Assembly (NCBI GenBank): GCA_039545295.1
Contig: BCIK01000020.1
Coordinates: 389,843-453,842, forward strand
DNA from: Udeniomyces pyricola
Lineage: Eukaryota; Basidiomycota; Tremellomycetes; Cystofilobasidiales; Mrakiaceae
Direction: 5' to 3'
Length of the DNA stretch: 64,000 bases
The notes below the pieces were generated by a model. It was not told where the DNA came from. It was given only the letters and a program-made list of their open reading frames with translations, and searched no databases. Shown piece after piece: positions 1 to 64,000 of this stretch (the stretch's first letter is position 1; each line of letters begins with the position of its first letter). The translations under genes were made by a program, and so were the position numbers.

Positions 1-868
1 TCCCGTTATCCCGTTTCTTTCTTCTCCTGTACATCTTTCTGCTTTGGTCTTTTCTTGCTTGCGTTTCTGGTGTTGTCGGTCTTCTCAATGACATGGCTTC
101 ACCTTCTGTCACGTTATCTACTGCAAGCGATGCGCCAGGCATTAAGCATCGCGACAGAAAACCGAGTAGACAATCTTGCCAACAGTCTTTCTCCCAAGGG
201 GGAAAGACCAGTCAAACGCCCCGAATATTTCCCATCGCCAGCTTGACGAAACGAGGAGGAAGCGTGGACTGCTGTTTGAATTCGAGGCGCGAAATAGTCG
301 GCGAGCGCAACTGATTTTAATCGACACCATTCGCGCTGCCGTTGCGGCCGGCGATGGACCAAGTCCTCCCCAAAGATGATAATCGAGATCCCAAGACGCA
401 AACCGTCTACGATATTTACCGGGCGGTCAAGATCCCCATCGAGGTCATCAAGTGCAGATGCGCCCGAGGACAGTCCATCGGTCCGGATCTGGTCGAGTTG
501 GGTCGTTCGTCGTCGTGCTTTGTACTTGCAGTCCCGAAACCGTGTTCTTTGATCTCCAAGATAAAAACCTAACGTTGTTCGTTCGCCATCATTTCAATCA
601 TTCGTCGATTGTGCTTTCTTAGTTTTCAACTTCGATAATCAGCACATCTTCGTCGGCCTGTTCCTCAACCAACTAGCCCACTCGTTTCACACCTCGACTA
701 ACCACACCTCGACCAACGTGACTTTCGCTGGATTCTGTAGCGGTATGGTCGCGGCATACCAGAAGAGTTTTGTCCGCCCAATATCTTCCGCTACGCCGCT
801 GACGCCTACATGGCGGCCATCGCCTTCGATCGCTTCAAAGCTCTGCTCAAAGTGTGGGTCGAGTCCTA
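1..868 (+). pseudogene. Unidentified gene end, possibly degraded (uncertain)
   Basis: I do not recognise this gene. Several stretches read like protein but in different frames: positions 117-245 (contains ALSIATENRVDNLANSL), 240-370 (contains LLFEFEARNSRRAQLI) and 350-510 (contains VYDIYRAVKIPIEVIK). There is no room for GT..AG introns between the first three. A last stretch at 741-868 follows a plausible acceptor (ttctgtag) and reads NIFRYAADAYMAAIAFDRF, then a TAA stop at 866-868. The frame jumps suggest either a decayed gene with frameshifts or an exon structure I could not solve. The 5' end lies outside or at the edge of the window. Confidence that some coding sequence exists or existed here is low to moderate; no function is proposed. 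Confidence 0.25.
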
Positions 869-1309
869 AGGTCCTCATTGCAAAGCCGTAAACATGAATA
901 GCGACAAGATGGACAGACGATGAGATGCAAGGATAAGGAAAACCAAGAGGGGGGAGGGCAGCATTGATGCGGCCAAAGAGCCGAGTACGAGTGAAGGGGA
1001 TGAGAGATTCATGTATGTATCGGATAAGTCGAGAAGGAGGACAAATTGAATGTGTGTGTAATCTATGCGCGTACATGACCTATGTACCTCCCCGTCTCCC
1101 CTCCTCTCCCCACCCCACCCCAATGAAATGTAAAAAACGAATTCAAAACATGAGACAGAAAGGAGGAAAGATGGAGCAAAGTCGTCTATGGACTTCCGTA
1201 CCACGTTTCGCCAGGATGGATTTTCTTCCATTTGGAAGTGCAAGAGAACCTGGTTGTTACAAAGACAAAACCAGCCAAAGCGTTCCAAATACAAACAAAG
1301 GGAAACAAA
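869..1309. other. Intergenic spacer
   Basis: Between the unidentified + strand gene end and the 3' end of the GT15 gene on the - strand, so probably the two 3' UTRs. I see no convincing coding sequence or RNA gene. Confidence 0.5.
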
Positions 1310-4160
1310 TTAAATCTGGTCAGCCAACCGATCGGTCCAAGCGGCATGCCACCTCATGTCCGAGGGCGACGGACGAGTCGATGATTGTTCGTGATGATCT
1401 GTCTTGTGGGGCATGGAGAATTTTGGCAAAAAAAAAAAAAAAAAAAAAAACCGGGATGGTACAAACCAATGATCGGTGAAGCTATCGGCCTCGTTGGCAG
1501 AGCATCGTCCGCTCGCGTGAGCTTCTCCCGCAGGAACGTGTTGGTATGGATTATGGAAATACCCGATATCAGACTGTCCATGCGCAGAAAAAGAAGGATA
1601 GAAGGAAAAACAGAGGTTTAAATACCCCCTGGGAGAAGACGGAAAACGACAGCTTCCAATAGGCAATACGGTCAATGAGCGAAGAGAGACTTACGAAGAA
1701 TTTGATCTGATCTTTGCCTGCAAAGAGCGCGGCACCAATGGAATGAACGGGTGCGTCTCCCCACCTCTCTTCATAGAAACCACCCTTGTGATCTAGGAAC
1801 TCGAAATAGTCGCTGTACGCCTCTGATTGAGGGTGGATACGATCGAGATGAGGCGGGAAGGGGTTTCATCGTGCATGATACGGATTCAGGTGGTCAGTGT
1901 CGAAGACAGCCCTGAACGTAATAAGCATACCAAAGAAAAAGGAAAGAAAGGACTAACTTCCTCGCCAGAAGTCAAGATCCCCAATCTCAAAGTCTGCATC
2001 ATGATCAAAGTTTAACGAGATTAGTACACGACTGAAACACGTATGGATTCACACATCTGATGCGAATGTCGTGACGGAACGTACTCTACAAGGATAGGTA
2101 TTGAGACAAACAAGCACACATCCCAAACGCAAATGGCGTCAGCTTCCTCGCTCCGATGTCCCTCACACTCTGGTCATTCCTTGTGCTTAAGCATATCGGG
2201 TCTTCCTGTCGACATCGACGCGACCCAAGGACTCACCGACCAAAAGTGGCAATGATTGTATTCCACACCTCCATCATCCGAAAGGAAGCCCATGCTGTTG
2301 TCGGGATGGAGGTGCTCTGGATGAAGGGCGAGGAACTCCTTGACCGTATCCCAGAGTGTGACAATGGTTCTTGACAAGTCGCGACACAAGGCGAGCGGGG
2401 GAAAAAAGGTGTCAATACAGCATGAGAATGGTAACGCTGCGAGAAAATAGTTTGGTCCGCGACTCACTCGGTGTATTCGTACAACGAGATAGTGAAGCCT
2501 ATAACATCACAAAGCAAGCCCAGGTCAGGAGTAAACCAACGCGAAGGGATTGGGAATTCATGAATACACGAACCGTAGACCTTGTTCTCGTCTTCCATCA
2601 CCAGGAACGGATCATACTTGATGTCACAACTACATCGAACAAGCGATCAGTCAGTTTTTCTGTTTATCTGTGATGCTGAACGTCCTGAGAATGGACCCCT
2701 TGGCGTACGAAAACTTGACTGAGGGTTCCATTCGCCAGTAGTAGCGGTAGTTGAGCATGAGCGGGTGGCGATAGAAGAAGCCCGAGTTGAACCGGCACAC
2801 TGATTCACGCGAAGAGATATAAACGGAGCGTAGTCAAGAAGAATACGGGGACGAATGAACAAGATGGGCGACACAAAGTTTGTTAGTTGGTGCATTTGAG
2901 ACGCATGCAGTCTCGGCCAAATCCAAACCATTTGTTCTCTTTCCCGCTCGTAACTCAAATGTGCGGGTGGTACGAACTGTTGCGGTATGGAACACTCCCA
3001 CCATAAATTCTGAGATACAAATGCATACGTGCGTCAGATGACAAGGCGGATTGACCAACGACAGATGATACGCGCAACCACAAGTATGACGTTTGAGAGT
3101 TTGCGAACAGGCAGAGAGCAGAGGGTTGTTGCTACAACTCACACGTTCTGGCGGACCATCTCCTCTCTCGCCGCTCTAGCCTTGTCTTCGTCGATCCTAT
3201 AGTATCTCAACAGAAACGTCAAAGGCGATGAAGGATCAGCAAAGGCTGATATGTGGAAATGACTTGAAGCAAGCGACCCTGCAGCCTTCTGATCTGTGCG
3301 CAGTTGATTTCGGCCATCTATCGCCCGACCAGGCAGTCTACAAGGTGCAAAGTGATATACAAGCAGAGGTGGAGGCACACTCACCAATCCGGTTGGTTCC
3401 AATGCTCTGACGGGATGAGGCCGTAATGACAAGGGGTCGAAGCCATCTCGCTCGTGTACTTCTTGAATTCTGGCGAGAATTCTTCATCATTGAGGAAGAC
3501 CCAATCATATCCAGCCCACCTGATATGTAGAGAAATTACAAGAGGCAAAAGGACAGGGAGAGGGGGCAGAAGCGTTAGCTGTGCACGTTCAAAGACTGCG
3601 TGCGAAGGCAAAGAGAGGGGGGTTGATCTCTTACCAGTTAAACCTGTCTTCCATGTCCTGCATCGACGGCAGCACCTCATACAAGTCCGTGTTGCGAGCT
3701 ACCCATAAGGATTCGCAGGAACGAAACGTGACCAGGGCAGACAAGAGGTTATCAAAGGGGATCAGGCACAAGAACGTGATCACACGAGTGCAACGCCAGA
3801 GAGCAGGCCGATGACGCTCATGCCTTCTTCGCCTTCCTCTTCTCACTCTTCCTTTCTGATACTTCGGGCCCGCTGCGCATACGAGAACTCACCAAGAACA
3901 ACAAACGTCGCATTCGCCTTGCGCCTCTCTCCGTCAAAGGTCAAGTTTCCCCAACCACCTTTGGTTCTATCAGGCAAGTTAGGAGGATACGAGTGGTACC
4001 GTGTTGCACTGCCAATGTCGAGTCCGCCTAGCCATTGGGATGCCGATGAGACGACGACGGGCGAAGAAGGGTGGAGGACAGCAGTAAGGGAGAATACGAG
4101 GAGGATGCAGAGGGAGATGTGGAGGAGTGTCTTGGAGCGTAGCACCGAGAACGCAGGCAT
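1310..4160 (-). CDS. GT15 (KRE2/KTR/MNT1) alpha-1,2-mannosyltransferase
   Basis: Golgi type II membrane enzyme that adds alpha-1,2-mannose from GDP-mannose to O- and N-linked glycans. The ATG at 4160 gives a short cytosolic end followed by a signal anchor ([17 protein letters not shown], about residues 12-28) and a stem. Family blocks follow in order across at least nine exons: [152 protein letters not shown] block and [12 protein letters not shown]. Exon 1 is 3893-4160 and exon 2 is 3635-3698. A 32-nt exon (2978-3009) carries YGGSVPYRN. The last exon end is least certain: a 23-nt poly(T) tract lies in the probable final intron, and I favour splicing to the exon ending at the stop at 1310. 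The family is certain; the exact paralogue is not. Confidence 0.92.
1428..1450. repeat. Poly(A) tract, 23 nt (poly(T) in the gene sense)
   Basis: A run of 23 A on the + strand. In the sense of the GT15 gene it is poly(T) and most likely lies inside the last intron, so it may serve as a polypyrimidine tract. Read through, it would encode an implausible polyphenylalanine run. Confidence 0.9.
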
Positions 4161-4913
4161 TGTAGGAGAAAAGTGAGGAGTTCGGGAGAGGGGGGAGGCG
4201 AATTGATGTGAAGGGAGGGGCAGAGAAGACGAGGGGGTCCTCGTGGCTGTTTGGAGAGGTTATGAGGTGAGTAACCTGAGAGAGTTGAGAGGGAGGCGAT
4301 CAGTGAGAAAGGGGACGAAGGAGTAGAAGCAAACCCAGAGAGGGTGGTGGGGGCGGAGAGAGTGGTCGTCGGTTGAGAAAGTCATGAGGAAACACGGAAG
4401 GAAAGCGAGAGTGAGCTGCGAGGCCAGTAGTCACTTGCTGCGCTTGACTATCCGCGCTTGATCTTTTTCCCTTTTGATATTTTCTTCTTCTCTTCTTCTC
4501 TTTTTCTCCGGGTCCACGTCCGTTCATCGCCGCCAGTAAGTAATTGATCCGTCCTATATTTGTTTGTTCCTCACATCCAAACCATGACGTCTTCTGCAAA
4601 GCAATGTATATATGTCACTACTCGTTCTGCGCCACCCTCGCGCGCGCCCGGCGGTCACCGATCGGGACACCGCCTCCTGAAGTTTATACTGTAGCCTCCA
4701 AAACCATGCAACGACTTTCAAACAATGTGTTAGTCTAGGCCTTGTACTCGACAGTCGAACATAAAACTTCTGGTCGCCGGGATACACCAAAGTCACAACG
4801 TTATCAACATAATGTTATCGAGATATCGGATATCGGAACATGATCTTCGAGAAACGACAGTGTGACGAATTAACATGTATAATACGAACTGCTCATGCTG
4901 CCTGCACATCTAA
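4161..4913. promoter_or_regulatory. Upstream region of the GT15 gene / 3' region of TRM10
   Basis: 753 bp holding the promoter and leader of the GT15 gene and the 3' UTR of TRM10, both on the - strand. It has purine-rich and pyrimidine-rich stretches (4190-4520). No defined regulatory site or credible extra gene was found. Confidence 0.5.
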
Positions 4914-6734
4914 TCAGCCATTCATCGCCATCTCCTCATCGGTCAGTGCGACCTTTGCCTCTCCATCCTTTGCGACCCTCGCGACCTCCTCTTGTTCCTC
5001 CTTTACATTGCCACATTCCTCCTCAACTTCCTCATCCCCGGCCCCTGAAGGGTTCGACATCGGACGGCCACCTCGGTTATGCCTTGAAACCACCTCGAAT
5101 TTACGCGCAGGGATGATCTTGGTGAGCGTCGCTTCCCAATCGCGGAGGGTAACCCAGGTCGTGAGAATCTCAAAAACCTGTTGTGATACACAAGGAAAGT
5201 ATCAGCGTCAAGGTTCTGTCAGCTATAGACACAGGCTCTGGAGAAACGAGACCAGAATAAAGTATCTAGGCATGTAAAAGGCGTATCCTGGCAAAACGAC
5301 AATATAAGAACGACCGATACGAACCTGATTGACAGTCAAGACCTTGCGCGTCGGCAGAGAAGAGAGGTACGTTCCAATGGGGAGTCTGGCTGTTTGGATC
5401 CCAAGTTTGTTGGCTTTGTCGAGACAAAGGTTCTGAAGGCGAGGCACGCAAAAAGGATTGGACGTCGGCGTCGAGTCAAGACAGTCAGTTGCAAGGTCGG
5501 CGACAAGCCAGAAGCAAAAGGGAACCCGGGTCCAATGTATGGCCGACATACTTTGTATCGATTGTGGTCGACGATTCCTCCGATGACGTACGTCATACCC
5601 TCCTCAAGCTCAGTAATTTCGTTCGGCGAGTCGGCAGTCAGGTAGATGACAGAGTCCCGAGGCGACCGAGAGGGAAGGCGTCCGATGAGCGGGTGAGGGT
5701 GGGTTGGTGCCGAGCCAGATGCGCTAGACGCGACAAGGGGAACGGTATCCGAAGCTTGGGGAGTTTGCTGCATCGATGAATCGTAGTCTCCGGTTGTGGT
5801 TGCTTCAGGCTCGATGGGAGCACTCTTCAGGATTGACGATGATTGTTCTATCAACCCATCGTCACCCTGCTCTTCCTCTGCACTGGTCCACATCTTTCCA
5901 CCCTCCTCATTCCAAAGACCATCCATTTCTTGCCCATCCCAACACTCGACCCCACGCCATCGACCTTTGGCTGTCTGCCAGTAGCTGTCTTGGAGACGCG
6001 ATTTGAGCTTGCCTTCGAGTCGCGTGAAAAGGACCGAACGGAAAGGTGATGTTGAGGTTCGATGATTGTTGTAAAGGAAGGCAAGTTGAGCAGACATGGA
6101 TTTGATCTCCTGGCGAATTGTAGACCGAGAGTAGCAACACGAGACATCAGATAGGAGAAGAAAGAAAAGGTCGGAAGTCGGAAAGTCAGGAGCGCGTCAG
6201 TCTGCTAATCCTGATATATTTGCCTTCTTGTAGTAGGTTGGAATTCGGACTCCAGTGCGGCCATAGACATACCTTGTCGACCATAAGATCATCGAACCCA
6301 AGATCGACCACAATCCTTGCCCTAAACCAATCGCCTTCTTCTTCCCCTTCCTCTCCCGCTTCAATCCTTGCAAACCTCTTAGTACCCTCGACCTTTTTCC
6401 TCTTCCTTTCCCTTTCCTTGTCGTGTCCATCACTCCCTTCGGGATGATCGTGAGCAGCAGCAACTTGTGCGAGACGTTTCTCCTTCTTGGCTACCTTCTC
6501 ACGTTGGCGTCGTTCGAGCTTTTGTGCGTGCCATAACGCTTCTTTGGCGATCTTCTTCTGGGCAGATTTCGAGAGGGGTGGCTTAGCGATGGAGGAAGAG
6601 GCAAGAGTGGCATGGGTGTCTGCAGTTGTCGTTGAGGTGGTTGTCTGGTCGGTACCGGAGTTCGAGCAGGATGAGGCCGCTGTGCTACCGACAAGCTGAT
6701 CGGAATCAGGCAGGGGGTCTGATTGGAGAGGCAT
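4914..6734 (-). CDS. TRM10: tRNA (guanine-9/adenine-9) N1-methyltransferase Trm10
   Basis: SPOUT-fold, SAM-dependent enzyme that methylates N1 of the purine at tRNA position 9. From the ATG at 6734: a Ser/Thr-rich leader, then a lysine/arginine-rich helical stretch (about residues 50-115, including KSAQKKIAKEALWHAQKLER) that in this family contacts tRNA. The catalytic domain begins with RIVVDLGFDDLMVDK and continues after an intron at EIKSMSAQLAFLYNNHR. The hallmark block SPNEITELEEG / YVIGGIVDHNR is intact. The next exon carries CLDKANKLGIQTARLPIGTY and RKVLTVNQ, and the last VFEILTTWVTLRDWEATL. The C-terminus is acidic (EEVEEECGNVKEEQEE) and ends at the TGA at 4914-4916. I count four exons. 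About 110 residues of Ser/Pro-rich insert lie between the YNNHR block and the SPNE block. Identity is confident; G9 versus A9 specificity cannot be read. Confidence 0.93.
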
Positions 6735-7145
6735 GAGAGATTTGGATCAAATGGACGGGCGTGAGGTATGAGATAGCCTGATTGTAGATGTAGAGAAGAG
6801 TCGTGGGTTGGGGATGCAGTTCAGGGTCTCAGGTATTAAGTTCCATAACGGCCGCAGGGAATGGCAGAGCCCGATTGACATAGACAGCAAGTACGCTGAG
6901 GATGCGAATTCTTGATTTCGTAACCGCTCGGGCAGACTCGGGAGATCGGGATCATGATGAGCAGTGCAGGCTGTGTATCGTTGCATAGCCTGCTAGGCCA
7001 CGACCTAGCCTGTGCTCGATACTCAACGTGTTCGACCGGCACTCTCCTTCGTCTCCAGCCTCATACGTTATCTACGTTCCCACTCATTCTCGCCCATCGT
7101 GCTATCTTAGCACCGGTCTACTTTTCACTCGACAGAGGCAGCATC
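6735..7145. promoter_or_regulatory. Divergent promoter region TRM10 / TFB5
   Basis: 411 bp separating two head-to-head start codons (TRM10 at 6734 on -, TFB5 at 7146 on +), so very likely a shared bidirectional promoter. No obvious TATA box or recognised operator. Confidence 0.6.
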
Positions 7146-7820
7146 ATGCCCGTCGCCACAAAGGGTGCGCCATTACTCACCTATGGGTTGCGATAGCAAC
7201 ATGCGGTCAATTCTCCGACATCCCCTTGCTGGCTTCTCGATCTGACGCGCCTTCGTCATCTTTCTCATTCCCTCATCCCCTATGACTCGTCCTGGTCGTG
7301 TGCCCCTCACTCGTCCTGTTGCATGGATATTCTCTGCGTCGATCATCTTCACTGTCCGATGATCCAACGCCTCTGCTACAGGCACGCTCATTGCATGGTA
7401 CCTCTTTGTCTTCTTATTTCCCTTCCCGACGTGAGATACGGCACTTTGACGTGTCGAATAAGGCTGACAAGTCGCCGAGCGTTCACTGCTCTTCGCTGTT
7501 GGATCACTCTATCATCATCTTAATACTGTCTTGGCTGGCTGCCCGTCGCGTTCTCGTCATCGCATGCTGGATTTCTCTCTCCTCTTGCACTCCTTCCCAT
7601 CCTGGTGAACCCTTTCCGCAGTGACGAAGCCGTGAAGCAGATCCTGCTCTGGCAAAACGCCCAGCTTCCGCTCGAACAGCAGTTCATCATCGCCGACCTT
7701 GACTCACGACACCTTCTCGTTAAGACGACGGAAAAGGAGGCGATTGAGGAAGCTCTCAATGAAGAGGTTCGTCCGCTGGCCCGGTACACCCTGACGGGAG
7801 CCATGCGACGCAAGGACTGA
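7146..7820 (+). CDS. TFB5: TFIIH subunit Tfb5 (GTF2H5/p8 family)
   Basis: Smallest core subunit of TFIIH, which supports transcription initiation and nucleotide-excision repair by stabilising Tfb2/p52. The recognisable part is CDEAVKQILLWQ, then QQFIIADLDSRHLLVKTTEK, matching the family pattern of a CDP-type start and an I-x-D-x-D-x-x-H-x-x-V strand. The N-terminus needs three exons: 7146-7164 (MPVATKG), a 16-nt exon at 7382-7397 (TLIAC) and 7622-7820. The joins use gtgcgc/ctacag and gtacct/ccgcag sites and keep frame, giving MPVATKGTLIACDEAVKQIL, a canonical Tfb5 start. The total is 234 nt, 77 aa, the expected size for the family (71-77). Introns are 217 and 224 bp. It is head-to-head with TRM10. 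Confidence 0.85.
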
Positions 7821-8298
7821 CGTTAGCCTGCCTCACCAATTTTGCCTTATCTCGTCCTCACCTATGTCGCCAGCTGGAGAAAAACCACTTTGATCCTAAG
7901 TCAGTGGAAGAGTAAGGAGGTTCGGCTGCGTGATCAAGTGCCCTAGACAGGCGCATACATATGTGTAAACCTCGACCTGGACGCGTTTAAGCCCTTGGCG
8001 CAATATGTGATGGACTACTGTGATTTAGCATCAACCCAAGATAGAAATTGGACTGAAGTATTGGATAACGACGCTACGCTGTAAATGACAATCCTACGGC
8101 GTTACTTTCTCCGTACTCTTGTTTGGTCCTGGCCTGACGGTCCTGACCGACCTGACCGCCCCTAAATTGAACAACACTAATTTACCAGTTCGCCCCTCAG
8201 CCACCTTCTAATCGTCGCTTCACTTACACCCGCGTCACCCCTACTACCTGTTCCATCTGGTCTTTAACGCCTGTCCTACCCGCCATTGTCGTCAAACT
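7821..8298. other. Intergenic spacer
   Basis: 3' region of TFB5 and upstream region of the orphan gene at 8299. The stretch at 8150-8280 is pyrimidine-rich, as expected for a fungal promoter or leader. No gene is seen. Confidence 0.5.
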
Positions 8299-9575
8299 AT
8301 GCTGCTTCAGAGGAATCACCACATCCCTTACTTGTCCCACATAACAACTTGTCCAGATATCATCCCTCCTCACCCTGTAAATCGGCCAGCTCGGATCAAA
8401 ACAAACCCATCGGGCCTCTTGCCTGCGCGTCGATGGGTCAGCGTCAAACGAAGAGAGACCAAGCTAGAAAACGCTCGGAAAGCCAAATGCCATGCTCGGG
8501 CCATGGCAAGGCGGGTGCTCGAGCAAACGGAGGGGCTACAAAGTCAGCCGATGGATAAGGTTGAGGTTAGTCAACGTTTTGGATACATCATTTGCTTCTG
8601 CAAAGCCAAGCTGAAACGTCTCGTATTTCCTAACTTGCCCAAAAAAAGGATTGCTCACTCCACCTCGCTCGGATCAACCCTCCGCATGTCAAGAAGCCTA
8701 GGGGACGCAGCCGATTTGACATGGCAATCCTTTCTCCTAACCCACCGCTGACGGTTGTTTACGAGGAAGAGTGTCTTGCCCGACCCATAATATCGTTCCC
8801 TATCCGAGGAAGTCTGGTTGTGAGCGTGAGTGTTTCCATGAATACAACGCTCTTCCCGCAGTATTGAGAACTAAAAACCGTTTCTCATACGGAATCACTG
8901 TAGAACGATGTCTTCGGGCGTTATCCCTCAATTGCACCAGTGATCCCGGTCCGATCCTCAAGTCTGGCGACAGATGCCATTGAACTGCCAAACACAAGTC
9001 CTCAAAGTTTCGGCGCTGTCTGCTCTCCTCTGCTTGACAGAGTGCGTTTTGATGAGTTCCTCATGCTCTTCTGACTCGAATAAAATACAGACGCGCGGAT
9101 CTGACACCACTAAAACACACTTTATCTCGTCTTGCAGCGTCCAAAACGCGTACCAGTGCGCGGATCGGATGATCCAGGACCGCTCCTTTTCTCTCTGCAT
9201 TCGGACGATTCTTGCCCGTTTCCTCTGACTTCAACCAATATTCCGACGTCCCTTTCGTCCCCTGCCGGCCTCACCTCTCAAATTTCAGAGCTGGATTTCC
9301 CGACTGACCTCAAAGGCGACCTCACTCTACTGTCCACCTGCATCGCCCTGTCTTTGCTTCCTCAAGCACCTCCTCGACCTCCCCCTCACCGCGACATGAC
9401 ATTTCATAGCAACCATGCCTCGGCCGGATCCCCTAGTTCATCATCATATCACACGCCTATGGAAACACCCCTTCTGATCCAGGCCGACTTTGTCGAAGGA
9501 GACCAAGGATCTCCACAGATGTTCACGGTACGCCGCTCGCCAACACCGACGCTTACGTTTGGGCCCTGTACCTGA
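8299..9575 (+). CDS. Hypothetical protein, orphan four-exon gene
   Basis: I do not recognise this protein. Four exons join in phase 0: 8299-8565, 8649-8819 (or 8825), 8904-9041 and 9138-9575, with donors gttagt, gtgagc (or gtgagt) and gtgcgt and AG acceptors. The predicted product is about 338 aa. The N-terminal third is basic, with ARRWVSVKRRETKLENARKA and a later KKPRGRSRF. The middle has a hydrophobic/acidic patch (LTVVYEEECLARPIISF). The C-terminal part is Ser/Pro/Leu-rich and low in complexity, ending LTFGPCT. There is no signal peptide and no clear membrane segment. It sits in the same orientation between TFB5 and the permease. The four consistent splice phases argue for a real gene, but the start and the model are inferred. 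Confidence 0.5.
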
Positions 9576-10089
9576 ACGATGCATCAAGCGTCCGTCGGGA
9601 ACGCTTATGAATATGAAGTAGCTGAATGGTATGGCTTTGCTTGCGGTGGTGTAGTGAGCTCGACCGAACGAGTCGAAGAGTTGGGAGGAAAAACCATTTT
9701 AAAATCGTATTAAAATGACTACGTCGACGACCAGCGACTCTTTGCACAAAGACCAGCGCACATGCACAGATGGACAGCATGCTGCTTATCTTGCTCTCGA
9801 AATGGGTTATATCTGTGTGACGAATCATCTTTGCAAGAGAAGAAATGACGGAAGCTCCAGAACGAAGAGAAGTGAGAAACACAAAGTGCGATATCCTGTG
9901 ATATATATGTCGATATATAGTAACAACATATATATATGCGTCCTTTTTGCTTGAGTGTCTTGTTTGGTTGTGAACGCGTCGCGTGGCCGAATTCGTACTT
10001 GCATCCGTTGGAACTTCCATCTCTCTATCCTTCCCTCTCCGACAGATTGCTCATCCTGTCAACGCATACCCTCTGATCACGAGCCTCAC
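9576..10089. promoter_or_regulatory. Upstream region of the amino-acid permease gene
   Basis: 514 bp with an AT-rich patch (about 9895-9940, tatatatgtcgatatatag) and a pyrimidine-rich stretch before the permease ATG. No recognised operator. Confidence 0.45.
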
Positions 10090-12867
10090 ATGGCAACTTA
10101 TGCTGCACTACCTACAGCGCCCGGCTCTCCCACTCACTCGATCGATTCTTCTCGTCCGCATGTCACCCCACATTCCCTTCGCGATCTCGAACTCGACTCC
10201 CCTTCACACTCACCACCTCCCCGCCCACCACGCCATACACGATCCGACACTCTCGGCAGCTTATCGGGCTTCAATTTTGGCCGTGCTGGAGCTATCGGAG
10301 GACTCGAAATTCCGTTGAGCTTGTCAGCGGAGGAAAGCGAGAGGAATGCAGGCAGGGAGCGGGGCAGCGGTACAGGAGGGGTCCCAGACCGGCATGTCGG
10401 GCTCATCGATGGTAAGCTCCAGCATCTGATTTATACTCCGTGAGATCTCGGACATGTGAGGCAAGTTGTAATCTCTATAGAATATAGCAACTCGGTACTG
10501 GTTGTTCTGTGACCTCCCTCGAGGCACTTGCTTCTACGTACACTATGAAAGCTCGACTGCGCCTCTGATCACTCTTATGAACGGTATCAGGTAGCAACTG
10601 ACCCTTCGGTTTTTCTTGACAGGAATTGCTCTGGTCGTCGGCTTGCAAGTCGGTAGTGGCATCTTCAGCTCGCCTGGTGTGGTCTTAGCGTCTGTCGGGT
10701 CTCCTGGGGCAGCTCTGGCGGTGTGGATCGTGTCTGGTCTGTTGGCGTGGAGCGGAGCGTCGAGCTTTGCCGAGTAAGTAGCTTTAGGAGGTTCGCATAC
10801 GTCTCGACCAATAACCGTGACTATGCGGAGTATAACTGTGTCGTTGACACAAATCCAGCAATCAGCCTCAGGATCGTTAAATATCCACGTGTTTGCATTT
10901 CCTGTCTACCCAGGCTGGGATCCGCTATCCCTTTGAACGGAGGCTCACAAGCATATCTCGCCTATGCATACGGTCCTCTGGTATCATATCTCTTTTCCTG
11001 GACGGCCGTCGTTCTCCTCAAGCCCGGCTCGGCTGCAATCATTGCCCTCGTGGGAGGCGAATACTTTACCAAGCTACTATACCACGCGACTGCCTCTTCC
11101 AATGCTTTAGCATCTCTTCCCGCCATCATCATTCCAGACTGGCCTCATAAACTCGTGGGAGTTCTCGCAGTGCTCGTAGTCAGCCTCGTCAACCTGCTCA
11201 GTACTCGGAGCGGAACTGGGGTCCAAGTTGTGTTGACGGTGGTCAAGATTGGATCGATTTTGCTCGTCATCGTTTTGGGACTCGTCGGCTTCGCCAAAGG
11301 CGGAGGAGGCGTCCTATCTGCAAATGGGTTGTTTGAAGGGAGCTCCCGTCAGATCGGATCGTATGCTATCGCGTTATATAGCGGGTTGTGGGCGTTTGAT
11401 GGATGTGAGTGGGATTTTGCTTTTCGTCTACGCTCGTCAGTTTTAACGTCTGCTGACGATCGACCACCGTTTTTGATTTGGTTTTCTTTGGGGCCTTTTG
11501 ATCGGGTATCCATCGAAACGGCATCTTTTTCCAGGGGACCAGTCGAATTATGTTGCAGGCGAGATGCGAAGTGTCACTCGTGACCTGCCCAGAGTTATCC
11601 ATGGTTCGATGACCATTGTCACGTTCCTCTTCCTCCTTGCCAACACCTCCTACTTTACCGTTCTGGACAAAGCTGTCGTCGCCAGCTCAAACACAGTCGC
11701 TCTCGACTTTGGGACTCAGATGCTCGGCCCAGCGGGTGGGATCTCCTTTGCGTGTCTAGTCGCGATCTCGTGTTTTGGAGCCCTTAACGGGTCATTTTAT
11801 ACAACGGCCAAGCTCATTTGCGCTCTTTCGCGAGAGTCGTTCATTCCCAGCTTCTTCGGTCGGCTTAGCAGCAGCAGAAAGACGCCCGACAACGCTATGG
11901 GTAAGTCGACCACATTCGTGCTGCATTTATGTTCTGTCGATTTCTAGGCTAACCGCTCATGACGCACTGCTTGTCACCTTGACACTCTTTCCTGCAGCCC
12001 TTCAGGCCACATTAACTATCCTCTATATCCTGTTTGGTCGCGGCTTCCGAACTCTCGTCAATCTCTTTTCGGTAGCACAATGGCTCTTCTACTTCCTCAC
12101 CGTCCTTGGGTTGTTGATCTTACGGTGAGCAGTGATATCTTATCAATCGGCCCGATCAGCTGAATGTGGAACTGTCAAGTCTGAATGGGTTCCATTGATG
12201 AAACCTTTTTTTCAAGAATCAAAGAACCTCATCTTGAACGACCCTACCAAACCTTCCTTGTAACACCGATCATTGTATGTATCGTTCTCCTCCCGACAAG
12301 GGGTTTGGGTCTCATATTTCAAGCATGCTGATACTTCTTGGTTGTTGATACTATGGCGACCAGTTCTGCGTTGTGTCTTTGTTTCTTCTGCTGATGCCCA
12401 TCGTGGCCGCACCAGGCGAAGCCATCGCGGCGTTCGGTGAGCCCCCTCATCTATGAGCTTGATGATGTGATGCTTCGTCAGCTTATACAGAAACCTGATC
12501 TTGAATACTGACTGTACCATCTAATCCTATCATCCACGGGGCGCTTGATTTCAATACCCAACGCTAAGCCTTCATTCTATTTGGAGTTCCACTATACTAC
12601 CTGACGGCTTCTTCCCGACCTCTGGATCAACCGACGACCTCCTCGGGTCCTCCTTCCCAGCTTTCTTTCAAGGATCGACTGAGCGATGGCTGGGACTGGA
12701 TTCAAGGGCTCTTTGCGCATCGGGATGAGGCCAGACGGGGACCGAGAGGGCAGCTCATTCGGTCAGGCATTGCGGGAAGTGAGATCGTGGAGATGGTCAG
12801 TCCGAGAGGGAGTTTGGATGAGAGAGAGAGGATGAGAGAGGTTGGTCGGACCCCGGTGGAACGGTGA
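10090..12867 (+). CDS. APC-superfamily amino-acid permease, LAT/SLC7-like
   Basis: Plasma- or internal-membrane amino-acid transporter (AA_permease_2 fold). Eight exons join in frame: 10090-10411, 10623-10773, 10914-11404, 11535-11900, 11998-12124, 12217-12274, 12364-12436 and 12569-12867, giving 628 aa. A hydrophilic Ser/Pro-rich N-terminus of about 105 residues precedes TM1, which carries IALVVGLQVGSGIFSSPG; GSGIF is the backbone substrate-binding loop of LAT carriers. TM2 and TM3 follow (LNGGSQAYLAYAYGPLVSYL), and TM6 has the second unwound motif AFDGWDQSNYVAGEM. RDLPRVIHGSM and IKEPHLERPYQTFLVTP complete the typical LAT pattern of about 12 TM segments. The C-terminal tail is charged and has Ser-Pro sites. 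Substrate specificity cannot be assigned; methionine or broad neutral amino acids are possible. Confidence 0.88.
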
Positions 12868-14974
12868 TCTCATAGTACTCTGTTTACATGTTATAGCTCT
12901 CTGAGATAGTGAACGAGATTGACGGTCGAATGGGCGTTGGGCCAAAAGCTCGCAACGCTGATGCAAGTACACCAACGAGACACCAAACAGTTGAACGTTG
13001 AATCGTATCAATCCAAGAGGATTGTTGATCGACGATCGTTCGTCTCACGTCGGTCGATTGCGAGACATTCGATCATATTCGATGTACACATTACGCCGGC
13101 ATTCTATATTTTCCCCATTTTTCGTACGTGGTGTGCCGGTCGGTCAACTGAGCGTCCTGAACCGCGTTATCACAATCCGTGAGCTCATGGCTTATCAAGT
13201 TATTAGTAGGGACCCAAAGGTTGATATGATCGGCCTCTGTTGATCTATTTGCTTATGATCATCGCCTTCTTGGATCAAAACCTTTGAGAGCCTCGATCGT
13301 CGGTCGGTGAACGGTTCCCCTCAGGTCGATCGACTCGGAGTGTATCGGCTCATGATGCGTACGTATAAGCTAGATGGGCGGTCGATATAGCTAGGCATGG
13401 ATCGATTTCTAGGGCGGGCAACACGATATATATGGATACTCGGCCCATGACTGATTTTAGATTATAAGAATCGTCGAGTCGCTAGCGAAGAATGTACATT
13501 TATAAGATGATGATGATGATCACCAGCGGCGCGCGTGTAGGCCCAGCCCTTGCAAGGGGGAAAGTTCACTTGACTGCATGAAAGGCGCCGGCAGGATATT
13601 GAAGGTCGAAGAAGCAACAAAAAACATACCCCGATCAGAGATTAAGTGTTGTGATGATGAACGCGCGTAATGCTTACAGTCTGGTCTTCGGGCCGATACA
13701 CACATGGAAGCGTCGATAGCTTCGAGTCATGATATGGTATATACCGCGTATTGTTGATTTTGATGATGAATGGTGAGTAATCCATCGCTGCGCGCGCTGA
13801 TGGATATGCATGGTGAGATGAGGATGTGAGATTCGAAGCTTTGCGGGCCTATGATATATTGTGCGGGGAGGCTAGAACGTCGCCAAGATTAGGTTTGGAC
13901 TGCGAACGCATCATGACGTACGGCGACGAATTTGGATTGGTAAGGAGAGCTCAGGGGTAGAGGAAACGTTACGCGTTCATAATGGCCTGACGGGCGGAAG
14001 AGCTCTCGGGCTCTGTGGGTGAAGAAAGCAGAGGCGCGTCGTTTGTTTGGTGGATGGCCGATTTTGTGAGTGATGGAGATGAGCTCCAACTGAGACGACC
14101 CTTGGACGGACGTACTTTGACCGCATCGACGATCGATCTCACCATCGTCTACATCTCAATCATCACCACCTGCACCATGTATCGACGTGGAAAACCTGAC
14201 TGATCCTGTCCTGCTCTGCCCTCACTAAACCTGACTGCCTTCAGACCCGTTCTCACATCCCGTCGCCGTTGATCGTGTTCTTCGTCCACCACCGTCTTGC
14301 CCGTTCAAGCCTTTCCCGCAGTTTCGGCCCGGCAAGGGTCATGATTGCTTTCCAGACCGCGATCATGATTCCCTTCCAGTCTCTCTCTCTCTCTCCATGT
14401 CTCTCTGATATCTTCCCCCTCTCCCTTGGCTCAGTCATACTTTGAGCCGATTAAGGCACAGACAAGTAGTCGGTCGTCATTCCCGTCTGACCGAGGAAGA
14501 AGGCTTTGACCCGCTCCGCCACTTCCCCCTCTCTTTCTCTCTCTCATCATCTTGAACCTCCCTCGTTTGGCTCACATCCTGCTTCCCGTCTCTCTTCCGC
14601 TTGTCCACCATCGCCCGCTTGCTCTCTTCTATCCTCAACGACGACGCACTGGCCTGCATCTCTTCTTCGATCCATCCCTCTTCACTTCCCACCCAGACAG
14701 CCTTCTTCGCGAGCCTGTCCTCCCCCTTCTTCCCTGCTTCTCGGTTCAGCTCTCGAACCTCCTCGCAAGTCTCTTCGGTCCCGCCCTAGTCTCGCCTCAA
14801 CCTCCCTCCGACCTGTCAACCAAAACAAACGCTTATCCCGTCCTATCCTTCACCTTTCCTTCTTCCTAGCATCTTGCACCGTTCCACATCCCTTGTTCCG
14901 CATCCTGACCATCACTCACACTTGCTGTTGCCGATTACCTCTCTGCTTCCCTCCCCCTCGTTACTTACCTCGCC
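12868..14974. promoter_or_regulatory. Long intergenic and 5' region of the kinase gene
   Basis: 2.1 kb without a convincing gene. The first part (12900-14000) has no clear coding pattern. From about 14200 to 14974 the + strand is strongly CT-rich, with short Ser/Pro/Leu readings typical of low-complexity leader DNA rather than protein. This probably includes a long pyrimidine-rich 5' UTR of the kinase gene. Confidence 0.5.
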
Positions 14975-17877
<2,903 letters not shown>

Positions 17878-19275
17878 GTAGAAATGATGATGTCAAGGGC
17901 GATGGGACTTTGAAAAGGCTCAAAGTGGTCTCATCTATGGGTTTGGAAGGGCTGGATGACGTTGGTGGGAAGCGGCTGGTGTCCGCGGTTAGTAGTCTTG
18001 TCTTGTTTGGTTTTCTTCTCTTTCTCTTTATTTCTCTCTCTCTGTCCTGTTTATCCTTCTCTATTCCAGCATGTCTTGTTTTTGCTATGTGTCTCTCTCT
18101 CTCTGCCTCTCGTACGGACTTGATCTTACATCTGGAGTTGCTCCCATCCGATCCCCTCCTCTCTTCTCTTTCCTTCCTCTTTAACCTCCTGCCATATATA
18201 TATATACCCTCGATCGTCCGTCATCGTCGTCTGTCTCCGCTTTTTCTCGCCTGTTCCCCATGTTCCTTTTCAGTCGTTGGCCTCTTTATTGTGTCATTAT
18301 TACCCCCTCACTTAATTCACCGCAGCCAGTCTGCGTCATTGCATCGATATACCCTTTCTTTCTTTTTTGTCTTTCCGTTTTTTATCATCATCATCATTCC
18401 TTTCGGCCTCTTTCTGCTCTGGCTCGCGAGACTACACAGCCCATATGGACTATCGATCACTGCTCTGTCATATTCCTACTCCCACCACAAACCTTCTTTT
18501 TCATTTTTTTTTCCTTCTCTTTGTCCTGATCGAGCGACGGATGTACCGCGTTCCCCGGCCCAGCCGGACGTCATGGTTCTTTCAGGTCTCGACGTCGATC
18601 TGCAGCCTGGTTCTCGGTCTTGTTTGTTTGACTTTGATATTATTTTGTTTTTCATCTTTGCTGCATATGGATATGCGTGGTTATATATATATATATATAG
18701 TGTACTAGATGCGGTTTGGAGTATGGATACGTATTTGTGGACTAGCAGGCATCGTACATGAGCCAGAGGAGATGAAGGCTGCAGATCGATGGGCTGACGA
18801 TAATACAAGTTGGCTGACATTAGCTGACAATAAGCCGATTCGCGATTGATGCGATGATGGCTCGAAATCACGCGCGTGCCGGGTGGGAGAAGAGACAGGC
18901 CAGCGGTGAGATTCGAAACCCCCTGTAATAATAATAGGTGTGATACGTGTAATGAATGACTACGAGTACACTCTATCACTCTATACCCCACGTCTATAGA
19001 TAGTCCTTGTCGTCGCTCGCTCTCACTCATCATTCCATTCCTCCACCCAATCAAGTCCCATACCTGGACCCTCCCATCCTTGTCCATCCCCCCTTCCTCT
19101 CTCCTCTGGCCATCAGTCTCGGCCTATCGTCCCTCCAGCTGTCGGCCATCCGCATAACAGCTCGACTCCTACCCCATCAACTTCACCGCTCATCTTCCCC
19201 CCTTTCACCCCTGCTTCATCCATACATCACTCACCCAGAGAGCCCCTTCCACCTACCCCTTCCGTTCGCTCCCTC
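17878..19275. promoter_or_regulatory. Spacer: kinase 3' region and kinesin upstream region
   Basis: 1.4 kb. 17990-18560 is rich in T and CT runs, probably 3' UTR. An (AT)n tract lies at about 18681-18700. 19005-19275 is pyrimidine-rich and leads into the kinesin ATG. No other gene is supported. Confidence 0.5.
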
Positions 19276-22200
19276 ATGTCGACCAACATCAAGGTCGTTT
19301 GTCGGTGCGTCCCTTCAGCGCTACATCACCCTTCCATCCCATCCCATCCCATCCCATCCCATCCCATCATCCACTCCCTTGCCGTGTGTCACGTGCTAGC
19401 CATCAACCAACTCGCTTGGCCCCCCCTCTCCCTTTCCCTCTCTCTTTCCTTCGCTCTACCTAGCTCGTTCGGCTGCCTGCCCCTATCAATAAGATCTATC
19501 TTTCATCATCGAACCTAACTTATATTGATGGCGCCAACCTATCCATCCTCCCGATCGTCTTGTTCGTCTTTCCCCTCTGTCCCTTTGACCTTCACTCACC
19601 TCCATCCGTTCCCTTTGCCGCACACGCACGCTCTCTCACATGCTTCAGGTTCCGACCGCTCAACGCCATCGAGAAGCGCGAGAACTCCGAGATCGTCGTC
19701 TCGTTCGATGAGAACCTCAAAACCGTCGGCCTCAAGGGGGACAACGTCAGTCTGGCCGGCCAAGAAAAGGTCAGAACCTTTAGGGCAACTTGTCTGCTCG
19801 GAAGGAGAAAGCGGAAAGAGGGAGAGAAAGAGAGAGCGAGATGTCAGACGGAGTGGATCACGCTACTTTGTTTGGTTCCAACTCGATCTAAGCTCCGTCG
19901 AACCCTATTGTTTCCGAGTTGACATGGTCGTTCTTTGTGATTGTGGCTCTTGTTCGACGATGGGTGGTTGCCGACACATGATGGGGTATGTTCGGATGGT
20001 TTAGGACGGCTTCACGTTCGATAGGTCGTTTGGCATGAACACGCGTCAGAGGGAGATCTACGAGTATGGAATTCAGGAGACTGTTCAAGGTACGTTTGCT
20101 CTGGATACATTCTCGTTTGCATCTGCTTGAGGTTCTTGTTGGATCTCGATGAAGTCAACGGAAAAGGCAGAGACAAGGAGAGCGGGTCCTGATGCTACAT
20201 CACTTCCTTGTCTTTGCTGCTGCGGCTGATTCCTTACCGTCCCCTCTTATCGTCATCTTCCCTATCTCAGACGTCATGAAGGGTTACAATGGAACCGTCT
20301 TTTCCTACGGTCAGACCGGCTCGGGAAAAACGTACACCATGATGGGATCTGACATTGACGATGAAGACCAGAAGGGTATCACCCCGCGGATTGTGTGCGT
20401 GACCTCAAGACTACGGTTGACCTCGTGAATGTGGTTCTCACCCGATATCGAAGTTGACGGTGGTTTCTGTCCCCCTTATTCTCTCTCTCCTCTGGCCCCT
20501 TTCAAAACCTCTGATCCCTTTGCTGTGACTTAGTGAGCAGATCTTTCACGAGATTCTCAATTCGTCAGCAGACATTGAATACATGGTCAAAGTCAGCTAC
20601 ATGGAGATTTACATGGAAAAGATCCGGGATCTTCTAGCCCGTAAGCCTTCTCCCTCGTCTCCTCTCAACTCCTCGCCTCAATGGTTCACTCCACTATCGA
20701 TCTATCTGACCTAAGTCCATGGTGTCTTTAGCCCAAAACGACAATCTCCAAGTCCATGAGGAGAAGGCTCGGGGCGTCTACGTCAAGGGGCTCACAGGTT
20801 ACAACGTCTCGGAAGCGTCCGAAGTTTACGAAATCATGAAACAGGGACAGTCGGCTCGAGTAACGACGTCGACAAGTGAGTGATCTGATTTGCTTTCTCT
20901 CTTGGACCGACGTGAATCATGCTCATGCCCTAAAACCCCTCTTCCTACTCTTCTCCTTGTTCTCCATCAGACATGAACGCCGAATCATCCCGATCACACT
21001 CCATCTTTGTCATTACCATCGCCCAAAAGAACGTCGAGACTCAAGAGGCCAAGAACGGATACCTTTACCTGGTTGATCTTGCGGGATCGGAAAAAATCGG
21101 TAAGACTGGCGCGACCGGTCAGACGCTCGAGGAGGCAAAGAAGATCAACAAGAGTCTCAGTGCGCTTGGTATCGTCATCAACGCCTTGACGGATGGCAAG
21201 GTATGAGATGGCTCTCGCCTTTGTCTCGTCGACCAAGCTTTCTCTCAGCTCTTGAGACGGCTCATCGGATATTTCTTTCCCCCGCCTGTCTGGTACGACT
21301 CTTTTCGGTTCTGACACCCATGTTTCTTTGTTTCATGTATGCAGTCGGTCCATGTCCCCTATCGAGATTCTAAACTTACCCGAATCCTTCAAGAATCCCT
21401 CGGTGGTAATTCGCGCACGACGCTCATCATCAACTGTTCGCCAGCGTCATACAATGAAGCCGAGACACTGTCCACGCTCCGGTTCGGTATGCGGGCGAAA
21501 TCCATCAAGAATCAAGCCCGCGTCAACAAGGAGATGTCGATCGTCGAGCTCAAACTGCTCCTCAGAAAGACTAAAGAGTACAACGGCCGACTCGAGGGCG
21601 AGGTTGGGATTTGGCGGGCGGGTGGGAGCGTTAGAAAGGAGGATTGGGCACTTGAACGAGGGGGAGGATCGGCTGCTACTGCCGTTAGTACTGGCTCGTC
21701 TGGTCTCGGTCTTGGAGCAAGCACACCTCCAATGGGCAGTCCCGCATTGGGTCCACCAATGACGCCGAGCACAAGAAGTACAACACCTACGCATCTTCTT
21801 GATAGCTTGAGGGATCGACCTTTCACACCGACGCTGGGAGGGGACGAGAGGGACGAGTTCCTTCGTAGAGAGAACGAGTTGAGCGACCAGTTGGCTGAAA
21901 AGGTGAGTTGTTCGTCCGAGGAGCGAGCGAGAAGTAGTTGCTCCTAGGGTGGCAACTCGGTCGGTCTCGACATTGGATATGAACTGACGTCTGACTTGGG
22001 ATTGGCCTGTAGGAATCTGCCCTTGCGACGCAAGAAAAGAACCTTCGGGAGCTGCGTGAGGAGCTAGCTGTTTACAAGGATCAGGAGGCCACTTTGTCTA
22101 ACGAACTCAAATCGCATTCGACTGACCTGCAAGACCTCCGGCTGCTCAAGGAGCGACTTGAGTACGATAACAAGGAGTCCGCCATCCAGATCGATACGCT

Positions 22201-24527
22201 CAACCAGCAGATTGAGGAGAACGAGCGCGATATCGAGGATCTTCGCAAGCAGATGGAGACGCTCAAAGGCGAGGTCAAGGACGCTGCCGTGGAAGAGAAA
22301 GAACGCAAGAAGGCCGAGAAGATGGCGACGATGATGGCCAAATTCGACGCTGTACGTTCCATGCGTCTTGCAAACAAGACGGAGCTGATCAGCAACTATT
22401 TGCGAGGTGTCCTAGGCACTGAGACCTTGATCTGTACTTGCCCCCGCCTCCTGCCCCCCTTCACCCGTCCTTCCTTGGTGGTGCTGGTGAATACAGGATG
22501 GTGCTTTTGGCGAGGAATCCGACGCTCTTCGCACGACCCTTATCAAACTCGAAGCGTTCGATCCCTCGGACGAGTCAACAGCCCTCGATCCCAAAGACCT
22601 CGCAATTCTCCGTCGCCAGCTTGCCGAGGGCCAGGCCATGCAGAGAGATGCCACCGAGCGATTGAGGGTCGCCCAAGAAGAGGCGGCTAGCGCTGTCAGG
22701 CGTCGAGAGGAGCTTGAGCAGAGGTTTGGCAGCCTCGAGGGAGAATATGAGGAGCTCCTTGGTGAGTCCTGCTCGATCAGAGTGTGAAGACGTGAAAGTG
22801 TAAGCATGGCAGAAGTCCCAACGAATTGAGATCTGTCTTTCCTCTCATCCCTGCTTCCAATAGAGCGAACGATCCGAGAAGAGGAGGCTTCGAACGTCGA
22901 CATTGCCGAGACTATGGCTGATCTCAAGGTACGACAAATTCCGAATGTCCCTCGGTGTGAGAATCTATTCAAGGCCGGACAGACTGCTGATCAGATAACC
23001 GGACCTGCTCCCTGAACAATGGCTATATACATATATATATATATATATTCTTCTTCTTCTTTTCCTCTGACAGGCTAAGCTTGAAGCTCAGTACTCGGCC
23101 AAGCGAGATGTTCAGCTCGGTGAGATTGCGGACCTTCGTCAACAGCTCGAGTCGAGACTGCAAGAGGCCAAGATGCAAACCATGACGATCGACAACCTCA
23201 AGGGCGTCAACGAGGAGCTCAAGGTAAGTTCTATGATGAACAGAGTTGAAACGTTTCCGGCGAGAGAAAGTCTGGGACTGACCGAGATTTTTTTTTCCCC
23301 TTACCTGCTTGTAGCGAGCGTTCGCCGTCTCTTCCGCCGGTGTCGAAGGCTCCAAAAACCTCGTCGAAAGTGCCAAGGACCTCGAACGTACGCGCAAGGC
23401 CATCGCAGGTCAGCTCGCCGACTTTGAGGGTTCCAAGAAGAATCTCATGAGGGATCTTCAAAACCGATGCGAAAAGGTGCGGTTCTGCTTGCTTTTCCTT
23501 GCGGCTTGTCCTCTTCCTCATAGTCTTTGCCACAAGTCAGAGCATTGAGTGGCAGAAACAAAACAAATAAATCAAACTTACCATATCGCCTTTATCTTGA
23601 TTCTTCTGACGGACTCGCGAAACGCTAGGTGGTTGAACTCGAGATTCAATTGGACGACCTGCGCGAGCATTACAACACCATCATCAAAGCCGCCAAGTCC
23701 AAGAACCAGCAAAAGAAGATGGCGTTCCTTGAACGCAACCTCGATCAGCTCAGTCAGGTCCAGAAACAGGTCAGTCTGCAAACCTTACTTTGTGGAAACT
23801 CAGCCGCTGCAGAACAACCTCTTTCTGACTTTCAGTCCAATGGACTTGTACATGTTTTGTCCTCTGGTCTCTTTTCGTTGCGTGTCTTTGATTTCCCTTT
23901 CTCTGCGTGTCCGCCCGGATCTATCAGCTCGTCGACCAAAACACGGCGATGAAGAGAGAAGCCGGCATTGCCGAACGCAAGCTCCTCGCTCGTAACGAAC
24001 GAATCCTCAATCTCGAGCAGCTCCTTCAAGAATCAGACCGGCGGCTCGTCCGGGAGAACGCCAAGTACGAGAGCCAACTCCAGGCGCTTAAGGAGAGGAT
24101 GGAAGCAGCGAAAGGTTCGTGACTTTCCTTTCGTTCTTGCTATCTCTTTCCTTGTCATGATTTGTCCAAGTTGCTTTGACTGATGATTGGTGAGAACCTC
24201 GTTCGTCCCATGTTATTCTGGACTACAGTCCAACGATCCTCATTTGCTCCCGCTTTCGCCACGGGTCGTATCGCTAAGCCCATCCGAGGCGGTGGTGCAG
24301 GGTCTTCCCAACCCAATCCATCGACGACCTTTTCATCTGCCACGCCTGCGTCGTCGACCTCGACTTCTTCGAACCACCCCGTTTCATCCTCGTCCTCCCT
24401 CAACTTCGCCAACATGCTCCCTGGGTCACCCCTCTCGCGACTGCAGAACGAGGACGCCGCCGGAGGAGGCACCATCGGCGCCGGTAGCTCTAAACGGCAG
24501 TCGTGGTTCTTTTCTAACAACAAATAG
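19276..24527 (+). CDS. Conventional kinesin (kinesin-1) heavy chain
   Basis: Plus-end-directed microtubule motor for long-range vesicle and hyphal transport. About 15 exons; the first coding exon is only 29 nt (19276-19304, MSTNIKVVC). Motor motifs are complete: [11 protein letters not shown]-loop [15 protein letters not shown], switch [14 protein letters not shown], switch [19 protein letters not shown], and [20 protein letters not shown] neck and Gly/Ser/Thr/Pro hinge (about 21600-21840) is followed by long coiled coils (for example [20 protein letters not shown]). The tail has the fungal-type block [20 protein letters not shown] and then the autoinhibitory IAK motif ([10 protein letters not shown]). 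A Ser/Thr-rich end finishes at SWFFSNNK. No kinesin light chain is needed in fungi. The gene equals Ustilago Kin2 / Neurospora NKin in type. It is convergent with the PUF gene. Confidence 0.96.
19335..19368 (+). repeat. CATCC pentanucleotide microsatellite in kinesin intron 1
   Basis: Tandem catcc units (about seven) inside the first intron of the kinesin gene (intron 19305-19648). Confidence 0.85.
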
Positions 24528-25384
24528 AGAAAAAAGCGGACAGACCAGGATGCTCTTTCTTTCTATCTTCGTTTCCTCCCCCCCCCCCCCNCTGTGTCAT
24601 TCTTGTTTCAGTTTCTTTTTCTTTTCTTTTCGCCCGTCTCTTTCCAAGCTGTTCGCTTCACAGACCGACCGACCGACCGACCCAACACCATGCCTTTCTC
24701 ATCTTTTTTTCTTTTCTTTTCTTCGTCTTCTTCTTGTTTATCTCGTTCAGATGTTCCTTTCTCTCTCTTACATGACCTTGACGAAGCTGTCGACCAGACA
24801 ACCTAAACTACCAGACTACTAGAATCCCCTTTTTTTTTTTTCTCCTTCCTCTGATCTCCAACTTGAGACTTTCTCCCTTTTCGATCCAATCGATCGATCT
24901 CCTAGCTGTATATTCCGGGGGCTTTCGATCCCTCTCACGTGCAGTATATATACTCCGTTCCAATCGATCAATCTTTATAACCCAAGATGATGATGATGAT
25001 GATGATGCTGGTTTTCTTTTCTCTATCTCCCTTGTGTCCCGATTCCATCCATTTTTAAATTTTTATTTTTCATCCGACGCGCTAGCCTGATAAGGAAAAA
25101 AAAAATCAACAAAGGAAGATGGGAAAGAAAAGGAAAAAAAAAGGGGGATGAAGGAAGACATGGGGAAGGATTGAGAGAGAGAGATCGCTGGCATGAGACG
25201 TAGATTGAAAGGGAGGAGGGGGGGGACAGGAAGGGTGGAGATGAGAAACAAAGAAAGAAAGGGGGGGGGGGAGACAGAGCAAGAAAGAAGCAAAAAGGAT
25301 TCTGTATCCTGCAAGTCATTTTCTATATCGTTTTGGATGTGTTTGTTTCTAAAGAAAGCTAGTCTTTTGGGATTATTCGTCCTT
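24528..25384. terminator. Convergent 3' regions of kinesin and PUF genes
   Basis: 857 bp between two converging stop codons. It is rich in T runs on the first half and A/G runs on the second half, as expected of facing 3' UTRs and polyadenylation regions. It holds a poly(C) run ending in one N (24591), a GACC tetranucleotide patch (about 24662-24680) and an ATG/GAT trinucleotide run (24986-25007). No gene is seen. Confidence 0.55.
24986..25007 (+). repeat. GAT trinucleotide microsatellite
   Basis: About seven GAT units in the kinesin 3' flank. Confidence 0.85.
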
Positions 25385-28300
25385 TTAATCCTTCTTCGTC
25401 GTCGTCTCATCTTTCTCCTCTCGCAACTCGACGGCTGATTCTGACCTAGTCGACGACCTCGTACTGCCCGCCGTCGGTGTCGTCATCAAGCTCTCTACTC
25501 CGCCTTCCCCCTCGCCACTATAGTCGTTAGTACTGCTACTGCTGGTCGTGCTCGTACTCGGCTGACCCAGACGTGTCGACGATGGGGAGGCGGTCGTATG
25601 ATCGGAGGGGTCCAAGGCGGAAGTTGAGGAAGAGACGGGGTCCGCGACGAGACGTTCAACTGCAAGGAAGGAGTTGAAGAACCCAGGTTCAGCGTATATA
25701 CATACAACAGTCAAGCGAGGAATACCCTTTGTCTCCCCTTCCCTTATTCCCTTACAACTGACTCAGAAACGCGGGAAAACAAGAGAAGTCGGAACCCAAG
25801 AAAGACTACGCTTTCTTCTACTCACGAGCGACCAAATGCTTCGAATAAGCGCTAGCCGAAAACCTGCGCATTTGCGCGAGGATCGGTCGGACTTCGCTCC
25901 GGAGCCGCTCGCGCTGCTCACCCTCAGCCGTGCGAAGGGCCGTTTGGAGGAGGTAGTTGCCAAAGGAGTCTTTGATGAGGATCGCAATGGAAGACGACGT
26001 CGTCGGTGTCGTCGTCGAGGGGTTGTCAAGATTGTTGTTGACGGCAGCGGTGGTGGTGGTAGTGGAGGCAAGGTCGTGAGAAGACGAGGAGGTAGGTAGA
26101 AGTGTCGCCGTCGAGGTCATCGTCGTTTCAGCGGGCGAACCAGCAGTCAGAGGTTGGGTTGAATCCTTTTCGGTGATTGTGGGTGTCAGCAACGATGAGT
26201 TGGACGACGACGACGACGACCCTGACGCGGCGGTAGGTTGAGAACTGAGGATCTCCTCGATGAGCGCCGCTCGGTCTTGGGCCGGAGCCGTCACCAGAGC
26301 CTTTTCACAGACGTTCGAGGCAAACTTGTGGCGGGCCACTGGTGAAGATCGAATTGAGATGGGGGTGAGGATGGGAGAACAAGAAGGACAAAGGGAAGAT
26401 GAAACGAGGCTCAATCAAATGACTCAAGCCAACATATAAAAAAACATCGCGAAGCTCAGGCATAAAATAGAGATCGTCCACTCACTGTGCAACATCTGTC
26501 CCTTGAGCTTTTCTACGATCGCATGTCGATCGTCCATCGTGCCATGTTCGAGCACAAACTGAACGACGTAATTGCCGAACGAATCGAGAACGAGTGTCTG
26601 AACGAAGCGATGCATCTCCTCGAGCAGGGGTCGAGTCTGATCCGAAGGTAAGAACTCGAAGCATCGTTGGAGGACTCGGCAGCCATAGGGGTGAGTGCTA
26701 AGCTCAAACACTGGAGATGAACCCAGGGGAGATGTAACAGAGGGGAAGATGCAGATGGAGAGATGCGTCAGACAAGATGCGAGTGATCCAAACCGAAGAG
26801 AGAAGAAAAAGCTTGGATGGGATCACGTACCATGTCCCTTGAATGCCGCCACAAAGTCGAGCTCGGGCGACGGAAGTGATACGATCCGTTGAATGACTAC
26901 GTCAGATCGACAATCGAAAAGGAACAGACAACAGCCCAACGACACCGTCTCAACATCAGTTCTCCGTTGAAACATTGTTTGTCGTATCAGTGTCGACAAC
27001 GAGACAGGGTGTGAGGCAAGCGAATTTATCACAGGCTTCTTCCTCAACGGTTTACTTTCGAGACTTACCGTGGTTGGCATTGCTTGACTTGACGCACTCG
27101 AGGATGTTTCCCTGGAGTTCGCCGACGAGGCGCGCTCGTTGATCTTCGAGAACGTGCTCAAGAGCCTAAAAGCCCGAGAATTCCGATAGGAAGGCAGGCA
27201 GACAGGAAGGTAGGAGGGGAGGGGGGGGGGAGAGAGATTCGGACGTGTCAGAAACCGGAATCTCCTCTCAAAAGCACATTGGCCCAAAAAGTAACCCACA
27301 AAACAGACGCCCTCTCACCTTTTGGATTGCCCTGCAACCATACGTCTGAAGCGATAGCCGCAAAACGTTGCCTTCCATCGTCTGAGCGAGTGCCGTCTTT
27401 TGCTCTTGCGTGCCAAACTCAAAGAGCTTCTGGATGACGTAGTTGCCAAAGACTTGAAAGAACGTATCGTCATCATTGTCGAGTCAGCCATTCACCCATT
27501 CGTTGACGTACCCCTCAATGATTAGAGAGCGAAACGGAAGGGGAAAAGGGGAGGAGGGGAGGTTGTGTGAAGAAGAGAAAATTGTGTGAAAAACAGACGT
27601 ACCATCCGTCTGGGTCGCAAACGGCGCAGCCAAAATCTCCTTATACACCATCTCGCGCTCCTCTTCGGATGCCGATTCAAGTTTCTGCTGGATGAAGCGA
27701 GAGCCATGCTGATCACCTGAAAACTCGACGACGTGGTCCACAATATCCTATAAGCCCAATCGGACGGGGCGAATGAATTTCGGACGCAACGCGACGAGGA
27801 ACGAGAAAACCCAACAAAGGCGAGGGAGAATAGGATGGGAGTTCAGCCAACGGTTTAATGAAGATTGGCAGGTGATTAGGACCAATCAAACGACCACGTA
27901 CGATCAACTCCCACTTCTTGAGCTTGTTCGTCCTAAACTCCTCTAGCAGCGGACTCTTCGACACAACCGGAGCTTGTTCCCCTCCATCACCGACCACTAG
28001 GCCTCCACCGACACCGTTTCCACCGATGTAACTTCCATTCATGCTCCTCAGCCCACCTGTCCCATGATGGTGATGGGGAGCTCCACCTCCAGGAGCTCGA
28101 CCTCCTCCAGCACCTCCCCTCGGTCCGGGCCGCCCGAACAGCGAGGCATGTCGGTTGTTGTGCTGTTGACCACCTCCTCGGGTGCCTCGAGCGTATTGCT
28201 GCTGCTGCTGCTGCTGTTGTTGTTGAGCTTGGTATTGCTGTTGGTGTTGGGAAAAGGAAGAAGGCGAAAGGGGAAGCATGCTGAATTCGTGGTGGCCTAC

Positions 28301-29750
28301 AGGCGATCCGAGCGAGGGGAACGAAGCAACCACCGGAGATTGCAGAGGAGAAGGGATGTACATCCCCGGCTGGTGCGAGTGAGGTGGGTTGGACACGTGC
28401 GAGGAGTGGTAAGGAGATTGAGAGGAGAACCGATGATGCCAGGAACCAGATAGGGTAGTTGATGATGAACGTCAACGAACCAAACAAATCATCAGCCTGT
28501 GGACTCTCTCAGGATCATGCAGCCAGACAAGACGAAGCCAGCAGAATCCTCACCTGAGGAGAACCCTTTTTGCCTGAACCGTAATTTGGGCCACCTCCGG
28601 ATATGGGGCTACCCAACCAGTATGGACTGGTTCCGTTCCTTCCTCCCATCGACTGCTGGTGGTGGTGCTGATCAAACGGCAACCCGGCGCCTCCGACAGA
28701 CCCTCTCGGCGTGAAAGGAACTGCACTACCTCTCGGTGGCATACTCGGGGATGTGCCTGTGGGGTACACTGGAGGCTGACCTCCGACCGATGCACCAGAT
28801 GAAGCAGAAGCAAGGTACTGCTCATAACTCTCTGACGTGCTTGGCTGAGCGTAAGGATTGTAAGGACTTGGAGGGAACGATCCGTAAGCCGAGCTTGGAT
28901 CCAAAGGGGAGGGAGGTGTTGGGTAGAAGATGTACTCTTGTGCGTAAGCCGCTCGAGGGTTCAGAGGTGAAGGCGGCGGTCGATGCGAATAAACGCCGTT
29001 GCCGTTGGAGCTCGCCTTGGTGTGAGGTTGCACAGGAGCAAACGGTCGGTAAGGCTGCTGAAGATACGAGTTGGCCTGCGAGGGGTGGGACTGAGAATTG
29101 GAGCTCAAGTTCTGCGTTCGGATGGGCTGATGGTGGACCTGTCGCTTGGCGTCGGCGTGGGATCCCTTGCCGTGGTGAGATGAGGAGTTAGATGGGGCAA
29201 GAGAGGATTTGGGGCCAAAGGTCGTTTGTTTCAGCCTGGATTCGAGTGAGTCGACTCCGTCTGCGTCGAGGGCCGATTGGACGACGGCATTGATACGCTT
29301 CTGCGCGTCGCGTTCTTTTTGGGATTGAGCAGTGCCGTTGGAAGAGAGGGCAGCAGCCTGAGCGGCTTCGGCCTGTCGTTGTCGCAGAGAACTAGGGGCA
29401 GAAGGGGTCGTCTACAACGACCAAAAGAAAGGAGAGCGAAACGTCAGGAAATGAGATGATCCAAGCGGATCGTCAGTTCCTGAAGAGTCCCCATCCACTC
29501 TTCTCCCAACAATCCATCTGAAACTGTGATTATTGCGTAGTCGGCCACTTTATTACATCCGACGCAGCGCAGCGTAACTTACGTTCCAAACGTTGCCATT
29601 CTCTTTTGGGGACAAAGTATGTCCCTTGATGCTTGGAACGAGAGTGGAAGGGTTGTTGGAGGTAACTGCAGAAGATATAGATTGCTGCTGGGGTCGGGAA
29701 GGCGGCGGCGACGACCGGTCAACGTTCGCGGCGGGGTTGGCGGGGGACAT
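25385..29750 (-). CDS. PUF/Pumilio-family RNA-binding protein (Puf3/PUM-like)
   Basis: Sequence-specific 3' UTR binder that represses or destabilises mRNAs. The start is the ATG at 29750; exon 2 ends at 28554 and exon 3 runs about 28369-27902. The N-terminal half is disordered (Ser/Pro/Gly/Gln-rich, with a poly-Gln run at 28198-28226). [15 protein letters not shown] precedes the eight repeats. Recognition residues are: R1 GSRFIQ (S,R,Q), R2 GNYVIQ (N,Y,Q), R3 GCRAIQ (C,R,Q), R4 NANHVIQ (N,H,Q), R5 GCRVLQ (C,R,Q), R6 GNYVVQ (N,Y,Q), R7 ASNVCE (S,N,E), R8 GNYLLQ (N,Y,Q). By the PUF code this reads 5'-UGUAUAUA-3'. About 80 low-complexity residues split repeats 7 and 8. A Ser/Thr-rich tail ends at 25385. 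The GT..AG joins I checked keep frame. Confidence 0.95.
28198..28226 (-). repeat. CAG/CAA run encoding poly-Gln in the PUF protein
   Basis: Mixed CAG/CAA codons giving about ten glutamines in the disordered N-terminal half of the PUF protein. Confidence 0.85.
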
Positions 29751-30462
29751 GCTGGTTTGGATGATTCGCTTGTTCTTGAAGGTGATAGGACGGTAGATGG
29801 GATGTCAGACCGAGACAGCGAGGGAATGTAAAGATGATGTGATCTATTGCGTTTTGGATTTGTTTTTGTTGGTGATGGTGTTTTTGGCAAGAGGACACCA
29901 AAGAAAGCAAAGGAGGGGGGAAAGAGAACTGGGGTAAGGAGAGAGTAAGGGGGGGAAGGCAAGGGATCGTGAAGAAATCGACAGTCTGCGTTAGAAATCG
30001 ATTCAATCGACGGTAGGGGTATCGGTGTGATCTTCTGGATCAGGAGATCGCATCGGAGGGGTCATGGTGGGATAGAGGGGTAGTTGTCAGGTCAAGAAGG
30101 TCAAGGCAAAGGAGTCTAGTGTCGGCAAGAGCGGGCTTGGTCCCCCCTCCTCTCCCCAGTCGAGCGGGGTCGAGCGCGAAAAGAGCGGGGGCGGCGAAGG
30201 GAGCAACGACAGGCGACGACGATCCCTCCCTCCCCATCTCTTTTGGGCCAAGTCTATCGTTGATTGGACGCGTCGGATGTGAAGTCAGGTGTGAAGAGAA
30301 GAACTGACGCGTCTACGGAGAGAGACGAAAAGTTGAGAGAGCAATAGAGGCGGTGATGGAAAAAGACAGGGGGGAGGGATTGTCTTCGGAACCAGGAAGG
30401 GAAGGGGCGGAGTCAACAGGGGGGAAAGTGAGCTGATTGGGAGATGATGCAGATGAGGTGTC

Positions 30463-30503
30463 GTTGGTTGGTTGGTTGGTTGGTTGGTTGGTTGGTTGGT
30501 TGG
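30463..30503 (+). repeat. GGTT tetranucleotide microsatellite (about 10 units)
   Basis: Uninterrupted ttgg/ggtt units followed by two ggtc units. It lies in the PUF upstream region. Confidence 0.95.
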
Positions 30504-30523
30504 TCGGTCGGTTTCGGGTGGGC

Positions 30524-30568
<45 letters not shown>
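30524..30568 (+). repeat. GAT trinucleotide microsatellite (about 15 units)
   Basis: Perfect GAT units followed by a few TAA units, only about 20 bp after the GGTT run. Confidence 0.95.
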
Positions 30569-31243
30569 AATAATAATGATGGACTCACAAGAGTGTTTGT
30601 GTAAAGGATAGAGATGGGGATAGGGATGATGATGATGAGGGGGATGATGGAAGAGGGACTGATGATGAGAAGAAGAAGAAGGAGTAGCTCTGGAAGTGGT
30701 GACTGTCTTTACATGAGAGTAAATGAGAGAGCCAAGCTTGAGCTGGCAGCTGGAACGCTGGTCAGACAGAGTCAGATCCAAGGCGCAAGAAGGTTGGGGC
30801 AGGCGGATGCTTCCCAAAACGCCCGCTTCTGGCCGCTTCTGACTGCTTCTCACCTGCTCCAAACCTGCTTCTCGCCCGCTTCTGCCGCCAAAGAGTCCAC
30901 TCCGTCCGCCATCCGGGGTTCCGCATCACCGCATGGGTCGGCTCCTTTTCTTTGATTGGTCTTCATTCTCCATCATTTTCTTCTTCGGGTCCGACGCGTC
31001 CGAACTATAACTGATGTGAGTCCTTCATTCCATCGACCATTTATGTTGTATCAATCACATACATTCCATCAATCAACTAACTATACACAAACTGTCTTCC
31101 TCCACTCAACACATCGCACTCCTCACATCCTCACGACGTACGTACTATCCCTGCGCTGAACGCTTCCGGCTATTACAACCAAACATCAACCCATCCAGAG
31201 GCCATCCAACCCAGCCGCAGTCGTCATCATCATCATAGTCTCT

Positions 31244-31511
31244 TCAAAGCTTCGAAGAAGCAGCACCACTAGCCTCAAACGCAGCCCCCTCGTCCGTCAC
31301 GAGGACGTAACGGAACCTTGCTTTGTTGGCATGTTGATCCACGACGGCCTTGTTGACCTCGCTCATCGGGACTACATAGTCAAACGAAACAAATGAAAAA
31401 GAACAGGGAGAATGAACCCCCGATCGATGTGATCAGGACTTGTGCATTTGGGGTAAATTGGCCCGATCCTTCAATCCAACCAATCGTCTGCTTTCACCAC
31501 AACACTTGAAG

Positions 31512-31542
<31 letters not shown>

Positions 31543-33839
31543 TAGACGGAGGACCCAATCAGAGAGCTTACATTTCTCGATCCAAGGCTCGACGTGGTGT
31601 TCCCGAACGAACTCGAACATTTCCCGGATGACTTTGGGCGATCCGATGGCGGATCCACCGAGGAGGACGTTGCTCATGATCAAAGGCATCGGGTGGAAAG
31701 TCAAAGGCGCTTCCGGTACACCAACGACTGAAAATAGAGAGAAGCAAAAGGGTCATCTCAAGAAAAAGGTGTCAGGCGCACTGATAGGAAAAGGAGAAAG
31801 AAAGCGAAGAAGCCGACAGCATTCAATGGACCTCAACGCACGGATGAGGATCCCTCCCGGTCGAAGCAGAGAAAGGTAGCCTTTGAGCGGCATCTCGTGA
31901 CTGGCGTTAGTCGAGATGATGAGGTCCAGAGAGCGAGCATAGGGCTTGAACTTGTCGGCTTTTCCATCGCCCGTCGCCTGTTGGAGGAAAGAAAAAGAGA
32001 TATCGTGTTGGAGGAGGAGGACCAGGATGAGAACCCGGAAGAATTGATATACGGGACATATTTCGTACAGACACTCAAGACATTCAAAGCGAAAACGGAA
32101 CAACGGCAAAAAAGAGGAGTAGAGAACCAGAAAAAAAAAACATACGATGAATGTGGTAGCCCCCATCTTTTCAGCATCGGCCTTCTTGGAGTCCGAATGA
32201 GAAATGACGGAAACGTTGGCGCCCATGGCTTTTGCAAAGATCACACCTGTAGATTTACATCCATAAAAAAATGGAGCGGAGAGATGAAGCAGGAGGGAAA
32301 TTCTGGGTTAGACGTAGTGTGACTAGGGAAGATAACAGGAAGAAGAAGTAATACATCTTCGACGTACCAAAATGTCCGAGTCCACCCAATCCAACTGACC
32401 ACCAGAAGAGAGGGGAGATGCGAGACGAAAAGGATCAGGTATAGAAACGACCAGGCCAGATACAGCCACGACGTGGTTCTTGCAAACACATACCAATCCC
32501 GACATCTTTGGCCGTCGTTCCTGCACCATATTGCTTCAGGGGTGAAAAAACTGTCACACCTCCGCAGAGGAGAGGAGCTGCATGGGCTCTGCAAAGTGTG
32601 TATAAAATTGCAGTTAAACCGCAACAAGAACCAAGACGTCAGAAGGGTTCAGCAAAGAGTCGGCTCTCTGCAATACGTTTGCACACGGAGAACGTAAACG
32701 TACGGATCGACTCCTGCAGGGATAGGGATCACAAAGTGGCCGGGAGCTCGATGGTAGTTCGCATACCCTGATGGATGTATGGAGAAGAACCGAGTTCCCA
32801 AGAGCAATGAGTCAGCTACAGTCAGCTATCAATTGAGCTGAAATCCCATGGATCGATCTCTTATTGATTCAAGATGCTCCACGAACAGGCACGCACCTCC
32901 GTAAGACTGATCGCCTTTGCCATTGCCCTTCTTGTATATGCCATTGTAAGTGCCGACTTGACCCTCGTCGCAATAGGGCTCGAGATCTTGCTTGCATCGA
33001 GTACACTCGAGGCATCTGGATCAAGGACCGGCACACGAAAGTCCAAAGGTGAGAGTCTATTGGGACGCAACATCGATGAGGAAATCCGAAGGAAGCTGGA
33101 AATTTGTCAAAGGACGTACGAGTCGTTCTGAGCACCAACACCTATTAAGTTGAAGCGTGGGCACAGTAACAAAGACACAATCAGGTTCGGTCAGCCTGCA
33201 ACATCTCGGATCATTGACCTGCAATCGAGATAGTCGCCCATCTGATTCCGAAGATTGGCAACATCCATGCACACTAACCGACCAAGTCCCCGACTTTGAC
33301 ATGCTTGACTTCTTTACCGACCCGAACAGCGTGTCCGACGATCTCGTGACCGACAACCTGAGGGTATTTGACCTCTCCCCATCCACTGGACGCGGTATGA
33401 AGGTCTACGATGCAGACAGACACGGAGACAAGACAGGGACATCAGCATACGTCGGTGATGATTATAAGCTGTAGGTAGATGGAAAGCGTACCAGAAGCAC
33501 AGATGCCGCAGTACAAGATCTAAGGCAGAGTGGGCCGGTTTCGGATGAGGTTGGAATTGGGATTGGAAGAGGATCATTGATCAAGGGGGACCAAACAAAG
33601 TGCATTCATCGATGTTGAGCTGATTATATTCGTTTACTTGTTCACTCCTCTCGTCTCGCTACCCGATCCTTTCACTCAAAGGATTGATGAACGACTCCCA
33701 CCTTGATATCGACATCGGTCTCGTCCCACTTCTTGGGCTCGTAATCGAACAGCTTAAAGTTGCCTTCGATGGAATCCTTGCCAAAGGCACCCCATCCTGT
33801 GAACTTGGCGGGCGAAGATTCGGTTGCGGGACTGGACAT
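31244..33839 (-). CDS. Zinc-dependent NADP(H) alcohol dehydrogenase, cinnamyl-ADH/ADH6 family
   Basis: Medium-chain dehydrogenase that reduces aldehydes (aromatic and fusel) with NADPH. Start ATG at 33839 (FTGWGAFGKDSIEGNFKLFD). Catalytic zinc ligands: Cys in LYCGICASD and the His-Glu pair in VVGHEIVGH. Structural zinc: CLECTRC plus EPYC. Then QVGTYNG, SYGGYANYHR, PLLCGGVTVFSPLKQYGAG and the Rossmann loop GLGGLGHFG, followed by NVSVISHSDSKKADAEKMGA; the Ser/Lys pattern after the second strand fits NADPH preference. It ends with RFRYVLVTDEG and SSKL, stop at 31244. The GLGGLG loop lies on a 27-nt exon (32368-32394). The last intron carries a 25-nt poly(T) tract. About ten exons; length close to the usual 360 aa. 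Confidence 0.92.
31512..31536. repeat. Poly(A) tract (poly(T) in the last ADH intron)
   Basis: 25 A on the + strand. It lies in the final intron of the ADH gene in the gene sense (donor near 31570, acceptor near 31375). Confidence 0.9.
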
Positions 33840-35408
33840 GGTTGTGAGTGTGTGAGTGGATGGATGTGGAGTGAGATGGACGGATGAGGAAGAAGGGAAG
33901 AGAGGGAGTGTGTTGGGGAAATATAAATAAGAGATGGATCAAAGTGGAGGGGTACGGTCTCAAAGGGGAGTCAGCGTGGGCTGATATGTACGTATGTATG
34001 ATCAGGACGTAGAGGGGAATGACGTCTGCACGCCGCACCCACGGGACAAGAATATAGAATCACTCCTCCGTTCGCTTATGGCTTGGCCGGCTCACCGAGC
34101 GCGCGACATCGGGCCGAGACCCTCGAGCCCGTTGCCTGTTGATCGTGGGCGGCAATGAGAACGTCGCCGGATCGATTGCTGACACGCATGCAGGATGCAC
34201 CACGATTCATCGTCTATACTATCTGCAGCTGATTCCTTGTGTTCTTGTATAATACGATGGTCCTCGCTTGTCATGCATGAGCCAAGCTTCGATCGATACG
34301 ATGCACCTCCGAGCCGACCGACTCAGTCCTCATGCATCATGCCTCCACCTCGGTCTGCAGTCTTACTTACATCATCTTTCGATCTTCCATCAAACACCGC
34401 AGCGATACCGTGTGCTACTATGTAGCATGGGTTCACCTTTGAGCGATCTTAGGAACGTTCGCGATCGAACTACATACATAGAGCCCAGATCCCCGCTACG
34501 TCTAGATCTTACACAGATCCGAGGTTGTCAGGGACGACCGGCGACCCGTCGTCGACACCCAGGTTCCATATAATCTATGACCGGCACGTACGGTTTCACC
34601 GTCCACGTCGCGCGCGATCATGTAGACCACGCCAGATCATCAGGAAACCGCATGTGTTATCAGGCTTATAAAATCATCACAATGTAGCTACCCTCAAGAA
34701 AGCCCCTCGAAGCTCCCAGTTCCAAGCTCCAAGCGCCCTCACTCACCCGGCAGCGCGCAGTTTAATGCTTCAAGCACGAGACAAATCCCGTACACGTGTT
34801 CCATCAGACCTCAGCCTTCCCGACTTCTTACGAGCGAAGCCGGGCGACGGCAAGCACCATTAGTATCACCTTGGTTTTCTCATCTTGCCAATCTTCGCTC
34901 GTCGCTGCATCACTTGGTTCTTTTTGCTCTGTGCAGAAGCAGACCCCAGTAAAAATTTATACACCGATGATTTCTGAGATTGCCGTCAAGGAATGCTAGC
35001 TTGATCATGGGCATTGAATCAATTTGCGAGCTGTATGCACGTTACGGACCCTCCTCGCTCCGATATTCAACTTGGCAATCGGCGAGTAGACCTGCGGCAG
35101 ACACTCTTAGATAGATACTCATGTCTATATATATCGTCAACCATGCAAAACGCGTCCTGAGAACTCCACCGGCTCGTATCCTTTATCCCCATCACAAGAG
35201 GCCTACACACGTACGACGTCTTCGAAGTTGATCATGCTTAGACCTAGCTATGACCCACGACTATATTAAGCATCTTGCATTCCATCCGTCTATCTATCTC
35301 ACCAGCCCGGCTTCGATCTTTTTTTATTTTTATTTTTTAATCCTCTTCAAGACTCACACATGACTTGAATCCATGGAGTTCAACCTACTCTTTTCTTCTT
35401 CTTCTATC
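33840..35408. promoter_or_regulatory. ADH upstream region / AUR1 3' flank
   Basis: 1.57 kb between two genes that both run on the - strand. It carries the ADH promoter next to 33839 and the AUR1 3' UTR next to 35409. I see no coding region; several palindrome-rich short words (cgatcg, acgtac) occur but nothing I can assign. Confidence 0.5.
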
Positions 35409-37219
35409 TCAATCCAACCGACTACTCCCTTTTCCCTTACCCTTTCCTTTCCCCCCGACATCACCGACATCTCCTGACGCGCTGCCCCCGGCGTTCCGAC
35501 TAGCCGGTCTCGAGATGCTGCTCCCTTTCTTTCCTCCTTCTCCCGTCGACTCCGAGGAAAATCGACCGGTCGATGTGCCGGGAGGAGAAGAGAAAGGGTG
35601 GTCGCTGTCTTCGGGAAGATCACCTTCTTCGAGCTTACGGATCTCGGCATCGAGATCGGTGTGTGCGTTTTGAGAAGAAAGTTGTTCTGGAAGGAAGATG
35701 GTATGACAGAAGTGATGATGGGGATCATCAAAAATGGAATTCAGCACTTCAACAAATCATCGCGATAAAAAGAACGCGCAACGCTCAAGTCCCTCGACAG
35801 AAGAAGAGAGAAAGAAAAGCAAACGTAAGATAGAAATAAGAAATCGATTGGGAACTGACGATCGACAAGGCTATATTCCTCGAACCTCCCGACACCTCCC
35901 GTCTCCCACTCCTTGAGTTCAGCTGGGAGGAAGTAGTAGAACACAAACGTCGCCAGGCACGCGCCTGCGACAACGTCGATGAGGTAGTGATGGGTGAGGT
36001 ACATGGTCGCCCAGTACAAGATGGCAACGTAGATCCAGTAAAACACCCTGTCGAGGAGGAGGATGAGGATGGGATACCAGAGGGCAAGGTCAACAACAAG
36101 TAAGAATCGTCTTCCGCAAAATGGACCCTAAAGCAGAGCCATGTCGGTAGTAACCACGAGAGGAACCTCAGAACTCACTTGAACCTTGGGAAGAAGTGGC
36201 TCAAAAATAAGGCCTCGATGGTTGCCGAACCAGCGTGAAGGGACGGGAACGCGCCAAAGACGAGAGGGGCGGCCGAGAAAGTGTCGGTGTAGCCGGTACC
36301 ACCAAAGAGATGGTCGATTCGGGAGAGACCACCAGCGGATCCTTTCATGGAGTATTCGGCTGGCGTGAGGCCGTGAATAAGCTCATACCCTGAGGTATAA
36401 GAATGAGCAGCAAACGAGATGAACAAAGGTGGAGGAGAGGGGGGGGGGAGAGGGTCCGACAGTTCGCCAGGTCAGCTTATCGAGGCTTTCAAAGCAACAT
36501 AAAGTAAAAGGCCACGTGTTGCATGTATGAGACTATCTTTGGTGGCCGAACGTACATGGGGAAGCACAGGGGAACATTATCTGAATGAGTACGCCGGCAA
36601 TGTTCATGTACCCAAAGATCTTGCCCCAAAAGTCGATCGACCCCCTCGGTCCAAACACAAACGTGACGGCCGCGACGACAAAGGGGATCACAAAGTGGAC
36701 GACTCCATAAGGGACCCAAGCAAGGATGTCGAGGACCGGGTGGGTATAACGAGTAAGGATGTCAGAGATGTTGGCGCCGTACAAGGTGGATTCAAGTGTA
36801 GGAAGCAAGGCGACGTGAATGGTGGGACGGTAGGAAGGCGGAATGTATCGACAAGAGTAAAATGTGATGAGCCATGTGAGGATGGGGAGAGCGGGGAAGA
36901 AGAATTGGCTCGTCACCGGGATGGCGATGAGGGCGAGGTAGATGAGGGGGATGAGCAGCTTGGACGGGAACGCGGGTGATTCCATGACAAAGAGCGAAGC
37001 CAACCAGAGCGAGCCGAGGACGAGGTACTGGTAGTCTTTGCGGAGCGAGAACTTGTGCGCCCGAACTTTGGCGATTGTCTGAGACGGAGCGAAGGAGGTA
37101 TTGAGCCGAGCGAGGGCGGCAAGGATGTTGGCCAAGAGGTACTTGACGAATCCTAGCGGCGTCCGCGACGTCGCTGGAATGATGTGCAATTGGTGATAGG
37201 GAACGGCTGAGGACGACAT
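35409..37219 (-). CDS. AUR1: Inositol phosphorylceramide synthase catalytic subunit
   Basis: Golgi membrane enzyme that transfers phosphoinositol from phosphatidylinositol to ceramide; the target of aureobasidin A. Four exons, first 36556-37219. Multiple TM helices: YLVLGSLWLASLFVM, LLIPLIYLALIAIPV, FFFPALPILTWLITFYS. The family block LLPTLESTLYGANISDILT is followed by LAWVPYGVVHFVIPFVVAA. The PAP2-like active site is complete: GAFPSLHAGSATIEAL and TMYLTHHYLIDVVAG (two His and Asp). WYELIHG spans the first splice join (T|GG) and RFEEYSLVDQQ the last. The cytosolic tail is Ser/Gly/Lys-rich and ends KGSSRLD. The VHF and SDIL positions linked to aureobasidin resistance in yeast look wild type. 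It starts about 1.0 kb from the divergent VPS51. Confidence 0.95.
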
Positions 37220-38220
37220 GGTGGCAGCGTGAACAGACTGGATTGAGATGGAGGTAGTCGTTGAGAGGTCGTCAAAGGGAGTTCGGTTCGTTAGAAGCGT
37301 AGAATCTGTTACTGATCACATCGGACAGAAGAGAAATCAATCAAGACGACGACGCGATCGAAACAAAGCAAAAGCAAAAGGAGTTGCGTCAGTGTTGGGA
37401 TGGCCATTGTTGCTGATCGGTATGGTAAGACGCAGTATGTATATGGACAGCACACATATAGACGGTCATAAGGCCAGGTTGGTACAATATCATGTCACTT
37501 CCGGGCGGGGCATAAGGCACAGGACATCTGAGCATGGGGCAACGCCGATGTAAACGCTTCGGCCTCGTCAGAATCCCTTCCTACGCGATGTTTTCTGGTT
37601 CTCAAGCCGATGTTAATGGGCTGGACCACTCTAACACATAACGTTGACTCCCTCCTGGAGATCATCAAGGAATGAAGAGAATCTAATTCCAGGCGAGATG
37701 GATGAGAGCAACAAAGGCAGGGAGTCTGCTTGCGAGCCAGACGTGATGGCGTGGTGGTGGTAGACTTACTTGAAAAATGAGGTGTGAGGGTACACGTCGA
37801 TTACGTCGAGCTAAGCTCTAGGCAGGGCAGGGCCGTGCAGAGTGGTTGGTGACTTTCGGATAGGAGGCAGGATGAAGACTGAAAGCTGAAAGCACTGTTG
37901 AACTGATATGAGGTGAGGTCAAGGGCGTCGTCGTCGTCGAACTAATCGAGCACAGACGCGTATCCGCAGAAACGTGAGGGCGCGCGTGATGCGTGTGGCT
38001 GGGGTTTGGTTACGTAACCTGCGGAGTTCTGCAATCAATCACAGGTCCCAGTCAGTAATAATCCCATCGACAGTCATCATCATCATCATCATCCTCATCT
38101 GATTCTACAAACCATCCTGCCTCTTACCCTTTACGCCCATTTAGACCTATAGCCCATCTTGCTCTGGTATCACCCATCTGGCTTCCCCCACCTTCAGCCA
38201 CAAATCACTCCACACGCACC
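37220..38220. promoter_or_regulatory. Divergent promoter region AUR1 / VPS51
   Basis: 1.0 kb between head-to-head start codons. It has a short ATC run (about 38075-38093) and a pyrimidine-rich stretch just before the VPS51 ATG. No specific operator recognised. Confidence 0.5.
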
Positions 38221-39438
38221 ATGTCAACCGTCGCCCCCATCCAAACGGCGTCTCTCTACAACACTCCCTCCTCGTCCTCCACTCTCACGTCCCCTCATTC
38301 TTCTGCCCCGTCCGGCTCGCCCTCGAGTACTCCGGTCAAGCGGCGGGCACGTGATCTCTTGAGATCCCACTATGGATTCGACAACAAGGACGGTGCCCGT
38401 CACGTTTCGTCTCCACTTCCCTCTGGGCCATCGGCCGCTGCTGCGGGTCCGGACGACCCCCTTGATCTCGGTCAGTTGCTTAGCTATCATGCACAACTAA
38501 CCCCCAGTGATGTGTCATTGAATGTTTCGCAGTCTACATGATGAGCTAACAAGGCAGATCTTGCACAGACAGCAAGGCGTTTGATCCTCACCAGTACTAC
38601 GCCCGTCTTCTCGCGTCGTCCACAGTACAAGATCTCATCAAGACAGAGAACGACCTGCACGCGCGTGAGATAACCCCTGACTTACTCACCATTCGTGTAT
38701 GTTCTGACTGTCGTGGCGCCACTTCCATCCAAGCTTACCAGTATTACTCCGCGTGGTCGATGCTTACCCAGAGATCCGACGTCTGGACTCGGAACGGCAT
38801 TCTCTCGTCTACAACCACCATCACGAACTCGTAGCGGCGTCCAATACCATCCAGAAGGCAAGCGTGTATTCGATGGTGGGTCTTGGCGTAGTGGCGAGTT
38901 GGTTGTGCTGACGGTCTCTCTTCTCCTTGCGATTGACGTTGGCAGATGAATGCGCATACATCCCCTCTTTCGGACTCGCTCGACTCGATACGTGATTCTT
39001 TCAGCACCATTTCCCAACTCACCGCGTCCATATCTCTACCACCATCACCGCCATCGAGCGCTGATGCTCAGCCGAATCACGCCAATCGTCGCAAGACGAG
39101 GGAGATGAGAGATCTACCGTTGCGGTTGAGCGATCTTGTGGACATTGGTGAGATTGGAGAAACTTTTTCATGCCTACTCTTCTCGTGTGCCATTCGGGCT
39201 CTGCAGGTCGGATCACACGAACTGACACCCTTCTCTTCCTCTCTATCTTCTGTCACACGACGGGGCCTCTTTACTTGTAGGTCGCAGAAAAGACGCAGAG
39301 CAACTATGGGAGCGAGCGCGTCCGGAGCTGGAAAGGTGGGACCAAGAAGGTCACGTCAAGGGAGCCAAGGAGCTCTTGGACGAATGCTCGAGAGTGATGA
39401 GCGAGGAGTCGGAAGACCAGGGAGAGGTCTTTGCATGA
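38221..39438 (+). CDS. VPS51: GARP/EARP tethering complex subunit Vps51
   Basis: Tether for endosome-to-TGN retrograde vesicles; the N-terminus binds the SNARE Tlg1. Five exons (38221-38470, 38569-38664, 38772-38857, 38946-39147, 39281-39438) give 263 aa. After a Ser/Thr-rich leader: RRARDLLRSHYGFD, then DSKAFDPHQYYARLLASSTV, LIKTENDLHAQIRRLDSERH and SLVYNHHHELVAASNTIQKM, the diagnostic Vps51/Vps67 block. Coiled-coil and helical segments follow (MRDLPLRLSDLV, KDAEQLWERARPELERW). Intron 3 most likely uses a GC donor (AAG|gcaagc), because that keeps the conserved TIQ-K-M order. It is short compared with animal Vps51, as in yeasts. Confidence 0.88.
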
Positions 39439-39824
39439 GGACGATATTTAGAGTGGGGGAAGTTAAAGATGAACAAGATATTGGCGCGCTTGTATGAGTC
39501 ATGATGTTGTAGGGTCTCCCGAAGATGTACGACGCAATGTGAACTGGACATTGTCATTTGTGACTGGTTTGAATGAATTGGTTGTTGAGAAGAGATATTC
39601 GGTGTCAAAGTGATTGATATGAGAACTGCCTATTTAATCACTTATGCGTATATATATATATATGTATATATGTATATATGTATATATGTATATACACAAC
39701 TATATACAGCCGCTGGGTGGGAAGTGTGTGCTGTGCAGTGACTCGTTCTTGTTTCGTTCAACCACCTACAGGGAACCTATACCAGCTCGTCTACTCCCTT
39801 CCTTCCCTTCAACTATTCCTCATC
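39439..39824. promoter_or_regulatory. Spacer between VPS51 and eIF2B delta, with TGTATATA repeats
   Basis: 386 bp that must hold the VPS51 3' UTR and the eIF2B delta promoter and leader. An (AT)n run at 39649-39662 leads into four tandem TGTATATA octamers (39663-39694). Upstream ATGs occur at 39644 and 39678, the latter in frame with the eIF2B delta start. Confidence 0.6.
39663..39694 (+). repeat. Four tandem TGTATATA octamers
   Basis: Exact 8-bp units at 39663, 39671, 39679 and 39687, preceded by an AT dinucleotide run. The octamer equals the predicted target of the PUF protein in this window. It may simply be an AT-derived microsatellite. Confidence 0.9.
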
Positions 39825-42609
39825 ATGTCCAATCTCACATCTACAGCCCCAGCCGCTTCGTCCTCGAAACCTCCTAAACAGGTCAAGTCCGTCAAAGACG
39901 GCAACCCATCCCTCTCCGCCTCCCCCTCTGCTCCAGCCGCACTCGGCGGAGGTCCTTCCGCCGCCGACAAGAAGGCAGCCGCAAAGGCCGAAAAAGCGGC
40001 CAAGCGCGCAAAGGCCATCGCTGCCAAAGGAGGACCCTCTGAAGCAGGCAAGGCTTTCGCAGAGGGTAAGATCGGGCCTGGAGCAGAGGGCAAGGAGGGT
40101 GGACCATCGGGAGGAGGGGACAAGAAGCAGCAGCAACAAGGCAAAGGCAAAGCCAACGCCCTCCGGGATTCTAGCAATGCCGCCAACGGTCTCACCCCTT
40201 CCAACTCATCCTCCTCGACGCTCTCCCAGCTCCAAACAGGAAACAACACCAATAACCACAACGCCAACTCCAACTCCAAGTCCTCTGCGGCGATGCTTCA
40301 GGCGGCTGCGACAGCTGCTGCTCAGCTCGCCGCTCAAGGACCCACGCCGCATCTGATTGTCTCCCACCTTCCACCACCTAAACCAAGTAGTACCGTTGCT
40401 GCTACCATAAAGGGAGATGTTCATCCAGCTATCGTCAAGCTTGGTATGCAGCTCAAGGAGGGCAAGATTCGAGGAGCAAATGCGCGTTGTATCGCCGGTC
40501 TCGAAGGATTCAAGCAGGTTCGTTTCTGGCTTCCTTTGCCTTTGTGCCCAACAATCAGCCATCGACCCATTTGACTTCCGATTACGCGAAGGATTTTCCC
40601 CTGTAGAGAGATAATGCGAGATAGGCAGGGATCTTTGGGGCGCAGCAGCAGCTTGTCGACGATGCATCGTCATTGAACGCGTCGGGACTTGTACACCTTG
40701 TCCATACTTTCGCTTATACCTTTTTCTTTTTCTTCATTTCCCTGGACAATTTTGCTCGTTTCCTTGTCCTTCCCGATGCTGGGCAAACAGGTCATTCTTT
40801 CTTACACAACCCCACAATCTACGACGCTTCCCCGAGACCTCACGACGCACCTTTCTCCTCAGATTGCTCACCTTACCGCCATTCGGGCCATGCCTGTCGG
40901 ACTGGGTAACGCCATCCGATGGCTCAAGTATGAAATTTCGACTATCTCTATCGATGAGGCCGAGGCGGACGTGAGTGTTCCATGTTCTGAGTTGTTTCGC
41001 AACGAATCAAAAATGAAGTTTGACAATCCTAACGGGCAGCTCACATAATTTAATTTCTTTGCTTTCGGGCTGCTCTTCGTCCCCCCCCCCCCCCCCNNCN
41101 TNTTGACAACGTTTTTTTTCGTGACAATCTCTTCTCAGTCAAAACGACTGCTGGCAGCCAAAATTGACGAGTACATCAAGGAACGCATCACCCTCGCCGA
41201 TGAAGTCATTGTCGGCTTCGCAAAAGAAAAGATCCGTCATGGCGATGTCGTCCTGACTTATGCTAGGTTCGTTTGGCGTCTCACATGGCCTAACTTGCCT
41301 GTTTTTGGCTAGGAATTTCTTGAGGAGAGAGGATAGAGTAACTGACAGCGGGCTCTTCAACTCTCGTTCCTCTTTCTCTTTCCGCTCAACGCCAACTACT
41401 CGCTCCCGCTTCTATCCCTGGCCTTAAAAAGATCGAGTGTCGTCGAGCGAGTCCTTATCCAAAGCCACAAGGAGATGCGAGCACGAGGCGAAAGCTTTTC
41501 GGTGCTCATCATCGATTCAGGACCGTTGTTCGAGGGTGAGTTTAGAACCGGCTGTTTTTTTTTGTCACTCTCGACGGTTCAATGAAACCAGACCAAAAAA
41601 AAACATTCGAGATTTACAAGAACTGATGGGTGCTTTGTCGATGCTTGCTTGGTTTTTTCCATCGTTCCCGTCCACCTTACCCTACCTCATTCTGATGTTC
41701 GACCTGGTTCGAAACCCAGGCAAATCTCTCTTGACTTCCCTGGTGTCCCACTCTATCCCCTGCACCTACTCCCTTCTATCGTCTCTGCCCTCTGTTCTGC
41801 CTCGTGCCTCCCTTGTCCTTCTTGGCACGAACGCTCTCTTTTCGAATGGCGCCTTGTACAGCCGAGCCGGGACCGCGAGCGTTGCGATGATGGCGAAAGC
41901 AGCCGCCGTCAGCGTCGTCGTTTGCTGTGAAACGTACAAGTTTGGCGAGAAGATTCAATTGGACGCCGTCGTGGCGAACGAAATGGGTAAGTATCTCTAG
42001 AAAGGCAGATCGAGTTTTTTTTCTTGAGTTTTTTTTTTTTGTTCCAGCGTATACTCTTAGTTTCCTCTGCCTTCTCTTGTCATTTGGTATCATGTTTTCT
42101 CTTCCGTGTAAAGGACAACCTCACTGATCGTTCGTTTATTGATTTGTTCAAACCATCTCGTTCGACTCGCCCTTCCCACTATTCATCTTTATGCGTGTGT
42201 ATGTATGTGTATGCGTGTGGGTTTTTTTTAGGCAACCCAACGTCGCTTCTCACCACGTCGGCCCCTATCAAGTCCGCTTTGAAATCGGCCGATATCCCAC
42301 CTTCGCTTCAACTCATCAACCTCCTTTACGACCTGACCCCTCCCCATTTCGTCACGGCCGTTTGTACAGAGGTACGGACTTTTTTCCTTTTTTTTTTGCC
42401 TCTCAAACTCTTTGTTCCCCCTATTCCTCCTCCTTCCCCTTTGGTTTTGCTCTCCTTCCCCTTTAAGTTGGCGGGACATCCACATCTTGTAATCTTAAGG
42501 CTGACCCATCCTCCCCATATTTATGTCTTCCTTTCCGCTTGATCAACTGTGTGTTCAGTATGGTCTGATGCCCCCGTCGGCCGTCAGTGTCGTCCTGAGC
42601 AGGAGATGA
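39825..42609 (+). CDS. GCD2: Translation initiation factor eIF2B delta subunit
   Basis: Regulatory subunit of the eIF2 guanine-nucleotide exchange factor; senses phosphorylated eIF2alpha. The N-terminus (about 165 residues) is Ala/Lys/Gln/Asn-rich and disordered (DKKAAAKAEKAAKRAKAIAA). Family blocks follow: GDVHPAIVKLGMQLKEGKIR, GANARCIAGLEGFKQ, YTTPQSTTLPRDLTTHLSPQ, MPVGLGNAIRWLKYEIS, ITLADEVIVGFAKEKI, VLIIDSGPLFEGKSL, LVLLGTNALFSNGALYSRAG, VVVCCETYKFGEKIQLDAVV and INLLYDLTPPHFVTAVCTE, ending YGLMPPSAVSVVLSRR. At least seven exons; an N cluster (41097-41102) falls in an intron. The ATG at 39825 (catcATGtcc) is preferred, but an in-frame upstream ATG at 39678 exists. Convergent with the ABC transporter gene. 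Confidence 0.95.
41081..41102 (+). other. Poly(C) run with ambiguous bases
   Basis: Sixteen C followed by N characters at 41097, 41098, 41100 and 41102, inside an intron of the eIF2B delta gene. This looks like a homopolymer sequencing problem. A similar case is at 24581-24591. Confidence 0.95.
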
Positions 42610-43380
42610 GACCCCCACCTCATAGACGGAATATATGCATATAATATGCATATACATACATACATACACATATATATACATGCGCGACGACTATCAAGAC
42701 GATTGACGATGACGATGCCAAAGTTGGATCGTGGATGAAGGATGTCGGTCAAGGGATTCCAGGGATTTTGGGTTGAGTGACTGAATTGAGCGCTGAGCCC
42801 GAGCCGCATGAGCGACTAAGCGTGACAAAAAGATTACACCCATCATTTCCAGCCTCATTATCATGAGCAGGCTGACGGTAAGCGATCAACGAGCCGTGAT
42901 TAGCATGAGTGCGCTGCAGGTGGGCGTCCGTTTGGAACTCGGCGCGAGCGTGACATTGAAATGCCACAAGTCCAATCGAGCGAAGGAAAGAGATGTTGAT
43001 CGTTAGCTGTCAAAGGAACTACTAGATCATCCGAGTTGACTAGACTGACCCAGATGTCCACCGCACCTTGTTCAACAGTGGTCACACGTCCATCCATATA
43101 TAGCCGCGTCAATAGATGAAACAGTTTGGAGGGGATGTTTTAGGCAGAGAATCAATCGGCATGGATACAAACATAAGAACACGGACAAGCACCCTTGAAA
43201 CACGGACAAGCACCCTTCTAGGAACAGTCAAACAAAGAGAGAAACGTAAAGGCAAGGAAAACGATGCTATATAAAGAAGAAGAAAAAAACAGAAGAAAAC
43301 AAAACCCCTACGTCCCATTCCACCTTCGAAACCTAACGCTCTCTCTCCTCCCTCTCGATCTCACCACCCTGGTCTCATCC
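42610..43380. terminator. Convergent 3' regions of eIF2B delta and the ABC transporter
   Basis: 771 bp between converging stop codons. It contains an AT-rich purine/pyrimidine alternating patch (42628-42680) and an 18-bp word duplicated 21 bp apart (43179-43217). No gene is seen. Confidence 0.55.
43179..43217 (+). repeat. Direct duplication of an 18-bp word
   Basis: acacggacaagcaccctt occurs at 43179-43196 and again at 43200-43217 (period 21 bp), in the 3' flank of the ABC transporter gene. Confidence 0.95.
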
Positions 43381-46300
43381 TCATTCCTCTAGGGTGGGAA
43401 TCGACGTGGCGGTGTCACGACCATTCCGGATGATCTCGTCGGCGGTGATGTTGGACTTGACGCACATGGAATGGAAGATCGAGGCCTCATCCCGGTAGAG
43501 CTCGAGGGGCGTCCCAAACTCGGCGACGCGGCCGGCATCCATTACAAGAATCCGCTGAGTGTGTTACAGGCAAGGTATGAGTGATATGTCGAAAGCAAGG
43601 AAGAAGTCGGGATGAATCGTAAAAGAAGCCGGACGATAAGCGATGTGCGGACGTTAAAAGGCCTAAGAAATTCCCGCGGGGCGATTGCTCCTTGGGGGGA
43701 AGGGAAAGAGAGACGTACGTCGTAATAGATGATGGTCCTCAGCCGGTGAGCAATCGTCAACAGCGTCTTGTCCTTCAACTCTCGAATCGTAGCTTGGATT
43801 CTTGCGTCCGTCTCGAGATCACACGCCGCGGTAGCTTCGTCCATGATGAGAATCTTGGCTTCTTGCCTAACGAGCGCCCGGGCGAGCGAGACAAGAGATC
43901 GCTGACCGACTGAGAGATTCGAACCTTCTTCTTCCACCACCATCTCGAGAGAGAACCGCTCTTCACTATGCGAGTGATCATCGGTCGAAAGAGAATCTGG
44001 CCCGACGAGATGGGCACGTTTGAGGGCCGCCCAGAGTTCTAACCGGCAGTCATATAAGAAAACGACGAGAAGTAGTCAGGAAGGGTCTAGATGGAAATAC
44101 CAGCCACATCAGTCAGGGAAGGCGACTTACGGGCATCGTCGTATGTACCGAACGGATCAAGATTCGATCGGATCGTACCAGAAAAGAGCAGCGGATCTTG
44201 AGGTATGATGACGATGGATTTGCGAAGGTCTCGAAGCCCGAGAGTGGAAATGTCGATACCGTCGATACACGTCGATCCCGACGAGAGTCTAAGTAAGGGG
44301 AGAGCAAACGAAGACAAAATTGTCGCAGAAAGATCCAAGAGCAGATAAATCCAGTCAGACCCTGAATGTCAAATCAGAACACATAGGGCAAAAGACGCAC
44401 TCGACGAGCCGGAACAAAGCCGACATGATGGAGGATTCTGAAAGAAGAAGGCGACACCGAACCAAACTGGTCAGTACGAGTCAACAGCCGTCACTGTTCC
44501 CTCACGTACTCATCGATACGTACTTCCAGCGCCAGTCCTATCGAAAGAAAGCATGTCAATGTACAGTTAGCAATGCTCTCCGCCCTCAGGTGTTTCTCAC
44601 AAGACAGCAGGTCCACTGAGAAAGATGGGCTCACCTTCCAACAACACCAATCTTTTCTCCACCGGTGATGCTAAGGTTGATGCCCTTAAGAACAGGTGGC
44701 AGGCCCGTTCGGTAACTCATGACGACGTCATGCATTTCGATCCCGCCCTTGGAGGGCCAACTGGCAGGTGGTTGGGTATCCGGTCGCTCGTACGCTGCTT
44801 CTTGCTCGAGGTCGTCGCCGGTGTACTTAGATATCCTTTCGGCACCGTTGAGGTTGTTCTAGATGGAGAAGAACAAGGACGATGAGAATCGGCGTGTTAG
44901 TTGAGAACGGATGTTGGCGAGGATAAGGCTATGTCATCAGGGATATGCCCGGATCAACGCACCTCGACTTCGGCCGATTGACGCGTCAGCATTCCGAACC
45001 TGTGCGAGCGTAATCGGGCCAATATCAGTAACTCGAGCAGCAGACTACCTAGGAGAAACGTGTCCAAACCGAAGAGACACGCACATCTGGACAAGGGAAA
45101 CGGTGTAAGTCAAGAGTAAACCGATTTGGGAAGGCGAAATCTCGCTCGGGCCGATAGCAACGAGAAGGGCAACGGCAAGAATGAGGAGGGCACCAATCGC
45201 ATCCATTCTAGTCGACCAAGGCAGATGAGAGTCAGCTTACAACGATGGAACCAACTAGAGGCAGTACCAGTGGATCACTCACCGGATAGCGAGCCATCGT
45301 TGTGTTGCGACATAGACGATGTAAGCACCTGAGAAGCAACGAAAGCAACAAAGAGGAATAAGCTGTTGATGTCTATTGTCTAGATGCATCAAAATGGGGA
45401 GGCCTGCTTACGATCCTGAGGAAAAGAACGAAAAGTAACAATCGTATGTTAGCTCAACTCGTGATGTTGAAGATGATCGAGAACAACGTGAACATGGTCT
45501 TACCTCGAGATCCATACGCCTCTGTTGGAAAAAGACAACACAGTGACCACCACCGGGTCAGCTCATCACCAAGGCGAAACTTTCTCAAGCGTGGTAGTAT
45601 TTGTCTGGAGCGTTGCGTGAGTTCCGCACCTCGTTTTCTTGAAGGAATCTCGCCGCCTCTCCATAGGCTCGAATCGTAGCCATGCCCGAAAGAGACTCGG
45701 AAAAGTGACTGTAAAGCAAGCTTCGGAGCATCGAGTCGATCCTCTTAAGCTCTCGACCCGACATCTGATAGTACCTCTGGAAGAGTCGGTAGCTGAAAAG
45801 ATGAGGAATGGAAGAAGACGCAGAAATCAGGGTAAGTATCGAGCGTAGGATAATGTGAGCCACTTCGGAGTTTGAAATTTGTTCTCACCCAATGATGACA
45901 AAGACTGCCACAATGATGAAGTAATGTTCAAAAACAGTAATCAAGATGATGGACCTATAAGAAGAAGTAAGATGAGCCCATTCAATTTTGGTGATCAAAA
46001 GGAAGGATCATGCTGATGTCAGAAAGGCAAACGTACCCGATAACATTAGCGATAGTCATGACGACATTACGAAGACTCTCAGGGAGAATGTTGTCTGTCG
46101 TGTCGAAATCCTTGCCAAAGACGCCCATGATTCGCCCCAGCGGCACAGTGTCAAAGAAGCTCATGGGAGCAAAGAAGATGCGGTGGACGGCCTGCTTGTG
46201 GAGATTGCGACTGGCGTAGAAAGAGAAGAACGCCATGGCAATTCCGACAACAAGAGTCATGCCGGCTTGAACGACACCGAGAAGGGCGTAGATGCCCATG

Positions 46301-49300
46301 TAGAGCGAAGTCGGTTCGTTCCAGAAGTCAGACTGCCACCAGACAATCCAGTAGCTGGACAAAACTTGGGCGGCTGTTGAGTGTCGGAAGAACAAGCGAT
46401 ACGCGGTCAGCCAAGAACCTGCAATAACAAAAGAGAAAGTTGGCACGCACTTTGCATGGCAATGCAGAATCCGAGAATCGTTGGGACTAGAACCAGACCA
46501 TAACCAGCTATCGTGTATGATTTGTAGACTAAGATGGAAGAAGAAGAAACAGAATGAGGAAACAGTCAAGCGTGCAAGTTCGTCGACGGAACTTGAAGCC
46601 AGCACCGACTCACCATCGCCCTTGATCGATCCGATCTCGCGAGCTTCGTTGACAATCAGTCGACCCTATTGAAAAGCGGTCATTGAGGGTTCAGAGACAA
46701 TCAGGCTTGAGGGCTTAAATCTTCCCGTCGTCCATCTGCCCAGAAGGTTATGTATATAGTACGTACCTCCTTCTTGCCCGTGCCTTCGGCAAGGTTTGCC
46801 GGCTTGCCCCTGACAGAACTCATCCTCTTCCTCAACTCTGGCTTCCTACCAAGCTTCTTCTCCTCGATTGCGTCAATCACTTGCTCATCACCATGAGCGT
46901 CTCCATCAATAGCCTCCTCTTCCTCCACCTGCTCTTCCTCCTCCTTCTCCTCCTTCTCACCACCGAATTCGATCATAAGTCGGGAAAATGGTCCCCTGTT
47001 CGAGAGCAGCTGAGAGTAGGTTCCGGCTTCGACGATTTTGCCGTGCTCGAGCGTGTAGACGTAGTCCACCTCGGGTAAGAAGTGAAGAGCATGCGTGATG
47101 AGGACGACGGTCTTGCCTCGGGCTCGAAGGTTGTCGACAATGGCGTTTTGGAAAAGTGATTTCCCGACATGAGCGTCGACGGCAGAGAGCGGATCATCAA
47201 AGAGGAGGATATCGGCGTCAAAGTAGAGGGCTCGCGCGATGTTAACCCTTTGTTTTTGCTATAGGGATCAGGAAAGGGAACAGCAATTCCGAGGCGGGAG
47301 GGTGCCATAGCAAATCAGCACCCAGCAGGAAAGGACAGGTCAAGACGAAGTTCTCAAGAAGTTATGACTCACACCCCCAGAAAGGTTGATGCCCTTTTCT
47401 CCGATTTCAGTCAAGTCTCCATCAGGAAGTTGTTCGTAGTCGGCTGGAAAGCAGGCGGATGATAGAAGCATGAGTCAACGTACGCATCAACTTTCATTTT
47501 GACAACTCTATCTGCAGGCGGGCATGGAATCAGTCTTGAAAGGATGTGCACGTACGGAGTAGGCATGCAAGTTTGACAACCTCCCAGTAGCGTTTCTCAT
47601 CGTAAGGTCGACCAAACAAAACGTTGTCCTTTAGCCTGAAAGATGAACCGATGCGACACCGGTTACTTCAGTCATCACTGTCCAATGACGTTCGCTTCTT
47701 CCGTGGTAGGAACAAAACCAGAGCAGAACAAACAAGAGTTGGAGACCAGGGTACGACTCACGTGGCGTTTTGAATCCAAGCGGATTGCGGACTGAAGTCA
47801 AGAGAGTACCAAGCTAGAAAGTGAGCATGCATTCGAATTGTTGGATTGAGAGGTCGCGCCAATCAGCTCCTTACCAGTAGGCAACTCGACCACTGAAGCT
47901 AACGCTACCGCTTGACAGCTTCATCTCTCCGATGAGCCCTTGCAGCAGACTGCTCTTTCCAGATCCGACGGCACCAACGATGGCCGTGAGGCTGCCCTTG
48001 GGAATGGAAATGTCGATACTAGGGATCTTGAACGGTTCTCCGGCAGCCTCGGTCAGTCGTTCTTTTTCTACTTGAGCAACGGCCGCTTTCGATCGAGACT
48101 TGGTCGTCGACTTCTTGAAGGAGGCTAGGTCCTGCTCAGGGAGACCAACCCATTCGAATGTCGCACTCGAGACTTGAACCGCAAAAGGCTGAGAGGGATT
48201 GATGGTGAGGGTTGTGTCCATGGTTTCGGCTTCGAAGAGCTGGAGTAAACATGCCGTAAGGATAAACGGACGGTAGGTCTCAAATTAGCAAGCTTCATCA
48301 CTGTCCGTGATATCGAACGAGCTCGACAATGACCTACTCCTGTGAGTCTCTTGGTGGCGTTGTACGCGTCGGTGAGCGCTGAGAAAGCCGTCGGAAGGAG
48401 CATGAGGGGTTGTCGAAGGAGCTGGAACAATGACAGTGCTGTAAAGATTCTGGCCGGATCAAGCGTGTGCCCGATACCGATGTAGCAGCAGAACGAGATG
48501 ACAGCCGAAAGGGCCGGCAGGGAGAAGGCAACCGCGGTATTGAGGGCTCGGACCATGAGGAGAGTTCTGCACAAAGGTGAAGTCCAGAGATGAGCTAAAT
48601 GCTTCGAGCGAGATTGAGCAGTGTATGTTCCAGTGTACGTTCGTGCACGACGGCTCTCACCGGATGCCAATGAGTTCCTTCCTTCGCAGCTCGTCGATCT
48701 TGTCTGCGTAAGGACCTTCAAAGACAAAGTACTTGATGACTCGCATGGCTCCAAGCAACTCCTGAAGGATCTTGGATCGTTGATCCGTGAACTCCATAGA
48801 CTTGGCTCGAACCTGCAAGGAAGATGTCAGATGACAAGTCGGTTTCAGTACAGGATGAAAGAACGAAGTAGCAGCAAAAATTGAAAGGTATAAACTGACG
48901 CTAATGGACTTTTGCATGGACCATGCTTGGACGGGAATGATGAGAAGGAAGAATGCGATACCAGCCAGGGCCGAAGGACCTGAGACCGACAGGCGACGGA
49001 AGAGCAGACGTGAAGTTAGAAAACACAACTTCCCGCAGCTTCGTCATCGCCTGACAAGTCGGGATGCACTCACCAATCTGAAGGCAAAGTAGAATTGTAC
49101 ACAGTCCTATTTGGAAAGGAGCAGCAGGGATCGATGGAAACCACATAGCACAGTAATCGATACGCGAGATGTCGGTCGAAAGGTGATTCATGAGGCGACC
49201 GTTCGAGTAGGTTGCACGGCTAGTGTTGGATAGGATGAGGGCCCGCTTGTAGACGGAACACGTTAGGGCGGCTCTCATCTGGAGGGCAAAATCAGAACCG

Positions 49301-50850
49301 AAGTATAAACATCGAGGGATTTGTGAGTGGAAAGTGACAAACAGCGCCGAAGAAACTAAGGATGGGATGGTAGAAGAGGAGACTCGAGCCCTCACCAATA
49401 CACCTGTCGTCATTCCTCTCCACCAAACCTGATGTTGAAGAATAGACCAAAGCATAGTCAAGAGATACTATATCGAGCGAGGTCGAATACAGGGAGAACC
49501 GAATTCGCAATGAAGATTCAGTAAAGCTAATGGGCAAACGAAGACGACTGATACGTAAAGTAAAATCCGCCACTGACCATGCCAATGGCGAGTCCAACCC
49601 CCTCGCCGGTCAAAGGCTCTGGCTGGTTAGAATCCTGTGCAGTTCTCTTGGATTGCGCGTAGCGGATGATGGCCTTGGCGAGTAAGGGCGAGGTAAGTTG
49701 ACAAGCTGAGGGCATAGAGCGGACCAAGGATTGTCGTTGACGTCGCAGTATCAGCGTAACTCTTGCTAAATCAGCAGATGCATGATCTACACAGGACGTA
49801 CCATCGCCGAAGATCTTGAAGACAATAGCTGACAAGTAAAAGACCCTGAACTGTTCGACGATGGCAAAGCCGAGGTTAGGCCGCTTCCTGCCCCAACCTT
49901 TCCGCCATTCATCTTGTTGCGTGGCTCGGTCATCCTTCTTGCTAAAGGCCCATCGCAGGCGGAGCTTGAGAGGTGGCTTAATTTCACCCGAGAGGAGGCG
50001 AGCGTTGTACGCGCCGGCGGTTCGTTGCCGTCGCAGCCAGGACTCATCGAGATTTTTGGACAAAAGTGAGGCTTCGCGAGAAGGGTCTACGTGCCACAGA
50101 TCGGTCGCTTGTAAGGGACGAGCATAGCCAAGCGACATGATAGGATGACACCAGCCTAAGATCAAGACGTTAGCAGCGTCATGTGGAGGTATACATATAA
50201 CAGCAGATGTATGTCAGTATAGGGGCACATGGGATCGGGCCCGAAAAGCGAAACCGAGGGAAGCGAGGAAGAGACGGCGACGTCCGAAGGGGTGTGGTGG
50301 GAAGGCATGAGAGGGGGCGGGGGAAGGACGGGGGGAGGGGGGAGGGGCGAAGGGAAAGGAGGACTCGACTATATGTCATATAACTCCATAAACTGCAACT
50401 GGCCAGAGGAAGTTCCCCTGTCTGGTCAAAGGTCTGTGGAGCTGGAGGAGGAGCATGGGTCGCTCGCCAGATCTGCCACCTGAGAGGTTGGATAGATGAC
50501 GGAAGGGCAAGTGAGAGAGGGGAGGTAAGCACACGTGGTCGTCATCGGGCGGCGCCCGTCTAGTTTGAGCTCCACTCGCGAGCGCGAAGAGCTCGATGCA
50601 ATCAACAGCACATCCAGTGACTGGTATGGTTACCGTTCGTAGCCAGAGTTGAGGAGATGACGTACCAGTGATGTCTGAGTCGATCGTCATGCGTGGTCGA
50701 CCGAGCATTGGTGGAGGTCGCGTGGTCCTTATCCTCCTTGGAGTCGAGGGTGTCGTCCTCGACGACCGTGTCGAGGGAGCTTCCGACGCGGGGCTCGGCT
50801 GGGTCCTTGTCGAACGAAGTGGGGGGATCAGCTGTAGGTATGGCAGCCAT
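43381..50850 (-). CDS. ABCC-type full ABC transporter, YOR1-like
   Basis: Membrane exporter of organic anions, drugs or conjugates; architecture TMD1-NBD1-TMD2-NBD2 without TMD0. The start is set at 50850 ([10 protein letters not shown]); in-frame ATGs also lie further upstream. The Yor1-type entry block [20 protein letters not shown] spans a splice join. TMD1 includes [23 protein letters not shown]1: Walker [11 protein letters not shown], then the usual signature region and [20 protein letters not shown], followed by an acidic linker. TMD2: [20 protein letters not shown] and [19 protein letters not shown]2: Walker A GRTGAGKSS, Q-loop [20 protein letters not shown], signature [16 protein letters not shown], Walker [11 protein letters not shown]-loop TIAHRL. 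The many exons include 4-nt, 14-nt and 18-nt ones. It ends TSIPTLEE at 43381. Oligomycin-type resistance is only a family inference. Confidence 0.93.
44524..44537 (-). other. 14-nt exon carrying the NBD2 Walker A core
   Basis: In the gene sense gactggcgctggaa, flanked by an acceptor (gatag) and a donor (gtacgt). It joins VVGR to KSSIMSALF as GGA AG|G ACT GGC GCT GGA A|AA TCC, restoring GRTGAGKSS. Without it the P-loop is missing and the frame breaks. Confidence 0.85.
45412..45415 (-). other. 4-nt exon (GATC) in the ABC transporter gene
   Basis: Flanked by cctcag and gtaagc. It joins MDLE to [14 protein letters not shown] as GAG|GAT C|GT GCT TAC, giving the family-like [17 protein letters not shown]. 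Omitting it shifts the frame. The neighbouring exons are 45504-45521 (18 nt) and 45293-45328 (36 nt). Confidence 0.7.
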
Positions 50851-51429
50851 AAGGAGTGGGAGGAAGGTCGAGAGAAGAGCACGGATAAGGTGTAAAGCAA
50901 CAGGTGATGGTTCGCGATGCGCGGTGGGGGCGAGAGGAAAATAGCCCGATCCCAAAGTGGGGGCGACGGTCATCTCCGTGGTTTCTGCCGAAATCGTCCA
51001 CATCGGCAGAACGGCTCTCGATTACACTCGCTCGTTCGGTCATCACCACAATGCAACTCGCCGTACTCACCGCCGCAGACGGGTTACATTGATAATCAAA
51101 ATGATTCAAAAGATTTATATATATATGACGGCCACAACCGACATCAAGTGTTCTTTCTCTATAAAACTATCAGGGGCTTCAGCAACAATAACACTCTGTA
51201 GCAATACACGCATGTCGATGATATGATACACGTTATATATTTTGAAACACAAAACTGAGGAAATATGGATTGAGAAGAAGACAATGAAATTGACAGCTGC
51301 GGAGAGGGTGTCGCAGATATCGGAAGAGAGCATAGGCAGATCGATACACAATGGTAATTGCAACAAGAAGAAGAGGAGAGGGAAGAAGCAAAGAAAAAAA
51401 TTGATGCCAAACATCATCTGAATGCCCAT
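50851..51429. promoter_or_regulatory. ABC transporter upstream region / TRS85 3' flank
   Basis: 579 bp. It includes an AT run at about 51116-51126 (tatatatatat) and the ABC leader. The reading frame of the ABC start stays open upstream to 51003, so part of it could be coding. Nothing else is recognised. Confidence 0.5.
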
Positions 51430-54400
51430 CTACGCATCTATGCTTCTCTCGCTCGAACGTCCAACCACTTCGACGACCTCCTGCCTCTCTGGGACCAGCT
51501 TGAAGGACTCCCTCGCAAGGGGCGTTGAGATATCTTTGGCTGCCCTCTCGTCTTCCGAAGGCGGCGAGGTCCGCGGAACGCTGATCGTTTCAATGTGGGC
51601 GGCCCATTGAGAGACGACATATGTGCCCGGCCGAGCAACAAGCAGAAAAGATTCGACGAGCTCCGAACTCAAGGGTGCCAAGTTGATGGTGTGAATCAAA
51701 GGACCTGAAAAGACGGAGGTACCTCTGCGTTTGGTAGCGTCGACATCGCCATGAGGGACAACAAGACAGAGCGCACAAGCAATGATGCACGTAAGCGACA
51801 GGCTGAGATAAAACTATAGATCATGGAGCTCACCCAGGGGTGAACATACGGGTTTGTTGTTGGGTTTTGGACGGCGAAGATGACACGAGCTCCAAGAGAA
51901 AGCGATAGGTTGGAAATCCGGTAGTAAACCGGGAGATGTGTTGGTCTGGTTGAAGATAGTATACACAAGTGATGAGTGAGCATGTGCAAGCTCAGAGTCG
52001 ATATACGACCGAATCAAAGGAATCCAACGTCGACACTCACCCATCATCGAGATCGACTGCGCTCCGCGAAGGACTCTCGACCGATACCCTCACTGGGTTC
52101 TCTTCCACCGCCAGCCAAGATCCCATAACACTTGCAACGAGCGCTTCCCTGGCCAGATCCGTCTCTTCGAACATGGATCTGATGACGGCTTGACTGCCTT
52201 TTCCTTCGTCGAGCCCGAGGAAGATGGACTCGTTGGGTCCCAACGTGGTGGAATGCACGATCTGACCGGTGCGATCAGACGAAATGTCGCTTGTTGATGG
52301 AACGCGCCAAGAAAGGATAAAATCTACGTCTTGAGGCGAGTGGAGGGTGAAGATATGGCGCAGCGTAGAAGAGGAAATCAGAGGGAAGGTTTTGGATAAT
52401 TGAGAGATCCGGGTTTGGCGTTTCAAGGCGGCGAGTAAGTCATGCCATGGTATCACTGAGTTGGATAGCTGATCTATGGAATCCGTCGAGGTAGATGTCG
52501 TTGTGAGATCGATGGGAGAGGGGAGGGTTGCGGCCACCTCCGACCCAAGCAGCAAACGTCGCAGCTTGTTGGCTGTAAAGTCCAGGTCGAAAAGAATCGG
52601 GGTCGACAAGCCAGGTTCAATGGCAAGGATCTCTTGATGCGACTCGCCCGGACACAAGGAAGCCGAAGAGCTGAGGTACATGCGAAGATAGGGCAGAAAT
52701 TTATCAGAATTACAAAGTGACATAGTCAGCGAGGCAGAGGGCGAGAGAAGGGTTAAGGGACTTATCAATCAAGTGGACTTACAAGGATAAACTCTCGCTT
52801 TCCCGAAGACGCCAAAAGGGACTAACAAGCCGAACACATTCTAGAACTACAGTCTCTTCGATTTGTGATTCAATCTGTGGTAACCGGTCAGATTATGGTC
52901 AATTTTGGATGAACTGTGGACTGTGACAAGCCATTAATGTAACCAGAGTACTCACATCGAGAAATAGCCGCGACGAGCCATCACCATGCTTGCTTGGACG
53001 CGTCCGAGTGATTAGATCGACGATGGGCTCAACTGTCAGCCGATGAGGGATAGTTGTCATGATGTGCTCAAGTTTCGACCCCGCAGTCTGACAAGAAAAC
53101 AACCACAGTAATATCACAACGATGAGTTTGGGACCACAGTTCTCGAGCCGACAAAACCAAGGACTATCCGAGAAGCCTACCTCGTCCGCATTGCGGTACA
53201 CGAGCGCAATCAACAGATCATGCTCCCCTATCCGGCCGCCGTGAACACCGACGGAAATCTTGATCGTGTCTTGCGTAGCCAGTTTGTCTCCCGAGATCGG
53301 GACGCAGATTGGAGGACTAAGAGAGAGGTCGTTGGCGATGTGCGTCAAGGACGGTTGATCTAAGGCGGAGCAACAATCAGAAAACCCACAAGCAGGAGAG
53401 AAAACAAGGAAGAAAGCACAATCTCGTGGGTTAGGACGAGTGAGCTTCAGGCTGGACGGGCTTAGCCATAGTTATTCTTACCAGGAAAGTTTGAGTCACG
53501 CAAAAAGATGAGACTGTCATCATTGGTCAAGAAATGAAGGCTACTGAGATCTGCTCCGCCCACGTTTTGAAGTTCGAGCTCGATCACAGTGCTTTCGCCA
53601 TGGCTCAGAAGAGATGGGGGGATGCCTTGCGTGAGAGTGAGATTTGGTCGAGGAGAGGTGACGGTAACCGTCAGGGACAAGTCGTCAGCGTAGGTAGGAG
53701 TCAATCGCTGGGCTTTGGTCGCATGGAGACGCGGCCCTCGACGTCCGAGAGGCTGGCGAATCGGAAGCAGTTGGTGAAAGGTGAAGACAGCCTGGCTGAT
53801 TCGAACTCGACCAATGGAGGTGCCTTTGGCCGAGACGGTGACCTGACAAGACCAGAGAGAGTGATAAATCAAATATGACTCGGCGTTAATAACCAACGTA
53901 TGGGCAGCGTATCATGATAGCAAGCTCCAACGCACCCGCCGTCGCTCAAAGGGATCCAAGACCAGCTCGGAGATAACGTCAAACTCAAGCTTGCCCTCTG
54001 AAGTCTCGTCAACTTCCAACGAAAGGTTTCCGATGCTCAGAGGGACGTCGAGTGGATTGCAAGCGAGTAGCTCTACGAGGAACGGTTCTGTTCAAGAACA
54101 CGCAACAACACATAATAGGATCAACAAAGTAACGAAGACTCGAAAACGTAATCAACTCGATACACTGCACTGACCGTTGACAGCGACTGCACGATCACTT
54201 TTTGATTGGGCAAGCTTGATAGAGGAACCGGACGAAGCAATGGCCTCTTGGAGCTGGGCACCGATGCTGTTATCAATAGACATATTGTCCTGGGTCGAGG
54301 CGAGTAGAATTGTCGTCCCGCTAACGTCGAAGACAGACTCAGGGAGTTGAGCTGCAATCTCCTTGATCTTCTCAGGTTGGGCCGAGGCGAGTTGCTGAAG

Positions 54401-57176
54401 GTTACCAAGAGCATAGCCAAGTCAGACATCAGCTGTTGCCATGAGACGGATGTTCAGTGATCAGACCGAAGGTCTTCTTACCTCGAAGGCGAGAGCGAAA
54501 TCGTCAAGAAATGCCCCGTTTTCCCCTTGTAGAAGTTTCATAAAGTGCTCGACAGCCGTTTCCGATTGCCCCATGGTGTATGCTTGCTAGGTAGTTTAGG
54601 AGGATTTGATTTGATGAGTATACCTCCCTTTATCATAAGAGTCAGATAGGAGATCTAATCAACTCACGCGTCCAAGGTTATGCTCGACGTGGATCTGTGC
54701 CCGATTCCAGTCGTGACTACGGTAGACCAGGACAGCCGACTCGAGGCATCGACGAGAGAAGGATTTCTGCAACGACACAAGAAAGGTTTAGTGGCGGTCA
54801 GCATGTACTCTTAGATAATCTCGCACGGTCAATCAAGTGAGAGACAATTTCTCACCTGTCCACATTTATCATAACGCTGAGCGGCCATAACGAGGTGGAA
54901 GGCGTATCTTCGCAACGCTGGTCGACTGATGCGCAAGTCAGCAAGAGCTGCCTGCTCGAGAAGAATGGCACTGGAAATCTCTTCGACCTGATGTCAAGGA
55001 TGGGCAGCAAGCAAAGAGTAAGCCAAGCTATACAGACGAGAGGGTGTACCCAAAAGACGCAACAAACGACCCCCAAGGGAAGACTCACGTCCCCAGCAGC
55101 TCTCAGGAGCGCAATGATTGCACCATGATAGTCGCCTGCTAGGCGATAACCTTCATAGTAGAGCAATGTTGATCGGAGAGAATCAAGCTGGAGGACGCCT
55201 CGCGCCGAATAATTCGAAACGGCCTGCTCGAGGAACGGGTCGAGATCGAGCCCCATCCGGGGGCTCGATTGCATAAGAAGAGATAGCCCATACATTTCCT
55301 GCAAATCCCATAGGAACGAAGATGAAGGCATCAATGTGAGATCCGGATCATGTGTGGTATACCACGAGATCTAACGCGACGTACTGTAGCTCCGGCCTGA
55401 TATCGCCACGCTTTATCAGCGGCATAGTCTTTCCTAATCGAGTCGTAGACGGATGCCGCATAACGATAGTCGCGCAAAATAAAAGCAAAATCGGCCAGTC
55501 GACGCGACACAGCATCGGGAGAGGCATGAGGATAGCTGGTAGCGGCAAGCAGCAGAATGAAACGTAATAATTAGATCAATTCAGCTGGCCGACAGAAAGT
55601 CATTCACTGTAGGGACGTACAAGCCAAGCGCTGCATTGTAAACCAGTGTGCCAGATCCAGGACCAGGACTCGCTGGGCGCGACGAGCCAAAGAATTTTCT
55701 ACCTGCTCCAAACAGTCGGCCAGTGATGCCTCGTCTTGAAGATGCGTACTGCATGATTGTGGAATATCGACGGAGATGTTCAGCACCGGAGGGACCTCGC
55801 TAGTGTCAAGCGAACTGCGTAGGGGTAGGAGCGTCACATACGAGTTCGTTCCACTGCGTCACGCTCCGTTCCATGAATGGAATCAAGCTTTGCACGGCCA
55901 GTTCTCTGAGAAATACTTTAATGTTCATCACGTCTACGTCTGTCAGTCTACCACCCAAGAGGGATTTCGAGCTGCCACCAGCCGGGTCGAGGTCGACATC
56001 GCTCGGAGCGCGGTTAGCGAGAGGCGTGTTTACGAGGATCGAGGTGTACAGGTCGTGGAGGAGAGGACTTTCAGGCAGTGATGATGAGAGAGAGTTGATG
56101 CAGAGAAGGGAGACATGAGGCCCATACGTCCTCTTCATGATGGCGGTCAGCCGATGAGCTCTGAAAAAGCGATATACGAAACAGACATATATCCCTGTCA
56201 GTCAATGCGCGTGGACAGGTCGCTACGGAGAGTGGGCACAAGTCAAACACACTCTTCTAGATCAGTCCCTTCCGTGTTGTCGTGCATTACTACGAAGAAG
56301 CGAAGCACCGTCGGATCCATGTATGGCCGAGAGCTATGGAGCTTGCTTGAATTAGACCGGTCGTATAGGTGAGCCATCGCGTTGAGTGGGTCTCGATTTG
56401 AAGATGAAATGGCGAGAACAACTGAAGCGAGGTCGATTCGCCTGTCGTCAGTCAGAAGGACACATGGGACCTCTTCATCAATGAGTTCTTGAGCAGATGT
56501 GCTCACTGCAGGTGGGATGATTGAAAGTCTCATGCTCGGCGACCGGCCGTGAGCTAAGGATCACGTCTCGAAACAAGGGGTACCAGGGAGTAAGAGTCTC
56601 AACGCTTTCTACTCCAAAGACGAGGTATGGGCTTAGTCAGTCAACAACATGGACGGACAAGGTCCACCTCCGATAGCAAAAGGACAAAGGAGGAAAGAGA
56701 GACTGACTAGACAAGTAGGAAGCATCGACCTGAGCAGGGCTAGTGATGGGCATCGGAGGTACATCTTGCTCCCAGCGAGCTGCATGCTGGGTGACGAGTG
56801 CACCGACGGTATCTAAGACGCGTTCCTCTCGACCTGAATTGGCGTTTGAAACAGGCGAAATCTCTTCGAGGGTATCGAGAGTGCTGAAACGGAGCGGGAA
56901 GGAAGGGATGATATTGGTCGCCAGTTGGGAGTTTCGGATCGACACTGCGGAGCAAAGCGTTTACGCGCAAGTCAGACGAGCGTCGCCAAACGCTCCCCAC
57001 ATCCTCGAGCCAAGCCTCCAGATAGCGAAAGACTGACCTCGTTCGACAGATGAAGCCCATGGCCGAAGAAGCTGAGCAAGGTCCGAGAGACCGTTGCGAG
57101 TGCAGAGTTCGTCCACGTCCGGACTCGAGACGATAGCCACGAGGGGTGCAAGCGAATGAGCGATAGCAGAATCCAT
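51430..57176 (-). CDS. TRS85: TRAPPIII subunit Trs85 / TRAPPC8
   Basis: Subunit that directs the TRAPP Ypt1/Rab1 exchange factor to autophagy and Golgi membranes. ATG at 57174-57176 (MDSAIAHSLAPLVAIVSSPD, then VDELCTRNGLSDLAQLLRPW) matches the TRAPPC8 start. Next comes an IRNSQLATNIIPSFPLRF block, then KVFLRELAVQSLIPFMERSV, matching the TRAPPC8 segment before the helical solenoid. The solenoid has RRYAFHLVMAAQRYDKCGQ and RRCLESAVLVYRSHDWNRAQ followed by IHVEHNLGRQAY, the strongest match (animal: RKYAFHMILAGHRFSKAGQK...). The C-terminal half is beta-rich, typical of the ASPM/SPD-2/Hydin-like domains of TRAPP subunits, and ends SSERSIDA. About 12-14 exons; total length near 1,300 aa by estimate. 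The exon map was not resolved base by base. Confidence 0.82.
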
Positions 57177-59418
57177 ACCGAGCGGGAGGGATGAGGTTGT
57201 ACAGTCCAGGGTTTGATGGGAGCAAGTTGGTCTCCTTCGATGATGGAGTGTAGGAGCAGCAGTTGGCAGGAGATGAAGGGTTGAACGTTGATGAGGGGTT
57301 CAACGCGTGAGTTCCACCTGCGTGATTACATGACTTATACCAAACGCGCGCGTGCAACGTCCTCCAAGGTCCAGAGCGACGTGATCAAGTCGTAGGCGGC
57401 GTAGCTGTCATACGTACGCGTGTATATATCGAAGCTTACAAGAGTACATACAAATGTCTTCATATCGGATGTACATGTTGATTTCGAGTCACATGTATAT
57501 ACTGGTTGTATACTGTAATATCTACACATGTCTGTTGCGTACTATATACTACGAATCAACGCGTACATGATATAATCGCTCTTAATTATAATTGTCTGGT
57601 CCATCTGATCAGCTCTCAACCATCCATCTAACGTCGTATGTACTCTCGATCCATTGACAATAACTCTCAGGATACGTCCTACTCCCGTATCCTTACATCA
57701 ATCCTTGATACCTGATGTGGCATCGAGGTGGTTTTCATGATGAGAATTGCTTCGCTCTTCGAGCTTTGAGATTCAACGCCATTCGCCGCAGATCCGTGGT
57801 ACGTGCGCGCACATATTGTAATCGACCCTCATGATCGATCACGCTTGTCGCGCTATCGCTAGGGTCTCGAGAGCTCGAGCTCCTTGCATATCCTCGATCT
57901 CTTCGCACACTTGTTGCTTTGAGGATACATGCCGATACACTGTTGCTTGAGAGCGAACATCGAACGACTGCGAGGCACAAGAAGCTAGAACTTGAGAACG
58001 GAAGTGCTCACGACGATCGATGTCACGATCCCTACAGTCGGACAGGTCCGCTCGGTGAATATTGCTGGTTCTCTTCGATCGCGCCCGAGGTCGAACGTTG
58101 AACGTTGATAAGTACCTGCTGAGAGCTACCTCCGCGATACGGCGCCACAGAAGAGCCAGGGTTAGTGTATGACGTTGAGTGCTATGTACGTTTAGTACGC
58201 CGTCTCCCCAATCAGGGTGGCGTGGTAAAAGCTGGAGAGAGCTGGGCAAACCGAGTACGCTTGGCCGTCGCTCAGATAAGCTGCAGATACGTTCCAGCTA
58301 GTATGGCTCACCGTGCCCATCCACGTCATGCTTATCAAACTCGCTTGTCCCTATTTGTGCACTTCCTTGTCGACTCGAGGGGCAGAAATGAGGTCGTGTG
58401 ATGATGCGAGGGCGGTCAATCATGAATGGGTGGTGTGTGGTGTTACTCATGACTCAACTGAGTGGTGACATTGTCAACTCATGTCGCGCAGGGCTCCTGC
58501 AGGACGTAGTAGGACGCGCTTGACTGACCGGCCTGCTAATCCATCCGGCTAGATCCGGTGAACATGCGGCTTTCGCGCATAGCCGAGCCGGCCTTGGGCT
58601 TGATCCGAAGAAGTTGGGAGAAGCGAGAATCGAATGAGGGAGAGAAATTGAGGGAAGCAAAGAAAAGAAAAGCTAGAAAAGGATTCAATCCCTCTTGGCA
58701 ATGATCATTGGATATTGGTTCCTTGACGTGCGAAATCCAGATCGACCAGAGGCCGGTCATTTCAGAGACAGCGGAACGTCGCGGATCATAATGCATCATC
58801 AGCGTACTCAGCCGGAGGAGTCGCGCAAGATCATGCCATCAAAAAAATGATGCATGAATATTGCCTCACCAGATCACCCACAATCAAGAGGGCAGTCGAC
58901 TCATATTAAATATTCGACATCATATCAACCCTCCCCTAGTGCGCCCTCTGGAGATGGGCGGCCCACAGGGGAACAGGCATCATTGTTCATCACTGGACAT
59001 AATCATAAGGATCATTCGGATTTGATTCGATACTTTCGCGTGGTCATGAATCCGATGGCCTGACAAACGGATCATGCCACTGGCGTACAGATTGGCGGTT
59101 TATCGATGCTCTTGCGGCCGAATGTCGAATTGGCTGGCTCGGAGGATAATGAGAATAAGCACGAGGAGGAAGTTGCGAAAAACAAGCCCCGTCTGGGCCC
59201 GTGCAGCATGTGGATCCTCTCGATCGCCATTTCTTTTCCAACGACCTCAGCATGGGACAATCCATCATCGGACCGATCCATACGCACCATGCGGTACCCT
59301 TGTACTCGACATTCGAGCCCATCATGACTCGCCAAAGGCATTCAACAGGCCCGATAGCGTGTTTCTTCTTCTCCTACTTCGACCACCAACACATCCCCAC
59401 TTCCCTCTCACGTTCAAG
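57177..59418. promoter_or_regulatory. Long divergent region TRS85 / OPT transporter
   Basis: 2.2 kb between head-to-head genes. 57400-57700 is AT-rich with scattered TGTATATA words; 58600-58720 is A/G-rich. The OPT leader (59330-59418) is pyrimidine-rich. I find no convincing gene or RNA, only short open readings without family features. Confidence 0.5.
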
Positions 59419-62400
59419 ATGTCCGTCGTCACCTCCATGCCCGTTCTGGGATCGGGCCTCCAGGATCCTACTATCGACCGTGACGATATCGCCACAGCCC
59501 ACCACAACCAGCGCCTTGCCCCCGATGGCCTTTGGCACGCTGACCTACCCCACTCCGGCGAGAAGCAGCAAGAGGAGGACTACTCGGACGACAAGAAGGG
59601 CGGTGCTGAGACTACGGCCGACGCCGACGTGTTCAGCCTAAAAGAGGCTCAGGCTATCGTTCTCGAAAACGTGAGCATGACTCTAATTGTTTGGATCGTG
59701 GCTCTTTGTTGGTGAATTCGTTCGGCTCGACGAACCCGGACCGCCGAGCTGAACATGTGTGCTTTTCGTCTGTCTTTCATTTGTTCCGCTGTTGACAATC
59801 TACCATCCCGGATTTCCGCCCACCTAGAACGGAGATCCCTTCCCGGTCGATCCCGATGCCCCAGTCGAAGGTCGACAGCTCACATTCCGAGCCGTCTTTG
59901 TCGGTGTCGTCCTCGGAGTGTGTCCACATTTCTTTTCTTTGCTCCCTAAGGCCTACAGTTCAATCACTTAAACTTCATCTCTTCGTCGCATAGTTCATCG
60001 TCGGTGCCTCCAACGTCTACTTGGGACTCAAGACCGGATGTAAGCTCTTGGATCAAGCTGCGAAAATACTTAATCTTGAGCAAATACTCCCGACTGATCA
60101 TGATATGTCTTTCACCTGCAGTCACTTTTGGTGCAACCTTGTTCGGCAGTATCGTCGGTTTTGCGTAAGTCCGAGATCAGTTGTACGACATCCCTCGTTG
60201 TCGCCTTGCTGATATCTTATCATCTCTTCCGGCCTCTTGCAGTATCCTCAAGCCGCTTTCGGTTGCTCTTCCGGCTAAGTTCGGCGGAGGATACTTCGGG
60301 CCCAAGGAGAATGTCACTGTCCAGTCCGCTGCCGGTGCTGCTGGTGGTCTTTCAGGTCTCTTTGTCGCTGCCGTTCCTGCTCTCTACCAGCTGGGTTTGT
60401 TGACCACGCCCCAGGAGGAGTGAGTAGATTTGGCTTGAAAAAGAAAGGAACGTTGAGGCATGTTGCAGCGTGCACGGACTGACGACTTTTTGTCTACTTT
60501 TTCTTCTCTCCTGCAGCATCGGATCGCTCGTCGCTCTTTCCTTCATCACCGCATTCTACGGCCTCTTCTTTGCCATGCCTCTGCGAAAATACTACATCCT
60601 CAAGCAGAAGCTCACCTTCCCTTCGCCGACTGCAACCGCCTTCACCATCCGTAACCTTCACTCGGCCACCACTCTCTCCGCCCGCAAGGCTGCGAGCAAG
60701 AAGATCAAGATTCTTGGTTACTCCTTCTTCCTCTCCCTCGCTTGGACCGTTCTTACTAAGTGTGTATCTCTATCAGATCTCTCGATCAGCTTTGAAGAAC
60801 AAAAGCGCAGAAAGAAGGCCGACATGACGCTGACCTTTGACCTTTTTATAATTCTGTTTTCCATCTCAGATACGCCCCTGGTGTGCTGTGGCAGTGGGAC
60901 TTTGGATGGTTCTTTGTCAGCTGGGGAGCTCCCGGAGCGATTGCGTGAGTCATCGCTCGATTGACCTCGCCTCAACACCTCAAGCGTACAAAGCTGATCA
61001 TACTTTGTGCTTTGATATCGACCAAATAGTCTCTCGAATTGGGGATGGATGTACCAGTTCACCCCTGCTTTCCACGCTGTCGGATTCCTCACTGGCCCCA
61101 ACGCTGCTTTTTCGTGGCTTGGCGGTGCTATTCTGTCTTACGCTATCATTGGCCCGTCGCTCGTTGCTACCGGCAAGGCTTACTCTCCCCTAATCGAGAC
61201 CGAAGGCTACCCCGATCTAGGTTACCACAACAATTTTTCCATGGGTACTGTGAACTACAAGCCAGTCAAGGGAGGTCCCACTGTGACCGATGCTAGCCGA
61301 GGAACTGCTCGATAGTGAGTTCTTTGCCGTCAAGATCTTTATCTCATCAGAACAGGTGCTGTCAAAGGGCGCACAGACTACCTTCTTCGAGGCTGACCAC
61401 GCTCTTTCTCGGCACTTGTATACAGCTGGCTTCTCTGGCCCGGAGTCCTCATCATGCTGGTTGCTTCCTTCACCGAGCTCTTCCTCCAGGCCCGTAAGTC
61501 GCCGTTCACTGTGGACCCGGTCTTTTGCTTCACAGCCGCGTCTCATACTCTCTCTCTTTTTGTTCTTCCCCTTTATCAGCTCTCTTCTACCGAATTCTCC
61601 GCCAGCTTGTCAACGAGACCCGCAAGACGATTGGAGAGAAGCGAGGCCACGACATGTCTCACATCAAGGACACTGTTCCTGTCGGATCCGTCGACCCTGC
61701 TCCTCCCTCGGAGCAAGTCGCCAACCGAACCTGGATGATTGGAGCCACCATCAGTGTTGTCCTCACCATGATTCTTGGCAAGACTCAGGTGAGATCCTGA
61801 GCGTTCCAATAGACTCCCCGCCCGATCAATTATATCAACTTACCCCATTGTGAACCCCCCTCCCTCCTTTGTGCAGTTCGGTCTCAACCCCGGAGTCAGT
61901 TTCCTCGCTCTTCTCCTCGGATTCCTCTTTGCCTTTGTCGGTGTCAACGCTTCCGGAACGACCGATACCAACCCCATCGGAGTCATTGCCAAGGCCGGTC
62001 AGCTCATCATCGGAGGAGTCACCAAGGGTTCGGGTGCCAGCATTGCTCACCAGCAGAAGACCTCGTTGATTGCTGGTTCCATCGTCGGCCAGTCGGCGGC
62101 TCACTCGGTCGACTGTGTTGGTGATCTCAAGACTGGTCACCTCATTGGTGCTTCGCCTAGCTCTCAGTTCTGGGCCCAGCTTGCTGGTAGTGCTGGTATG
62201 TACCCATCTCTCTCAATCTGACTCATACAAAAGGCAGTCGAAGGCTCTTCCTTGTGCTCATTTGTTTTTCTTTTTCCATTTTAGCTGGATTCGCTTTCGC
62301 TCCTGCTCTCTTCCTCATCTTTGCCAAGGCCTACCCATGCATCAACGACCCAACCATTGAGGTCTGCTCGTTCGGTCTCCCTGCCGTTAGCGCCTGGAAG

Positions 62401-62916
62401 GCTGTTGCCATTGCCGTCTCCTCGCCTCACCTTCCCGTCACGCTCTCGTCCGGTATGACTGCCGTCGGTCTCGCCATTTGCGCCTCGATTTGCCACATTG
62501 GTCGATTCTACCTCCCACCGAAGTACTCGGTTTGGATCCCGAACTGGAACGCCGTCGGTCTTGCCTTTGTCGTTCCTCAGGTCTACTACGGTATTGGTGA
62601 GTCACCCCTTTCGTACATCATGTTTGGATTTGGCTTGTCTCGGTTGCAATTGCTTTCATTCTAACGCTGTTCTGTTTTTTTTTCTTCTTCTTTTCTTTTT
62701 GACATGATAGCTATGGCGGTTGGATCAGTCACTGCCATGATTTGGGAGCGACGCCGCCCTGCGAGCTGGGAGATTTGGGGCTTTGCCCTTGCGGCCGGTA
62801 TGATCGCTGGAGAGGGTATTGGTGGTGTTATCACCGCACTTCTCGTCATCCTGAAGGTCGACGGGTCTGTGTACGGCTCGCCCGTTGGTTGCATCGTCAA
62901 CGAGTACTGTGGTTAA
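59419..62916 (+). CDS. OPT-family transporter, yellow-stripe (YSL)-like clade
   Basis: Multi-spanning proton-coupled transporter of the oligopeptide transporter superfamily (PF03169). The ATG at 59419 (cacgttcaagATG) starts an 80-residue hydrophilic N-terminus ending VFSLKEAQAIVLENNGDPFP. The membrane core follows: LTFRAVFVGVVLGFIVGASN, VYLGLKTGFTFGATLFGSIV, TVQSAAGAAGGLSG, YYILKQKLTFPSPTATAFTI, FTPAFHAVGFLTGPNAAFSW, FGLNPGVSFLALLLGFLFAF, then DCVGDLKTGHLIGASPSSQF and GRFYLPPKYSVWIPNWNAVG. The KTGHL..ASPSSQF block and the lack of the peptide-clade KIPPR motif favour the YSL side. About 12 exons; it ends VNEYCG at 62916. The substrate (metal chelate, glutathione or short peptide) is unknown. 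Confidence 0.9.
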
Positions 62917-63708
62917 AAACAACCCGGAATTACGTTCCGCGGCATCTCGTGTATAATTTTTTTCTACAGTTGGGATTTTTTTGTAATGCTTTAAGAGATA
63001 TTATGTTCTGTCTTGTCTTTCCAAAGAGTCCATGCCGTTTGTTTGTTGAGACTGCAGATAGCGAAAAGGAAACAGAGAGCGAAGACAGAAAGATCGAGAT
63101 CGAACCGTATCGACAGAGTACTACCAGATTGACTTGAGATAGATTGGACATGTTTATGTAGAAATATGACATAGTGTTACTCGTAAAGTATCACACAATA
63201 CTGCTACTAGGGTGCTAGACCTAGCTGGGTCGGTCGCGAACCATGGCTTCTACACTGGAGGACTGACTCTTGTCCCTGACTTCGTCGATACTAGGTACCG
63301 GATCGTACTAGGACATGGTCGATTGAATAATGTATTCGACGTCCTGTGAAACTTGGCTGATACGGTCTCTCTGAGAGCTGAGAAGGTGTAAAGGTAAGCT
63401 GCAGCTGTAGTAGAAGCTTGACATTTGGGGGGACGAACCGGCTTATCTGCTATCTGAGACTTGACAGCTTTCAGAAAATGAAACAAACAAAAGAGGACAA
63501 TGGCCGTCGGGTGGGACCCGCTGACGGCAGCCACCTCAGTGTTGGAGCAATCGATCATCAGTAGACTCAAGATTTGCCCGTACGCACAATGCCAAACGAT
63601 CCAGCCAAGCAGTATCAACGTCTTTGGAAACTTCACGAGGCCCCGCGAGGAGCCGCGCTTTGTCCCTCGCACGTCTATCAAACTCGGTCAAACAGTTAGG
63701 ATTTCTGC

Positions 63709-63857
63709 AAGCAAGTCGACATTCCCCCAGTATCCCTGAATGGAGAAGCTAAGATCTCGGATTGCTTCGCCGTCTTAAAGAACGTCGAAGAGCCACCCGT
63801 AAACGGGCCGGCCAATTCCTCATCGATCTTTTGCAACATGGTCTCGAAAGAGATCAT
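63709..63857 (-). CDS. Possible short exon or small protein, unidentified
   Basis: From an ATG at 63857 on the - strand the reading is about 50 residues of good composition (MISFETMLQKIDEELAGPF, then SSTFFKTAKQSEIL) and reaches a plausible cttgcag near 63709. A stop lies just upstream of the ATG, so 63857 is the natural start. It could be the first exon of a gene running left, but I could not join it to a convincing second exon. Function unknown. Confidence 0.2.
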
Positions 63858-63874
63858 CGAGTGTTGGTTGTATC

Positions 63875-63970
63875 GTTAGTGTTGGTGGTTGTGTCGTTAG
63901 TGTTGGTGGTGTCGTTAGTGTTGGTGGTGTCGTTAGTGTTGGTGGTGTCGTTAGTGTTGGTGTTGGTGTT
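63875..63970 (+). repeat. 18-bp minisatellite
   Basis: Unit gttagtgttggtggtgtc: first copy 21 bp long, then three perfect 18-bp copies, then a degenerate gttggt tail. All periods are multiples of 3. Confidence 0.9.
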
Positions 63971-64000
63971 GTTGTTGTCGTCAGTGTCGTCGCTGTGGTA

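What the first reader, a model, noticed from the sequence alone, without database searches (positions are those of the whole stretch)
45293..45521. A 4-nt exon in an ABC transporter gene
On the - strand, GATC at 45412-45415 is bounded by cctcag and gtaagc. It is needed to join the 18-nt exon (45504-45521, RRMDLE) to the 36-nt exon (45293-45328). With it the product reads MDLEDRAYIVYVATQRW then LAIRMDAIGALL, matching the conserved ABCC TMD2 segment; without it the frame is lost. Exons this small challenge exon-definition splicing and would be missed by standard annotation. The splice sites and frame are seen directly; the use of the exon is inferred.
Basis: partly seen in the sequence, partly recalled or inferred. 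Interest (0 to 1): 0.75.

Follow-up and report, generated by a model that had tools for sequence, protein, structure and literature searches.

The report
Four-nucleotide exon in fungal transporter gene
A yeast-like fungus appears to build one of its membrane pumps from an RNA message that must keep a coding piece only four letters long, which looks real and is rare but is of a kind already shown in plants and another fungus.

Summary
On the - strand GATC (45412-45415) lies between cctcag and gtaagc; the next exon is 46 nt (45283-45328), not 36. It sits in an open 30-exon, 1467-aa ABCC (YOR1-like) gene, 43381-50850. GATC plus the next bases encode D1090-R1091. R is found in 120 of 120 homologues aligned, D/N in 118 of 120, with no insertion there. 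A spliced-alignment program, trained without the target and the flanking introns, finds the exon by itself; blocking its acceptor costs 60 half-bits. 0 of 2000 shuffles reach the real score. In a limited enumeration no other path gives DLE-DR-AY without an insertion. Skipping gives a stop at codon 1137.

The novelty claim is weaker: a 4-nt exon in rice and 1-nt exons in Arabidopsis and Fusarium are in print, and the flanking introns are short (88 and 83 nt), so intron definition suffices. Nearest protein: Mrakia frigida (Cystofilobasidiales, reported as most intron-rich among fungi compared). Worth following: this gene's exon lengths fit random intron placement without a minimum, whereas the modelled parts of Prp8 and acetyl-CoA carboxylase have no internal exon under 58 nt. 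No RNA was available.

The parts
43381..50850 (-). ABCC (YOR1-like) transporter gene, 30 coding exons, 1467 aa, one stop at the end
   Evidence: Hand-made model, exon 5 corrected to 49396-49467; start and stop codon chosen by eye, the program covers 50682-43432; 70% identical over 95% to Mrakia frigida P0001 (query = the earlier 1454-aa model); Pfam ABC_membrane and ABC_tran over cut-off on the C-terminal 438 aa.
45504..45521 (-). exon 20, 18 nt, RRMDLE
45416..45503 (-). intron 20, 88 nt, gtaaga...cctcag
   Evidence: acceptor outscored by 3 of 81 introns; donor weak, outscored by 74 of 81
45448..45452 (-). branch-point-like CTAAC of intron 20
   Evidence: motif found; role inferred
45412..45415 (-). 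exon 21, GATC, 4 nt: codon D1090 and first base of R1091
45329..45411 (-). intron 21, 83 nt, gtaagc...ttctcag
   Evidence: acceptor outscored by 32 of 81; donor ATC|GTAAGC weak, outscored by 75 of 81
45358..45362 (-). weaker branch-point-like CTTAT of intron 21
   Evidence: motif found; role inferred
44524..44537 (-). exon 26, 14 nt, core of the NBD2 Walker A (R-TGAG-K)
   Evidence: R, T, G, A, G, K each 120 of 120 in homologues

Best explanation
GATC is a real, normally included 4-nt exon of a working ABCC transporter gene. Shown: the sequence, the sites, the frame, and the two conserved residues that, among the paths examined, only this exon supplies. Inferred: the two introns (88 and 83 nt) are recognised across the intron, one after the other, since U1 and the 3'-site proteins cannot both sit on 4 nt; the strong acceptor of intron 20 and first-come, 5'-to-3' splicing commit exon 20 to GATC before the acceptor of intron 21 competes; then GATC's donor is joined to exon 22. 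The exon most likely arose because two introns came to lie 4 nt apart in an intron-dense lineage; no role of its own needs to be assumed.
For: Spliced alignment (profile of 120 homologues without the target; splice matrices from 25 other introns of the gene) puts the exon in unasked at score 5865.7; with its acceptor forbidden the best is 5805.4, using a 13-nt exon with a donor of score -2.8 and three inserted residues. 0 of 2000 shuffles reach the real score. Of 21 in-frame paths without an internal exon and 5 with one, only exon 20 as given plus GATC yields DLE-DR-AY with no insertion. R 120 of 120, D/N 118 of 120, exactly two residues between E and A in 120 of 120. Without the exon the intron would be 175 nt; 2 of 81 introns are that long, median 104. 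Skipping, or retaining either intron, gives an early stop (codons 1137, 1199, 1098).
Against: No RNA evidence. Both donors are weak for this genome (intron 20: outscored by 74 of 81; GATC's own, ATC|GTAAGC: by 75 of 81), which could favour skipping. Intron 21 lacks CTRAY, which 58% of the 81 introns have near the end, and offers only CTTAT and a distant TTGAT. No orthologue DNA. 1722 of 2000 shuffles also yield some tiny exon when the frame demands one.
Confidence: 0.88

Rival explanations
1. GATC is optional: skipping is a regular product, and the frame-shifted RNA (stop at codon 1137) is destroyed, so inclusion sets the amount of transporter.
For: Weak donors on both sides of the exon; the skip product has an early stop at 45110 in exon 23. 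A switch-like microexon is known in Trichoderma Xlr2 (PMC11121469, passages seen).
Against: Its acceptor is outscored by only 3 of 81 introns; the joined intron would be 175 nt; nothing in the sequence that I examined shows regulation.
Confidence: 0.1
2. The 175-nt interval is removed another way: an alternative donor or acceptor, a 13-nt exon, or nested splicing of the stwintron kind.
For: Other in-frame paths exist: 21 with no internal exon and 4 more with one, one of which uses GATC behind a longer exon 20. Stwintrons are known in fungi (PMC8469720, listing with start of abstract).
Against: Each of these paths inserts residues where 120 of 120 homologues have exactly two; the best without the exon needs a donor of score -2.8 and loses 60 half-bits. 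Nested splicing was judged only by its end product, and paths with two internal exons were not enumerated.
Confidence: 0.05
3. The gene is decaying or the stretch is misassembled, and no true exon structure exists here.
For: A second odd donor in the gene (exon 2, gtcgag, score -6.1).
Against: One open frame of 1467 aa with Walker A and signature motifs in place, 70% identity over 95% to the Mrakia protein.
Confidence: 0.02

Closest known systems
1-nt exon of CYP621A in Fusarium (PMC12940212; passages seen)
   Same: Fungal gene; exon far below 15 nt, needed for frame and for a conserved motif; an unusually long 'intron' gives it away.
   Different: 1 nt, ascomycete, 20 orthologous genes compared and transcript reads; ours is 4 nt, one gene, no reads.
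Rice 4-nt microexon and other 1-15 nt plant microexons (PMC8831610; passages seen)
   Same: Same length; missed by annotation; loss truncates the protein.
   Different: Plant; confirmed by RT-PCR; many plant microexons are conserved across species, whereas ours is not found in three paralogues and was not tested in orthologues.
1-nt exon of Arabidopsis APC11 (PMC4674806; passages seen)
   Same: Same splicing problem; authors propose intron definition with stepwise removal.
   Different: Tested with GFP fusion constructs.
Microexons in Phanerochaete chrysosporium P450 genes (PMC1184071; passages seen)
   Same: Basidiomycete, small introns, tiny exons (shortest 6 bp).
   Different: Another gene family; no 4-nt exon in the passages seen.

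Membership tests
Ultra-short internal microexon (1-15 nt) | Flanked by two introns with canonical ends | tested here: met
   gtaaga...cag and gtaagc...cag, 88 and 83 nt; acceptors good, donors weak
Ultra-short internal microexon (1-15 nt) | Needed for frame and conserved protein | tested here: met
Ultra-short internal microexon (1-15 nt) | Present in mature RNA | not testable with these tools
   no transcript data held
Ultra-short internal microexon (1-15 nt) | Conserved in orthologues (for the plant class) | not tested
   no orthologue DNA fetched; flanking introns not at these places in three paralogues
ABCC transporter, YOR1-like | ABC membrane domain and ABC ATPase domain, Walker A and signature motifs | tested here: met
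   (C-terminal 438 aa); GRTGAGKSS, LSGGQ and LSVGQ in the protein printed; one of the 120 listed homologues is named YOR1
Stwintron | One intron splits a splice element of another; nothing between them stays in the mRNA | tested here: inconclusive
   no enumerated end product without GATC keeps just the two conserved residues, which speaks against it; nested splicing itself was not modelled

The most novel reading that the evidence does not exclude
In this fungus the smallest usable exon is set gene by gene and not by the spliceosome: in ABCC genes introns may lie anywhere, down to 4 nt apart, as if intron definition knew no lower limit, while core genes (Prp8, acetyl-CoA carboxylase) are purged of exons below about 58 nt. 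The transporter would then carry a splicing cost that core genes cannot afford.
Probability: 0.3. Interest if true: 0.6.

Novelty: new member of a known kind. Interest (0 to 1): 0.36.

Why it matters
It adds a well-supported 4-nt exon, of the sort that annotation tends to miss, in a basidiomycete, and a natural substrate for the old question of how close a 3' and a 5' splice site may lie. Together with the contrast between genes of one genome it makes testable whether minimum exon size is a limit of the splicing machinery or a result of selection for splicing fidelity. In practice, transporter genes in intron-dense yeasts may be mis-called without a search for such exons.

Tried and rejected
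Rejected: a general habit of tiny exons in this genome. I expected it and tested it with Prp8 and acetyl-CoA carboxylase; the modelled parts of neither have an internal exon under 58 nt. Rejected: a hidden microexon between exons 4 and 5; the missing residues come from a longer exon 5 (72 nt). Thought unlikely: stwintron or alternative sites.

Led nowhere: the C17 paralogue (L012) aligned too poorly to use (score 144.3) and was left out. Three literature searches found no paper (microexons, 4 nt, splicing, fungal; Xanthophyllomyces, exons, introns per gene; microexons, Cryptococcus, intron-rich). The first joined model lost its frame through a wrong donor that I had chosen for exon 9, corrected. 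The first run of the alignment program had a fault in phase-0 introns and is not used; repaired. One script stopped on N letters before its last table, redone with larger matrices; another stopped after printing its result, its exon coordinates were then typed by hand into. The program does not model exons that complete no codon, nor nested splicing.

Rows dropped: the 120 homologues are the best listed of 7967; the Prp8 profile used 70 of its 120 listed homologues, the first 70 shorter than 2450 aa. The Prp8 and ACC models lack the gene ends (Prp8 starts at profile residue 75, ACC at 35; the fetched stretches end inside or near the last exons), and ACC's last 21-nt piece, cut by the end of the stretch, was left out of the test. 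For the paralogues end pieces of the alignment were dropped (L009 exons 1, 23, 24; L010 27, 28; L011 31, 32) and pieces 20 and 21 of L011 were merged by eye after one search showed one open frame. The first and last piece of every gene was not counted as internal.

Full report
What is there. The correction is the end of the last one: it is 46 nt, 45283-45328. The gene around it runs from 50850 to 43381 in 30 coding exons and gives 1467 residues with a single stop; start and stop were chosen by eye. Pfam finds ABC_membrane and ABC_tran in the C-terminal 438 residues. The best of 7967 homologues found, with the earlier 1454-aa model as query, is a protein of Mrakia frigida, 70% identical over 95%, which belongs to the Cystofilobasidiales. 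The window's assembly has 25.0 Mb in 38 contigs. I did not identify the species.

Is the exon needed. I aligned the 120 homologues listed. Around the site they read D-L/V-E-[D/N]-R-A: E 120 of 120, D or N 118 of 120, R 120 of 120, A 116 of 120, with exactly two residues between E and A in 120 of 120. GATC plus the next G and T of exon 22 encode just these two, D1090 and R1091. In the five matches to solved ABCC chains shown (MRP4 and ABCC2) the same stretch aligns without a gap, though the residues differ.

Is it found without help. I wrote a spliced-alignment program. Its profile came from the 120 homologues without the target, its splice matrices from 25 other introns of the gene. It placed GATC by itself (score 5865.7); with that acceptor forbidden the best score was 5805.4, with a 13-nt exon, a poor donor (-2.8) and three inserted residues. 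Shuffling the interval 2000 times, its ends kept, never reached the real local score, 149.6 (mean 101.4, SD 11.5, maximum 146.3). Against this, 1722 of the 2000 shuffles also chose some exon of at most 15 nt, so a tiny exon as such is no proof. An enumeration, within the limits set in the script (at most one internal exon, of at most 60 nt, before the given last acceptor), gives 21 in-frame paths with no internal exon and 5 with one. Only exon 20 as given plus GATC yields the conserved string with no insertion; one other path uses GATC behind a longer exon 20.

Splice signals. With matrices from 81 introns of three genes (ABCC introns 2, 20 and 21 left out) the acceptor before GATC is outscored by 3 of 81. 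Three sites on both strands of the window score as high, and only this one has a donor as good as GATC's within 15 nt. The donors are weak: 74 of 81 outscore that of intron 20 and 75 of 81 that of GATC itself. Intron 20 has CTAAC 33-37 nt before its end; intron 21 has CTTAT near its end and a distant TTGAT, but no CTRAY near its end, which 58% of the 81 introns have between -55 and -10. The introns are 88 and 83 nt; the median is 104 (5%-95%: 83-156). One joined intron would be 175 nt; 2 of 81 are that long. Skipping gives a stop at codon 1137, retention of intron 20 at 1199, of intron 21 at 1098 (all).

How it works, in my view. With short introns the splice sites pair across the intron, so the size of the exon sets no limit beyond crowding. 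Crowding means that the two introns go one after the other. The strong acceptor of intron 20 is made first and would capture exon 20; the weak donor then serves intron 21. That order is inferred. The same scheme, intron definition with stepwise removal, was proposed for the 1-nt exon of Arabidopsis (PMC4674806, passages).

Where it came from. Of the four paralogous loci modelled, three align well enough to read. None has the two introns at these places: C6 has none inside DLENRS, C21 has one after DLENRA, and C26 has one between N and R and another after an 18-nt exon RAYFLT. So the flanking introns are not old in the family, or have moved; the C26 intron lies 1 nt from the place of intron 21. 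[quoted passage not shown] PMC5103461, passages).

Is it ordinary. In this gene 28 internal exons fit random placement of 29 introns in 4404 nt: at most 4 nt, 1 seen and 0.72 expected; at most 18 nt, 3 and 3.15; at most 57 nt, 8 and 8.84. A 4-nt exon is thus no surprise if exon size has no floor. But the modelled parts of Prp8 (27 internal exons, shortest 58) and acetyl-CoA carboxylase (26, shortest 84) of the same genome have none at or below 57 nt, with 6.1 and 5.5 expected; P 0.0004 and 0.0007, 0.0001 and 0.0010. The paralogues lie between: at most 57 nt, C26 8 seen and 10.1 expected (P 0.22), C21 5 and 8.5 (P 0.055), C6 2 and 5.6 (P 0.03). So two of the three paralogues lean towards a shortage of small exons as well. 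Other tiny exons with conserved content: 14 nt in this gene (Walker A, six residues each 120 of 120), and 9 and 15 nt in C21 (FQL: F 117, Q 97, L 118 of 120; VLDEA: D 117, E 117, A 116 of 120). A 7-nt exon in C26 is plausible but less sure. Four related genes against two core genes is a small sample, and density of introns differs too (123-166 nt of coding sequence per intron in the ABCC genes, 223 and 243 in the others).

What is known. Exons of 2-5 nt in several eukaryotes (cited in PMC12940212) and of 1 nt in Fusarium (PMC12940212), 4 nt in rice with RT-PCR (PMC8831610), 6 bp in a basidiomycete P450 (PMC1184071). I saw passages of these, not whole papers. I found no report of a 4-nt exon in a basidiomycete; the searches were made, in an open-access library only. 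Verdict: real by sequence evidence, a new member of a known kind.

Noticed in passing
44524-44537 (-): A 14-nt exon carries the core of the NBD2 Walker A motif of the same gene.
   Followed up: yes
50369-50370 (-): Exon 2 ends at a very poor donor (ATA|GTCGAGT, score -6.1); the intron is 214 nt. It reads like GTGAGT with one extra C, which might pair with U1 with a bulge (recalled idea, not tested).
   Followed up: partly
L010 (C21), reverse complement, 913-921, 5133-5147, 5240-5254: Paralogue with 9-, 15- and 15-nt exons FQL, DCKII and VLDEA; the first and third carry well conserved residues, DCKII less so.
   Followed up: partly
L011 (C26), 334-340 and 4431-4448: Paralogue with a plausible 7-nt exon and an 18-nt exon RAYFLT next to the place corresponding to GATC.
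   Followed up: partly
L017 and L018: The modelled parts of the Prp8 and acetyl-CoA carboxylase genes each have 28 introns but no internal exon under 58 nt.
   Followed up: partly
10657-11580 (+): Open frame matching Pfam AA_permease_2 over its cut-off; the nine other long frames sent in the same call matched nothing at E 0.001.
   Followed up: no
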